From a virus, in the IMG/VR virus record IMGVR_UViG_3300034073_001423, positions 1 through 40,934 of that record: a DNA stretch of 40,934 nucleotides. One strand, written 5' to 3'. This document shows, one piece after another, positions 1-40,934 of the stretch; the first letter of the stretch is position 1; each line of letters starts with the position of its first letter. The notes below the pieces were generated by a model. That model saw nothing but the letters and a program-made list of their open reading frames with translations, searched no databases and was not told the DNA's origin. The position numbers and the translations under genes are program-made.

Positions 1-2
1 CG

Positions 3-728
3 CCTGACTCTTCTGGCAACGGACACCTCATGGTTGCTGGTGTTGGTTACACAGGCTTTGTTTCATTGGATAATACAGCTATGTGGGTCGGTCAGAATTC
101 TGCCTCCCGTAAACTCTATTTGGCGACTGACGAGACAGTTCGTGTTACCGTTGATGGTTCTGGAAATGTTGGTATAAATGATACGGCACCATCTTATAGG
201 CTGGATGTAAATGGTGATATCAATGCCACAGGGGATGTTAGAGTCGCAGGTAGATCCGTCGGTATGGTCCTGATCAAGACACAGGCGGTTAGCGGTACAA
301 CAACTGTAACAGGTGCATTTTCGTCTGAGTTTGCTAACTATAGAATTGTAATCTCGGGTGTCAGAGATACTGTTAACGGAAGCGTTCCCCGTTTACAGCT
401 CGGTTCTTCTAGTTCGGGTTACTATAATGGAATGTTTTTACAACCTTATAGTGGTGGTACGGCAAGTCTGCAGGTTAATAATGGTAATAATTGGTATATT
501 ATGGTTGGGAATACAGGTAGTAATAATATGTCGGTTTGCATAGATCTGTATCAGCCCAATTTAGCGACTAGAACGACATTTTCTGCTACTGGAACTTACA
601 ATGGAGGTGCATTTTTTGCTGGCGGTATGAATACCGCAACCACACAATTTACTTCGTTCGTTCTCGCTTCTGATTCCGGAACTCTCAGCGGAGGTACAGT
701 CAGAGTTTACGGATATACCGATGATTAA
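3..728 (+). CDS. Tail fibre / receptor-binding protein, C-terminal part (5' end outside window)
   Basis: The frame is open to the left edge, so this is the 3' part of a longer gene; the first ATG at 30 is probably internal. It begins with a motif of the type YRLDVNGDINATGDVRVAG, a repeat-like segment common at the end of phage fibre shafts where an intramolecular chaperone or tip domain is attached. The last ~150 residues form a beta-rich, Gly/Ser/Asn-rich tip with a 'TGAFSSEFANYRIVISG' pattern seen in many environmental phage fibres. The inferred role is host-surface recognition. The family assignment rests on composition and motif style, not on a named domain. Confidence 0.7.
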   Translation, partial: PDSSGNGHLMVAGVGYTGFVSLDNTAMWVGQNSASRKLYLATDETVRVTVDGSGNVGINDTAPSYRLDVNGDINATGDVRVAGRSVGMVLIKTQAVSGTTTVTGAFSSEFANYRIVISGVRDTVNGSVPRLQLGSSSSGYYNGMFLQPYSGGTASLQVNNGNNWYIMVGNTGSNNMSVCIDLYQPNLATRTTFSATGTYNGGAFFAGGMNTATTQFTSFVLASDSGTLSGGTVRVYGYTDD

Positions 729-869
729 TGCTTATCTAATTGGTGAACTTTTCCATTTATAACCACGGTGCTGTGAGTGTTTGGCTGTGACGGCGCACAG
801 AGTCAGGCGACAACGCCATGCTGAATCCGCAAAATTGCTGTTGTGTCTAATTTATAGATAAACGGTTTA
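729..869 (+). other. Intergenic region with two small hairpins
   Basis: This is the only long gap in the left arm. It holds two adjacent short hairpins: CTGTG/CACAG (785-789 with 796-800, loop ACGGCG) and GGCG/CGCC (806-809 with 814-817, loop ACAA). Neither is followed by a T-tract, so they do not look like an intrinsic terminator. No tRNA or recognised riboswitch was identified. The region could be a structured 3' UTR, a processing site or an unclassified RNA. Confidence 0.35.
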
Positions 870-878
870 TGCTACAAT
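870..878 (+). promoter_or_regulatory. Putative extended -10 promoter for the endolysin gene
   Basis: TGCTACAAT is an extended -10 box (TGN plus TACAAT). No convincing -35 lies 16-18 nt upstream. The predicted start near 885 would give a short leader containing the AGGAGG ribosome-binding site at 893-898. Confidence 0.45.
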
Positions 879-904
879 TGTAGTAGATGTTTAGGAGGAA
901 TAAA

Positions 905-1936
905 ATGAATAGACCTTATACCGGCTATGATAAGACCGCTTCTGGTAAGCGTGCTGGTTTTGAAATGCTTGTTGATCTTTTGGAAGCCCATTTTGGTTTG
1001 TGGAATAACGGAACGTGGGGTGTAAGAAATATGCGTGGAAAGTCTAACCCTTCGGTTCATTCAACCGGCCGTGCTGGCGATCTTTCTTGGCGTGGTGCCC
1101 CATATAAGGGTACCGGTAAGTATAACGATGCCGTTCGCATGATGGATTTCCTTGTTGAGCATGCCGACGATCTTGGTGTTGAGGCTGTGTTTGATTATTT
1201 CCCGAAGCCTTGGGGTCGTGGTTGGAAGTGTGATCGTGGTGAATGGCAGGTATATTCGAACAGGGTTTTTTCTGGTGCTCCGGGCGGTGATTGGGTCCAT
1301 ATTGAAGTTTCCAACGAGTTTGCAGATAATCCTGATCATTACATTGCTTTCTTTAAGAAGATTTTTGGTGAAGCAAAAGTTTCAGTTCCTATTGTAAAAC
1401 CTGATGGCCCCAAGACCCCTGTTGCTCCTGCCGGCAAGACCCCGTGGTTGCAGATCGGTTCCCGTGGTGATCAGGTCAAGAAGGTCCAACAGGTTGTCGG
1501 TGCTCAGCCGGTTGATGGTATTTTCGGTCCTAAGACTGAGGCTGCTGTGAAGAGATGGCAGGCGGAGAATGATCTTTATGTTGATGGTATTGTTGGACCA
1601 AAGACATGGGGTCAGATGAATTCGGCACCGGTTGCTCCAGCACAGGCTCCAGCACAGGCTCCAGCACAGGCTCCTGCTCCGGCACCAGCACCGGCTCCAC
1701 AAGCCCCTCAGCCAGCCCCTGCTGCCCCTCAGAGCCATCCTTATCCCGGTGAGGCGGTGAAGTTCCGTTCCGCAAATAGAGAAGCCGTAAAGCTCATACA
1801 GGCGAAGGTCGGAACAAAGGTTGATGGTGATTTTGGTCCCGTCACCCGCCAGAAGGTTCGTGACTGGCAGCGTCAGAACAATCTCCATGTTGATGGGATC
1901 GTTGGTCCCAAAACTTGGGCGGCAATGTTTGGCTGA
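905..1936 (+). CDS. Endolysin: M15-like zinc peptidase with two PG-binding domains
   Basis: This is a 343-residue peptidoglycan hydrolase. The N-terminal ~150 residues carry an M15-type (VanY/D-Ala-D-Ala carboxypeptidase-like) zinc site: SVHSTGRAGD gives H52 and D59, and WVHIE gives H132 with E134 close by. Two PG_binding_1 domains follow at about residues 180-240 and 283-343, each ending in VDGIVGPKTW. They are joined by a Pro/Ala/Gln linker (about 241-277). The start is set at 905 because AGGAGG (893-898) lies 6 nt upstream; an in-frame ATG at 887 overlaps that site. The expected role is cleavage of peptide cross-links of the host wall at lysis. A virion-associated wall hydrolase is a less likely alternative. 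Confidence 0.88.
   Translation: MNRPYTGYDKTASGKRAGFEMLVDLLEAHFGLWNNGTWGVRNMRGKSNPSVHSTGRAGDLSWRGAPYKGTGKYNDAVRMMDFLVEHADDLGVEAVFDYFPKPWGRGWKCDRGEWQVYSNRVFSGAPGGDWVHIEVSNEFADNPDHYIAFFKKIFGEAKVSVPIVKPDGPKTPVAPAGKTPWLQIGSRGDQVKKVQQVVGAQPVDGIFGPKTEAAVKRWQAENDLYVDGIVGPKTWGQMNSAPVAPAQAPAQAPAQAPAPAPAPAPQAPQPAPAAPQSHPYPGEAVKFRSANREAVKLIQAKVGTKVDGDFGPVTRQKVRDWQRQNNLHVDGIVGPKTWAAMFG
1637..1672 (+). repeat. Three tandem 12-bp repeats in the endolysin linker
   Basis: CCAGCACAGGCT occurs three times in a row, each copy encoding Pro-Ala-Gln-Ala. It lies in the flexible linker between the two wall-binding domains, so copy-number change would alter linker length without breaking the frame. Confidence 0.9.
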
Positions 1937-2307
1937 TGTTGATGAAATACTTCTACGAAGCGAAACTTTATCGCGTCGTAGATGGTGATACCATCGATCT
2001 CCTTGTTGATCTTGGTTTTAATATTCATCATAGAATCCGTGTTCGTTTGCATGGTGTAAACACTCCTGAAACTTGCGCTGCTGATAAACTTGAGAAATCC
2101 AAAGCAATTGCGGCTAAAGATTATGTGTACGATTGGCTTGTAGGTCAAGACAAAATTTTTGTTAAGACCGTTAAAGATCCTGAAGCCAAATACGGAACAA
2201 TTCTTGGCTATGTCTATAGCGACGAAAATCTCACCGCCTGTTTAAATGATGACATCATTGATTCAGGTCACGGTGTTCCATATTATGGGAGTAAAAAGTA
2301 TTCGTAA
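1936..2307 (+). CDS. Staphylococcal-nuclease-like (SNase/thermonuclease) protein
   Basis: This is a 123-residue protein that overlaps the endolysin stop (TGATG). It has the SNase signature in order: VVDGDTID (D16, D18, T19), RLHGVNTPE (R37 and E45, equivalent to the catalytic Arg35 and Glu43 of S. aureus nuclease) and EAKYGTILGY. In the last motif the usual YGR arginine (Arg87 in the S. aureus enzyme) is Thr88, so activity may be reduced or altered. There is no signal peptide. Family members cut DNA or RNA in a calcium-dependent way. A role in host DNA breakdown is plausible but not shown. Cotranscription with the endolysin is likely. Confidence 0.75.
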   Translation: MLMKYFYEAKLYRVVDGDTIDLLVDLGFNIHHRIRVRLHGVNTPETCAADKLEKSKAIAAKDYVYDWLVGQDKIFVKTVKDPEAKYGTILGYVYSDENLTACLNDDIIDSGHGVPYYGSKKYS

Positions 2308-2332
2308 ATAGATACTCCTCTGCGCCTTAGTC

Positions 2333-2361
2333 TGTACTATTAGATCTATTTTAGGTATAAT
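2333..2361 (+). promoter_or_regulatory. Putative promoter upstream of the cysteine-rich microgene
   Basis: A perfect -10 TATAAT is at 2356-2361 in the 77-base gap after the nuclease gene. A weak -35-like TGTACT (2333-2338) sits 17 nt upstream. It would open transcription of the microgene and the head-tail genes behind it. Confidence 0.5.
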
Positions 2362-2384
2362 GTTATTAAGATTTAAGGAGTATT

Positions 2385-2462
2385 ATGAGAACGAAAGCTT
2401 GTGGTTGCGGTTGTGAATGCAATGAACATTGCAATTGCGGGTGCGAAGATTGCACTTGCTGA
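2385..2462 (+). CDS. 25-residue metallothionein-like cysteine-rich microprotein
   Basis: This very short gene has ATG at 2385, a ribosome-binding site AAGGAG at 2375-2380, and stop TGA at 2460-2462. It has 25 codons, 9 of them Cys (residues 6, 8, 10, 12, 16, 18, 20, 23, 25), plus His15. The Cys residues lie in Cys-X-Cys runs with only small or acidic residues between them, which is the hallmark of metallothioneins and similar metal-thiolate peptides. A good promoter and ribosome-binding site and a 10-nt gap to the next gene support it as a real first gene of the head-tail operon. The metal and the function are unknown. Chelation of Zn, Cu or Cd, or a structural role in the virion, are inferences only. 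Confidence 0.7.
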   Translation: MRTKACGCGCECNEHCNCGCEDCTC

Positions 2463-2472
2463 AGGATTTTAA

Positions 2473-3396
2473 ATGGACGAAGTAAAGGTTGATACAAGCA
2501 AAACATTAACGCTGACCCTGCCATCTGATGCGGATTCAAATACTGTTACTGTTAATTTAGTTCATGAGTTTGGCGATACTGTCAAAGCTAATGTTGCTGC
2601 TACAAGAACTTCTACCGGGGTGTATACGGTTACGTTTGCGCAGGAGGCTTCGGGTATTTATGTTTTAAATTCTGCCGGCAAACATAGAGCAGATTTTACA
2701 TATTCTATTTCTGGTACATCATATACTCAATCCCAATATATAAATGTTTATACTCCCTACATAACTTGGGCGGAGTTTTTGGTAAACCACCCAGAATTAT
2801 CATCTTTTGAATCTCAATTCGATTACTTTGAAAAAAGGTCTAGAAATATTATTAATACTTACTGTGGTCAATCATTTGATTTTTATCCTGAGAAGTCAAT
2901 AACCATAGATGGCACTAACCATAGCAATCTCCACTTGCCTATCCCGGTTACAACACTTCGTAAAGTAACAATGAACACCGGGGACTCAGATGAGCAAGTA
3001 TTGCATGATTCAACAGATAGCAGCCTTAGCAATATAGAGAAGGTCAGACAACCTTTTAATTTTGAAACATCTTACTACTTAAGATATAAGTCTGATATTG
3101 TTCAAACGAATGCCAGCCGGATTGCAGGTAAAACATTTAAGTCAATGTCTGATTATAAAGTTGAAGGGGATTTTGGGTGGAGATTTGTACCTCTCAATAT
3201 CAAGCAAGCCTCGGATCTTCTTATTACAGATCTTATGAATGATGATTCGGAATATCGCCGTCATGGAATCACCTCTGTTGATATGGATACTATTAGATTT
3301 ACAATGAATTCTAATTTCTATGAATCAACTGGGAATATAGAAGCAGATGTTCTTCTTACCGACTATACGCTGTTTGTGATGGATTATGTTACCTGA
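2473..3396 (+). CDS. Head-tail connector / adaptor protein with N-terminal beta domain
   Basis: This is a 307-residue protein. The first ~95 residues are Thr/Val-rich beta sequence resembling an Ig-like fold. From about residue 96 (TWAEFLVNHPELSSFESQFDYFEKRSRN) it resembles the helical head-tail adaptor proteins (gp6/gp15-like) that dock under the portal. It is the first of five overlapping or closely spaced genes in the usual connector, stopper, tail completion, tail terminator, tail tube order, which supports the call more than its own sequence does. The extra N-terminal domain is unusual for the family and could be exposed or could be an assembly module. Confidence 0.55.
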   Translation: MDEVKVDTSKTLTLTLPSDADSNTVTVNLVHEFGDTVKANVAATRTSTGVYTVTFAQEASGIYVLNSAGKHRADFTYSISGTSYTQSQYINVYTPYITWAEFLVNHPELSSFESQFDYFEKRSRNIINTYCGQSFDFYPEKSITIDGTNHSNLHLPIPVTTLRKVTMNTGDSDEQVLHDSTDSSLSNIEKVRQPFNFETSYYLRYKSDIVQTNASRIAGKTFKSMSDYKVEGDFGWRFVPLNIKQASDLLITDLMNDDSEYRRHGITSVDMDTIRFTMNSNFYESTGNIEADVLLTDYTLFVMDYVT

Positions 3397-3776
3397 TGGC
3401 TTACAGAACCTTTCTAAGATACCATCAATATTTAGATGTCTATAGCAGATCTGTGACGACCAACAGTGCCGGTCAAAAGATTGGTTCTTGGTCTTTGTCT
3501 GAATCAGATGTCCCGTGTGCGTTCCAGCCGGTTTCTTCTGAGAGAAGAGTAGCCCCGTATGTTGATAATGTTGAAGAGTATGAATTGCTCATACCGCATA
3601 CATATGCAAGTTATTTTCAGTATGGATACAGGGTGCAAGATATTAAAGATAGATACAACACAACGCTTGTTGCTGGTCCTTTTGAGGTCGTTGATATTGC
3701 AAGAAGAACAGGTTGGAATGGAAAGTTGAGTCATATCCTTGTTAGGATTAGACTTGTTGTTGAGGTGGGTTCCTGA
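3396..3776 (+). CDS. Head closure / head-tail joining protein
   Basis: This is a 126-residue protein starting on the TGATG overlap with the preceding stop. It is beta-rich, with the pattern Y-D-VYSRS-T-N-AGQKIGSW...CAFQPVSSERRVAP near the N terminus. That pattern is typical of head-closure (stopper, gp16-like) proteins, which begin with a strand describing a gene-specific 'type of tail attachment' loop. Position directly after the connector fits. No catalytic motif is seen and none is expected. Confidence 0.6.
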   Translation: MAYRTFLRYHQYLDVYSRSVTTNSAGQKIGSWSLSESDVPCAFQPVSSERRVAPYVDNVEEYELLIPHTYASYFQYGYRVQDIKDRYNTTLVAGPFEVVDIARRTGWNGKLSHILVRIRLVVEVGS

Positions 3777-4351
3777 TGGCTAAAAGAAGTTTTGATATGT
3801 CTGTCAGCAAACAGTCGCTGCAGAATCTTTATAAATTAGAAAGAGCTATTGAGCATTATCCGAACAGAGTTAGGCATGCCATTCAAGTTGCATTGGAAAC
3901 GACAGAAAAAGAGGCTCATAGAAAGTTAGGTCAAAACTATGGTAATAATCAACTTGGTAAGGATAATGTTATTAATATAGAAACCAAGTCGTCATTTGAT
4001 AAGGCGGAGTTGGTTGTTAAAATTTTGAGAGCGCAACCAGACAGGGTTAAGCAGTCTCCAGAAACAAAAGGTAGATTTGATGCAAACATAAAGATGTATG
4101 GTAGAAAAAGATATGTAGGTAGAAAGTATAGTGGTGAAGATCCGTATAGGCTGAAAGAGTGGGAGAAAGGACCAGACTATGCTTTCACAATTAGAGTTCC
4201 GGCTAAATCTCCGAACCAATCATTTAGAACTTTTATTCTTTACGGTATAAGTAAAATGCTTCGTAAGAACCTTAATACCGCATTAAGGCAGCAGGGTATC
4301 GGTGTCAGGGGTGGTATTAGTCGTATCACTGGGGGTGATGTTCCAAGATGA
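3776..4351 (+). CDS. Tail completion / neck protein (HK97 gp10-like)
   Basis: This is a 191-residue basic protein overlapping the previous stop by TGATG. It opens with a helix-rich stretch (LERAIEHYPNRVRHAIQVAL) like that of HK97 gp10-type neck proteins, followed by a basic beta region. Its place between the head-closure and tail-terminator genes matches the standard siphovirus order. At 191 residues it is somewhat longer than typical gp10 proteins (about 110-150). The function is inferred from position. Confidence 0.5.
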   Translation: MAKRSFDMSVSKQSLQNLYKLERAIEHYPNRVRHAIQVALETTEKEAHRKLGQNYGNNQLGKDNVINIETKSSFDKAELVVKILRAQPDRVKQSPETKGRFDANIKMYGRKRYVGRKYSGEDPYRLKEWEKGPDYAFTIRVPAKSPNQSFRTFILYGISKMLRKNLNTALRQQGIGVRGGISRITGGDVPR

Positions 4352-4773
4352 CAATTTCGACATTAGCCGTATATGATATCAATTCTTTCTTATCTAATGA
4401 TTCATCAATGCAAACAATTGCTGGTAAAACCATGCCATTTTTCCCAATTGTTGGTGACGGAACCGAGACGGCACCTTTTGTTGTTTACTTTATTAGTCAA
4501 AACACTCCATCAGTAGAAGCGTGGTGGAATAGGTATGATTCAGTAAATTATATTATTTACGATACCAATATTGATCGTCTTTTTAAGATCGGTGAAAGAA
4601 TGATCGAACTTCTTTCTAAAGGAGACTATATTTCAAGTTCTTCCGGTAAAGAAGGAACTGATACAAGATTATTCTCCACATCGTTCGATGGTAGCTCAGT
4701 CACAGAAGCTATTGAGCGTGATGGATGGTTTGCTATGAATTTAGAATTTACAATCTACTACGTCGCTAAATGA
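4348..4773 (+). CDS. Tail terminator protein
   Basis: This 141-residue protein starts four bases inside the previous gene (ATGA). Its alternating structure is consistent with the alpha/beta tail terminator fold (lambda gpU-like): a short N-terminal helix, a strand region VVYFISQ, a helix with RLFKIGERMIELLSKG, and a C-terminal strand MNLEFTIYYV. It would cap the tail tube and join it to the neck. The call rests on gene order and overall pattern. Confidence 0.55.
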   Translation: MTISTLAVYDINSFLSNDSSMQTIAGKTMPFFPIVGDGTETAPFVVYFISQNTPSVEAWWNRYDSVNYIIYDTNIDRLFKIGERMIELLSKGDYISSSSGKEGTDTRLFSTSFDGSSVTEAIERDGWFAMNLEFTIYYVAK

Positions 4774-4775
4774 TG

Positions 4776-4784
4776 TGGTATTAT
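4776..4784 (+). promoter_or_regulatory. Putative extended -10 promoter giving a leaderless message
   Basis: TGGTATTAT is an extended -10 located only 8 nt before the ATG at 4793. Transcription would start at or next to the start codon. The following gene has no ribosome-binding site, which supports leaderless translation. Confidence 0.45.
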
Positions 4785-4792
4785 AAAGATAT

Positions 4793-4990
4793 ATGAAGTA
4801 TACTACTATTACATACGTAGGAAAGTCTGGCGGAGGGTTCTTCGCAAGGGTCGGAAAAACTGTTTATGAGTTTGAATGGCAGAAGGGCGTAGGCATCGGT
4901 AAGAAGCCCGGCGAAGTCAGACCAGAGCACGTACAGAGAATCGCTAAATGGCGCGATAAAAAGGGCAAAAGGATATTTGTCCTTGAATAG
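4793..4990 (+). CDS. Small basic protein of unknown function between tail terminator and tail tube genes
   Basis: This is a 65-residue Lys/Gly-rich protein. The sequence suggests a small beta barrel (YVGKSGGGFFARVGKTVYEFEW) followed by a short segment, PEHVQRIAKWRDKKGKRIFVLE. No named family is recognised; weak similarity to the small beta domains that follow phage tail tube genes is possible. No Shine-Dalgarno sequence precedes its ATG, and an extended -10 box lies 8 nt upstream. It ends 11 nt before the tail tube gene, whose strong AGGAGG overlaps the region just after its stop. Confidence 0.6.
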   Translation: MKYTTITYVGKSGGGFFARVGKTVYEFEWQKGVGIGKKPGEVRPEHVQRIAKWRDKKGKRIFVLE

Positions 4991-5001
4991 GAGGATTTAA
5001 A

Positions 5002-5595
5002 ATGCCAGGTGCAGGATCAGTAAATACCGCAAATATTGTTGTGGGTGAAGCTGAAGTTAAGGTCGGTTCGTCTAACACTAGCATGACCAACAGTGACTTC
5101 GACAGCCTCACTTCAGTAGGCGCTACTCAAGAGGGCGTTGAAATTTCTTGGGAGCCGGATATGGTTGACATTGAAGTCGATCAGTACGGTGACGCCGCTA
5201 AGGTTATCCAGTCAAGAGTGAAGGTCATGTTGAAGACCACCCTCGCTGAGGCTACCCTCAACAACCTTGCCGTTGCTTGGTCATACGACAATGTTGATGA
5301 TGGTGCTGACGTTCTTGTCAACAATGATGGCGCAAACACGAAGACTTTCATGTTCGGTGTTCAGAATGTGTATCCATACGAGAAGGCTGTCCAGATCGTT
5401 GGTAACGCTCCGGGTTCAGGTGCAGCTACCACCCGTACCCGTAAGTTCAACACCAAGCGTGCAATTTCGTTTGAGTCGTCAAGCATTGCTATGAAGCGTG
5501 CAGAGGCTACCACCTTTGCTGTTTCATTCCGTATTCTTCCAGTATCAGCAGATACCGGTTACGAGTATGGCAAGATCATTGACGAAACCGCTTGA
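5002..5595 (+). CDS. Major tail (tube) protein
   Basis: This 197-residue protein is preceded by the strong ribosome-binding site AGGAGG at 4990-4995. The beta-rich sequence begins with AGSVNTANIVVGEAEVKVG and contains EGVEISWEPDMVDIEVDQYG. The latter is the pattern of siphovirus tube proteins, in which an early strand is followed by a conserved 'D-E-D-Q-G' segment that sits in the inter-ring contact. The gene is isolated from the next one by a strong terminator, as expected for a highly expressed structural gene. Codon use is C-rich compared with neighbours (ACC, AAG, GTC), also consistent with high expression. Confidence 0.75.
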   Translation: MPGAGSVNTANIVVGEAEVKVGSSNTSMTNSDFDSLTSVGATQEGVEISWEPDMVDIEVDQYGDAAKVIQSRVKVMLKTTLAEATLNNLAVAWSYDNVDDGADVLVNNDGANTKTFMFGVQNVYPYEKAVQIVGNAPGSGAATTRTRKFNTKRAISFESSSIAMKRAEATTFAVSFRILPVSADTGYEYGKIIDETA

Positions 5596-5622
5596 TAAAA
5601 ATTTAAGATAGTTCACAGGGGT

Positions 5623-5670
5623 AAGCCCTCCGGTATGCTATAATGCATATTCGGAGGGTTTCCTCTTTTA
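5623..5670 (+). terminator. Strong intrinsic terminator whose loop is TATAAT
   Basis: Left arm 5623-5638 pairs with right arm 5645-5661, forming 16 base pairs with two G-U pairs and one bulged T (5651). The loop is exactly TATAAT (5639-5644). The stem is followed by the T-rich tract TTTCCTCTTTTA. It lies 28 bases past the tail tube stop and is the clearest terminator in the window. The loop also completes an extended -10 box (TGC-TATAAT, 5636-5644). Confidence 0.85.
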
Positions 5671-5689
5671 CTAGACATTAAGGAGAATA

Positions 5690-5995
5690 ATGGCACAGAA
5701 TAAGGATATTCATCAGGGCGTAGAGATCCTGTTTGCTGACGGGGTTAAGAGAACAATCCGTCCTCTAACTATTCGTCAGTTACGTAAGTTCATGAAGGTC
5801 GCTTCTCAACTCAAGACCGAAGATGGAGAAATGAGTGATGAGGATATTGATCGCATGATTGAGGCGGCTGGTATTGCTCTCGCCAAGGTTGACCCAGATC
5901 TTGCTTCTGACCCCGAGGCTCTTGAAGACGTTTTGGATCTTAAGTGCTTCGGTGAGTTGATGAGCGCTGCTATGGGTTCTGACCCTTCTCAGTGA
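5690..5995 (+). CDS. Tail assembly chaperone, upstream frame (gpG-like)
   Basis: This 101-residue acidic, helical protein has ribosome-binding site AAGGAG at 5679-5684. It contains an N-terminal beta segment (GVEILFADGVKRTIRPLTIRQLRKFMKVASQL) followed by helices rich in Asp and Glu. Placement between the tail tube and tape measure genes is where siphoviruses encode the G and GT assembly chaperones, which coat the tape measure protein before tail assembly. The downstream chaperone frame lies in -1 relative to this one, as in lambda G/T. Confidence 0.75.
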   Translation: MAQNKDIHQGVEILFADGVKRTIRPLTIRQLRKFMKVASQLKTEDGEMSDEDIDRMIEAAGIALAKVDPDLASDPEALEDVLDLKCFGELMSAAMGSDPSQ

Positions 5996-6312
5996 CGGAG
6001 GGGGGTGAAGGCGACTCTTTATCTTGGGATGACATCCCCCTCCTTAAATACGAATCCGAATTATTAATACGCTGCGGTGCTTGGAAGTCGATTTGGGATC
6101 TTGAAGAATCCTTAACGATGGAAGAGCTATTTTTGCTGTACAAAGCCTCTAACTACGAGTTTAATTTGCAAGTTAAAGGTATGGCTGCAAGTCAGGGTGC
6201 CGAAGTAGATTGGGATGAGGATTGGTATGACGATACGCCTCCACCTCCGCCGGAAGTTGTTGAAAAACAAGACTTGCGTTTTATCCCTATTGGATTGGGT
6301 TATGAAGCGTAA
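5992..6312 (+). CDS. Tail assembly chaperone, downstream frame (T-like)
   Basis: This second frame is in -1 relative to the upstream chaperone and is 106 residues if started at GTG 5992, which overlaps the upstream stop (GTGA). It may be made as a fusion by -1 frameshifting, because the -1 frame is open only from 5983 and no ribosome-binding site precedes the GTG. The heptamer CCCTTCT at 5983-5989 is at best a weak slippery site. The protein is acidic and aromatic (WDEDWYDDTPPPPPE), as expected for the chaperone's tape-measure-binding half. Confidence 0.65.
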   Translation: MTEGGEGDSLSWDDIPLLKYESELLIRCGAWKSIWDLEESLTMEELFLLYKASNYEFNLQVKGMAASQGAEVDWDEDWYDDTPPPPPEVVEKQDLRFIPIGLGYEA

Positions 6313-6335
6313 TCATTGCTTTATTTTCAATAAAA

Positions 6336-6344
6336 TGGGATAAT
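6336..6344 (+). promoter_or_regulatory. Putative extended -10 promoter before the tape measure gene
   Basis: TGGGATAAT is an extended -10 box. A start near 6351 would leave a leader of about eight bases, GGTGAACT, whose GGTGA could serve as the ribosome-binding site for ATG 6359. Confidence 0.35.
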
Positions 6345-6358
6345 TATCATGGTGAACT

Positions 6359-9300
6359 ATGGCTAGGGAAGAACTCAAACTTGACGTATCTGTAGCGGGT
6401 ATAGAGCAAATTGAGAAACTTTCTGTTTCTCTTCGCAACCTTATAACATCAAGTGTGGGCATGACCCGCAGAACTCAGAATATGGACGCCGCACAGCGTG
6501 CTCTGAGTCAGGCTGTAGGTGTAACCAATAAGGGTCTTAACGAACATGCTAAGACGATTGGTCAGGTTAGAACCAATCAAAGAGCTCTTGGCAATGAACT
6601 CAATAATCTTAGAAATGCTATAAAGCAAACTGATGCTAGGATTAAAAGTCTCAACACCTCTTTTGCAGAGAAAGAAGCATTACGTCAGTTTAATAACCAG
6701 TTAAAAACAACTGAGCGTAATCTTGAGCGGATCAGACCACGGGCTTTAATTAGCGACCTTAGATCACTTTCTGTTCAGTTTAAGAAAGCCGGTAAAGATG
6801 CTCAGTTCGTAGGTCGAAGCCTTATTATTGGTTTGACAACACCAATAATGATGTTTGCTAATAGAGGCCTTGATGCTTTTAAGGCTTTTGATGCTGAACT
6901 TGTTCGTCTTAAGAAGATTCTTGGCGAAGCATTCCTTGGCAATGAACAAAAAGGCTTTATCGCTCTTCTTGATCAAGAAAGAGAAGGCTTAGAAAAACTA
7001 GGATACTCTCTAGAATCTGTAACATCTAGAATGGATGCCTTTAATCAGGTTACGTTCCAGATGAGCCAGAAATTTGGTGTTTCAAGAGATCTTGTAACCG
7101 CTGTTACAGCCGATTTTGCGGAACTTGGTATTGCATCGACTGATGTTCTTCTTGGCTTGGCAGATGTAACAAACCAATTATCTGTGCTGGGTAGCATGGA
7201 TATTTCTCAGTCTCAAGAACTTTTGCAGACCATGTTCTTGGGAACCATTAGATCAATGGATCTGATGGGTAGGGAATTCTCTAGCGCACTTGAGAAACAA
7301 GAGGTTGCATTAGAGGCAGCAACAAATCAGCTGTATCTGTTCAACGCTATTGAAAACAATACGGCTTTGTCATTCAGAGACATGGCTGAGTCAATTCCAG
7401 AAGCTTCTTCTGCTGCAACCATTTTTGGTTTGACCATGACCCAGACTGCAGCAATGCTTGCGCCTATGAAGGCTGCTGGTATTGACGTTAAGACTGCTGC
7501 TAATGGCTTAAAGGTTGCTTTGCAGAGGCTTGCTACTCCAACAGGAGTCTTGCAAGATACTATGGCTGGTTTAACTGCACGGGTCGGTGAATCTGGTGAA
7601 GAGTTAAGGGCGTATTTCGATGAAATTAGCGGTGTAGGCATTCACTCCATCCAATCTCTTGTTGATGCTACTAATCTATTAAGACAAGAAACTGATGACG
7701 AGGCGGTCATTAAGTTCTATGCTCAATTGTTTGAAAAGCGTCAAGCAACAAGAATGCTTACCTCGATAGACAGCCTTATTCAATTCCAGAAGGAATTAAA
7801 CAGCACTGCCATTCAGCCAACCGGCGAAACTTTGGCTAATATTCTTGAAGGTATTGCTGCTAAAGCCGGATTCGCCTCTCAAGGTTTAATGACGACTGTC
7901 AGAACCATTGAAGATTTCACTAATATCACGAAAGTAGCGAATGCTCAGGTTGGAGAATCTGTTGGTGGTGTTTCTGAAGCAGTAACTCAAGGTCAAATTG
8001 ACTCTGCTAAGAAAGCTCGTCAAATGTTCAGGGATTATGTCTCTGATGTTGAGAAGAATTCGGAAGAAGGAATTCAGGTCGTTGATCAACTTTCTTCTCA
8101 GGCCGGCAAGGCTCTACTTGTGGAACTTCTTGGTGCAGCAAATGCCCAGCAGTTGGCTCAAGAAGAGTTAGACATCGCTCTCGCTTCCACATCGAAGCAG
8201 ATTGATCGCATGCGTATTGCTTTCAAAAATATCGCTACGGATATTATTTCTTCAGCAGAGCCAGCGATCAGAGCGGTTTCTACTGCAGTCGTTAATGCTG
8301 CTGAAGCAATATCAAAACTACCTGCTGGCGTTAAACAATTAATGATTGTATTCGCTGGAGCAGTTGCTGCTATCGGTCCTCTCGTATTTATTTTTGGTCA
8401 AGTAAAACTTGCGGCCGGTGTTATGGGCGGTGTCTTGTTCAAGATGTTGCCTGGTGTGAATGCTTTAAGTGCTGAAACTTTGGCGGCGACACCCGGGCTT
8501 CTAAAGATGAAGAATGCAGTAACTCTGCAAGGTGATGCATTTACAACTTCTGCAAGCAGAATGCAAAGATTTATTGCAACTGTTTCAAGTGGTCGCGGTC
8601 CTATTGCAAGAATGGCTAGAGCCTATGGTGAGGCTACAGGTATTCTTTCTAAGCAATTTACTGCACCACAAGATGTTCTTGCAAGAGTAGGTATGACAAG
8701 TGCAGCAGGTGAGGCTGCTCTTAATACTCTTGATGCAAGGATGAATGAGATTGCCGCAAAGACAACTGGCATTCTAGCATCAGGAGGTGAAACTGCTGGA
8801 AACAATATTTTAGATGGAGCTCTTAAAGCAGCAGTCAGTCTAAAAGGTGATTCTGAGATTATACATAATAAAATTGTTTCTGCTGCGGCAGAAGCAAAAG
8901 CAATTTTACAATCAACTAAGATTAACCCAAGAGACTTAATACAAGGACCAATGGGGCCATTCCCGTCATCACCATTGCAACCAACACAGTCTTTAAGAGC
9001 AATTCCCAGTGTTGCTGCCGCTGGCGTTTTGGAATTGGCTGATGGTCCTTATCCATCTATGCCAATAAAGCAGATGGACGCTTTCACTCGATCTTTAGAT
9101 GCTGTCAGTGTTCAAACAAGAGGCTTGGCTAGTTCAATAACTGATCAGGTTATAACTAGAGAAGGAGTAATGGCCGAAATACAAAATAGAATGGCTAGGT
9201 CTGGCTTCTCACCAGCTGATCTTTCTGGGGTATCTATTAAAACAAGTCAATTCGGTGCATTCGAAGGTGCAGCAAAAGCCAGTGGTGAGTTTATATCTGA

Positions 9301-12300
9301 TGCTCAATTAAAAATGGCTAAGCAAGCAGCGGATATTCAAGGAGAGGTGCTTGCTCAGGCATATGGTGCTTTTGACCCCCTTGGTCAAGACACAAAATTT
9401 ATAAGATCTTTTAATGAAGTACAGTCAAAAATCGATGCTGCTGCAAGAATAACTGGCCCTCAAGACATAATTGGTAGAGAAGGTTTGATAGCTCCGACTG
9501 GTGGATTAGTCACTGCCGCTGGCGGAGCATTGCCGGGCTTGAAGAAAGGTATTGAAATACCTCAATTAGAAATTGTTAAAAAAGATCTTATTATACCAAC
9601 TAAAACAATAAGTACAGCAGAGGCTTTAGAAGGTGTAAAGAGAGATGTTACTTATAGGCCAAAGATGGCGCCTCAAGTTATGCCTGAAGTTAAAAAGGGT
9701 AGATTTGATTGGCTAAAGAATTTCTTTAAAAACCTCAGTCAGTCGTTTAAAAATTTCTTAAAATTGTTCCCGGGTAAATTACTAGAGGGCTTTAGAAAGC
9801 TTGGTTCTATTGTAAAAAGTTTTGGAAGCACGTTTGTTTTTATTGGTGCCTATCTTTCAAAGTTTGTTGTAGGTGGTCTTGGAGCAGTCATTAAAAAACT
9901 AATGCCTATCTCAAGGCTTATTAATATAATTAAAGTTGGATTTATAGGATTTACTTTTGCTGGATTAATAGCAGGTGTAGCATTATTGTTGCCATTTATT
10001 AAAGCAATTATTGACAATTTCTCTTTATTTAGAGAAAAGATTCAGCCCGGCGTAGACCGTCTAACTGCAACATTTAAGATTCTAAAAGAAATAGGTTCAG
10101 CACTTCTTAGTCCATTTAAAGATCTTTTCGCAGCCCTATCTGGAGGCTCTGAGGCTTCAGATAAAGTTGAAAAAGTAGCCAATATCTTTAATAAACTTTC
10201 GGGATTTGTATTTAGAGCATCTCTTAAGATTCAAGAATTTGTAGAAGAATATGTTGTTCCATTTATGAAAAAAGCATTTGGAGCCTTTATGACAATTGTC
10301 AATGGCTTTAAAAACATTGTAAAAGGCGCTATTGCAATGAAAAATGGGGTTGCTGGCGCTGGTAACCAAATGAAAGAAGGACTGAAAGCCGTTGGTATGG
10401 GCATCCTGCAATTCTTCTTGGGAACTTTGGCACCTGCTTTGATAAATGTCTTTGCTGCCATTGTAAAGGGAGCATTTAAAATTCTTTTGAAACTTGTTGA
10501 GAATTTACCGACAATTATTGCATACATGGTTCAAATTTTCTTAGAGCTGCTGCCTCATGCTTTGAAAGTATTTAGATTTATTGTCGTTAAAGGTCTAACA
10601 CTTCTTGCCCACCTTCCAGAAGGGATTGGTTTCATTCTTGATAAAGCAATAAATCTGTTTACAGATTTTGTAAGAATGACAATTGATGCTTTGGGTCCAA
10701 TTGCTCAGTTCTTTGCAAAAGTTTTTGGCGTAAATACTGTTTTATCTACATTTGATGCAGTTGGAGGGGCTTTATCTGCTATTGGTAGTGGAGCAACAAG
10801 TGCTGCTATGGCCGGTGTGAATGCTCTTGATGGAGCACTTGAATCCCTTGTTGAAACAGTTTCAGACATTGATACTGGCGGCATTGTTGATTTTGGTAAG
10901 GAATTAAGCGCAAAACTTGGTGATGCAATGGCCGGTGCTCCGGGTGCATTTGATAGTTTTGTCGATGCAGCCCGTGACGCAGCGACGAATGCCCTTGCTG
11001 GTTTTGTTCCTGAGCCGGTCGCTGATCGCCTTGCTAGCGAGATGAAAGATACCGTTGAAGAGGAACTTGGCGATGAAGAACTGTATGAGCCAACTATTGA
11101 TGCTGCCGGAGATGCCGGCGAGAGCGCCGGTGAGAATTTCGCAAACAAGTTTAATGATGCATTAAAGGATATTAGACAGAAATTTGTGGATCTTGTTGGT
11201 GATTATTTGTCTAACGAAATCTCTGACGCTTCAGATAAATTGATAGATGCTCTAGAGAATCAGAGAGACGCCGCTCTCAAGGTCTTTGATGATCAAATTT
11301 CTGTGATCGACAAATTGTCTCAAGCAGAAGAAGCCTTGATGCGGGAAAGAGAATACATCGCCAATAGACGCAAACTTCTGGATGAGAGGGAACTTAATAG
11401 ACAGAACTATGTAAGAAATAGGGCTTTGGCTATTTATGAGGGCCGTATTGATGATGCTCGTATGCTTGATCTGGAAGAGCAGAAGAGCAGTAAAGAAAGT
11501 GCGGAATCAATTAGTGATCTTGAAAACAAGAGGAATCAAGATCTCAGAAAAGAAAATCTTGAATTCCTCAAGAATCAGATTAAGGAAGCGAAACAAGAAG
11601 CCGATGAATTCTTTAAGGCTCAAATTGAAGCATTCAAAGAAGCCTCTAAGGAGATAACAAAGTTTGCTCCTCAAACAATAGAAGACTATGAACAGCAGTT
11701 GAATCAACTGACTTCTTTGGCAACCGAATTCGCTCAGAAGAATGGTGAGCAGTTTGCTACAACTTTTGAAAACATGCAGCAAAAGATTGAGCAAGATATG
11801 CCAAATAAGGCTGTTACACCTTTTGCTTTCCAACTTGATGCTCTTGTTGCTGTTGCTGCAGAAAAGTATGGTTTGCTTGATGAAAATGTTGGTGTTCTTG
11901 GTGCAACTCTATCGATGCTTCAGGGTATTGAAGATAGAGTTGTTGCTAACACCGGAATTAATTCTGCATTTGAAAGCCTAACTGGCGGTCTTGAAACTTC
12001 TGCTAATGACACTTCTTCTCTCATCCAGACCGCTATGGCTGGAACACTGACTGGTTGGGAAACCTTAATCAGTGAAAATACTTTGATTTCAAGTAACTTT
12101 GATGAACTTTTAAGAGTTTTAGAAGAAGATATTATTAGCATTGGTCTTGATGATATCAACGATATTATTGAGGAAAAAGATCCTGCCCAGACACTGCTTG
12201 ATGCAATTACTAATGCTCAAGAAGAAATCCTTCGTGAGTGGAGAGGTACCGTTGGTCACATAACTTCGGCTGTTGATCCTTTGGCCAACATGATGGACCC

Positions 12301-13153
12301 AATGATTGCCAATATTCTGGAAGCACAGATGGCTATTGATGAACTTGGAAATGCTGCTACAAATGCTGGTGCGGCTGTCAGTAATGCTGTTGGGGCAGTG
12401 ACCCCGGGGGGAACGCCTCCCGGCACAACAACTCCCGGTGGAGGAGGGGCTGGGGTAGGCCAAGCGGCTCGTAGACCGCCAGCGACATTGGCTCTTGACG
12501 AAATCGACGCTGTACGAAATTGGGTAAGAGTCAACATGGCCGGGTTTAGCCAAGGTGTAAAGAATAAGATTATTGACGCGATTGTTTCTATTGAATCAAA
12601 CTTCCAGACGAATAGGGATTCTAATCTAAGAAGAGTCATTTATTCTGAAGTCCTAGCGGGTATCCCTGAGCAACTTGTAAAGGGTCAGCTTGGAGTTTAT
12701 ATGAGTAGGATGTATCCATCTATTACCCCATCGACTGCAGGTGGTGGTTCTGTCGGTGGACCTCTAAGGCTCGCAAATGGCGGATATGTGAGAAAGTTTG
12801 GTGTTGGTGGATACAACGTTCCCGGTTTCGGTAATCAAAGCATTCCGGCCCTACTGCACGGTGGTGAGTTTGTCATGAACTCTAAGGCGGTTTCAAGGAT
12901 TGGGATGGCGACCCTTCAGGCAATGAACGATATGCGCTTTAAGTCCCCTGGCAGAATGGGTCAGAATCAAAGCGTTACTACAATAAATAAGACTGAGAAC
13001 ATCAACATCTATGTTGATACGTTTATCGGTGAAGATAAATGGTTTAATGAAATGATGGATCAGTACAATGTTAAGATGAGACCCATTAATGATAAGAAGC
13101 GAGGCGCAGAGGTAAGAATCTTTGATTCGTACTCAAACAGGGCAGGTAGATAA
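6359..13153 (+). CDS. Tail tape measure protein
   Basis: This 2,264-residue protein is the longest in the window and sits directly after the assembly chaperone pair. An N-terminal coiled coil is followed by the TMP core (QKFGVSRDLVTAVTADFAELGIAS, about residues 240-265). Hydrophobic, probably membrane-active segments occur near 650-690, 1190-1225 and 1370-1460. A long charged coiled coil spans about 1,620-1,770. A Gly/Pro/Thr linker near 2,012-2,040 leads to the C-terminal motif FGNQSIPALLHGGEFVMN, typical of tape measure C termini. The protein sets tail length, is ejected with the DNA and may form a pore. Using the usual approximate 0.15 nm per residue, the tail would be about 340 nm. Confidence 0.9.
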   Translation: MAREELKLDVSVAGIEQIEKLSVSLRNLITSSVGMTRRTQNMDAAQRALSQAVGVTNKGLNEHAKTIGQVRTNQRALGNELNNLRNAIKQTDARIKSLNTSFAEKEALRQFNNQLKTTERNLERIRPRALISDLRSLSVQFKKAGKDAQFVGRSLIIGLTTPIMMFANRGLDAFKAFDAELVRLKKILGEAFLGNEQKGFIALLDQEREGLEKLGYSLESVTSRMDAFNQVTFQMSQKFGVSRDLVTAVTADFAELGIASTDVLLGLADVTNQLSVLGSMDISQSQELLQTMFLGTIRSMDLMGREFSSALEKQEVALEAATNQLYLFNAIENNTALSFRDMAESIPEASSAATIFGLTMTQTAAMLAPMKAAGIDVKTAANGLKVALQRLATPTGVLQDTMAGLTARVGESGEELRAYFDEISGVGIHSIQSLVDATNLLRQETDDEAVIKFYAQLFEKRQATRMLTSIDSLIQFQKELNSTAIQPTGETLANILEGIAAKAGFASQGLMTTVRTIEDFTNITKVANAQVGESVGGVSEAVTQGQIDSAKKARQMFRDYVSDVEKNSEEGIQVVDQLSSQAGKALLVELLGAANAQQLAQEELDIALASTSKQIDRMRIAFKNIATDIISSAEPAIRAVSTAVVNAAEAISKLPAGVKQLMIVFAGAVAAIGPLVFIFGQVKLAAGVMGGVLFKMLPGVNALSAETLAATPGLLKMKNAVTLQGDAFTTSASRMQRFIATVSSGRGPIARMARAYGEATGILSKQFTAPQDVLARVGMTSAAGEAALNTLDARMNEIAAKTTGILASGGETAGNNILDGALKAAVSLKGDSEIIHNKIVSAAAEAKAILQSTKINPRDLIQGPMGPFPSSPLQPTQSLRAIPSVAAAGVLELADGPYPSMPIKQMDAFTRSLDAVSVQTRGLASSITDQVITREGVMAEIQNRMARSGFSPADLSGVSIKTSQFGAFEGAAKASGEFISDAQLKMAKQAADIQGEVLAQAYGAFDPLGQDTKFIRSFNEVQSKIDAAARITGPQDIIGREGLIAPTGGLVTAAGGALPGLKKGIEIPQLEIVKKDLIIPTKTISTAEALEGVKRDVTYRPKMAPQVMPEVKKGRFDWLKNFFKNLSQSFKNFLKLFPGKLLEGFRKLGSIVKSFGSTFVFIGAYLSKFVVGGLGAVIKKLMPISRLINIIKVGFIGFTFAGLIAGVALLLPFIKAIIDNFSLFREKIQPGVDRLTATFKILKEIGSALLSPFKDLFAALSGGSEASDKVEKVANIFNKLSGFVFRASLKIQEFVEEYVVPFMKKAFGAFMTIVNGFKNIVKGAIAMKNGVAGAGNQMKEGLKAVGMGILQFFLGTLAPALINVFAAIVKGAFKILLKLVENLPTIIAYMVQIFLELLPHALKVFRFIVVKGLTLLAHLPEGIGFILDKAINLFTDFVRMTIDALGPIAQFFAKVFGVNTVLSTFDAVGGALSAIGSGATSAAMAGVNALDGALESLVETVSDIDTGGIVDFGKELSAKLGDAMAGAPGAFDSFVDAARDAATNALAGFVPEPVADRLASEMKDTVEEELGDEELYEPTIDAAGDAGESAGENFANKFNDALKDIRQKFVDLVGDYLSNEISDASDKLIDALENQRDAALKVFDDQISVIDKLSQAEEALMREREYIANRRKLLDERELNRQNYVRNRALAIYEGRIDDARMLDLEEQKSSKESAESISDLENKRNQDLRKENLEFLKNQIKEAKQEADEFFKAQIEAFKEASKEITKFAPQTIEDYEQQLNQLTSLATEFAQKNGEQFATTFENMQQKIEQDMPNKAVTPFAFQLDALVAVAAEKYGLLDENVGVLGATLSMLQGIEDRVVANTGINSAFESLTGGLETSANDTSSLIQTAMAGTLTGWETLISENTLISSNFDELLRVLEEDIISIGLDDINDIIEEKDPAQTLLDAITNAQEEILREWRGTVGHITSAVDPLANMMDPMIANILEAQMAIDELGNAATNAGAAVSNAVGAVTPGGTPPGTTTPGGGGAGVGQAARRPPATLALDEIDAVRNWVRVNMAGFSQGVKNKIIDAIVSIESNFQTNRDSNLRRVIYSEVLAGIPEQLVKGQLGVYMSRMYPSITPSTAGGGSVGGPLRLANGGYVRKFGVGGYNVPGFGNQSIPALLHGGEFVMNSKAVSRIGMATLQAMNDMRFKSPGRMGQNQSVTTINKTENINIYVDTFIGEDKWFNEMMDQYNVKMRPINDKKRGAEVRIFDSYSNRAGR

Positions 13154-13572
13154 TGCCGGCAATACAGAATCAACAAACCGCTCTGGCTGTATTTGTATCT
13201 ATTAATGGTACAGAAATAACTAATCATGGTAGAACTGCTTCTATTACTGAGAATATAAATGTTTCTGATATTGAAACATCGGCTGGTCGTGTCAAAAGAT
13301 TCTATAGACCAAACAAAAAAAGCCTTTCTCTTTCTTTTACATATCTTCCTAATACAGAAGAAAAAACTGCTGACGGTCGTGTAGGTCGAGACTTTCTTGA
13401 AAACCTTGCCAATAATTCACCAAGAGCTTTAATTAGTTACAAGGATGTGCCAACCGGCTCAAACAAAGTCTTTTATGGTTTTATCTCTAATTACACAGAA
13501 GAAATTGTAAGAAGGGATCTACCGACACAGTGTACATATTATAATGTAAACTTAACTATTGAGGAAGAATAA
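13153..13572 (+). CDS. Small distal tail protein, paralogue of the C-terminal domain of the next gene
   Basis: This is a 139-residue beta-rich protein that starts on the TAATG overlap with the tape measure gene. Its whole length matches the last ~135 residues of the next gene in order: ING-EIT-HGRT-SITENINVSDIE, RVKRFYRP-KKSLSLSFTYLP, KTADGRVGRDFL, then NYTEEIVRRDLPT and a final 'EEE/LEEV'. A distal tail (Dit) or tail-tip role is inferred from position after the tape measure. The stand-alone copy may be the ancestral ring protein. Confidence 0.55.
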   Translation: MPAIQNQQTALAVFVSINGTEITNHGRTASITENINVSDIETSAGRVKRFYRPNKKSLSLSFTYLPNTEEKTADGRVGRDFLENLANNSPRALISYKDVPTGSNKVFYGFISNYTEEIVRRDLPTQCTYYNVNLTIEEE

Positions 13573-14876
13573 TGGGAGCATGGAGTGAACCTACATATTC
13601 ATTAACACTTGATGTTACTGGTATTAGATTCTATGGATCTGATGCCAGAATTATTCTGGCCGAAGCGGCTCTATCCATAGAGTCAAATGTCCAAATTCTC
13701 AGTTCTGAAATACTTAAGCCTCAGATTACAATATCTGGTGAAGTTGATGTCTCCGTAACCACGTTTAAAACGGCTAAGGCTGCAGCATCCATTGATGGCG
13801 GTTCCGTTGCGGTAACTGTCGGTACAGAAATTGTTAAAGCACTTATCGCGCCCAGTGCTTCTGTTTCACTTTCTGTCTCTGGCACAAAGATTGCTTTCGC
13901 TTCTTCAACCAACTCTGTTGAATCCGATACAACAGCTACTGCAATAGAAATTCTCCTCGGTACAACCTCTGTAAGTGGAGAATCTAATTTAACTGCGACA
14001 GCACTTGAAATTGCTTTTGCATCTTCAAGTATTGATGTTGAATCTAATTCAACAACAACCGCTCTTGAAATACTCTTTGCAAGTTCTACCTCCAGTATTG
14101 AGTCTCAAGTAACAACATCTGCTCTTGAAATTCTTTTTGCATCTACAAGCATTGAGTCAAACTCTGATTTACAGGCAACTTCATACAAGTTCGCTTTTAG
14201 CCAATCTGAGGTATCTGGTGAACTAGTAGCATCAATTACTGCATATGAAATACTGTTTGCTTCGATTGATATTCAAAGCGAAGCTAATGTGCAGACAAGA
14301 GCAATAGAGATTCTGTTTGCAAACACACAGGTTTCTGGTCTTGTCATAAATGTTACTGTCGGTAAGGAAATTCTATTTATTAATCCACAACCGACTGGTG
14401 CTGCAACTGTTCTAAATGTTAGTGCTATAAGATTTAGTAACAACATAGTAGAAGATACACAGAACATTAGACCTCTGCTTATTATTGACAATAAGCCAAT
14501 TACTGAACACAATCGAGGAACCACTGTTACTGTCAATCAATCATTTATTGAAAGCCAAAACTGGCGGGCTAAAAGAAGTCGATACTACAAAACGGGTTCG
14601 CCCAGAAAGTCTTTTTCTATCAACTGGTCAAACCTTCCAAGTGCAAGAACTCAAACCGCTGATACAAAATTTGGTAGAGATGCTATAAGGGAAATTGCTG
14701 CCGATCCTGATATTCATGTATTGAAGTTTTTAGATATTGATTCTGATGGCACGACTCCATACACAGAGACAGAGTATAATGTAATAGTAAAGAATTACTC
14801 AGAGAACCTTATCCGTAGAGATGTTGACACAGATTTATACTTGTGGGATTGTTCGCTAGAGTTGGAGGAAGTGTAG
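13572..14876 (+). CDS. Distal tail protein built from tandem 20-residue beta repeats plus a ring domain
   Basis: This is a 434-residue protein. Residues 44-284 consist of about twelve consecutive 20-residue units of the form ALEILFASSS-I-ESN-TTT. The spacing is nearly perfect; one unit has 21 residues. The C-terminal ~140 residues duplicate the preceding 139-residue protein. The likely architecture is a long repetitive beta stalk or solenoid attached to a tail-ring domain. No known named family is recognised for the repeat. It could be a minor tail protein that decorates the tip, or a length-variable spacer. Confidence 0.6.
   Translation: MGAWSEPTYSLTLDVTGIRFYGSDARIILAEAALSIESNVQILSSEILKPQITISGEVDVSVTTFKTAKAAASIDGGSVAVTVGTEIVKALIAPSASVSLSVSGTKIAFASSTNSVESDTTATAIEILLGTTSVSGESNLTATALEIAFASSSIDVESNSTTTALEILFASSTSSIESQVTTSALEILFASTSIESNSDLQATSYKFAFSQSEVSGELVASITAYEILFASIDIQSEANVQTRAIEILFANTQVSGLVINVTVGKEILFINPQPTGAATVLNVSAIRFSNNIVEDTQNIRPLLIIDNKPITEHNRGTTVTVNQSFIESQNWRAKRSRYYKTGSPRKSFSINWSNLPSARTQTADTKFGRDAIREIAADPDIHVLKFLDIDSDGTTPYTETEYNVIVKNYSENLIRRDVDTDLYLWDCSLELEEV
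13701..14424 (+). repeat. Twelve tandem ~60-bp units encoding 20-residue repeats
   Basis: Coding repeats with a period of 60 bp, diverged at the DNA level but regular at the protein level. The most alike units lie at about 14000-14180 (GCTCTTGAAATTCTTTTTGC-like openings). This indicates old internal duplication followed by selection on the protein. Confidence 0.8.
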
Positions 14877-17800
14877 TTGATAACAAAAGACATTTACGGC
14901 AAAACTCTTAGCAATACTTTTAATTCAAAGATCGTTGCTCCAGCCCAATTCTTAAAGCCAAAGGTGCTTATTGACTGGCTCGATAGTAGACATTTAAGCA
15001 ATGTATCTGTTACCACTAACGACTCTCATGCCTCTTCTGCAGAGGGTTCTATCGGGTATTTTTTTGCACCAAAGCAAACTGTGAATGGTATTGAACGTCA
15101 ATCTTACACTTGGGGCGTTGCCGGCGCAAAAGATATTAATGGTAAAACCATTCGAGCTGATGGCAATTGGTATGCGATGCCTTCGAATAATGATGAGAAT
15201 TATGAATACGGGTGGTGGTCAGGATCTATCTCCCAGAACACTCCACATCCAACTTATGGAGATTATCAATTTACGACACCACCTAGTGTAACTATTCAAT
15301 TCGATGCAAGAAAATGCAATTTAATCAGAGTTGTTACATCTGAATTCTATGGACAAATAGGAACTTATGAAATAAGAGTTTTAAGCTCCGACCCTGGTAT
15401 GCCTAATCCTCTATACGCTGAGGTTTCATCTATAGCTGACGGTTCCTACTTCAGGGATCATTTTTTACCAGATACTCTAGGTCACGATACGATATATAGT
15501 GTTCAAGTTATTGTATATACAACAAAGAATCCTCAAGATTATGCCAGATTGCAAGAAGTTAACATCTTGTATCAAGAGGACATCTCTGATTATGTTGTTG
15601 ATATGTCAACAAATAAGACTAGAGATTTGCATGAGACAAGTCTTCCAATAGCCGGAAGTAGTTCTGGTTCTGTAAATATAACTTTAGATAATACTGAAAA
15701 GAAATTTAATATTCTAGGAAGCAGTTCGGAATATGGTCAGTACATGAAAAAAGATCTTAAGTTATATGTTTCGACTGGGTGGCAGATTAGTAAGAGTAAC
15801 GATCAATATATTACTGGCCATTTAAGAAACTCCATTTCATCAAGTGACACGACTATTTCATTAACGAACACTGATGGTTTTCCAAGCGGTGGTTCGGGTG
15901 ATGAGTTTGTTATTACAGTAGATCCTAATTCTAGGTACAAAGAACATATTCTTGTTTCTTCAAAAGCAAACACTTATGATTTAAATGTTTTGCAAAGAGG
16001 TTATGCTAACACTATTGCAAGATCTCATAACACCAATGTTGAAGTTCAGTTTGATACTTTTGAATATCCTGAATATCTTGAGGCTTACGTTGATGAATGG
16101 CAATCAACGAGTTCTGCAATGACAGTCACCTTGTCTGCAATGGACTGGACAAAGTTTATGTCAGAAAGGATTGTCTCAAAGGGATTCTTTTTGGAAAAGG
16201 CTACGGTTTCTGATGCGACAGAGAACTTGCTTATGCTTTCTAATTTTCCAAAAGCAAATATCGATAGTTTAAATCTATTTAAAACCACTGCTGTCAAAAA
16301 TGGCGGGGTTGTTCATTTTGACTTTAATGAAAGCACAAGGGATCGTGCTGGTAATGAGATAACGGTTTCCAATGGATTAAGGGCAAGATTTTTTGCCATG
16401 CCTCTTAATGCTTTAGATAAAGTTAAAGATATTACGGCAGATGCTCTTGATAGGCAGTTGACAGAGTTAGAAAAGGCTTTAGGCCAATCATCATTCGTTT
16501 CTCCTAGCTTTGTTGCTAATACGTTGGATATCAATCTAGACAACACTTATGCCTTAGATTTATATGATTTTACATTTACTGATACTGCTAGTGATAGTAT
16601 TGGAACTTATTATAATGGTGTGATTGATGGTTTTTATATTCCAATCGAATCAGGTCTTATTAGGTTGTCGTTTGGGATAACGCATGGTGGTATTCGTGTG
16701 TACGTTGATGACAATCTTGTCCTTAATGAGTGGAGAAATCATGTAACAAACCCCAATACGCCAATAACTTTACAGACTGATTACATGGACATGACTGCTG
16801 GTCGTCCATACAAATTAAGAATCGAGATATTCTACACCACAAGCTTTGTTGTAGGAGAAAACTTAACATTGTATATGGAATATCAAAAACAGGGCGGTTC
16901 TCTTTCTGATGTTCTAAGTGAAGACTGTAAAACAATTTGTGTTCTTGACAAGATTGGATCAAGAGATGCTTCGTATGAAGAATTAACTTCTGGGTCACCT
17001 ACACCAGATAGGAATAGGCAGAGTAATAGTGCGCTATATCTTGGCGGTGGAGATATTGGTCTTGAAGGAGGACTTGTATCTTCAACTGAAAACAACTCTA
17101 TCCTGCTGGGTTCAGGCAAATATATACGACTTCCTTACGATTTATCTTGGGATCTTCAAAGCTCATCTTCAAATAATTATACGGGAGAATGGGCGTTTGA
17201 ATTATTTATTAAACCGGTTTCAGCATTTAGCGGTGACGGGGAGTATTTAAGCACTTGGTCTAATTCTTCTCCATCTTCTGGTTTCGAGTTCTTTAACACA
17301 TCGTCTGGTAATGGTTTTAAGATTGTAACCTCATCTGGAGTAGAAACTGTTTCTTCGAATACCGCCTTATCAACATCTAGCTGGTCCCATGTTGTAGCGA
17401 CATTTGACGGTCAAGATCTTTCTTACTTTGTCAATGGTGAACTAAAACAAACAAGAACTCTTTCTGGCTCAGTATCGTCTTGGAGTAATCTAGACTTAAC
17501 ATTTGGTGGTAGAGGTTCAGGTTTTGTTGCTTTAACTGGAGAATCAGTTCCTTCTACTATCAGAGATATTTATTTTGATCAGTTCATAATTTATAATAGA
17601 AATCTTTCTTCAAAAAATGTTGCTGATAGATACACGGAGACACAAATGCAGCCTTTGACAGTGTATCCGTTCTTGTATGGCAACGAGATGTCGGTTAGAG
17701 AAATTATTGATCAAATTACTTTAGCGGATTTAGGAAGATTTTATATTGATGAGACTAATAAAGCTCGATACGAACATTACTTTAGATTCTACGAGCCAAC

Positions 17801-18776
17801 TATAGATCAGCACGCTAATGTGCAAACATCTATCAATGACTCTAATGCAATTATTGATGCAGACTACAACGTCCAGTTACAGGCAAATCGTGTTGTTATT
17901 AAGATTGCTGGTCTTTCCTCTAATTTAGTTGGAGTTCAGCCTTTGTGGAGAGCAGATGATCCGACAACACTTGCGGTTGTGAATCTTGAGTCTTCTATTA
18001 GTAATTCAGATGTCAGCATGTATGTTTCAACAACTCAAGATCCGCCATTCTTTGACGCTGGCTATGTTGTTATTGACAGTGAAATTATAAAATATTCAAA
18101 GAAGACGCCGAATCAACTTCTTAATCTTGAGAGAGGAATGTTTGGCACCACACCGGCATCACACTCTTCAGGAGCAACGGTTCGAGAGGCTAGATATTGG
18201 GATATCACATATGATAAGGCACCTGCCTTCCAAGTTAAGAACCCTTTCATTACCGGGATATCTTTCGAAGAACCGGACCAAATAGATATTTTGAAGTGGA
18301 ACCCAGGAAACTATGGTGCTGAATTGATCATTGCTGCAAGCGCAAATGTTGATAAAGGAACATTTGTTTTTGCTGAGGGAACGAATCCATTAACTGAAAA
18401 AGTTGCTTTTACTTCTATTGCAGGCATTCCTGTTGTTTTAAATGAGCAGTCAAGTCAAATAAAAGAGCAAGTAGCAAACTTAGAAGATAATATTAGACTT
18501 TATGGACTAAAAGAGGTTGTAATTGAGAATCCATTTATTACAAACTTTAATCATGGCCAAAAACTTGCTGATTTCATAATCAGCAAATTAAGCGATCCTG
18601 TTCCGATCTTGACGGTTTCTACGATTCCAACTCCAAAAGTTCAGGTTGGGGACAAGATAAGGATATCCAACATGGATGCTTTTGATATAATTAACGGGGA
18701 TTACTGGGTTGTAGCAAGAGACTTTTCATACTCATCTTCACCCACCCAGTCTCTTACCTTAAGGAAGGTTAATTAA
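14877..18776 (+). CDS. Large tail-tip protein with PA14-like and LamG/concanavalin-like domains
   Basis: This is a 1,299-residue protein with a TTG start directly after the previous stop. It contains a PA14-like domain (about residues 555-670: GTYYNGVIDGFYIPIESG, then GGIRVYVDDNLVLNEW) and a LamG-like domain (about 745-920: GEWAFELFIKP, SWSHVVATFDGQDLSYFVNGE, DQFIIYNRNLS). Both folds commonly bind carbohydrates. It also carries two copies of a 'transition' module of the pattern VI/IDSEII-YSK-L-RG--GT--SH--GA-V (near residues 322-395 and 1040-1105). The C-terminal part resembles tail hub proteins. Likely role: baseplate or tip protein that contacts host glycans. Confidence 0.7.
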   Translation: MITKDIYGKTLSNTFNSKIVAPAQFLKPKVLIDWLDSRHLSNVSVTTNDSHASSAEGSIGYFFAPKQTVNGIERQSYTWGVAGAKDINGKTIRADGNWYAMPSNNDENYEYGWWSGSISQNTPHPTYGDYQFTTPPSVTIQFDARKCNLIRVVTSEFYGQIGTYEIRVLSSDPGMPNPLYAEVSSIADGSYFRDHFLPDTLGHDTIYSVQVIVYTTKNPQDYARLQEVNILYQEDISDYVVDMSTNKTRDLHETSLPIAGSSSGSVNITLDNTEKKFNILGSSSEYGQYMKKDLKLYVSTGWQISKSNDQYITGHLRNSISSSDTTISLTNTDGFPSGGSGDEFVITVDPNSRYKEHILVSSKANTYDLNVLQRGYANTIARSHNTNVEVQFDTFEYPEYLEAYVDEWQSTSSAMTVTLSAMDWTKFMSERIVSKGFFLEKATVSDATENLLMLSNFPKANIDSLNLFKTTAVKNGGVVHFDFNESTRDRAGNEITVSNGLRARFFAMPLNALDKVKDITADALDRQLTELEKALGQSSFVSPSFVANTLDINLDNTYALDLYDFTFTDTASDSIGTYYNGVIDGFYIPIESGLIRLSFGITHGGIRVYVDDNLVLNEWRNHVTNPNTPITLQTDYMDMTAGRPYKLRIEIFYTTSFVVGENLTLYMEYQKQGGSLSDVLSEDCKTICVLDKIGSRDASYEELTSGSPTPDRNRQSNSALYLGGGDIGLEGGLVSSTENNSILLGSGKYIRLPYDLSWDLQSSSSNNYTGEWAFELFIKPVSAFSGDGEYLSTWSNSSPSSGFEFFNTSSGNGFKIVTSSGVETVSSNTALSTSSWSHVVATFDGQDLSYFVNGELKQTRTLSGSVSSWSNLDLTFGGRGSGFVALTGESVPSTIRDIYFDQFIIYNRNLSSKNVADRYTETQMQPLTVYPFLYGNEMSVREIIDQITLADLGRFYIDETNKARYEHYFRFYEPTIDQHANVQTSINDSNAIIDADYNVQLQANRVVIKIAGLSSNLVGVQPLWRADDPTTLAVVNLESSISNSDVSMYVSTTQDPPFFDAGYVVIDSEIIKYSKKTPNQLLNLERGMFGTTPASHSSGATVREARYWDITYDKAPAFQVKNPFITGISFEEPDQIDILKWNPGNYGAELIIAASANVDKGTFVFAEGTNPLTEKVAFTSIAGIPVVLNEQSSQIKEQVANLEDNIRLYGLKEVVIENPFITNFNHGQKLADFIISKLSDPVPILTVSTIPTPKVQVGDKIRISNMDAFDIINGDYWVVARDFSYSSSPTQSLTLRKVN

Positions 18777-20725
18777 TGCCAAGAAGATCTAGTTCAAGCG
18801 TTTCTGTGACATCTGGAACCTCTGAAAGCAATATTGTATTCTTTGCTGCTGGTGGTCATAATCATGATGGATCGAATTCCTCTTTGATTGATGCTTCTAA
18901 GTATTCTATTTTTGATTTTGATCAAGGGTTCCTTAGAACAAACACAGAGAGATCGGCTAGGCAAGATAGAAACAGAATCCTCTTTGAAGACACTGTACGA
19001 GAAATATTCAGAACTGCCGGTGTTGAGCTTGGTGACAATGTTATTAGTGCTCAAAATATTATTGCCGGAACAATTACGGCTAATGAGTTAGCAGCAAACA
19101 CAATTGTTGCAAATAACATTGCTGCTAACACAATTACTTCAAATGAGCTGGCTTTAAATACTATTACAGCGGCTAATTTAAGCAATACTATTACTTTGAC
19201 TTCGCAACTTGTCCAGAGCGGCAACTATATTGCTGGCACTTCAGGTTGGGCTATATATTCCAACGGGTACTCAGAGTTTGGTAACGGTAATTTCAGAGGG
19301 AATATTACTGCTTCTGGTGGTACTTTTACAGGAAAAATGACTGCCGGTTTAACTGAAATTGGTAATAATATTCGTGATGCTGCTAATTATGCTGGTATTG
19401 CCTTAAGAAATGACTCTTGGGAGAATGCTTGGGTTAAAAGAAGTGATAATTCTGTTTACTTTAGGGCTGGTTCTGCAACGAAATATATTCAAGTTGATAC
19501 AACTGGTACAACAACAATTCAGTTTCCAAACTTTTCTGTAGATAACAGCGGAAATATGATTGCTAGTAATGTTGATATTAGCGGAAAAATTACGGCTAGC
19601 AGTGGAGCAATCGGCGGTTGGACTATTGGCTCAACAACTATATCTGGCGGCTCAACAACACTAAGAAGTAATGGGCAATTAATTGTTGGTAATACAACAA
19701 TTTATGCTAATGGTAGAATACTTAATAGTAACTTTAACGTTTCTGCTTCTGGTGCTCTTACTGCAACAAGCGCAACAATTACCGGCACGATTAACGCTAC
19801 AGGTGGTAGTTTTTCTGGAGATATATCTGCCAATGGAACAATTACTGGTGGAGAATTTGCCAGTGGAACCTTCTCTCTTTCGAAAGGAAGTAGCACAAGG
19901 ATAAGATTTGGTACAAGCTCGGGTTCTGGTATAGACCTTGATGGCGGCACTTATGGGAATATTTATATAGGCATAGCAATAGTAAATCAAGAAGGTAATC
20001 GTTATAATGTACCACATAGCACAGTTTATCCCAATGCTTCTCATAGATTCGTTGGAAGAATGAATGTTACAAATAATTTTAATTACTCAGAAAGTTGGGA
20101 TAGGCAACATATAGTTGCTCAAAGCACAGGTAATGCCGGTATAGCAATTAGAGCCGGAAATGATGCTGGTACGGTGCAAATAAGAGTTGGTGTTGGCAAC
20201 ACAACAGCCTATTTTAGGAATCATAACGACGGTGGGTGGGCTAATATTGAAGCAGGTTCTGTTATTAAAACCGGTGGTACGTTTAAAATTGATCACCCAC
20301 TTGAAAGTAAAAAAAATGATTACTGGCTGTATCACTCATTCATCGAGGGGCCGTATGCAGATTTAATATATAGAGGTAAAATTTCATTAATAAATGGATA
20401 TGCTGAAGTCAATATTGACAAACATTCGGGAATGACAGATGGTACATTTGAAAAACTTGTAACAAATGTTTCTTGTTTAACATCAAATGAAACTGGATGG
20501 TCTAATGTTAAAGGTTTAGTACATAGTAATATTTTAAAAATATACTGTGAAGATGCCAGCTCATCTGATACTATTTCTTGGATTGTTATTGGAGAAAGAT
20601 GCGATGAGTCAATGATAAATGCCCATTGGACTGATGAGAATGGTCGAGTTATACAAGAGCAGTTAAAAAATCAGATTGGTATTAGTTCTGAGGGCGGGGA
20701 TAATGAATCTTCCTCTGAACCATAA
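18776..20725 (+). CDS. Long tail fibre protein with repeat shaft and C-terminal tip domain
   Basis: This is a 649-residue protein with a TAATG overlap. After an N-terminal HNHDG segment comes a helical heptad-like stretch with repeats NELAANTIVANNIAANTITS. It is followed by a Gly/Ser/Thr-rich triple-beta shaft (GGTFTGK, GGSFSGDISANGTITGGEF). The C-terminal ~130 residues begin HPLESKKNDYWLYHSFIEGPYADLIYRGK and run to SWIVIGERCDE. This matches a tip domain of the general form 'HPL...YL-HSFVE-P---N-YRG', found in many phage fibres and bacterial secreted proteins. Likely a trimeric host-recognition fibre. Confidence 0.75.
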   Translation: MPRRSSSSVSVTSGTSESNIVFFAAGGHNHDGSNSSLIDASKYSIFDFDQGFLRTNTERSARQDRNRILFEDTVREIFRTAGVELGDNVISAQNIIAGTITANELAANTIVANNIAANTITSNELALNTITAANLSNTITLTSQLVQSGNYIAGTSGWAIYSNGYSEFGNGNFRGNITASGGTFTGKMTAGLTEIGNNIRDAANYAGIALRNDSWENAWVKRSDNSVYFRAGSATKYIQVDTTGTTTIQFPNFSVDNSGNMIASNVDISGKITASSGAIGGWTIGSTTISGGSTTLRSNGQLIVGNTTIYANGRILNSNFNVSASGALTATSATITGTINATGGSFSGDISANGTITGGEFASGTFSLSKGSSTRIRFGTSSGSGIDLDGGTYGNIYIGIAIVNQEGNRYNVPHSTVYPNASHRFVGRMNVTNNFNYSESWDRQHIVAQSTGNAGIAIRAGNDAGTVQIRVGVGNTTAYFRNHNDGGWANIEAGSVIKTGGTFKIDHPLESKKNDYWLYHSFIEGPYADLIYRGKISLINGYAEVNIDKHSGMTDGTFEKLVTNVSCLTSNETGWSNVKGLVHSNILKIYCEDASSSDTISWIVIGERCDESMINAHWTDENGRVIQEQLKNQIGISSEGGDNESSSEP

Positions 20726-20731
20726 ATAGTG

Positions 20732-20737
20732 TATACT
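20732..20737 (+). promoter_or_regulatory. Putative -10 box TATACT
   Basis: TATACT lies inside GTGTATACT, a 9-mer that recurs before the metallophosphoesterase gene at 21861-21869. The predicted start is within a few bases of the ATG at 20748, giving a nearly leaderless message. Confidence 0.35.
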
Positions 20738-20747
20738 ATTAGGTAGT

Positions 20748-21395
20748 ATGGCATACGAAAATTATAACTTTGTATCTTGGACAACTGGGACACCTATAAC
20801 CGGCGAGCGGTTGGGTCAAATGTCAACCAATATTGAACAGGTTAAGGATGCAACAGATGATAAACCGCAGGGTATTTTAAGATTTAAACAGTCTTCTGTA
20901 ACATCAACTACATATTCAGATTTCACAGAACATGAACTTATTGCTCTGGAGGATGAAGGTGGGGCGGATAACCGTGTTAGTGTAAATGGAAACAGATATT
21001 ATAAACTTGTTGTAAACTTTCCAGGTTTTAGGATTAAAGGTAGAGGTACAGAGAATTCGACGTACAGAGTAAACGTCTATCAGGGTGATTTTGGTGGAGC
21101 AAACACTCTTGTTACACGATGGGCCTTCACACCACACTTGTTTGCATTTTACAATACTGCTGCTGAAGCAAATACAACAACCGTATCTGTAAAATCAACC
21201 GGTCAAGACACAATTATCGGTAGCGGTACTCACTCATACGTTTTATCCTCTAACTCTTCAGGACTTGTTAATGAAAGTTTCTTTGTAACTGTAGATAGAA
21301 CATCTACTGCTAATACTACTAACGCTCCAAGTTATGATATTCCTGCATCTATAAGTTCAATTCAGTTTTACGTAGAGGATGCCGGCGGGGTCTGA
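20748..21395 (+). CDS. Minor tail / fibre-associated protein
   Basis: This is a 215-residue protein rich in Thr, Ser, Asn and aromatic residues. The N-terminal pattern SWTTGTPITGERLGQMSTNIEQV is common at the start of actinophage minor tail proteins that follow the fibre, where it probably forms the attachment helix. The rest is a predicted beta sandwich. Only a weak ribosome-binding site is present, and a TATACT box lies just upstream. Likely receptor-binding or fibre-tip partner. Confidence 0.5.
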   Translation: MAYENYNFVSWTTGTPITGERLGQMSTNIEQVKDATDDKPQGILRFKQSSVTSTTYSDFTEHELIALEDEGGADNRVSVNGNRYYKLVVNFPGFRIKGRGTENSTYRVNVYQGDFGGANTLVTRWAFTPHLFAFYNTAAEANTTTVSVKSTGQDTIIGSGTHSYVLSSNSSGLVNESFFVTVDRTSTANTTNAPSYDIPASISSIQFYVEDAGGV

Positions 21396-21832
21396 TGGCT
21401 AAGAAGTCTGGTTTGGCTTCTCAAAGGAAAGACGTTGAATGGAAAACTGGTAACCCCAGCGGCAAAGACAGTTTGAACTATCAAGGTGGTAAATATATTG
21501 ACGATAAAGGTTACGTCAAAATATTAAGACCAGATCATCCCAAAAATATTCGTGGTTACATTTATGAACACCGTGCTGTCATGGAAGCCTATCTTGATAG
21601 AATGCTTGAGCCTTGGGAGACAGTGCATCACATAAATGAAATCAAGATAGATAACAGAGTAGAGAACCTTTTTCTCTGCACTGTTCCAGAGCATAGCGCA
21701 ATTCACCGAGAAGGCAAGCGGCCATCTGAAGCTCATAGGAATAAGATGCGAGAGGTAGCAAAGAACAACAAGCCTCATTTAAAGAAGAAAAATAGGAGCT
21801 TTAGGGCACCGAGAGAAAAATCTTCTTCCTGA
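21395..21832 (+). CDS. HNH homing-type endonuclease
   Basis: This is a 145-residue protein that overlaps the previous stop (TGATG). The HNH core is clear: YIYEHRAVMEAY, then TVHHINEIKIDNRVENLFL (H78-H79, N87) and a downstream histidine pair around H100 and H104. The basic C-terminal tail (KKKNRSFRAPREK) would bind DNA. Free-standing HNH genes of this type are usually selfish homing elements placed between phage genes. Its position at the end of the tail module fits that, although packaging-related HNH proteins also exist. There is no intron evidence around it. Confidence 0.8.
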   Translation: MAKKSGLASQRKDVEWKTGNPSGKDSLNYQGGKYIDDKGYVKILRPDHPKNIRGYIYEHRAVMEAYLDRMLEPWETVHHINEIKIDNRVENLFLCTVPEHSAIHREGKRPSEAHRNKMREVAKNNKPHLKKKNRSFRAPREKSSS

Positions 21833-21842
21833 CCCACACCCC

Positions 21843-21869
21843 CCAGAATTCTGGTACCATGTGTATACT
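21843..21869 (+). promoter_or_regulatory. Palindrome plus TATACT promoter before the metallophosphoesterase gene
   Basis: A perfect 12-bp palindrome CCAGAATTCTGG (21843-21854) precedes GTGTATACT (21861-21869). The palindrome would cover the -25 to -35 region, so it may be an operator. A clear ribosome-binding site AGGAG (21887-21891) follows. Confidence 0.4.
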
Positions 21870-21896
21870 TGCTTTACGTAGTACACAGGAGAAACC

Positions 21897-23066
21897 ATGA
21901 AGATCTGTGGAGCGGACGGGTGTAACATTGAGTTCGAGCCTAACTCGTCTAACCAAAAATACGCACATCCAACATGTAGAAAGTCTATTGATACCTTAGG
22001 CGTCTGCAGTTTTAGAAAAGAGAATGGACTTGTTGAAATGCCAGTAGATATTTTATCCGGAGATTATCCGGAGTCAGATACTGAGTTAAGAATTGCTTAT
22101 GCTAAACTCCTTCAGGAGTATGAAAAGGTTAAGACAAAGAAAGATGATCTTGTAGATGCTGTCTATAGGGCAACCATTGACAGTGCGATTCATCACAAGG
22201 CTCCTAAGACCCCTGCTCCAGAAAAGGACAAGCGTAAAGGTAAGACTGAGGAGGTTGCGGTTGCTGTAATTGCAGACTGGCAGTTAGCCAAAGTAACTCC
22301 TGACTATAATTCTGAGGTCTGTGAGCGCAGAATTGAGCAGTATGCTCAGAAGGTTATTGATTTAACAAATATTCAGAGAGCAGACCACCCTGTTAGAAAA
22401 CTTCATGTATGGGCTTTAGGTGATATTGTTGAAGGTGAACTTATTTTCCCGGGCCAGTCTTTCTTGGTCGATGGCGGTCTTTACCGTCAGGTCACTGTCG
22501 ATGGTCCAAGAATTCTAAAGAACTTCCTTGTGAAGATGCTTGAAAACTTTGATGAAGTTCACTTTACCGGAGTCATTGGTAATCACGGATCTATTGGCGG
22601 TAGGGCCAGACGGGATCATGACCCTGAGACGAATGCTGACAGGATGCTGTATCGTGTAGTACAATGGATGTTTGAGAGGGAAAAACGCATTACTTTTGAT
22701 ATTCCAGATGGCCGGGGCGAAAAGCATTGGTTTGCTGTCCCACAAATCGGGAATTACAAGAGCTTGCTCTGTCATGGTGATCAATTCAATGGTTTATCTT
22801 CTTTCTACTCATTCCAGAAAAAGGTGTATGGTTGGAAAGTCGGTGCTCTTGGAGAAGACTTTGATGATGTTTACATTGGTCACTGGCACACTCCTACTAA
22901 GATGACTTTTAATACTATTCAAGTAAGAGTGTCGGGCAGTCCTGAATCTACAAACACATATGCGATGGAAAGTCTAGCCGCTATCGGTAGACCTTCTCAG
23001 CCTTTGATGTTTGTTCACCCAGATAAGGGTATAGTCACAGCAGAATACAATTGCTGGCTTGACTAA
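21897..23066 (+). CDS. Metallophosphoesterase (calcineurin-like)
   Basis: This 389-residue protein carries the metallophosphoesterase motifs in order: ADWQ (D127), LGDIVEG (D176), GNHGS (N229, H230), CHGDQ (H293) and GHWHTPT (H329, H331). The first motif is D-W-Q instead of the usual D-x-H. A small Cys/His cluster at the N terminus (C4, C9, H24, C27) may bind zinc. An acidic helical linker connects the two. Family members hydrolyse phosphomonoesters or diesters with two metal ions. A nuclease role (Mre11/SbcD-like) is possible but not shown. It is common in actinophages between structural and replication genes. Confidence 0.85.
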   Translation: MKICGADGCNIEFEPNSSNQKYAHPTCRKSIDTLGVCSFRKENGLVEMPVDILSGDYPESDTELRIAYAKLLQEYEKVKTKKDDLVDAVYRATIDSAIHHKAPKTPAPEKDKRKGKTEEVAVAVIADWQLAKVTPDYNSEVCERRIEQYAQKVIDLTNIQRADHPVRKLHVWALGDIVEGELIFPGQSFLVDGGLYRQVTVDGPRILKNFLVKMLENFDEVHFTGVIGNHGSIGGRARRDHDPETNADRMLYRVVQWMFEREKRITFDIPDGRGEKHWFAVPQIGNYKSLLCHGDQFNGLSSFYSFQKKVYGWKVGALGEDFDDVYIGHWHTPTKMTFNTIQVRVSGSPESTNTYAMESLAAIGRPSQPLMFVHPDKGIVTAEYNCWLD

Positions 23067-23080
23067 TGGAGGAAATCTAA

Positions 23081-23278
23081 ATGATTAAATTGTCAGAAGC
23101 AAACAAAAGAATGATTGCATCGTACGCACGTAGCGTGCTTGGTGCTGCCGTAGCGACTTATGCTGCTACTAATGATTGGAAGATGGCTTTAAATGCCTTG
23201 TGGGCAGCAATTATTCCGGTTGCTATGAGATATCTCAACCCGGGCGATACCGCCTATGGTAAGAACTCTCAGGTGTGA
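23081..23278 (+). CDS. Small membrane protein, holin candidate
   Basis: This is a 65-residue protein with ribosome-binding site GGAGG at 23069-23073. One or two hydrophobic stretches are visible (ARSVLGAAVATYAA and ALWAAIIPVAMRYL), with a positively charged N terminus and a polar tail (NPGDTAYGKNSQV). This size and layout fit small phage holins, and the pattern SVLGAA...ALWAA--PV--RY-NP is frequent in environmental phages. It is far from the endolysin (905-1936), so the call depends on topology alone. Confidence 0.55.
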   Translation: MIKLSEANKRMIASYARSVLGAAVATYAATNDWKMALNALWAAIIPVAMRYLNPGDTAYGKNSQV

Positions 23279-23321
23279 TCAACTAATTTCTTGGGTACGA
23301 AGCCCCTCTGCACAGAAAGCG

Positions 23322-23330
23322 TGATAAAAT
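23322..23330 (+). promoter_or_regulatory. Putative extended -10 promoter giving a leaderless message
   Basis: TGATAAAAT is an extended -10 box. Six bases separate it from the ATG at 23337, so transcription would begin at the start codon. No ribosome-binding site is present. Confidence 0.55.
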
Positions 23331-23336
23331 ATTCAT

Positions 23337-23534
23337 ATGGAAATTAAGAATAAGATTCCATTGAAGTGCGCTAAGTGTGGAGGGGCTAAGTACATTGACG
23401 AACCGTATCTGATCTATGATACTTGGTTTGTAGATGTTGTTTGTATTATCTGTTCGCACTCTAAAGATATAGAGGTTGATAGGCTTAATCAACTTCTGGC
23501 TAAGTTGGAAGGATCGATGAAGAATGCTGAGTGA
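23337..23534 (+). CDS. Small zinc-ribbon protein
   Basis: This is a 65-residue protein with two CxxC pairs (C11/C14 and C36/C39), spaced as in a zinc ribbon, followed by an acidic helix. It would be translated from a leaderless message: there is no ribosome-binding site and an extended -10 box ends six bases before ATG. It overlaps the next gene by 11 bases. Likely a small regulatory or nucleic-acid-binding protein; no named family is recognised. Confidence 0.65.
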   Translation: MEIKNKIPLKCAKCGGAKYIDEPYLIYDTWFVDVVCIICSHSKDIEVDRLNQLLAKLEGSMKNAE

Positions 23535-23994
23535 CAAGATTATTACAAACAAAATTTATTTATATGGAGGCATTCTTCATAAAGTTAAGAAGATTCAAAA
23601 GACCAAAAACAAAGTGCTTCTTCAAAGCATGATGGATATGTCTGATGTTGTACTCCCATTGTCGGGTTCGGAAATTCTGCTTTCCAGAGTTTATACAATT
23701 GGTGAAGTTGCTAAGATTGTTGAGCGCAGACCTGATACCATCAGGAAATATGAGAGAAGCGGATTGATCCCTAAGCCATCTGTCGCTGGCGTTTCTTATC
23801 CATCCTACAAGAATTGGAGATTTTATAAGTTTGATGATGTTCATGAGATATTATCTTTCTTCTCTAAAAGGACTCCGGGTAGACCAATGAAGCAGGCTTC
23901 TCCCGAAGTCGTTGTTGAGAATAACATAAAGTTTTTAAATCAAAAAGTTAAACTAGTAAATAGGAGTGTTTTAAATGCAAGAGCAGGAAGTTGA
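23524..23994 (+). CDS. MerR-like helix-turn-helix DNA-binding protein
   Basis: This is a 156-residue protein. Residues about 56-110 form a winged helix of MerR type: VYTIGEVAKIVERRPDTIRKYERSG with a following LIPKPS...RFYKFDDVHEI. This is the usual recognition helix, turn, and 'wing' aromatic pattern. The N-terminal ~50 residues are beta-rich. There is no obvious effector domain or long dimerisation helix as in full MerR regulators. The likely role is phage transcription control or excision-like DNA bending. It lies among other small regulators. Confidence 0.75.
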   Translation: MLSDKIITNKIYLYGGILHKVKKIQKTKNKVLLQSMMDMSDVVLPLSGSEILLSRVYTIGEVAKIVERRPDTIRKYERSGLIPKPSVAGVSYPSYKNWRFYKFDDVHEILSFFSKRTPGRPMKQASPEVVVENNIKFLNQKVKLVNRSVLNARAGS

Positions 23995-24178
23995 AATCTG
24001 GGCGTCGATTGGTATTACTAAGAATCTTGGTAATTACGAATCTCTAAGGCTAGATGCTGGCGCTAGAGTTAAGGCCTCGTCAGAGAGTGACGAGAAGGCT
24101 TGGGAGAATCTGTGGAAGGCTGTTGATGAACAGATCGAAGCCAAGCTTCGGGAGTTAGACAGCGGGAATGAGGGCTGA
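23975..24178 (+). CDS. Conserved small phage protein of unknown function
   Basis: This is a 67-residue acidic protein with ribosome-binding site AGGAG at 23962-23966. The pattern SIGITKNLGNYESLRLDAGA followed by an amphipathic helix (EKAWENLWKAVDEQIEAKLREL) is one I have seen in many phages, usually near replication or regulatory genes, but no function is known to me. It overlaps the MerR-like gene upstream and the WhiB gene downstream, so coexpression is likely. Confidence 0.65.
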   Translation: MQEQEVEIWASIGITKNLGNYESLRLDAGARVKASSESDEKAWENLWKAVDEQIEAKLRELDSGNEG

Positions 24179-24464
24179 TTGGACAAGCGTTGCTCTTTGC
24201 AAAAAGGATTCTAAATCTTACTCTTGGCTATCATCAAACATTGATGACATAAATTACGCTAAAGACGTTTGTAGAAGATGCTCTGTTCGTCCAGAATGTT
24301 TGTATTCAGCAGTCTACGAAAAAGATCAGTTTATTGGAGTGAATGCCGGAATGTCAGAAATAGAATATCTGATAAGAACTTGGCAGGAGGTTGATCAAGA
24401 AGATGAAAGTAACTGGACAAAGCCTGATAGACTTATTCAAGTCTTATTCAGAGAAATCGCATAA
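24168..24464 (+). CDS. WhiB-family iron-sulfur transcription factor
   Basis: This is a 98-residue protein with the four cysteines of the WhiB [4Fe-4S] site: C11, C35, C38 and C44, in the pattern ALCKKD...DVCRRCSVRPECL. A G-rich turn (FIGVNAGMS) replaces the canonical GVWGG. WhiB proteins are confined to Actinobacteria and their phages, so this is the main evidence for the host. In mycobacteriophages such proteins modulate host sigma-factor activity and superinfection. The C-terminal extension (about 35 residues) has no AT-hook-like basic patch. Confidence 0.85.
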   Translation: MRADWTSVALCKKDSKSYSWLSSNIDDINYAKDVCRRCSVRPECLYSAVYEKDQFIGVNAGMSEIEYLIRTWQEVDQEDESNWTKPDRLIQVLFREIA

Positions 24465-24708
24465 ACTTTTTATTCCAGATTCGCCTCGTCAGGAGCAAGT
24501 TGCTGATAGTCTTGCTCAGCATTACGACGGAGAACTGCTTGAAAAAGCGGTAAGGTGGTATATTGATAACAGGCCGGGTCCGTTTCTAGTTTTTGACTTT
24601 GCTGTTGAGTCTAGGGATCTTGTTGAGAAAGTAAAATACGAGAACGAGGCTAAGGCTCGTTTTCAAGATATCGTAGCCGAAACACGTAAGAGAATGGAAA
24701 ACTCTTGA
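24403..24708 (+). CDS. Small protein upstream of the helicase (possible helicase partner)
   Basis: This is a 101-residue helical protein. ATG 24403 is used because AGGAGG (24385-24390) lies upstream; a TTG at 24391 is an alternative. It contains SPRQEQVADSLAQHYDGELLEKAVRWYIDNRPGPFLVFDFAVESRDL and a charged C-terminal helix. It overlaps WhiB upstream and the helicase gene downstream (TTGA). A role as helicase loader or as a replisome accessory protein is suggested only by this position and by the helical fold. Confidence 0.55.
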   Translation: MKVTGQSLIDLFKSYSEKSHKLFIPDSPRQEQVADSLAQHYDGELLEKAVRWYIDNRPGPFLVFDFAVESRDLVEKVKYENEAKARFQDIVAETRKRMENS

Positions 24709-25925
24709 ACTACGAAACACGACTGTTAAATGCAATTATTGACACTAATGAGTATGTAGAGGCGGTAAATAGCGGGGTAGAGAATGTATTTATTGAGTAT
24801 CGTGATGTATGGAACTTTATTGTTTCCCACTACGATGATCATGGTAAGGTGCCATCAAAGGACACAGTAAAGTCTCACTTCAGCGATTTTGATTTCCTGA
24901 GCACATCTGAGCCTCTTGGTTATTATGTCGATGAGGCAAAGCGCGAGTCTTTGTCGTTTCAGACACGACAGATTGTTGCTAAAGCTCATAGCCTGATTGG
25001 CGATGCTGGCCCCAAAGATGCTCTTGCTTATTTGATGGAGCAAACCTCTAAACTCTACAAGTTTTCAAGCAGTCTTAAAGATACTGATCTTGTCAGTGAA
25101 TGGCGTGATCGCTATCTTGACCTTAAAGAGAGGTCTGAGAATCCTGATAAGCAGTATGTAGGTATCCCTAGCGGTATTGATGTAATTGACAAGACATTTG
25201 GTGGCTGGCAAGAGGGTGACTTTGTTGTCTTACTTGGCTGGACCGGTGTTGGTAAGTCATTTATTGCCAGACTCTTTGCTGTTAATGCTTGGAAGGCCGG
25301 ATATAGGCCTATGATCATCTCTCTTGAGATGAATAAGAAGCAAGAGGGTCAACGTCTTGATACCTTGTTAAATAATGGTGAAGGGTACTTCACCAATACA
25401 GATTTGATCAAGGCTAATCCTGACATTGTCGGTACTTACGAATCTTGGGCTGAAGACACATTTGAAGGTAAGCATCCAATCTATCTGGTAACATCAGAGG
25501 GTTTGGAGACTGCGGATCAGAATATGGTTCAGGCTAAGATAGACCAGTATCAGCCGGACCTTGTTATTCTTGACTATCATGGTCTATTTGATGATGCATC
25601 TGGTGCTCGTAATGAAACAGAGAAAGCAAAGAACCTTTCAAAGGCTTTTAAAAGAATCGCTGTTAAGAACAACGTTCCAATCATTGACGTTGCAGCGGTG
25701 ACTATGGCGGACGGTCATGGGGACAGACCACCGGAACTAGAAGAGGTTGCTTGGTCAAAACAGTTGGCCTATGACGCCGATCTTGTTCTTGCTATCCATA
25801 GAGAGTTCAATTCAGATCTCTTTCAGGTAGTATCAAGAAAGGTTCGTCGTGCAACACATTTTGGTTTCTATTTGCGGTGGGATTTGGAAACAGGAAGGTG
25901 GGCAGAGGAATGGGACGTAGGGTGA
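24705..25925 (+). CDS. dnaB: Replicative DNA helicase (DnaB-like)
   Basis: This 406-residue protein has a TTG start overlapping the preceding stop. A small N-terminal helical domain is followed by a RecA-type ATPase: GIPSGIDVIDKTFGGW, Walker A GWTGVGKS (residues 178-185), SLEMNKKQEGQR and Walker B LVILDYHG, then the sensor region IPIIDVAAVTMADG. Family members are hexameric 5'-3' helicases that open the fork. It lies directly before the primase gene, as is usual. The protein is shorter than cellular DnaB (about 450), with the shortening in the N-terminal domain. Confidence 0.85.
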   Translation: MNYETRLLNAIIDTNEYVEAVNSGVENVFIEYRDVWNFIVSHYDDHGKVPSKDTVKSHFSDFDFLSTSEPLGYYVDEAKRESLSFQTRQIVAKAHSLIGDAGPKDALAYLMEQTSKLYKFSSSLKDTDLVSEWRDRYLDLKERSENPDKQYVGIPSGIDVIDKTFGGWQEGDFVVLLGWTGVGKSFIARLFAVNAWKAGYRPMIISLEMNKKQEGQRLDTLLNNGEGYFTNTDLIKANPDIVGTYESWAEDTFEGKHPIYLVTSEGLETADQNMVQAKIDQYQPDLVILDYHGLFDDASGARNETEKAKNLSKAFKRIAVKNNVPIIDVAAVTMADGHGDRPPELEEVAWSKQLAYDADLVLAIHREFNSDLFQVVSRKVRRATHFGFYLRWDLETGRWAEEWDVG

Positions 25926-26107
25926 TGAAAGACTCGTTCTATACCGAAGTTGGTGAGGCCGTTGATATTGAAACTATCATTAGGCTTCGACCTTGGATTG
26001 AAGATGAGGTTCGTCGGGTTAGAGGTGATTTCACATCAACTTCGTTGGTAACTGATTACAACAAAGAGAGAGAAATCTTTGAGTTCAAGCTTCATTTCCA
26101 CAAGTAG
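25925..26107 (+). CDS. Small acidic protein between helicase and primase
   Basis: This is a 60-residue protein that starts on the TGATG overlap with the helicase stop. The sequence is charged and helical (EAVDIETIIRLRPWIEDEVRRVRGDF), ending in a strand EIFEFKLHFHK. It overlaps the start of the primase gene by 29 bases. The function is not recognised. Confidence 0.55.
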   Translation: MKDSFYTEVGEAVDIETIIRLRPWIEDEVRRVRGDFTSTSLVTDYNKEREIFEFKLHFHK

Positions 26108-27005
26108 TATTGAAAAGGCTGTTTACGAATTACTGAACAGCCAAAACATTGACATACATACGCAATCAAGCACAGAAGTTGCAATATACTGTCCGTTTCA
26201 CAGAAACGAGAATAGTCCTGCTTGCTATATCAATGTGAAAACCGGTCTATGGCAGTGTTTCAATCCTTCTTGCGGAAAGAAAGGTAATTTTAGACAACTC
26301 TATAAACACATGACCGGTAAAACTTACGGTCGCGAGTGGATTCTTGATCCTGTTAATTTACAACGTGAACTAAATAATGCTTTGGTTGTAAACCGGGGGG
26401 TTGATGATTTATCATTAGACAACGTAGCAATTGACTATGAGTCTGATGATGTAAAGCTTCTCTCAACAATTGTGGAGAGAGGTTATTCATTAGAGGTTCT
26501 TAAGCAATTTGAGATAGGATTCTCTAGGGTCAAAGAAAGAGTTGTTATACCGGTTAGAGATCCACAATATAAACTTGTGGGTCTGATAGGAAGAGCAATA
26601 TCCGATTCTCAGGAGCCTAGATATCTTTACAATAAAGGCTTCAAGAGAGCGGACGTGTTGTTTAACATTCAAACGGCAAAGCATCATGATAGCGTAATTG
26701 TTTGTGAAGGCAGTTTGGATGCCATAAAGATCTCCCAGTCTGGTTACAAGAATGTTGTAGCAACTCTGGGGGCTAAGATATCTCTTAATCAAGTAAAGAT
26801 GATTAAAAGATATTTTGACTCTATCTCTGTATTTTCCGATGCGGATGACGCAGGGAGAGAGATGCGGCGTGCTATAATTGACGAATGTTGTGGCAAAGAG
26901 ATTTACACCGTTGAGATACCTGACGGTCTTAAAGATCCCGGCGACATGACAGAGCAGCAAATTATACAAGCCCTTGAAAACAGGAAACTTTACACAGGAG
27001 AATAA
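26079..27005 (+). CDS. DnaG-type primase (short phage form)
   Basis: This is a 308-residue protein with a probable TTG start. The N-terminal zinc-binding domain has CPFHRNENSP (C38, H41) followed by C60 and C65. A Toprim fold follows, with VIVCEGSLDAI (E210, D214) and VFSDADDAGR (D254, D256), the metal-binding acidic triad. There is no C-terminal helicase-interaction domain, so it is about half the length of bacterial DnaG. The role is primer synthesis for lagging-strand replication next to the DnaB-like helicase. Confidence 0.85.
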   Translation: MSSSFISTSSIEKAVYELLNSQNIDIHTQSSTEVAIYCPFHRNENSPACYINVKTGLWQCFNPSCGKKGNFRQLYKHMTGKTYGREWILDPVNLQRELNNALVVNRGVDDLSLDNVAIDYESDDVKLLSTIVERGYSLEVLKQFEIGFSRVKERVVIPVRDPQYKLVGLIGRAISDSQEPRYLYNKGFKRADVLFNIQTAKHHDSVIVCEGSLDAIKISQSGYKNVVATLGAKISLNQVKMIKRYFDSISVFSDADDAGREMRRAIIDECCGKEIYTVEIPDGLKDPGDMTEQQIIQALENRKLYTGE

Positions 27006-27009
27006 TAAA

Positions 27010-27654
27010 ATGACATTTTCATCACTTAAAACATTAAAAGACATTGAGAAGAATATCCCATCTAAGGGAACCGGTTCTGGAGGTACGAAGAAGTTCTTCA
27101 ATCTCCAGTCTGGAGATACATACAAGATTCGTTTCCGTCAGGAACTTACTGAGGATTCAAAGCTTTACACCGAAGAGGCTGGTACTGGAATTATCGTACC
27201 TGTTGTTACTTCACCGATTAACTGGAAGTGGCGCTGTGCGTCAACTGCTTCTAGTGCAGAGCACGGCTATCGTTGCTGGGCAACAGAGCAGATTTCTCAG
27301 GATGGTCGTTGGAAGCCTAAGCCTCACCTTTTGATCAACATTGCGGTTGAAATTGATGGCGCTTGGGAGCCTCGTATCCTTGACACTACTTTTAATCAGC
27401 GCCATATCGGTCTTATGTTGATGGAGTACGCTAAGGAGTTCGGTACCATTGTAAACCAGAACTTTAAGTACAGCCGTACAGGTTCTGGTGCTCAGGATAC
27501 CAATTACAGTCTTATCCCTCTTGGTCCTAGCGATCCAGACCCGTCAATTGCCGGTCTTACGATGCACCAGTTGGATAACGTCTATATGGTACTTGGTTAC
27601 GATAAGCAGAAGCAGTATCTCACTACTGGTGAGCTTACTAACGACGGCTGGTAA
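27010..27654 (+). CDS. Candidate single-stranded DNA-binding protein
   Basis: This is a 214-residue protein with ribosome-binding site AGGAG (26997-27001) and ATG at 27010. The N-terminal basic segment (KNIPSKGTGSGGTKKFF) leads into a beta-rich core with the pattern GDTYKIRFRQELTED. The pair C76 and C89 with H85 between could bind zinc, as in T4 gp32. An acidic tail expected for an SSB is not present. The assignment rests on its place right after primase, its size and the OB-like beta pattern; other DNA-binding roles are possible. Confidence 0.45.
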   Translation: MTFSSLKTLKDIEKNIPSKGTGSGGTKKFFNLQSGDTYKIRFRQELTEDSKLYTEEAGTGIIVPVVTSPINWKWRCASTASSAEHGYRCWATEQISQDGRWKPKPHLLINIAVEIDGAWEPRILDTTFNQRHIGLMLMEYAKEFGTIVNQNFKYSRTGSGAQDTNYSLIPLGPSDPDPSIAGLTMHQLDNVYMVLGYDKQKQYLTTGELTNDGW

Positions 27655-27671
27655 TTCGACAGTGCGATTGT

Positions 27672-27735
27672 GATGCTAAGTGGGCGGTGTGTTCTGCATT
27701 GTTCACTTTACCCTCTTGGGACGCCCACTAGCATT
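27672..27735 (+). other. Long-stem hairpin between the SSB-like gene and the small-gene cassette
   Basis: 27672-27686 pairs with 27722-27735 (14 pairs, one G-U, one bulged A at 27679), enclosing a 35-base loop. It has no T-tract. It lies just past the 27654 stop and directly before the next promoter. A role in transcript end processing, attenuation or protein binding is possible. Confidence 0.6.
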
Positions 27736-27741
27736 CAATCT

Positions 27742-27750
27742 TGGTATAAT
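27742..27750 (+). promoter_or_regulatory. Putative extended -10 promoter of the small-gene cassette
   Basis: TGGTATAAT is a consensus extended -10 box, with no clear -35. Transcription would start near 27757 and produce a leader of about 68 bases before the first cassette gene. Confidence 0.6.
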
Positions 27751-27766
27751 GTGTCAAAAATGTAAC

Positions 27767-27791
27767 TTAACACACGTTTTTCGTGGGTTAA
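27767..27791 (+). promoter_or_regulatory. Leader inverted repeat with T5 loop
   Basis: TTAACACACG (27767-27776) pairs with CGTGGGTTAA (27782-27791) around a TTTTT loop, with one A-G mismatch. It lies in the leader of the small-gene cassette and could be an RNA hairpin or a repressor operator placed just past the promoter. Confidence 0.55.
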
Positions 27792-27824
27792 TGCAACAGA
27801 AGTGCTACATAAAGGAAGACCGCA

Positions 27825-28001
27825 GTGGCTGAAGTAAAAGTAACCCACGGCACAGTCCAATGGGACGAACGGCGAGGCACCTCCGACATCGTGTGGATAG
27901 ATATCGGTGGCGAACCCCGATGTCGAGTAGAAGTCTCAGTATCTCCGACAGGTAAAAGCATCCAAGTTCACGTAGACGGAAAGCGAGTACACCATGGCTG
28001 A
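27825..28001 (+). CDS. 58-residue beta-rich cassette protein
   Basis: This short gene starts with GTG (27825) behind AAGGAAG (27812-27818). It encodes a 58-residue protein of alternating polar/hydrophobic strands (VKVTHGTVQW, DIVWIDIGG, CRVEVSVSPTG, IQVHVDGKRV), probably a small beta barrel. The stop codon overlaps the next gene's ATGGCTGA start. Codons end mostly in C or A, unlike the phage average. The function is unknown. Confidence 0.6.
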   Translation: MAEVKVTHGTVQWDERRGTSDIVWIDIGGEPRCRVEVSVSPTGKSIQVHVDGKRVHHG

Positions 28002-28194
28002 CAACTTATGGCGACGAGTCCACTTATGGCGACGAGTTCAACCACCGCAACACCCACCGAGATACATGACCGATGGACACGGCAACGGGTGGGAACGCTG
28101 CCAGCGCGACGACTGCGATTTGCACATCACACGACCCGGCAAAGCCGACTGCCACCACGACCAATGCCCAGAAAAGGAGGCCCGCCGTGGCTGA
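27994..28194 (+). CDS. 66-residue Cys/His-rich cassette protein
   Basis: This gene starts at ATGGCTGA, overlapping the preceding stop. It begins with two copies of LWRRV (18-bp tandem repeat at 28004-28039) and then carries a Cys/His cluster (CQRDDC, H, then CHHDQC) suitable for zinc binding. It ends in RRG at the GTGGCTGA junction with the next gene. No named family is recognised. Confidence 0.55.
   Translation: MADNLWRRVHLWRRVQPPQHPPRYMTDGHGNGWERCQRDDCDLHITRPGKADCHHDQCPEKEARRG
28004..28039 (+). repeat. 18-bp tandem duplication
   Basis: ACTTATGGCGACGAGT-plus-two-base units occur twice in a row, encoding LWRRVH and LWRRVQ at the start of the 66-residue protein. Confidence 0.85.
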
Positions 28195-28405
28195 CGACAT
28201 CGTGACCCGACTACGACACATGGGATGGCTCGCGCCCGAAGGCGAACCGTGGGCCGACCAGGTGCGCGAAGCCGCCGACGAGATACAACTATTGCGTTCC
28301 GCTTTGGCTCTTGCTTGCGGGCTTCTCAGCACCTATGAAGACCACGCCATGTTCCAACCCGACCAGTTGATGCAGCAGTTCATCAAGGAGGCGAGCCGTG
28401 GCTGA
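28187..28405 (+). CDS. 72-residue DDIVTRL-family paralogue
   Basis: This gene starts with GTG at 28187 behind AAGGAGG (28174-28180) and overlaps the previous stop. The N terminus ADDIVTRLR is followed by REAADEIQLLRSAL and a helical tail. This 'DDIV-RL ... AADEI--LR' arrangement recurs in small phage proteins of unknown function. It is paralogous to the genes at 28820 and 29160. Probable helical oligomer; no catalytic residues are visible. Confidence 0.65.
   Translation: MADDIVTRLRHMGWLAPEGEPWADQVREAADEIQLLRSALALACGLLSTYEDHAMFQPDQLMQQFIKEASRG
28188..28214 (+). repeat. Direct 27-bp repeat (second copy at 28821-28847)
   Basis: An identical 27-base block starting TGGCTGACGACATCGTGACC covers the start of two paralogous genes 633 bases apart. 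Identity at the DNA level, including synonymous positions, points to recent duplication or gene conversion. Confidence 0.9.
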
Positions 28406-28472
28406 AGCCATTGCTGTAGTGGCTGGGATCATTACTGGCTGGTTCATCTACTTCGGAGGTCGCCGTGGCTGA
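28398..28472 (+). CDS. 24-residue single-pass membrane microprotein
   Basis: This gene has GTG start 28398 behind AAGGAGG (28385-28391) and stop TGA 28470-28472. The 24 residues are nearly all one hydrophobic segment (AIAVVAGIITGWFIYF) ending in GGRRG, as for a membrane anchor with a positive cytoplasmic end. Both ends overlap neighbours through the same GTGGCTGA junction, which supports translation. It is very short, so it could also be a coupling element with no function of its own. Confidence 0.45.
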   Translation: MAEAIAVVAGIITGWFIYFGGRRG

Positions 28473-28827
28473 CGACATGGCGACCCCTGACGACTGGAGT
28501 GAGCCAGAGATGGCACCGCTTCACGTTCTTGCTGGCCGACACGACCACAAGGGACACAGCGAGGAAATGTGCGTGCGCTGCGGATGGGTAATGGGCCACC
28601 GCCCGCTGAACTGCATGAACGACGACACGCCCCATGTGTTCCCATCACAACAAGCCGAGATCGAACGACTGCGCGAAAACAACGAATACCTCCACGACGT
28701 AATCGCGTCTCTACGCGGCGAAGTGCGTGAACTGGAAGCCGCTCTACCAGACCCGCCCCCGCAGCACACCCCTGTCCGCTCCACGCCACTCACCGTCCAA
28801 CCCCCCAAGGAGAACCATCATGGCTGA
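28465..28827 (+). CDS. 120-residue cassette protein with CxxC and coiled coil
   Basis: This gene starts with GTG at 28465 behind CGGAGG (28454-28459). The N terminus ADDMATPDDW is related to the cassette start motif. A central Cys/His-rich stretch (HDHKGHSEEMCVRCGW, then C at about 51) may bind zinc. A charged coiled coil follows (AEIERLRENNEYLHDVIASLRGEVRELEAA), and then a Pro-rich tail. It is a fusion-like variant of the family in which the 'EIERLR' helix is kept but the DDIVTRL start is altered. Confidence 0.6.
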   Translation: MADDMATPDDWSEPEMAPLHVLAGRHDHKGHSEEMCVRCGWVMGHRPLNCMNDDTPHVFPSQQAEIERLRENNEYLHDVIASLRGEVRELEAALPDPPPQHTPVRSTPLTVQPPKENHHG

Positions 28828-29167
28828 CGACATCGTGACCCGACTACAAGAAATGTTGGACGGACCAGTCCCATTCGCTGTCGGCAGAGAAGACATCCGA
28901 GAAGCCCTCAACGAAATCGAACGACTTCGTAAAGAAGTTCACGAAGAACGAGCATCATCAAAGACGTTCCAGACACTTCTTCTCGACGCAACCGACGAAC
29001 TCGAACGGGTCACCAAGGAACGCAACGGCTGGCAAGCGGAAGCAGCAGGAATCAGCGAAGACCTATCTAACGCCGAAGACGAAATCGAACTACTAAAAGA
29101 AGAAATTAACGATTTGCGCTTGCAAGTTGTCACATTGTCAATTCCTAAGGAGGCTAGTGATGACTGA
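28820..29167 (+). CDS. 115-residue DDIVTRL-family coiled-coil paralogue
   Basis: This gene starts with ATG at 28820 behind AAGGAG (28807-28812). ADDIVTRLQEM and EALNEIERLRKEV give the family signature. It is followed by a long acidic coiled coil up to residue ~105. It shares 27 identical bases with the gene at 28187. It ends four bases past a strong AAGGAGG used by the next gene. Probably structural or regulatory; the function is unknown. Confidence 0.65.
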   Translation: MADDIVTRLQEMLDGPVPFAVGREDIREALNEIERLRKEVHEERASSKTFQTLLLDATDELERVTKERNGWQAEAAGISEDLSNAEDEIELLKEEINDLRLQVVTLSIPKEASDD

Positions 29168-29405
29168 TGACATTATTCAAAGACTTAGAGCTTTTGATAA
29201 TGGGTATGTTGGGACACATTATGATGATTGTTGGCATTATCATCCGATTTGTGCGATTTTGCGGGCTGCTGATGAAATTGAGCAACTGCGCAAGGAATTA
29301 CGGCGAGTAGCATTGGATCATCTTGCTACCCTTTCAGAGCTGGAAGCAGTAAGCATGATTGCGCGTGACTTTGTTGATGTAGATGACGAGGATTATGATG
29401 GCTAA
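29160..29405 (+). CDS. 81-residue DDI-RL-family paralogue with His/Cys insert
   Basis: This gene starts with ATG at 29160 (ATGA overlap) behind AAGGAGG (29147-29153). MTDDIIQRLRAFD and RAADEIEQLRKELRR show the family signature. Between them is an aromatic His/Cys-rich insert (THYDDCWHYHPICAIL) that could bind metal. Codon use changes here from C-ending to T/G-ending, so this paralogue has been in a different compositional background from its relatives. Confidence 0.65.
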   Translation: MTDDIIQRLRAFDNGYVGTHYDDCWHYHPICAILRAADEIEQLRKELRRVALDHLATLSELEAVSMIARDFVDVDDEDYDG

Positions 29406-29925
29406 GACTATTTGTTTGGATCTTGATGGTGTTGTCACCGATTTGGTCGCTGGCATTAATAGGGAGCTAGATGTTCGTGGTATGTCTGATTTCGATTATG
29501 CTCATTGGGTTGTGGGTGTTTTTGAGGATGATTTGACTGAGGAGATTTTTGGTTCTCCGGTGTTTTGGAAGAATTTGAGGCCGTTTGTTGATTCGTGGTA
29601 TGCGGTGAATGATTGGTGGGCTAATGGTCATGATGTGTTTTTTGTGACTGCTCGTTATTCTGATGCGGCTAGGCGTTGGGCTAGGCCGTGGTTGGATATG
29701 TGGAATTTTCAGTATTCGGATGTGTTTTTTGCGGATATGGGTTCGAAGGCTGAGGTTGTTGTGAGGTTGGGTGCGGATGTGATGGTTGAGGATAATCCGT
29801 ATGAGGTTCGTTTGTTGCGTGAGGCTGGGGTGGAGTGTTCTTTGATGCGGGCTTGGTATAATTCGCAGTTCTGGGAGGATTTTCCGACTGTTGGTTCGTT
29901 GTTGGAGGTTGTTGTTGATGCGTAA
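29398..29925 (+). CDS. HAD-like 5'-nucleotidase / phosphatase
   Basis: This is a 175-residue protein; ATG 29398 (or 29395) follows GAGGA. The motif DLDGVVTD (D8, D10) near the N terminus is the HAD nucleophile motif. FFVTARYSD corresponds to motif II (T). ADVMVEDNPYEV supplies the acidic motif IV. The lack of a large cap and the length fit the 5'(3')-deoxyribonucleotidase branch, which removes phosphate from nucleotides. Likely role: nucleotide-pool adjustment. The coding strand is strongly T/G-biased. Confidence 0.75.
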   Translation: MAKTICLDLDGVVTDLVAGINRELDVRGMSDFDYAHWVVGVFEDDLTEEIFGSPVFWKNLRPFVDSWYAVNDWWANGHDVFFVTARYSDAARRWARPWLDMWNFQYSDVFFADMGSKAEVVVRLGADVMVEDNPYEVRLLREAGVECSLMRAWYNSQFWEDFPTVGSLLEVVVDA

Positions 29926-30040
29926 TTTTGGTTTGTTGTTGTTTGGCGGTTATGCTTGTTTTTCTGTGTTTTATTTGGATTGGAGGATTGGTTTAGCTTG
30001 GTTGTTTTTGGGTGTGGCGATTCCTAGCGTTAAGGGGTGA
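29918..30040 (+). CDS. 40-residue membrane microprotein
   Basis: This short gene starts at ATG 29918, overlapping the nucleotidase stop, with stop 30038-30040. The product is almost wholly hydrophobic (FGLLLFGGYACFSVFYLDW, IGLAWLFLGVAIP) and ends in VKG. One hairpin of two short membrane helices is likely. It shares the T/G-ending codon bias of its neighbours, which supports it as a gene. The function is unknown. Confidence 0.5.
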   Translation: MRNFGLLLFGGYACFSVFYLDWRIGLAWLFLGVAIPSVKG

Positions 30041-30043
30041 GTT

Positions 30044-31096
30044 TTGAAGTTTGGTTCTTTGTTTGCTGGTGCTGGTGGTTTTGATCTTGGTTTTGAGGGA
30101 GCTGGTTTTGAGTGTTGTTGGCAGGTTGAGTGGGATAAGTTTTGTCAGGATGTGTTAAGTTTTCGTTGGCCTGATGTTCCGAAGTTTGGTGATATTCGTG
30201 AGGTGTCGGGTTATGAGCTTGAGCCTGTGGATGTTATTACTTATGGGTTTCCGTGTCAGGATTTGAGTCTTGCTGGTGATCGTGCTGGTTTGGATGGTTC
30301 TCGTTCTGGTTTGTTTTTTGAGGCTATGCGTGTTATTAAGGAGATGAGGGATGCAACAGGTGGAAGGTTCCCGAGGGTCGCAGTCGCAGAGAATGTTCTC
30401 GGATTGTTGTCTGCCGACTCAGGTTATGCAATGGGAAGGTGCCTCGATGAGATGGCAGAGGCGGGGGCGGTGGGAGTCGAGTGGTGTACATTGGATGCGC
30501 AACGATTCGGTGTTGCCCAGAAACGTAAGCGTGTCTTCGTCGCATCTATTTTCGATTCTGGAGTGTCGGGAAGATGTTCCGATGGGCTTTTTCTTTTCGA
30601 AGAGGACGGTGGAGGGTGTGTTGCGGAGAGCGAAGAATCGGGATGCGAGGTTGCCGGAGAGGTTGTTGGCGGCGTTGGAAAGCATTTTGAGGTCTTAGGT
30701 TTTGATTCTAAGTTTTCGGGTCATTATGGTGCGGATAGTTTTGCTGATGGTGTGTCGGCGACGTTGAAGACGAATCAGGCTCCTGCTGTTGCTGTGTTGC
30801 ATAAGGATGGTGTGCCGTTTAATGAGTCGTCGTTCGGCGGGTTTTCTGAGGGGTTTGGGTGTCTTGCTTCTTCTGATTTTAAGCGTCCGTACCGGCATGT
30901 GGTGGGGTATGATGATATGATTAGGCGGTTGACTCCTAGGGAGTGTGAGCGTTTGATGGGCTGGCCGGATGATCATACGAAGTTTGGTGTTTCTGGTCGT
31001 GAAATGTCTAAGACGCAGAGATATAAGATGTGTGGTAATGGTGTTGTTGCTCCTGTTGCTCGTTGGGTTGCTGAACAGATTGTGAGGGTTTTGTGA
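30044..31096 (+). CDS. DNA cytosine-5 methyltransferase
   Basis: This is a 350-residue protein with TTG start 30044. The motifs are in order: I FAGAGGFDLGFEGAG, IV PCQ with catalytic C71, VI ENV (116-118), VIII QRFGVAQKRKR (153-163), and X MCGNGVV near the C terminus. The variable target-recognition part lies between about 170 and 290. It makes 5-methylcytosine in a specific sequence, most likely to protect phage DNA from host restriction. Bases 30346-30680 (about residues 101-212) differ sharply in codon use from both flanks, suggesting a recombinant segment. No restriction enzyme gene is nearby. Confidence 0.9.
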   Translation: MKFGSLFAGAGGFDLGFEGAGFECCWQVEWDKFCQDVLSFRWPDVPKFGDIREVSGYELEPVDVITYGFPCQDLSLAGDRAGLDGSRSGLFFEAMRVIKEMRDATGGRFPRVAVAENVLGLLSADSGYAMGRCLDEMAEAGAVGVEWCTLDAQRFGVAQKRKRVFVASIFDSGVSGRCSDGLFLFEEDGGGCVAESEESGCEVAGEVVGGVGKHFEVLGFDSKFSGHYGADSFADGVSATLKTNQAPAVAVLHKDGVPFNESSFGGFSEGFGCLASSDFKRPYRHVVGYDDMIRRLTPRECERLMGWPDDHTKFGVSGREMSKTQRYKMCGNGVVAPVARWVAEQIVRVL

Positions 31097-34000
31097 TGAC
31101 TAATTTTGTGCATTTGCATTGTCATTCAGAGTATTCGTTGTTAGACGGGATGTCTACGCCTCTTGATATTGCGAGTGTTGCGTCTACGAATGGTCAGTTT
31201 GCTGCTGCGATTACTGATCATGGGACGATGGGCGGTGTGTTGAAGTTTCAACATGCGTGCGACAAGTTTGGTGTCCGTCCGCTGTTTGGTATTGAGGCAT
31301 ATTTTGTGCCGTCTGTTGGGTCGGATTCTGATTCGAAGTATGAGCGGTTCCATTTGATTCTTTTAGCGAAGAACAATGAGGGTCTGCAGAAGTTGTTTAG
31401 GGCGAATCAGGTTGCTTGGAAGAACAATTTCTATTACAAGCCTCGTATTGATTTCGAGTTGCTTGAGGATCTTGTTGATGGCGATATTATTGCGTTGTCT
31501 GGTTGTATGGGTGGTGCGATTTCTAAGGCGATTGAGCGTGATGATTTTGCTGAGGCGGAGCGTTTGTCTGGCAGGTTTATTGATATTTTTGGTGACGATT
31601 TTTATTATGAGGTTCAGGCGTGGAATCCTAAGAAGTTGAATGATTCTTTGATTGATTTGGCGTCGTCGTTTAATAAGAAGGTTGTTGCGACTGCTGATTG
31701 TCATTTCCCTACTGAGCATGATAAGCATGATGAAGAGGTTTTGCTTATGGTGTCTCAGTATCCTTCGTTGAATACTGGTCAGGTGAGGTATGCTAGGGAG
31801 CATTTGCCGGGTGGTGGTAATGTTACTGAGAAGATTAATCGCATGTATCCTGATCGCTTTTTGCGGTTTGATGAGATTAATCCGTATATTGCGTCTGCTA
31901 GCCAAGTGCAGGGGTGGTTTGCCGATAAAGGTTATAATGACCGATCATTTTTAGAGAACACTATTGAGGTTGCTGAGAAGTGTTCTGCTCGTATTGAGAA
32001 GCGGTCTAGTTTGTTGCCGAAGTATATTAAGGCTTTGGATTCTGATGAGTATTTGAAGGAGCTGTGTTTTACTGCTCTTGAGGATAAGGGTTTGGCTAAC
32101 GATGAGTATCGTGAGAGGTTGTTGTCTGAACTTGATGTGATTCAGAAGCTTGGTTTTTCAGACTATTTTTTGATGGTGTGGGATATCGTGAAGTGGTGTG
32201 ATCGCAACAATGTTGGTCGTGGTACTGGCCGTGGTTCTGTCGGTGGTAGTCTGATTGCATATCTGCTGGACATATCTAAGGTTGATCCGATTCAGTACGG
32301 CTTGCTGTTTGCTCGTTTTATTAACCCTGATCGTAATGACTATCCTGACATTGATTTGGACTTTGAGGACAAGCAACGTGAGCGTGTAAAGGATTATCTG
32401 GTTGAGCGCTGGGGTGAAGACAATGTTGCTGCTATTGCGACTTATGGTGTCTTTAAGCCGAAGTCTGTGATTAAGGATGTGTCTAGGGTTTTTCAGGTTC
32501 CTTTCGATGAGACGAACAGTGTGACCCCTTTCTTCGAGACTTTGGAAGAGTTGCAGGCGACTGATAAAGGTAAGACTTTTATCAAGACGTATCCTGACGT
32601 ATTGCCTATTGCAAAGAAGTTGGAAGGTAGAGTCCGTAATACTGGCATTCATGCTGCTGGTATGGTCGTGTCTTCTATTCCTTTGTCGATGGTGTGTCCT
32701 GTGGAGACTCGTAAGGGGACTTCTAGCGAGCGGGCTGTTGTTACATCGTTTGATATGGAGGACGCTGAGGCTGTCGGTTTGATCAAGGTTGATATTCTTG
32801 GTTTGAAGACGGTTTCTGTTATCAAGGATTGCATTGATAAGATCCGTGAGATTCATGGTGTCGATGTATCTGAGCAGTCTTTAGCTTTGGATGATCCTGA
32901 GGTTTTCCGTAATTTCAATGAGGGCAACACTGTCGGTGTATTTCAGGCCGATGCTGCTGCATACAGAAATCTTATTGATCGAATGGGTATCGATAACTTC
33001 AACGATTTGGTAGTGTCTAATGCTTTGGTTAGACCTGGTGCTCTTCTTTCTCAGGGGCAGACATATATTGATTGTAAGAAGGGTGTTGCTCAACCTAAGT
33101 ATCCTCATGAGGTTGTGAAGGGTATTCTTGAGGAAACATATGGTACTGTTATTTTTCAGGAGCAATTGATGCAGATGGCTGTGCTGCTTGCCGGCTTTTC
33201 TTGGTCTGAGGCTGATAAGCTTCGTAAGATCATTGGTAAGAAGCGTGATGCTGCTGATTTTGAACAGTTCAAAGAGAAGTTTGTTAACAACGAATATTTG
33301 ACACGTCGTGAGTCTGAGAAGATTTGGTCAGAGTTTGAACTTGCAGCCCTGTACATGTTTAACAAGTCTCACGCTGTTGCGTATTCGATGTTGTCGTATC
33401 AGACAATGTGGTTAAAGATTAATTATCCGAAAGAGTTTGTATGGTCAATGCTTTTCAATGAGTCTGAGAAGAGCAAGATCACTGCCTATCTAATGGAGGC
33501 TACTCGTCTTGGCATAAAGGTTTTACCACCAGATGTGAATTTGTCTGGCGAATATTTTACGATTGATAAAGAAGGTATTCGTTTTGGCCTGAAGAACATC
33601 ATGGGTTGTGGTGATTCTGCTATTACTGAGATTTTTAATCATAGACCTTATTCTTCTTATGATGAGTTTATCAATAAGTGTAGCAAGAAGTCTGTTAAGG
33701 CACCGATTCGCGAGAATATCGAGAAGGTGGGCGGTTTTAAGAGTCTTGGCCATATTTCAGAATATGATCATGAGCGTTACTATTTACCGGTTCTTGGTTT
33801 TGCTATAGGTTTGACGGACTCTAATAATGAGATGGATGAGTTTGTGGAGCCTATAGAGGGGTTCCATGAGATTTATTCAGAGTTGAGGCTTGTTAAGGCT
33901 GTTGTTAGATCTACAAAGAAGACACCGAAGTATCTTCGTGTTGAGATAGAAGACCAAACGGCATCTGCTACGATCTTCTGTGATAGGAATGCAGAGATTG

Positions 34001-34464
34001 CAAACAGGGACTTTTTATATTGTCTGATCGGGGACAGGACTCTTCACATGTTCTGTGACGCATACGATTATGCTGGAACTGATCTTTATAATCTTACTAT
34101 GATACGTAAGCAAGGTAAGAATCATGAATATTCTTGGCTTTATGATACTGGTCTTGGTGATTCAACTTCTGAACGGAGTCTATTGTACATTTTTAACACT
34201 AGAACGTTTGTGACAGGTAAGGGCAAAGAGATGGCTAACTTCTATGCTTGGGATGGTGAACGAATTATCAAGGTCGTTGTATTCCCTTCCCTTTACCCAA
34301 AGGTTCGTCATCTCTTGAAGGATACAGGATGGTACGCTTCAAAGCTTAGAAGTGTCAAGGACGCTCAAGACATAACAAGGCTTGACTCATTCACTTTAGA
34401 AAATGAGTCATCTCTTATTACGGTGGATAACTATATTTCTAGAAAGAATTTGGTAAAGCAATGA
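31096..34464 (+). CDS. dnaE: DNA polymerase III alpha subunit-like replicative polymerase (DnaE)
   Basis: This is a 1,122-residue protein; ATG 31096 overlaps the methyltransferase stop, and GTG 31093 is an alternative. The N-terminal PHP domain keeps its metal residues (HLHCHSEYSLLDG, then AAITDHGTMGG and TADCHFPTEHDKHDEE), so proofreading or pyrophosphatase activity is possible. The polymerase catalytic motif YPDIDLDFED has the Asp pair D418/D420. GRGTGRGSVGGSLIAYLL is the conserved palm/finger motif. A C-terminal OB-fold region (about residues 935-1010) is suggested. The role is main phage DNA synthesis. Codon use is strongly T/G-biased in about the first third and closer to average later. 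Confidence 0.92.
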   Translation: MTNFVHLHCHSEYSLLDGMSTPLDIASVASTNGQFAAAITDHGTMGGVLKFQHACDKFGVRPLFGIEAYFVPSVGSDSDSKYERFHLILLAKNNEGLQKLFRANQVAWKNNFYYKPRIDFELLEDLVDGDIIALSGCMGGAISKAIERDDFAEAERLSGRFIDIFGDDFYYEVQAWNPKKLNDSLIDLASSFNKKVVATADCHFPTEHDKHDEEVLLMVSQYPSLNTGQVRYAREHLPGGGNVTEKINRMYPDRFLRFDEINPYIASASQVQGWFADKGYNDRSFLENTIEVAEKCSARIEKRSSLLPKYIKALDSDEYLKELCFTALEDKGLANDEYRERLLSELDVIQKLGFSDYFLMVWDIVKWCDRNNVGRGTGRGSVGGSLIAYLLDISKVDPIQYGLLFARFINPDRNDYPDIDLDFEDKQRERVKDYLVERWGEDNVAAIATYGVFKPKSVIKDVSRVFQVPFDETNSVTPFFETLEELQATDKGKTFIKTYPDVLPIAKKLEGRVRNTGIHAAGMVVSSIPLSMVCPVETRKGTSSERAVVTSFDMEDAEAVGLIKVDILGLKTVSVIKDCIDKIREIHGVDVSEQSLALDDPEVFRNFNEGNTVGVFQADAAAYRNLIDRMGIDNFNDLVVSNALVRPGALLSQGQTYIDCKKGVAQPKYPHEVVKGILEETYGTVIFQEQLMQMAVLLAGFSWSEADKLRKIIGKKRDAADFEQFKEKFVNNEYLTRRESEKIWSEFELAALYMFNKSHAVAYSMLSYQTMWLKINYPKEFVWSMLFNESEKSKITAYLMEATRLGIKVLPPDVNLSGEYFTIDKEGIRFGLKNIMGCGDSAITEIFNHRPYSSYDEFINKCSKKSVKAPIRENIEKVGGFKSLGHISEYDHERYYLPVLGFAIGLTDSNNEMDEFVEPIEGFHEIYSELRLVKAVVRSTKKTPKYLRVEIEDQTASATIFCDRNAEIANRDFLYCLIGDRTLHMFCDAYDYAGTDLYNLTMIRKQGKNHEYSWLYDTGLGDSTSERSLLYIFNTRTFVTGKGKEMANFYAWDGERIIKVVVFPSLYPKVRHLLKDTGWYASKLRSVKDAQDITRLDSFTLENESSLITVDNYISRKNLVKQ

Positions 34465-35399
34465 ATTTAGAACAATATCAAGACATTTGGGTTAATGGCT
34501 CTGTTATTTCAAAGGGGCTGAGAGACTGTGAGTCTCGATGGCAAATGTTAAAGCCAGAACTGGATAAGTGGAATAGAGAATTCACTGTCCTAGACTTCGG
34601 TGCCAATCTTGGCTATTTTTCACTCAGGATGCTCAGCGAATACAACTGCCGTGTTGTCGCTGTAGAGAGCATTTACACGCCTTGGTTAAAAACAATCGTC
34701 AGTCAAAATAAACAGAGTAAACTTATATTGTTAGATAAAAAATTTACGCTTGATGATATTCGTCAACTTTCGGATGTGGAGCATTTTGATCTTGTGTTGG
34801 CATTGTCTGTGATGCATCATGTTGAGGGAGGAACCTATGTGGAGATTCTTGAAGCGATGCAGACTATTGGCGATGTTCTAATTGCAGAAGTTGCTGTAGA
34901 GAAGGAGGCTTGCGGCCAGTACATTGTTGATCAAACATTCGTGCCTTCTTATGCAAACATTCTTGGTACACCTGAATCTCATCTATCAAAAGATAGACGG
35001 ACAATGTTTGCGACATACCACTCTAAGACTTTCTTAAAGAAGTCATATATTGGTACACCATTAAATGATACCGATATATATATTGATTCTACGTATGAAA
35101 ACAAGGTGGGGGCAAAGAATGGTAACCGTAGAGAGTGGATTGCTGGTATCAATCTTAAGACATGGGTTGAGATGGGCGGTTGTCTGCCGGAGATAGATGA
35201 TCTTATCAATTACTGCCATAAAGCCAGACCGTCCTTCATGAATGGTGATATGATTCATGGTGACATCGCATTGCACAACGTGATCCTTCAAGGGGATTCT
35301 GTCAAATTTATTGACAGCCTAGATGTAAGGCGTCACGTTGAAAATGACGATGAATGGTTTGATAAGTTAATTACACAACTAGAAAGTTTGAGAAAATAG
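34461..35399 (+). CDS. SAM-dependent methyltransferase with C-terminal kinase-like segment
   Basis: This is a 312-residue protein with ATGA overlap to dnaE. Residues about 35-145 are a class I methyltransferase: VLDFGANLGY (motif I, 43-52), VVAVES and DLVLALSVMHHVEGG. The last ~70 residues hold a motif like the catalytic loop of APH/choline-kinase-type kinases: HGDIALHN (266-273) and FIDSLD (283-288). The canonical N-lobe (lysine and glycine loop) is not seen. The role is unknown. A sugar, antibiotic-like or nucleotide substrate is possible, as is a degenerate kinase segment that only binds substrate. Confidence 0.65.
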   Translation: MNLEQYQDIWVNGSVISKGLRDCESRWQMLKPELDKWNREFTVLDFGANLGYFSLRMLSEYNCRVVAVESIYTPWLKTIVSQNKQSKLILLDKKFTLDDIRQLSDVEHFDLVLALSVMHHVEGGTYVEILEAMQTIGDVLIAEVAVEKEACGQYIVDQTFVPSYANILGTPESHLSKDRRTMFATYHSKTFLKKSYIGTPLNDTDIYIDSTYENKVGAKNGNRREWIAGINLKTWVEMGGCLPEIDDLINYCHKARPSFMNGDMIHGDIALHNVILQGDSVKFIDSLDVRRHVENDDEWFDKLITQLESLRK

Positions 35400-35400
35400 T

Positions 35401-36318
35401 ATGTTATTTGTTGATAAGAGAAAAGGCGATCATGTTCCTGAGCATGAGATTATTCCAACTCCTAGCATCGGTTTAAATCGTGCTTTAGGAGGCGGTTTAT
35501 ATACAGGTGCAACCCATCTGTTTTGGGGGACTCCGTCTGTTGGCAAGACAACTATGTGTTTTAGAATCCTTTCTGAAGCCCAAAAGATGGGATATCGACC
35601 TATTATTGTTGATTCAGAGTATTCGTACTCCGAAAGTTATGCGGCTAAGTGTGGTATTGATGTAGATGATGTTGTTTTAGTTCAGTCAACAGTTGTTGAG
35701 GATATTTTGCGTCATTTAATTGGTTACCTCAATCATCCTGATGAAAAGCATATCTTCCTGTTCGACAGTCTTTCAAACATTGTTAAGGAAGAGTTTTATG
35801 ACAAGCCTGACGGTGGAAAAGCTATGGGTCTTCAAGCAAGATCTCAAGGCTACTTCCTACAGAAGCTTGTGAATCATCTTCACAAGGAAAAGAATATAAT
35901 GCTTTTCATCGCCCATCAGACTGTCGATCTTAGTGGTATGTACGCTGTGATGAAAGCTAAGATGGGAAACACTGTTCATCACAATATGCATAACATTGTT
36001 AAGTTATTCTTGTCTATGTCTCAAAAAGAAATGGAAAGAGAAGACAGGACAAACAAGATCACAAGTCAACGTGCTACTTGGACTATTGAAAAAACCAAGC
36101 AACTCCCCACCATCGGCACTCAGGGGTACTATTATGTCCTTCCACAGGAGGGCAGGATCGACGTTGATAGGGAACTCATTGAAATGGCCATCGAGGCCGA
36201 TGTGATTCAGCGCCGTGGTGCTTGGTATTCCTACGGAGAGAACAAGTGGAACGGTACTAGCAATATCGAATTGACCGACGAACAAAAGCAGGAAATTTAC
36301 AACATACTAGTGGGGTGA
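35401..36318 (+). CDS. recA: RecA-like recombinase
   Basis: This is a 305-residue protein starting one base past the previous stop. It has Walker A GTPSVGKTT (43-51), a DSEYSYSE segment like the catalytic-Glu motif, and Walker B FLFDS (119-123). The C-terminal region AIEADVIQRRGAWYSYGENKWNG is characteristic of RecA. It lacks most of the bacterial C-terminal domain. It forms filaments on single-stranded DNA and pairs homologous strands. Together with the RuvC-like and Cas4-like genes it supplies phage recombination, which may also serve replication restart. Confidence 0.85.
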   Translation: MLFVDKRKGDHVPEHEIIPTPSIGLNRALGGGLYTGATHLFWGTPSVGKTTMCFRILSEAQKMGYRPIIVDSEYSYSESYAAKCGIDVDDVVLVQSTVVEDILRHLIGYLNHPDEKHIFLFDSLSNIVKEEFYDKPDGGKAMGLQARSQGYFLQKLVNHLHKEKNIMLFIAHQTVDLSGMYAVMKAKMGNTVHHNMHNIVKLFLSMSQKEMEREDRTNKITSQRATWTIEKTKQLPTIGTQGYYYVLPQEGRIDVDRELIEMAIEADVIQRRGAWYSYGENKWNGTSNIELTDEQKQEIYNILVG

Positions 36319-36320
36319 CA

Positions 36321-37166
36321 ATGTACGCTGTCGATTTATTTTGCGGCATGGGCGGGGCTTCTCTTGGACTCAAACAGTCCGGATATAATGTTATTGGTTT
36401 AGATTACTGGAAGCATGCCGTTAACACTCATAATACCAATGGTATGCCAGCATTGATGCAAAAAATTTCAATGGATACTAATTGGCATAACATGCTTGGT
36501 AATTATGGTAATGCGGACTTACTGTGGGCAAGCCCTCCCTGTCAATCATTCTCTCAGGCAAACAGTAATGGCACTGGTCATGATGACTCTAGAAATGGCT
36601 TCCCTGCAACAATAAAGGCTGTTAAAGACTTGATGCCGAGAGTTGTGGTCTTTGAGAATGTTAAGGGATTAACTTCAAAGAAGAATCTTTCTATTTTCCT
36701 TTCGTATATCGATGAATTAAAACAGCTTAAGTACAATGTAGATTACAGAATTATTGATTCTTCCCATCATGGCGTGCCTCAGGCTAGAAAAAGATGTTTT
36801 GTTGTAGGAAGACTGGATAGTCAACCTAAATTTCCTGTTTCTGATGGTAAAATTATAACTATGGCTAAAGCTTTAGGAAGAAATGATCTACCTAAGTGGG
36901 CTAATGAGAAGCCATCTACAACTATTGTTGGGTCTTTTAAGCCTGAGATGGTTGCTCCCCCAACATGGAGAAAGGCAGGAGACGGTCCTCGTCAGCATCA
37001 GCCAGATGCTGTTGAAATTTCTTTAGAAGAGGCTCTAGTCCTTCAGTCATTTCCTAGGAATTACAAGGTTTGCGGTCCAAAGACTGCTCAATGGCTTCAG
37101 GTTGGTAATGCTGTACCACCACGTATGGCAAAGTTGCTTGCTGATGCCAATAAGGAAGGGAACTAA
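36321..37166 (+). CDS. Second DNA cytosine-5 methyltransferase
   Basis: This is a 281-residue protein; ATG 36321 (GTG 36315 is an alternative), overlapping the recA stop region. The motifs are DLFCGMGGASLGL (I), PPCQSFSQ with catalytic C74 (IV), FENV (112-114, VI), HHGVPQARKRCF (VIII) and QVGNAVPPRMAKLLA (X). It is about 70 residues shorter than the other cytosine-5 methyltransferase, with a shorter target-recognition part, so it probably recognises a different site. It is not a recent copy of the first enzyme: the two differ throughout. Confidence 0.9.
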   Translation: MYAVDLFCGMGGASLGLKQSGYNVIGLDYWKHAVNTHNTNGMPALMQKISMDTNWHNMLGNYGNADLLWASPPCQSFSQANSNGTGHDDSRNGFPATIKAVKDLMPRVVVFENVKGLTSKKNLSIFLSYIDELKQLKYNVDYRIIDSSHHGVPQARKRCFVVGRLDSQPKFPVSDGKIITMAKALGRNDLPKWANEKPSTTIVGSFKPEMVAPPTWRKAGDGPRQHQPDAVEISLEEALVLQSFPRNYKVCGPKTAQWLQVGNAVPPRMAKLLADANKEGN

Positions 37167-37465
37167 TGAAAAGAGATGAGAATCAAGAGACAAAGCGTGA
37201 CAAGGCAAAACCTGTCAAAAACTCTGGCAGGGGCTTTAGAAAGGGAGATGCGACTTTTCATCGTTTCCTCCTTGACTATAAGCATAATGGTAAGTCTTTC
37301 ACTCTTACAAGGGCTGCTTGGATAAAGCATAGAAAAGATGCTTGGAACAGTCAGTACAGATATCCATGCATGTCTGTTGTTTTAGGTGAAGATTCAGATA
37401 CTAAAGTTGCTATAATAGACTGGGAAGTTTTTAAGGAGTTGATCAATGACTCAGATTACGAATGA
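37166..37465 (+). CDS. Small basic protein, possible PD-(D/E)XK resolvase-like nuclease
   Basis: This is a 99-residue protein overlapping the methyltransferase stop (TAATG). A basic N terminus leads into FHRFLLDYKHNGKSFTLTRAAWIKHRKDAW...CMSVVLGE...VAIIDWEVFKEL. The order 'D-Y-K ... S-T--AW-K-R-DA ... V-DWEVF' resembles small phage PD-(D/E)XK proteins often labelled Holliday junction resolvases, but the usual Glu before Lys is Asp here. The neighbourhood (RecA, nuclease, RuvC-like) is consistent. The assignment is tentative. Confidence 0.4.
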   Translation: MKRDENQETKRDKAKPVKNSGRGFRKGDATFHRFLLDYKHNGKSFTLTRAAWIKHRKDAWNSQYRYPCMSVVLGEDSDTKVAIIDWEVFKELINDSDYE

Positions 37466-37619
37466 GCAACTTTATTCAACAGCGTTTTATTATGCCGTTG
37501 GGATTATATCTGGATTCCCATACTACGAAGATATGGATGTGAGTGATATCATATCGGATATACTTCAGCGTGCTAGGGATATAATCATACAGGAGAATGA
37601 AATGTATGAGGCGGGTTGA
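37446..37619 (+). CDS. 57-residue acidic protein of unknown function
   Basis: This short gene starts with ATG at 37446 behind AAGGAG, overlapping the previous stop by 20 bases. The sequence is helical and acidic (DMDVSDIISDILQRARDIIIQENEMYEAG), with an aromatic patch (FYYAVGIISGFPYYED). No family is recognised. Confidence 0.55.
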   Translation: MTQITNEQLYSTAFYYAVGIISGFPYYEDMDVSDIISDILQRARDIIIQENEMYEAG

Positions 37620-37860
37620 GAAGCACGGTATTTTAGGTTGGGCCGCTACAGCGGTTGTTGTGATTGCATATGATTATTGGGCTATGAATAGTCATCATCA
37701 AACGATGTCTAACGCATTTAAGAATGGGCTTTTTAGGAAAAGTACATTTCTTCCAACACTTGTTGGTTGGGCAATTCTGACATGGCATTTATTTCATCCG
37801 CCATCATTAAGGAAGACAGATCTTTTTTCGCTAATACTAGATAGGAAAATAGTTGAGTAG
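37606..37860 (+). CDS. Small two-helix membrane protein
   Basis: This is an 84-residue protein; ATG 37606 is placed 10 nt after AGGAG (37591-37595). An upstream in-frame ATG at 37597 is too close to that site. Two membrane segments (ILGWAATAVVVIAYDYW and FLPTLVGWAILTWHLF) flank a polar loop. The C terminus is basic and cytoplasmic-looking. Membrane proteins of this layout are common in actinophage middle regions; function is unknown. A holin role is possible but less likely than the gene at 23081. Confidence 0.6.
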   Translation: MRRVEKHGILGWAATAVVVIAYDYWAMNSHHQTMSNAFKNGLFRKSTFLPTLVGWAILTWHLFHPPSLRKTDLFSLILDRKIVE

Positions 37861-38173
37861 ATTTTTTATAGATGTAGATACAATTTCCAACCTTATGGGT
37901 GACAAATCTGAAGAATTTGTCAAATGCATGGAAATCGTTCAAGACATTATTGACAGACCTGAACACTATGTTGGTGGTCAAGCAATCAGATATGCAAACC
38001 AACTTGCAGCATACAGAACAATGATGATTGTTAAGTCACAAATGTACAAGCGCAGATCTAACTTGATGGATGAGGAAGACAAGTTTGCTAATGACATTTG
38101 GAGAACGATGTATGAAGCTCTAAGTGAAAACATTAATGTTCTTAAACTATCAGCAAGGAATGGTATGCAATGA
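37853..38173 (+). CDS. Helical protein of unknown function, possible recombination mediator
   Basis: This is a 106-residue all-helical protein with a TTG start behind AGGA. It has charged repeats (EEFVKCMEIVQDIIDRPEHYVGGQAIRYANQLAAYRTMM) and a C-terminal helix. It lies directly upstream of the Cas4-like nuclease gene and near recA. Size and helical content are like the T4 UvsY mediator, but I see no diagnostic motif, so that name is not assigned. Confidence 0.5.
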   Translation: MSRFFIDVDTISNLMGDKSEEFVKCMEIVQDIIDRPEHYVGGQAIRYANQLAAYRTMMIVKSQMYKRRSNLMDEEDKFANDIWRTMYEALSENINVLKLSARNGMQ

Positions 38174-38931
38174 AAGCACTTGACGCTTTAAAGAATAAGA
38201 CTGAGACAAAGAAGGCCGTGGTTGAGAGCGAACCATTGAGCGGTTCCGATCTTGAAGGTATGCTCTGTGATTCGATAGATATTCATCTTGCAAAGAGAAA
38301 TGAACCAATATACAAGAAGGTTGATTTCTTTAGGCCAAGTTCTACCAATCAATGTGCTAGATACTGGTACTACATGTTTGACGGAATCGAGTATACTCCA
38401 TCCTTTAGTCCTCAGACATATCGTATTTTTGATAATGGTCATGCTGTTCATGACCGGCTTTATTCTTATTTTAGGGATATGGGTATTCTTGTCGCAGAAG
38501 AGTTACCGGTAAGTAACGAAGATCCTCCAATTCAGGGTACTGCTGATGGTATAATTGATCTTGATGGTCATAAACTTATCGAGCTCAAGTCTATCTCAGC
38601 AGAAGGATTCCAATACAGACAATTGTCACACAAGCCCTCAGATGATCATGTACGTCAAGCCAATCTCTACATGCATTGTTTAAACTTAGATAGCGGTTTC
38701 GTTATCTACGAGAACAAGAATAATCAGCAAATTCTACCCATCTACATAGAACGAGACGATGCTTTCTTAGAAAAGTTGTTTAAGAAGTATCGTAGGATTT
38801 ATAAGGCTGTCCTAGATAAGGAGAAGCCTGATCGTCCTTACAAGAGGACATCAAAGCATTGCGCTAGTTGCGATCTGGCAGCGCATTGCTGGTCGGAGAA
38901 CGATATTGAACAGGAGTACGAACCATTTTGA
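38170..38931 (+). CDS. Cas4/RecB-like PD-(D/E)XK nuclease with Fe-S site
   Basis: This is a 253-residue protein starting with ATGA overlap. The nuclease core has NGHAVHD (H94), QGTADGIIDLD (D126), LIELKS (E138, K140) and QANLYMH (Q163, Y167), the RecB-type order. C62 near the N terminus and C231, C234 and C240 near the C terminus match the four cysteines that hold the [4Fe-4S] cluster in Cas4/AddB-type nucleases. There is no CRISPR array or other cas gene here, so a phage recombination exonuclease role (with RecA) is far more likely than spacer acquisition. Confidence 0.8.
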   Translation: MKALDALKNKTETKKAVVESEPLSGSDLEGMLCDSIDIHLAKRNEPIYKKVDFFRPSSTNQCARYWYYMFDGIEYTPSFSPQTYRIFDNGHAVHDRLYSYFRDMGILVAEELPVSNEDPPIQGTADGIIDLDGHKLIELKSISAEGFQYRQLSHKPSDDHVRQANLYMHCLNLDSGFVIYENKNNQQILPIYIERDDAFLEKLFKKYRRIYKAVLDKEKPDRPYKRTSKHCASCDLAAHCWSENDIEQEYEPF

Positions 38932-39229
38932 AGCTGTTTCCTGCAAAAATGAGGAGTGTAGAAAGCAATTCATCCCAAAGACGTACAACGCGATCTTTTG
39001 CTCCTCTGATTGCAGGAGAGTTGTTACCAACAAGAGGCTTTTACAAAACTACTATAAGAATAAAGAGAAGAAAAATTCTAGAAGGATTTGTGATACTTCA
39101 GGCTGTGACACTATTCTTTCTTCTTACAATAAAGAAGAAATATGTGAAGCTTGCAAGAGAGAAAGATACATAAAAAGACTTGTCTCTTGGGGCTGGGATG
39201 AAAGGAGCCTTAGAGATGAGTATCGCTAA
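38906..39229 (+). CDS. Double zinc-ribbon protein
   Basis: This is a 107-residue basic protein, probably from TTG 38906 with GGAG upstream, overlapping the nuclease stop by 26 bases. Two zinc-binding clusters are visible: C13/C18/C32/C36 and C62/C67/C80/C83. They are joined by a Lys/Arg-rich segment. The C terminus carries a helical tail (GWDERSLRDEYR). Likely binds nucleic acid; no named family is recognised. Confidence 0.6.
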   Translation: MNRSTNHFEAVSCKNEECRKQFIPKTYNAIFCSSDCRRVVTNKRLLQNYYKNKEKKNSRRICDTSGCDTILSSYNKEEICEACKRERYIKRLVSWGWDERSLRDEYR

Positions 39230-39797
39230 GTTAGTTAACACAGTTAAGTCAACAAGAATAATTTCCATAGATCCGTCTTCAAATTCTTTGGCTTGGTGCG
39301 TTGTGGACTTGGCTAAAAATTCTTTTACTGTGGTTGCCTCTGGTAAGATTGATTTTTCTGATAAGAAAGAGATTCATAACAAATTTAGAGCAATACGCTC
39401 CGGTCTTCATTCGATCTGGGAAGATTATCTTTTTAAAGATGCGGTTATTGAACAATCTGTCTATATTCAAAATTTTCAATCAAGCAGGATCATCTCTTAT
39501 ATAATTGGATACTCTTGGGGTACATTAGATGAATATTGTAACAGTGTTTGTGATATCAATCCTTTGATATGGAAGAACAGGATTGGTTACAAAAACATCT
39601 CTAAACAAGATAAACTTGAGATGCAAAAGCAATTTGGCTCTAAAGGTCTACAAGCACGATTAACTAGAGAAAGAAAAGATCGTGTTAAAAAGATTATTGA
39701 GTTCAAGTCCGGTTTCAGCACAGAAGATGATGACATAAACGACGCAATCGGCATTGCTTTGTGGTATTATCTAGACCGTGGGTATGGAGCCGTATAA
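39216..39797 (+). CDS. ruvC: RuvC-like Holliday junction resolvase
   Basis: This is a 193-residue protein; ATG 39216 is chosen because AAGGAG lies just upstream (TTG/ATG starts before it are also open). Catalytic acids are placed as in RuvC: D19 (ISIDPSSNS), E79 (AVIEQS) and the D173/D176 pair in DDDINDAIGIAL. Length fits RuvC (about 170-190). It cuts four-way junctions, here during phage recombination or before packaging. Its last codons overlap the start of the next frame (TATGGAGCC...). Confidence 0.82.
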   Translation: MSIAKLVNTVKSTRIISIDPSSNSLAWCVVDLAKNSFTVVASGKIDFSDKKEIHNKFRAIRSGLHSIWEDYLFKDAVIEQSVYIQNFQSSRIISYIIGYSWGTLDEYCNSVCDINPLIWKNRIGYKNISKQDKLEMQKQFGSKGLQARLTRERKDRVKKIIEFKSGFSTEDDDINDAIGIALWYYLDRGYGAV

Positions 39798-39807
39798 GGA
39801 TAAAAAA
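39783..39807 (+). repeat. Boundary repeat, copy 1 (copy 2 at 39984-40008)
   Basis: TATGGAGCC-TA-AA-GATAAAAA occurs twice, about 200 bases apart, once at the end of the RuvC-like gene and once before the HTH gene. Differences at GAGCC(G/A), TA(T/C) and AA(G/A) are synonymous for MEPYKDK. Copy 2 has one extra A. The copies flank the HNH remnant. Confidence 0.75.
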
Positions 39808-39979
39808 GTTAAATGGTGTAATGATTGTGAAGCACTTAAGAATGAGAGAGCGTGGAAGTTTAGAAAAAATTCAATCTGAAATTAATAAATGTGAAATTGT
39901 TTGTGCAAACTGTCATTTTATAAGAACTTTTAAGAGATCTAATGCATGGAAACATAGATATTACCAGGAGGTGATATGA
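39784..39979 (+). pseudogene. HNH endonuclease remnant (internally deleted, frame-broken)
   Basis: From ATG 39784, one frame encodes MEPYKDKKVKWCNDC followed by EALKNERAWKF. A second frame (+1), joined at a six-A run near 39866, continues IQSEINKCEIVCANCHFIRTFKRSNAW to a stop at 39977-39979. The C-terminal part is the typical HNH ending (KCEIVCANCH). The central region carrying the first catalytic histidines (an L-DH-P segment in relatives) is missing. The frame break and the deletion together indicate a decayed homing endonuclease, not an active one. An alternative is a sequencing indel in the A-run, but this would not restore the missing core. Confidence 0.65.
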
Positions 39980-40039
39980 TGGCTATGGAGCCATACAAAA
40001 GATAAAAACTGGTTATACGAGCACTATGTCAAAAAGCGG

Positions 40040-40276
40040 ATGAACCTTACTGACATCTGCAAGCGGCTCAAAGAAAGTTACAATATTGAAGTTACCCCTC
40101 AGGCAGTTTATAACTGGGTTAAAAAGTATGATTTGCTGAAATATCGGGGTAAGGGTCGCAATCTCTCTAGCACCAGTATGAGGAGGCCAAAATCTCCAAT
40201 GCAGGAGCAAGTTGAAAGAAAGCGTCGTGAGATGAGAAAACTCAATCAAGCAAGAAAGAATGGTAGAAAGCCTTGA
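40040..40276 (+). CDS. Helix-turn-helix DNA-binding protein, probably truncated at its 5' end by a frame break
   Basis: From ATG 40040 the 78-residue protein reads NLTDICKRLKESYNIEVTPQAVYNWVKKYDLL, a standard HTH, then a basic tail (KGRNLSS...RKRREMRKLNQARKNGRK). The same frame is open upstream to 39980 and encodes DKNWLYEHYVKKR, which is the usual start of this HTH domain, but contains no start codon. An MEPYK start lies one frame away (ATG 39976 or 39985), separated by one extra A in AAAA (39997-40000). The intact gene probably began MEPYKDKNWLYEHY. ATG 40040 may therefore be a fallback start, and no clear ribosome-binding site precedes it. Confidence 0.6.
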   Translation: MNLTDICKRLKESYNIEVTPQAVYNWVKKYDLLKYRGKGRNLSSTSMRRPKSPMQEQVERKRREMRKLNQARKNGRKP

Positions 40277-40934
40277 GAAGATCTGTAAATACAAAAGATA
40301 TTAATACATTCGCTAAGTTAGACATGGTTTACAACCAAGTTCGTTTACTTGAAGCTCAGCAGAATGAGACAGAGTATAAGTGCTTGGGTTCAGGTAAATG
40401 TTGCTCTATTGGTCTGACTATTCATATGGCTGAGTGTGCCCACATAGCATTTAGGCTACGTCAGCAATACTATCTTTACCTTGAAGATAAGGGTAGGGCT
40501 TATGCTGATGAGTGGATGGATGAAGTTGTTTCTTCTCTGAAGGAAGCCATGTTTGATGAGACATGGCAGATTGGCGGAGAGACAGAGCGTAAATGTGTAT
40601 TTTACAAGGGTGGATGTACTATCTACGGATACCGCCCGATGGTATGCCGTACTTTTGGCACCATTACAACCGTAGATGATTATTGCCCAAGAATTCGCAA
40701 TGCATATGGGAGCATTGATTATTACTCCGGTCCTGCGGTGAAAAAGATTATCACATCCTTTCAGGATCTTTTAAAGGAGTACGTAACGGGCAAAGACGAG
40801 GGGTATGACGTTGTTGTCTACATGCCTCTTGGTGTTCTTTCATTCCTACTATCACCAGAGGAACTGGAAGAACTGGAGCGGATGACCGACCCTAAGTTTT
40901 GGAAGGCTGTTGATGGCTGGGTTAACTATAGGGT
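40273..40934 (+). CDS. YkgJ-type cysteine-cluster protein (3' end outside window)
   Basis: The frame is open from TTG 40273 (overlapping the previous stop) to the right edge, at least 220 residues. The Zn/Fe-chelating cluster has CLGSGKCC (C37, C43, C44), C55, then KCVFYKGGC (C108, C115) and RPMVCRTFG (C125), the YkgJ/UPF0153 pattern. These proteins are widespread in bacteria, and a few phages carry them. The biochemical role is unknown; binding of a metal ion is inferred. Confidence 0.7.
   Translation, partial: MRRSVNTKDINTFAKLDMVYNQVRLLEAQQNETEYKCLGSGKCCSIGLTIHMAECAHIAFRLRQQYYLYLEDKGRAYADEWMDEVVSSLKEAMFDETWQIGGETERKCVFYKGGCTIYGYRPMVCRTFGTITTVDDYCPRIRNAYGSIDYYSGPAVKKIITSFQDLLKEYVTGKDEGYDVVVYMPLGVLSFLLSPEELEELERMTDPKFWKAVDGWVNYR

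Follow-up and report, generated by a model that had tools for sequence, protein, structure and literature searches.

Overlapping microgenes in an uncultured phage: a probable array of modules exchanged at translational junctions

An uncultured phage carries a block of small overlapping genes, which is very probably a series of accessory microgenes that were acquired horizontally and have been shuffled. Interchangeable modules in it lie between two short nodes, J and K, and the translational junctions would act as recombination handles. The window analyzed here is the whole 40,934-nt fragment of the phage record IMGVR_UViG_3300034073_001423. From sequence comparison, the nodes, identity confined to one side of a node, the combinations of modules, a duplicated module, insertion into the window phage, and protein-level constraint can be taken as demonstrated; all support for recombination is comparative and comes from metagenomic contigs. 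How the modules of mosaic phage genomes are joined is a long-standing open question (PMC3029335), and the borders described here carry a common repeated sequence. Because this shared border sequence is a translation joint, every exchange would yield a working gene, and since what is exchanged is less than a whole gene, it offers a visible route to new small phage proteins.

Results

Eight-nucleotide overlaps join seven small genes and the following phosphatase gene

The sequence-only reading described six small genes in a row that meet at nearly the same junction. All six RTGGCTGA copies are present, at 27825, 27994, 28187, 28398, 28465, and 28820, compared with a mean of 0.06 copies (maximum, 2) in 2,000 dinucleotide shuffles of the block. 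Direct reading bore out both the purine-rich Shine-Dalgarno sequence proposed before each start and the S/H/R-G-stop ending of the upstream frame. While the junctions are real, the row had been drawn too short, as it contains seven genes (g1 to g7) and the pattern runs two genes further (Table 1): g7 opens with a seventh copy, ATGACTGA at 29160, and the HAD-like gene after it begins with ATGGCTAA in an 8-nt overlap with g7. From g1 through the HAD gene, the overlap between neighbors is exactly 8 nt in 7 of 7 pairs, compared with overlaps of 1 nt (7), 4 nt (7), 8 nt (1), and 11 to 22 nt (4) among the 19 found elsewhere in the window (Fisher p = 1.2e-5 for 8-nt overlaps).

Table 1. Features of the microgene block and its borders, in window coordinates
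Feature	Position	Strand	Remarks
Hairpin after SSB gene, resident in phage family; left border of inserted cassette	27672..27736	+	Fold z = -3.9; also in L007, L009, L014, L016, L017, L018
Extended -10 promoter-like sequence TGGTATAAT, putative cassette transcript start	27742..27750	+	Direct reading; unflagged by two-hexamer scan
Junction J1 (variant), without intact upstream cassette	27812..27838	+	D1 repeat copy, 74% to reference
g1, 58 aa (GTG start)	27825..28001	+	Weak DUF7713 match, below cutoff
Junction J2 (variant)	27981..28007	+	Repeat copy
g2, 66 aa, Cys/His-rich	27994..28194	+	
Junction J3, full consensus, 0 mismatches	28174..28215	+	
g3, 72 aa, MADDIVTRLR...AADEI.LLR	28187..28405	+	72% identical to L083:5238-5453; DNA homology exactly junction to junction
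Node K in g3 (ADEIQLLR)	28274..28296	+	Node scan
Junction J4	28385..28411	+	
g4, 24 aa, one hydrophobic segment	28398..28472	+	
Junction J5	28452..28478	+	
g5, 120 aa, Cys/His N-module	28465..28827	+	N-module 89% DNA identity to G002 (L168), 110 nt, ending at node K; other C-module
Node K in g5 (AEIERLR)	28651..28673	+	
Junction J6	28807..28855	+	84% identical to J3 over 49 nt
g6, 115 aa, coiled-coil	28820..29167	+	aa 53-100 67% identical to L002
Node K in g6 (NEIERLR)	28907..28929	+	
Junction J7, AT-rich variant ATGACTGATGACATT	29147..29173	+	
g7, 81 aa, AT-rich family member	29160..29405	+	N-module 47% identical to gene in L033
Node K in g7 (ADEIEQLR)	29268..29290	+	
HAD-like phosphatase, start ATGGCTAA	29398..29925	+	Resident gene directly after SSB in relatives; 8-nt overlap with g7

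The 8-nt overlap, NTGNNTGA, has the minimum length possible in its phase and forces an xxT second codon and Asp or Glu at the third, which accounts for the common Met/Val-Ala-Asp/Glu starts. This constraint leaves unexplained a longer repeat, which forms a 27-nt family of seven copies in the block and extends to 49 nt at 84% identity between the copies at 28174 and 28807. Tandem repeat expansion was rejected as the origin of the block, as no period was detected. The first junction, previously said to have no upstream gene in frame, in fact ends an open frame at 27680 to 27832 (...KEDRSG, then stop). This frame appears to be what remains of the end of a lost cassette, since it passes through the hairpin and a promoter-like stretch and has no ribosome site.

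Node J separates shared from unrelated sequence

Several dozen loci were collected by pattern scans of viral contigs. Because these loci were retrieved with patterns resembling J, node conservation is overstated, and detection of the nodes by DNA similarity inflates it as well; node K was not used for most retrievals. Node J spans ~42 nt and comprises the Shine-Dalgarno sequence, the 8-nt stop/start overlap, and the first 8 to 10 codons (MADDIVTRLR). In 23 family junctions aligned on the start codon, information was high from about -14 to +28 and near zero outside, so that J presents the short conserved sequence at a module border by which a boundary linker is recognized. The second mark of such a linker, the same module joined to unrelated ones in different phages, was found as well. 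Unusual synonymous codons are also shared at J (GTG, 0.90 versus 0.28 expected; CGA, 0.54 versus 0.24), at frequencies that are inflated by ascertainment.

Pairs of junctions share 85 to 100% DNA identity on one flank and ~25% on the other, and this was seen in both directions. The loci L038 and L044 are 93 to 100% identical over 100 nt upstream and 13 to 40% identical from +30 onward; L033/L038 (within 87 to 100% upstream, ~25% after the start) and L042/L044 show the same direction. The mirror case is provided by L030/L044 and L075/L083, in which the upstream sequences are unrelated and the downstream sequences are 73 to 100% identical to ~+100.

More recent differences also fall at the nodes. 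From one junction onward, the genomes G002 and G015 match over 3.8 kb at 99.45% identity; just upstream of this junction lie a common C-module (95.6%) and then, before K, different N-modules. Relative to G015, G002 has an extra junction-bounded gene of 22 codons, which is fused in frame to the preceding C-module via a small deletion in J. In L181, two genes with unrelated N-modules carry an identical 93-nt C-module that runs on through J. Junctions lie at most 800 nt from a contig end in 7 of 14 array contigs, where 1.2 would be expected (combined Fisher test, p = 2e-7, or 6e-5 when two contigs that share their species with a third are left out), as assembly graphs behave at repeats or variable points.

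As a separate observation, positions 3462 to 3646 of L168 (G002) hold two cassettes in one frame through the junction deletion (...QEAD-VTDDNAQ...). Junction deletions that fuse cassettes are a possible route to longer proteins.

A second node inside the genes divides them into independently combined modules

The proposal that the junction supplies short homology, at which genes are gained, lost, or swapped without breaking translation, is supported by the one-sided flanks, the positions of match ends, the G002/G015 differences, and the L181 duplication, from which we infer recombination. As an account of where exchange occurs, it was incomplete, since a second, intragenic node takes part too. 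Node K, GCCGACGAGATnGAACGnCTGCG (ADEIERLR), is ~25 to 30 nt long, and many DNA matches stop at this motif, at ~+105. A scan for J and K gave 224 matches over 631 kb of array-bearing loci, and shuffled sequence yielded none; the matches are clustered and often alternate, and as the loci were retrieved with related patterns, the count shows the specificity of the finder and the clustering rather than abundance. The codon bias of node K persists when K is located by its protein motif.

In a set made up of the window and 15 contigs, nodes held 27 of 45 match ends, compared with 6.7 expected (p = 6e-12); a larger set, noisier through an internal repeat of L181/L184, gave 66 of 135, compared with at most 35. 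Typical matches run from J to K (~120 nt) or from K to J (~170 nt) at 90 to 97% identity between otherwise unrelated contigs. The Cys/His N-module of g5 is 89% identical to its counterpart in G002, with divergence beginning at K. Comparison of the 52 genes that have both modules gave 13 pairs with only the N-module in common, 11 with only the C-module, and none with both at the threshold used; these counts are of nonindependent events, and g3 and L083, whose N-modules are recognizably related, arguably share both. On these comparisons, the J-to-K and K-to-J modules, of 90 to 200 nt, appear to be recombined independently.

Two general points weigh against shuffling: phage mosaics commonly break near gene ends, and homology could end at the nodes partly through conservation of functional motifs. 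The alternative that survives best, unlikely though we consider it, is that one small-gene family was duplicated in tandem and diverged, protein function having preserved an inherited N terminus, ADEIERLR motif, and 8-nt overlap while the variable parts diverged fast, with little exchange between phages. MADDIVTRLR and AADEIERLR do occur at a fixed spacing in g3, g6, g7, and many other array genes, and L044 and L181 contain tandem paralogues. Divergence in place, however, cannot produce an abrupt change at a node, with 90 to 100% identity on one side and unrelated sequence on the other, between phages without other DNA similarity, nor does it fit the identical C-modules behind unrelated N-modules in L181. 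The counts of pairs sharing only one module already suggest that trees of N- and C-modules disagree.

Array genes recur in otherwise unrelated phages

Other phage contigs contain relatives of g3, g5, g6, and g7 (72% in L083, 73% in L030, 67% in L002, and 47% in L033, respectively) and otherwise have almost nothing in common with the window. The match between g3 and L083 (G005) covers 235 nt of DNA; it begins and ends exactly at neighboring junctions, and the genes on either side differ. For g1, g2, and g4, no relatives were found in these data, and the evidence for exchange comes from the other array genes. Most other contigs bearing cassette genes have a higher GC content than the window phage, and the AT-rich contigs L174 and L181 also carry GC-rich arrays. 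The arrays are more uniform in GC (mean, 0.60; standard deviation, 0.04) than their carriers (mean, 0.55; standard deviation, 0.07; regression slope, 0.30), as expected for a shared pool.

The suggested search for the junction motif did find its short core between unrelated genes. A subset of the retrieved loci is a real family, whose downstream proteins start with M(A/T/S)DDIVxRL. The 20-nt core sequence AAGGAGGCCnnCCGTGrCTGA alone is widespread in actinophages at ordinary 8-nt overlaps between unrelated gene pairs, so that this core, and with it part of J, is at least partly convergent. It is highly improbable, though, that translational convergence explains everything, with the 8-nt overlap as a compact form of coupling and with strong Shine-Dalgarno sequences and GC-rich codons yielding similar strings. 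The core junctions of actinophages and the Pseudanabaena phage Pam4, which has 8-nt overlaps in a row and MADP... starts without family relation, are what convergence would produce; conservation to +28, shared synonymous codons, node K, and one-sided identity breaks are all unpredicted by it, and the one-sided identity refutes it for the J/K family. Isolated junctions outside this family are likely to be convergent.

Neither isolated phages nor prophages in bacterial genomes extended the family: no convincing J/K member was found in the former, and no copy in the latter with either query. Two candidate carriers were rejected. Pam4 has three consecutive 8-nt overlaps with no J/K family relation, which we attribute to convergence, and the annotated genes at the match in EBPR siphovirus 6 do not overlap. 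The overlaps of Pam4, an isolated phage record of ~75% GC, lie between hypothetical genes (L194, 2570-3742).

The block is an insertion between the SSB and HAD genes

The SSB of the window shares ~30% identity with those of large Rhodococcus and Streptomyces phages, and 27 phage contigs with the same SSB (50 to 90% identical) served as relatives. Their gene order is primase, SSB, HAD, (methyltransferase), polymerase; in nearly all whose contig reaches there, the SSB-HAD gap measures ~50 to 165 nt and contains a hairpin. The gap in the window measures 1.75 kb, and no microgene array was found in any of the 27 relatives. Comparison of related phages for cassette order and number, as proposed earlier, therefore shows variable order and content and conserved junctions across other phages, since the close relatives of the window phage have no array. 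The different base composition claimed for the block was confirmed (GC up to 0.59 and negative skew, compared with ~0.41 and positive skew). The absence of an array at this site in relatives, together with a block GC of 0.55 to 0.60 compared with ~0.41 in the remaining window, indicates that the block is foreign in the window phage.

With its insertion between genes that adjoin in relatives and its deviating composition, the block has these two properties of a moron. As for a promoter and terminator of its own, TGGTATAAT at 27742 was recognized by eye and went unflagged in the two-hexamer scan, and g7 overlaps the next gene, without a terminator. In L017 (6640-7880), another small-gene insertion between SSB and HAD comprises, by eye, a tRNA-like sequence and a gene encoding MDIVEQLR...AADEIERLR, and a tRNA-like sequence was also seen by eye in the SSB-HAD gap of L020 (near 6700); this gap is therefore a recurrent insertion site. 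Wrong joining of a GC-rich block into an AT-rich contig during assembly would match the sharp composition change, the frequent ending of array-bearing contigs at junctions, and the presence of the block in 0 of 27 relatives, but it is scarcely credible given the intact resident hairpin at the left border, the exact 8-nt overlap in which g7, of host-phage composition, ends at the resident HAD gene, the other insertion at this site, that of L017 with its DIVEQLR...AADEIERLR gene, and the arrays of L174 and L181.

The SSB-side hairpin has the consensus GGGCGGTG(T/C)GTT.TGCATT.TTC(A/G)CTTT...GGACGCCC in the window and in six relatives (near 6640-6730). Changes in its stem look compensating (GTGGGCG/CGCCCAC versus AGGGGCG/CGCCCCT), and other relatives have a plain terminator stem in its place. 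The hairpin has no entry in Rfam, and no structured RNA family or tRNA was found at the block.

Discussion

Proposed mechanism of module exchange

In the proposed mechanism, J would couple each gene to the preceding one, in that a terminating ribosome would meet a strong Shine-Dalgarno sequence and a start codon within the last 8 nt. Coupled translation at the junctions is argued for by these strong Shine-Dalgarno sites and by termination-reinitiation at short overlaps, which is established (PMC10666635). A crossover within the homology of J would always leave the stop, ribosome site, start, and frame intact, and K would play the same role inside a gene, allowing N- and C-modules to recombine separately. 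The exchange itself may be due to homologous or annealing recombination; the window encodes an SSB, a UvsX-like (RecA-like) recombinase, a Cas4/RecE-like exonuclease, and a RuvC-like resolvase. A dedicated recombinase acting on the nodes did not turn up in the contigs searched. More tentatively, the arrays might be a diversification system under selection, in which phages keep the joint and the intragenic sequence because tiny modules recombine into new in-frame translated proteins drawn from a pool common to unrelated phages; we hold this to be possible but rather less than an even prospect.

Relation to known systems

In lambdoid phages, short conserved boundary (linker) sequences have been proposed to guide homologous exchange, and such linkers cannot be found at most mosaic borders (PMC3029335). 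The arrays resemble them in having short common DNA where unrelated modules meet. They differ in that the linker is a translation joint, repeated many times per array and common to many unrelated phages, with a second linker inside the genes and exchanged units of only 90 to 200 nt. The SAS/ESAS elements of cluster K mycobacteriophages contain a 13-bp sequence, GGGATAGGAGCCC, that hardly ever lies within a reading frame and for which a role in regulating expression has been proposed (PMC3203893, PMC12699233). Like J, SAS is a repeated Shine-Dalgarno-containing element before small genes of different families, a likeness of working rather than of membership; J, unlike SAS, spans stop and start codons and is coding in both frames, and no site matching GGGATAGGAGCCC with at most two mismatches was found in the window.

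In cluster I mycobacteriophages, at the gene 67/68 repeat of Island3, a small gene was gained or lost through recombination between a repeated gene end, which the authors described as the first such event in mycobacteriophages (PMC3029335). That is one case, whereas the arrays described here occur in dozens of contigs and involve two nodes. In T4-type phages, mobile promoter cassettes at gene borders reportedly promote modular gene shuffling; their element is an intergenic stem-loop acting as a transcriptional promoter, unlike the translational joint of the arrays, which lies within overlapping genes. Integron cassettes are similar in being interchangeable small genes in a row with a common separating site, but successive array genes overlap, where integron cassettes have recombination sites between them. 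No attC-like inverted repeats were found at the window junctions, and no IntI-type tyrosine integrase was found among the window proteins scanned. In the part of the literature that we searched, we found no description of a translational and intragenic joint repeated in arrays across unrelated phages.

Translation and products of the array genes

Differences among related array genes numbered 893, 800, and 1,336 at codon positions 1, 2, and 3, respectively (in nonindependent pairs); this bias points to protein-level constraint on the frames and indicates that they are translated. No Pfam or NCBIfam match above cutoff was found for g1 to g7, and PHROGs and PADLOC gave only weak coiled-coil-type or subthreshold matches. 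An AlphaFold model of g3 has three helices (pLDDT 80, moderate confidence), a fold so generic that it hints at no function. Judging by the size, position, and turnover of the array products, our guess is that they might be early, fast-diversifying host-interaction proteins. A larger array protein common to L181 (2561-3091), L184, and L157 (G007) contains an internal repeat of variable length that is rich in Ala, Trp, and Asp (WAAARDAAWDAAW...).
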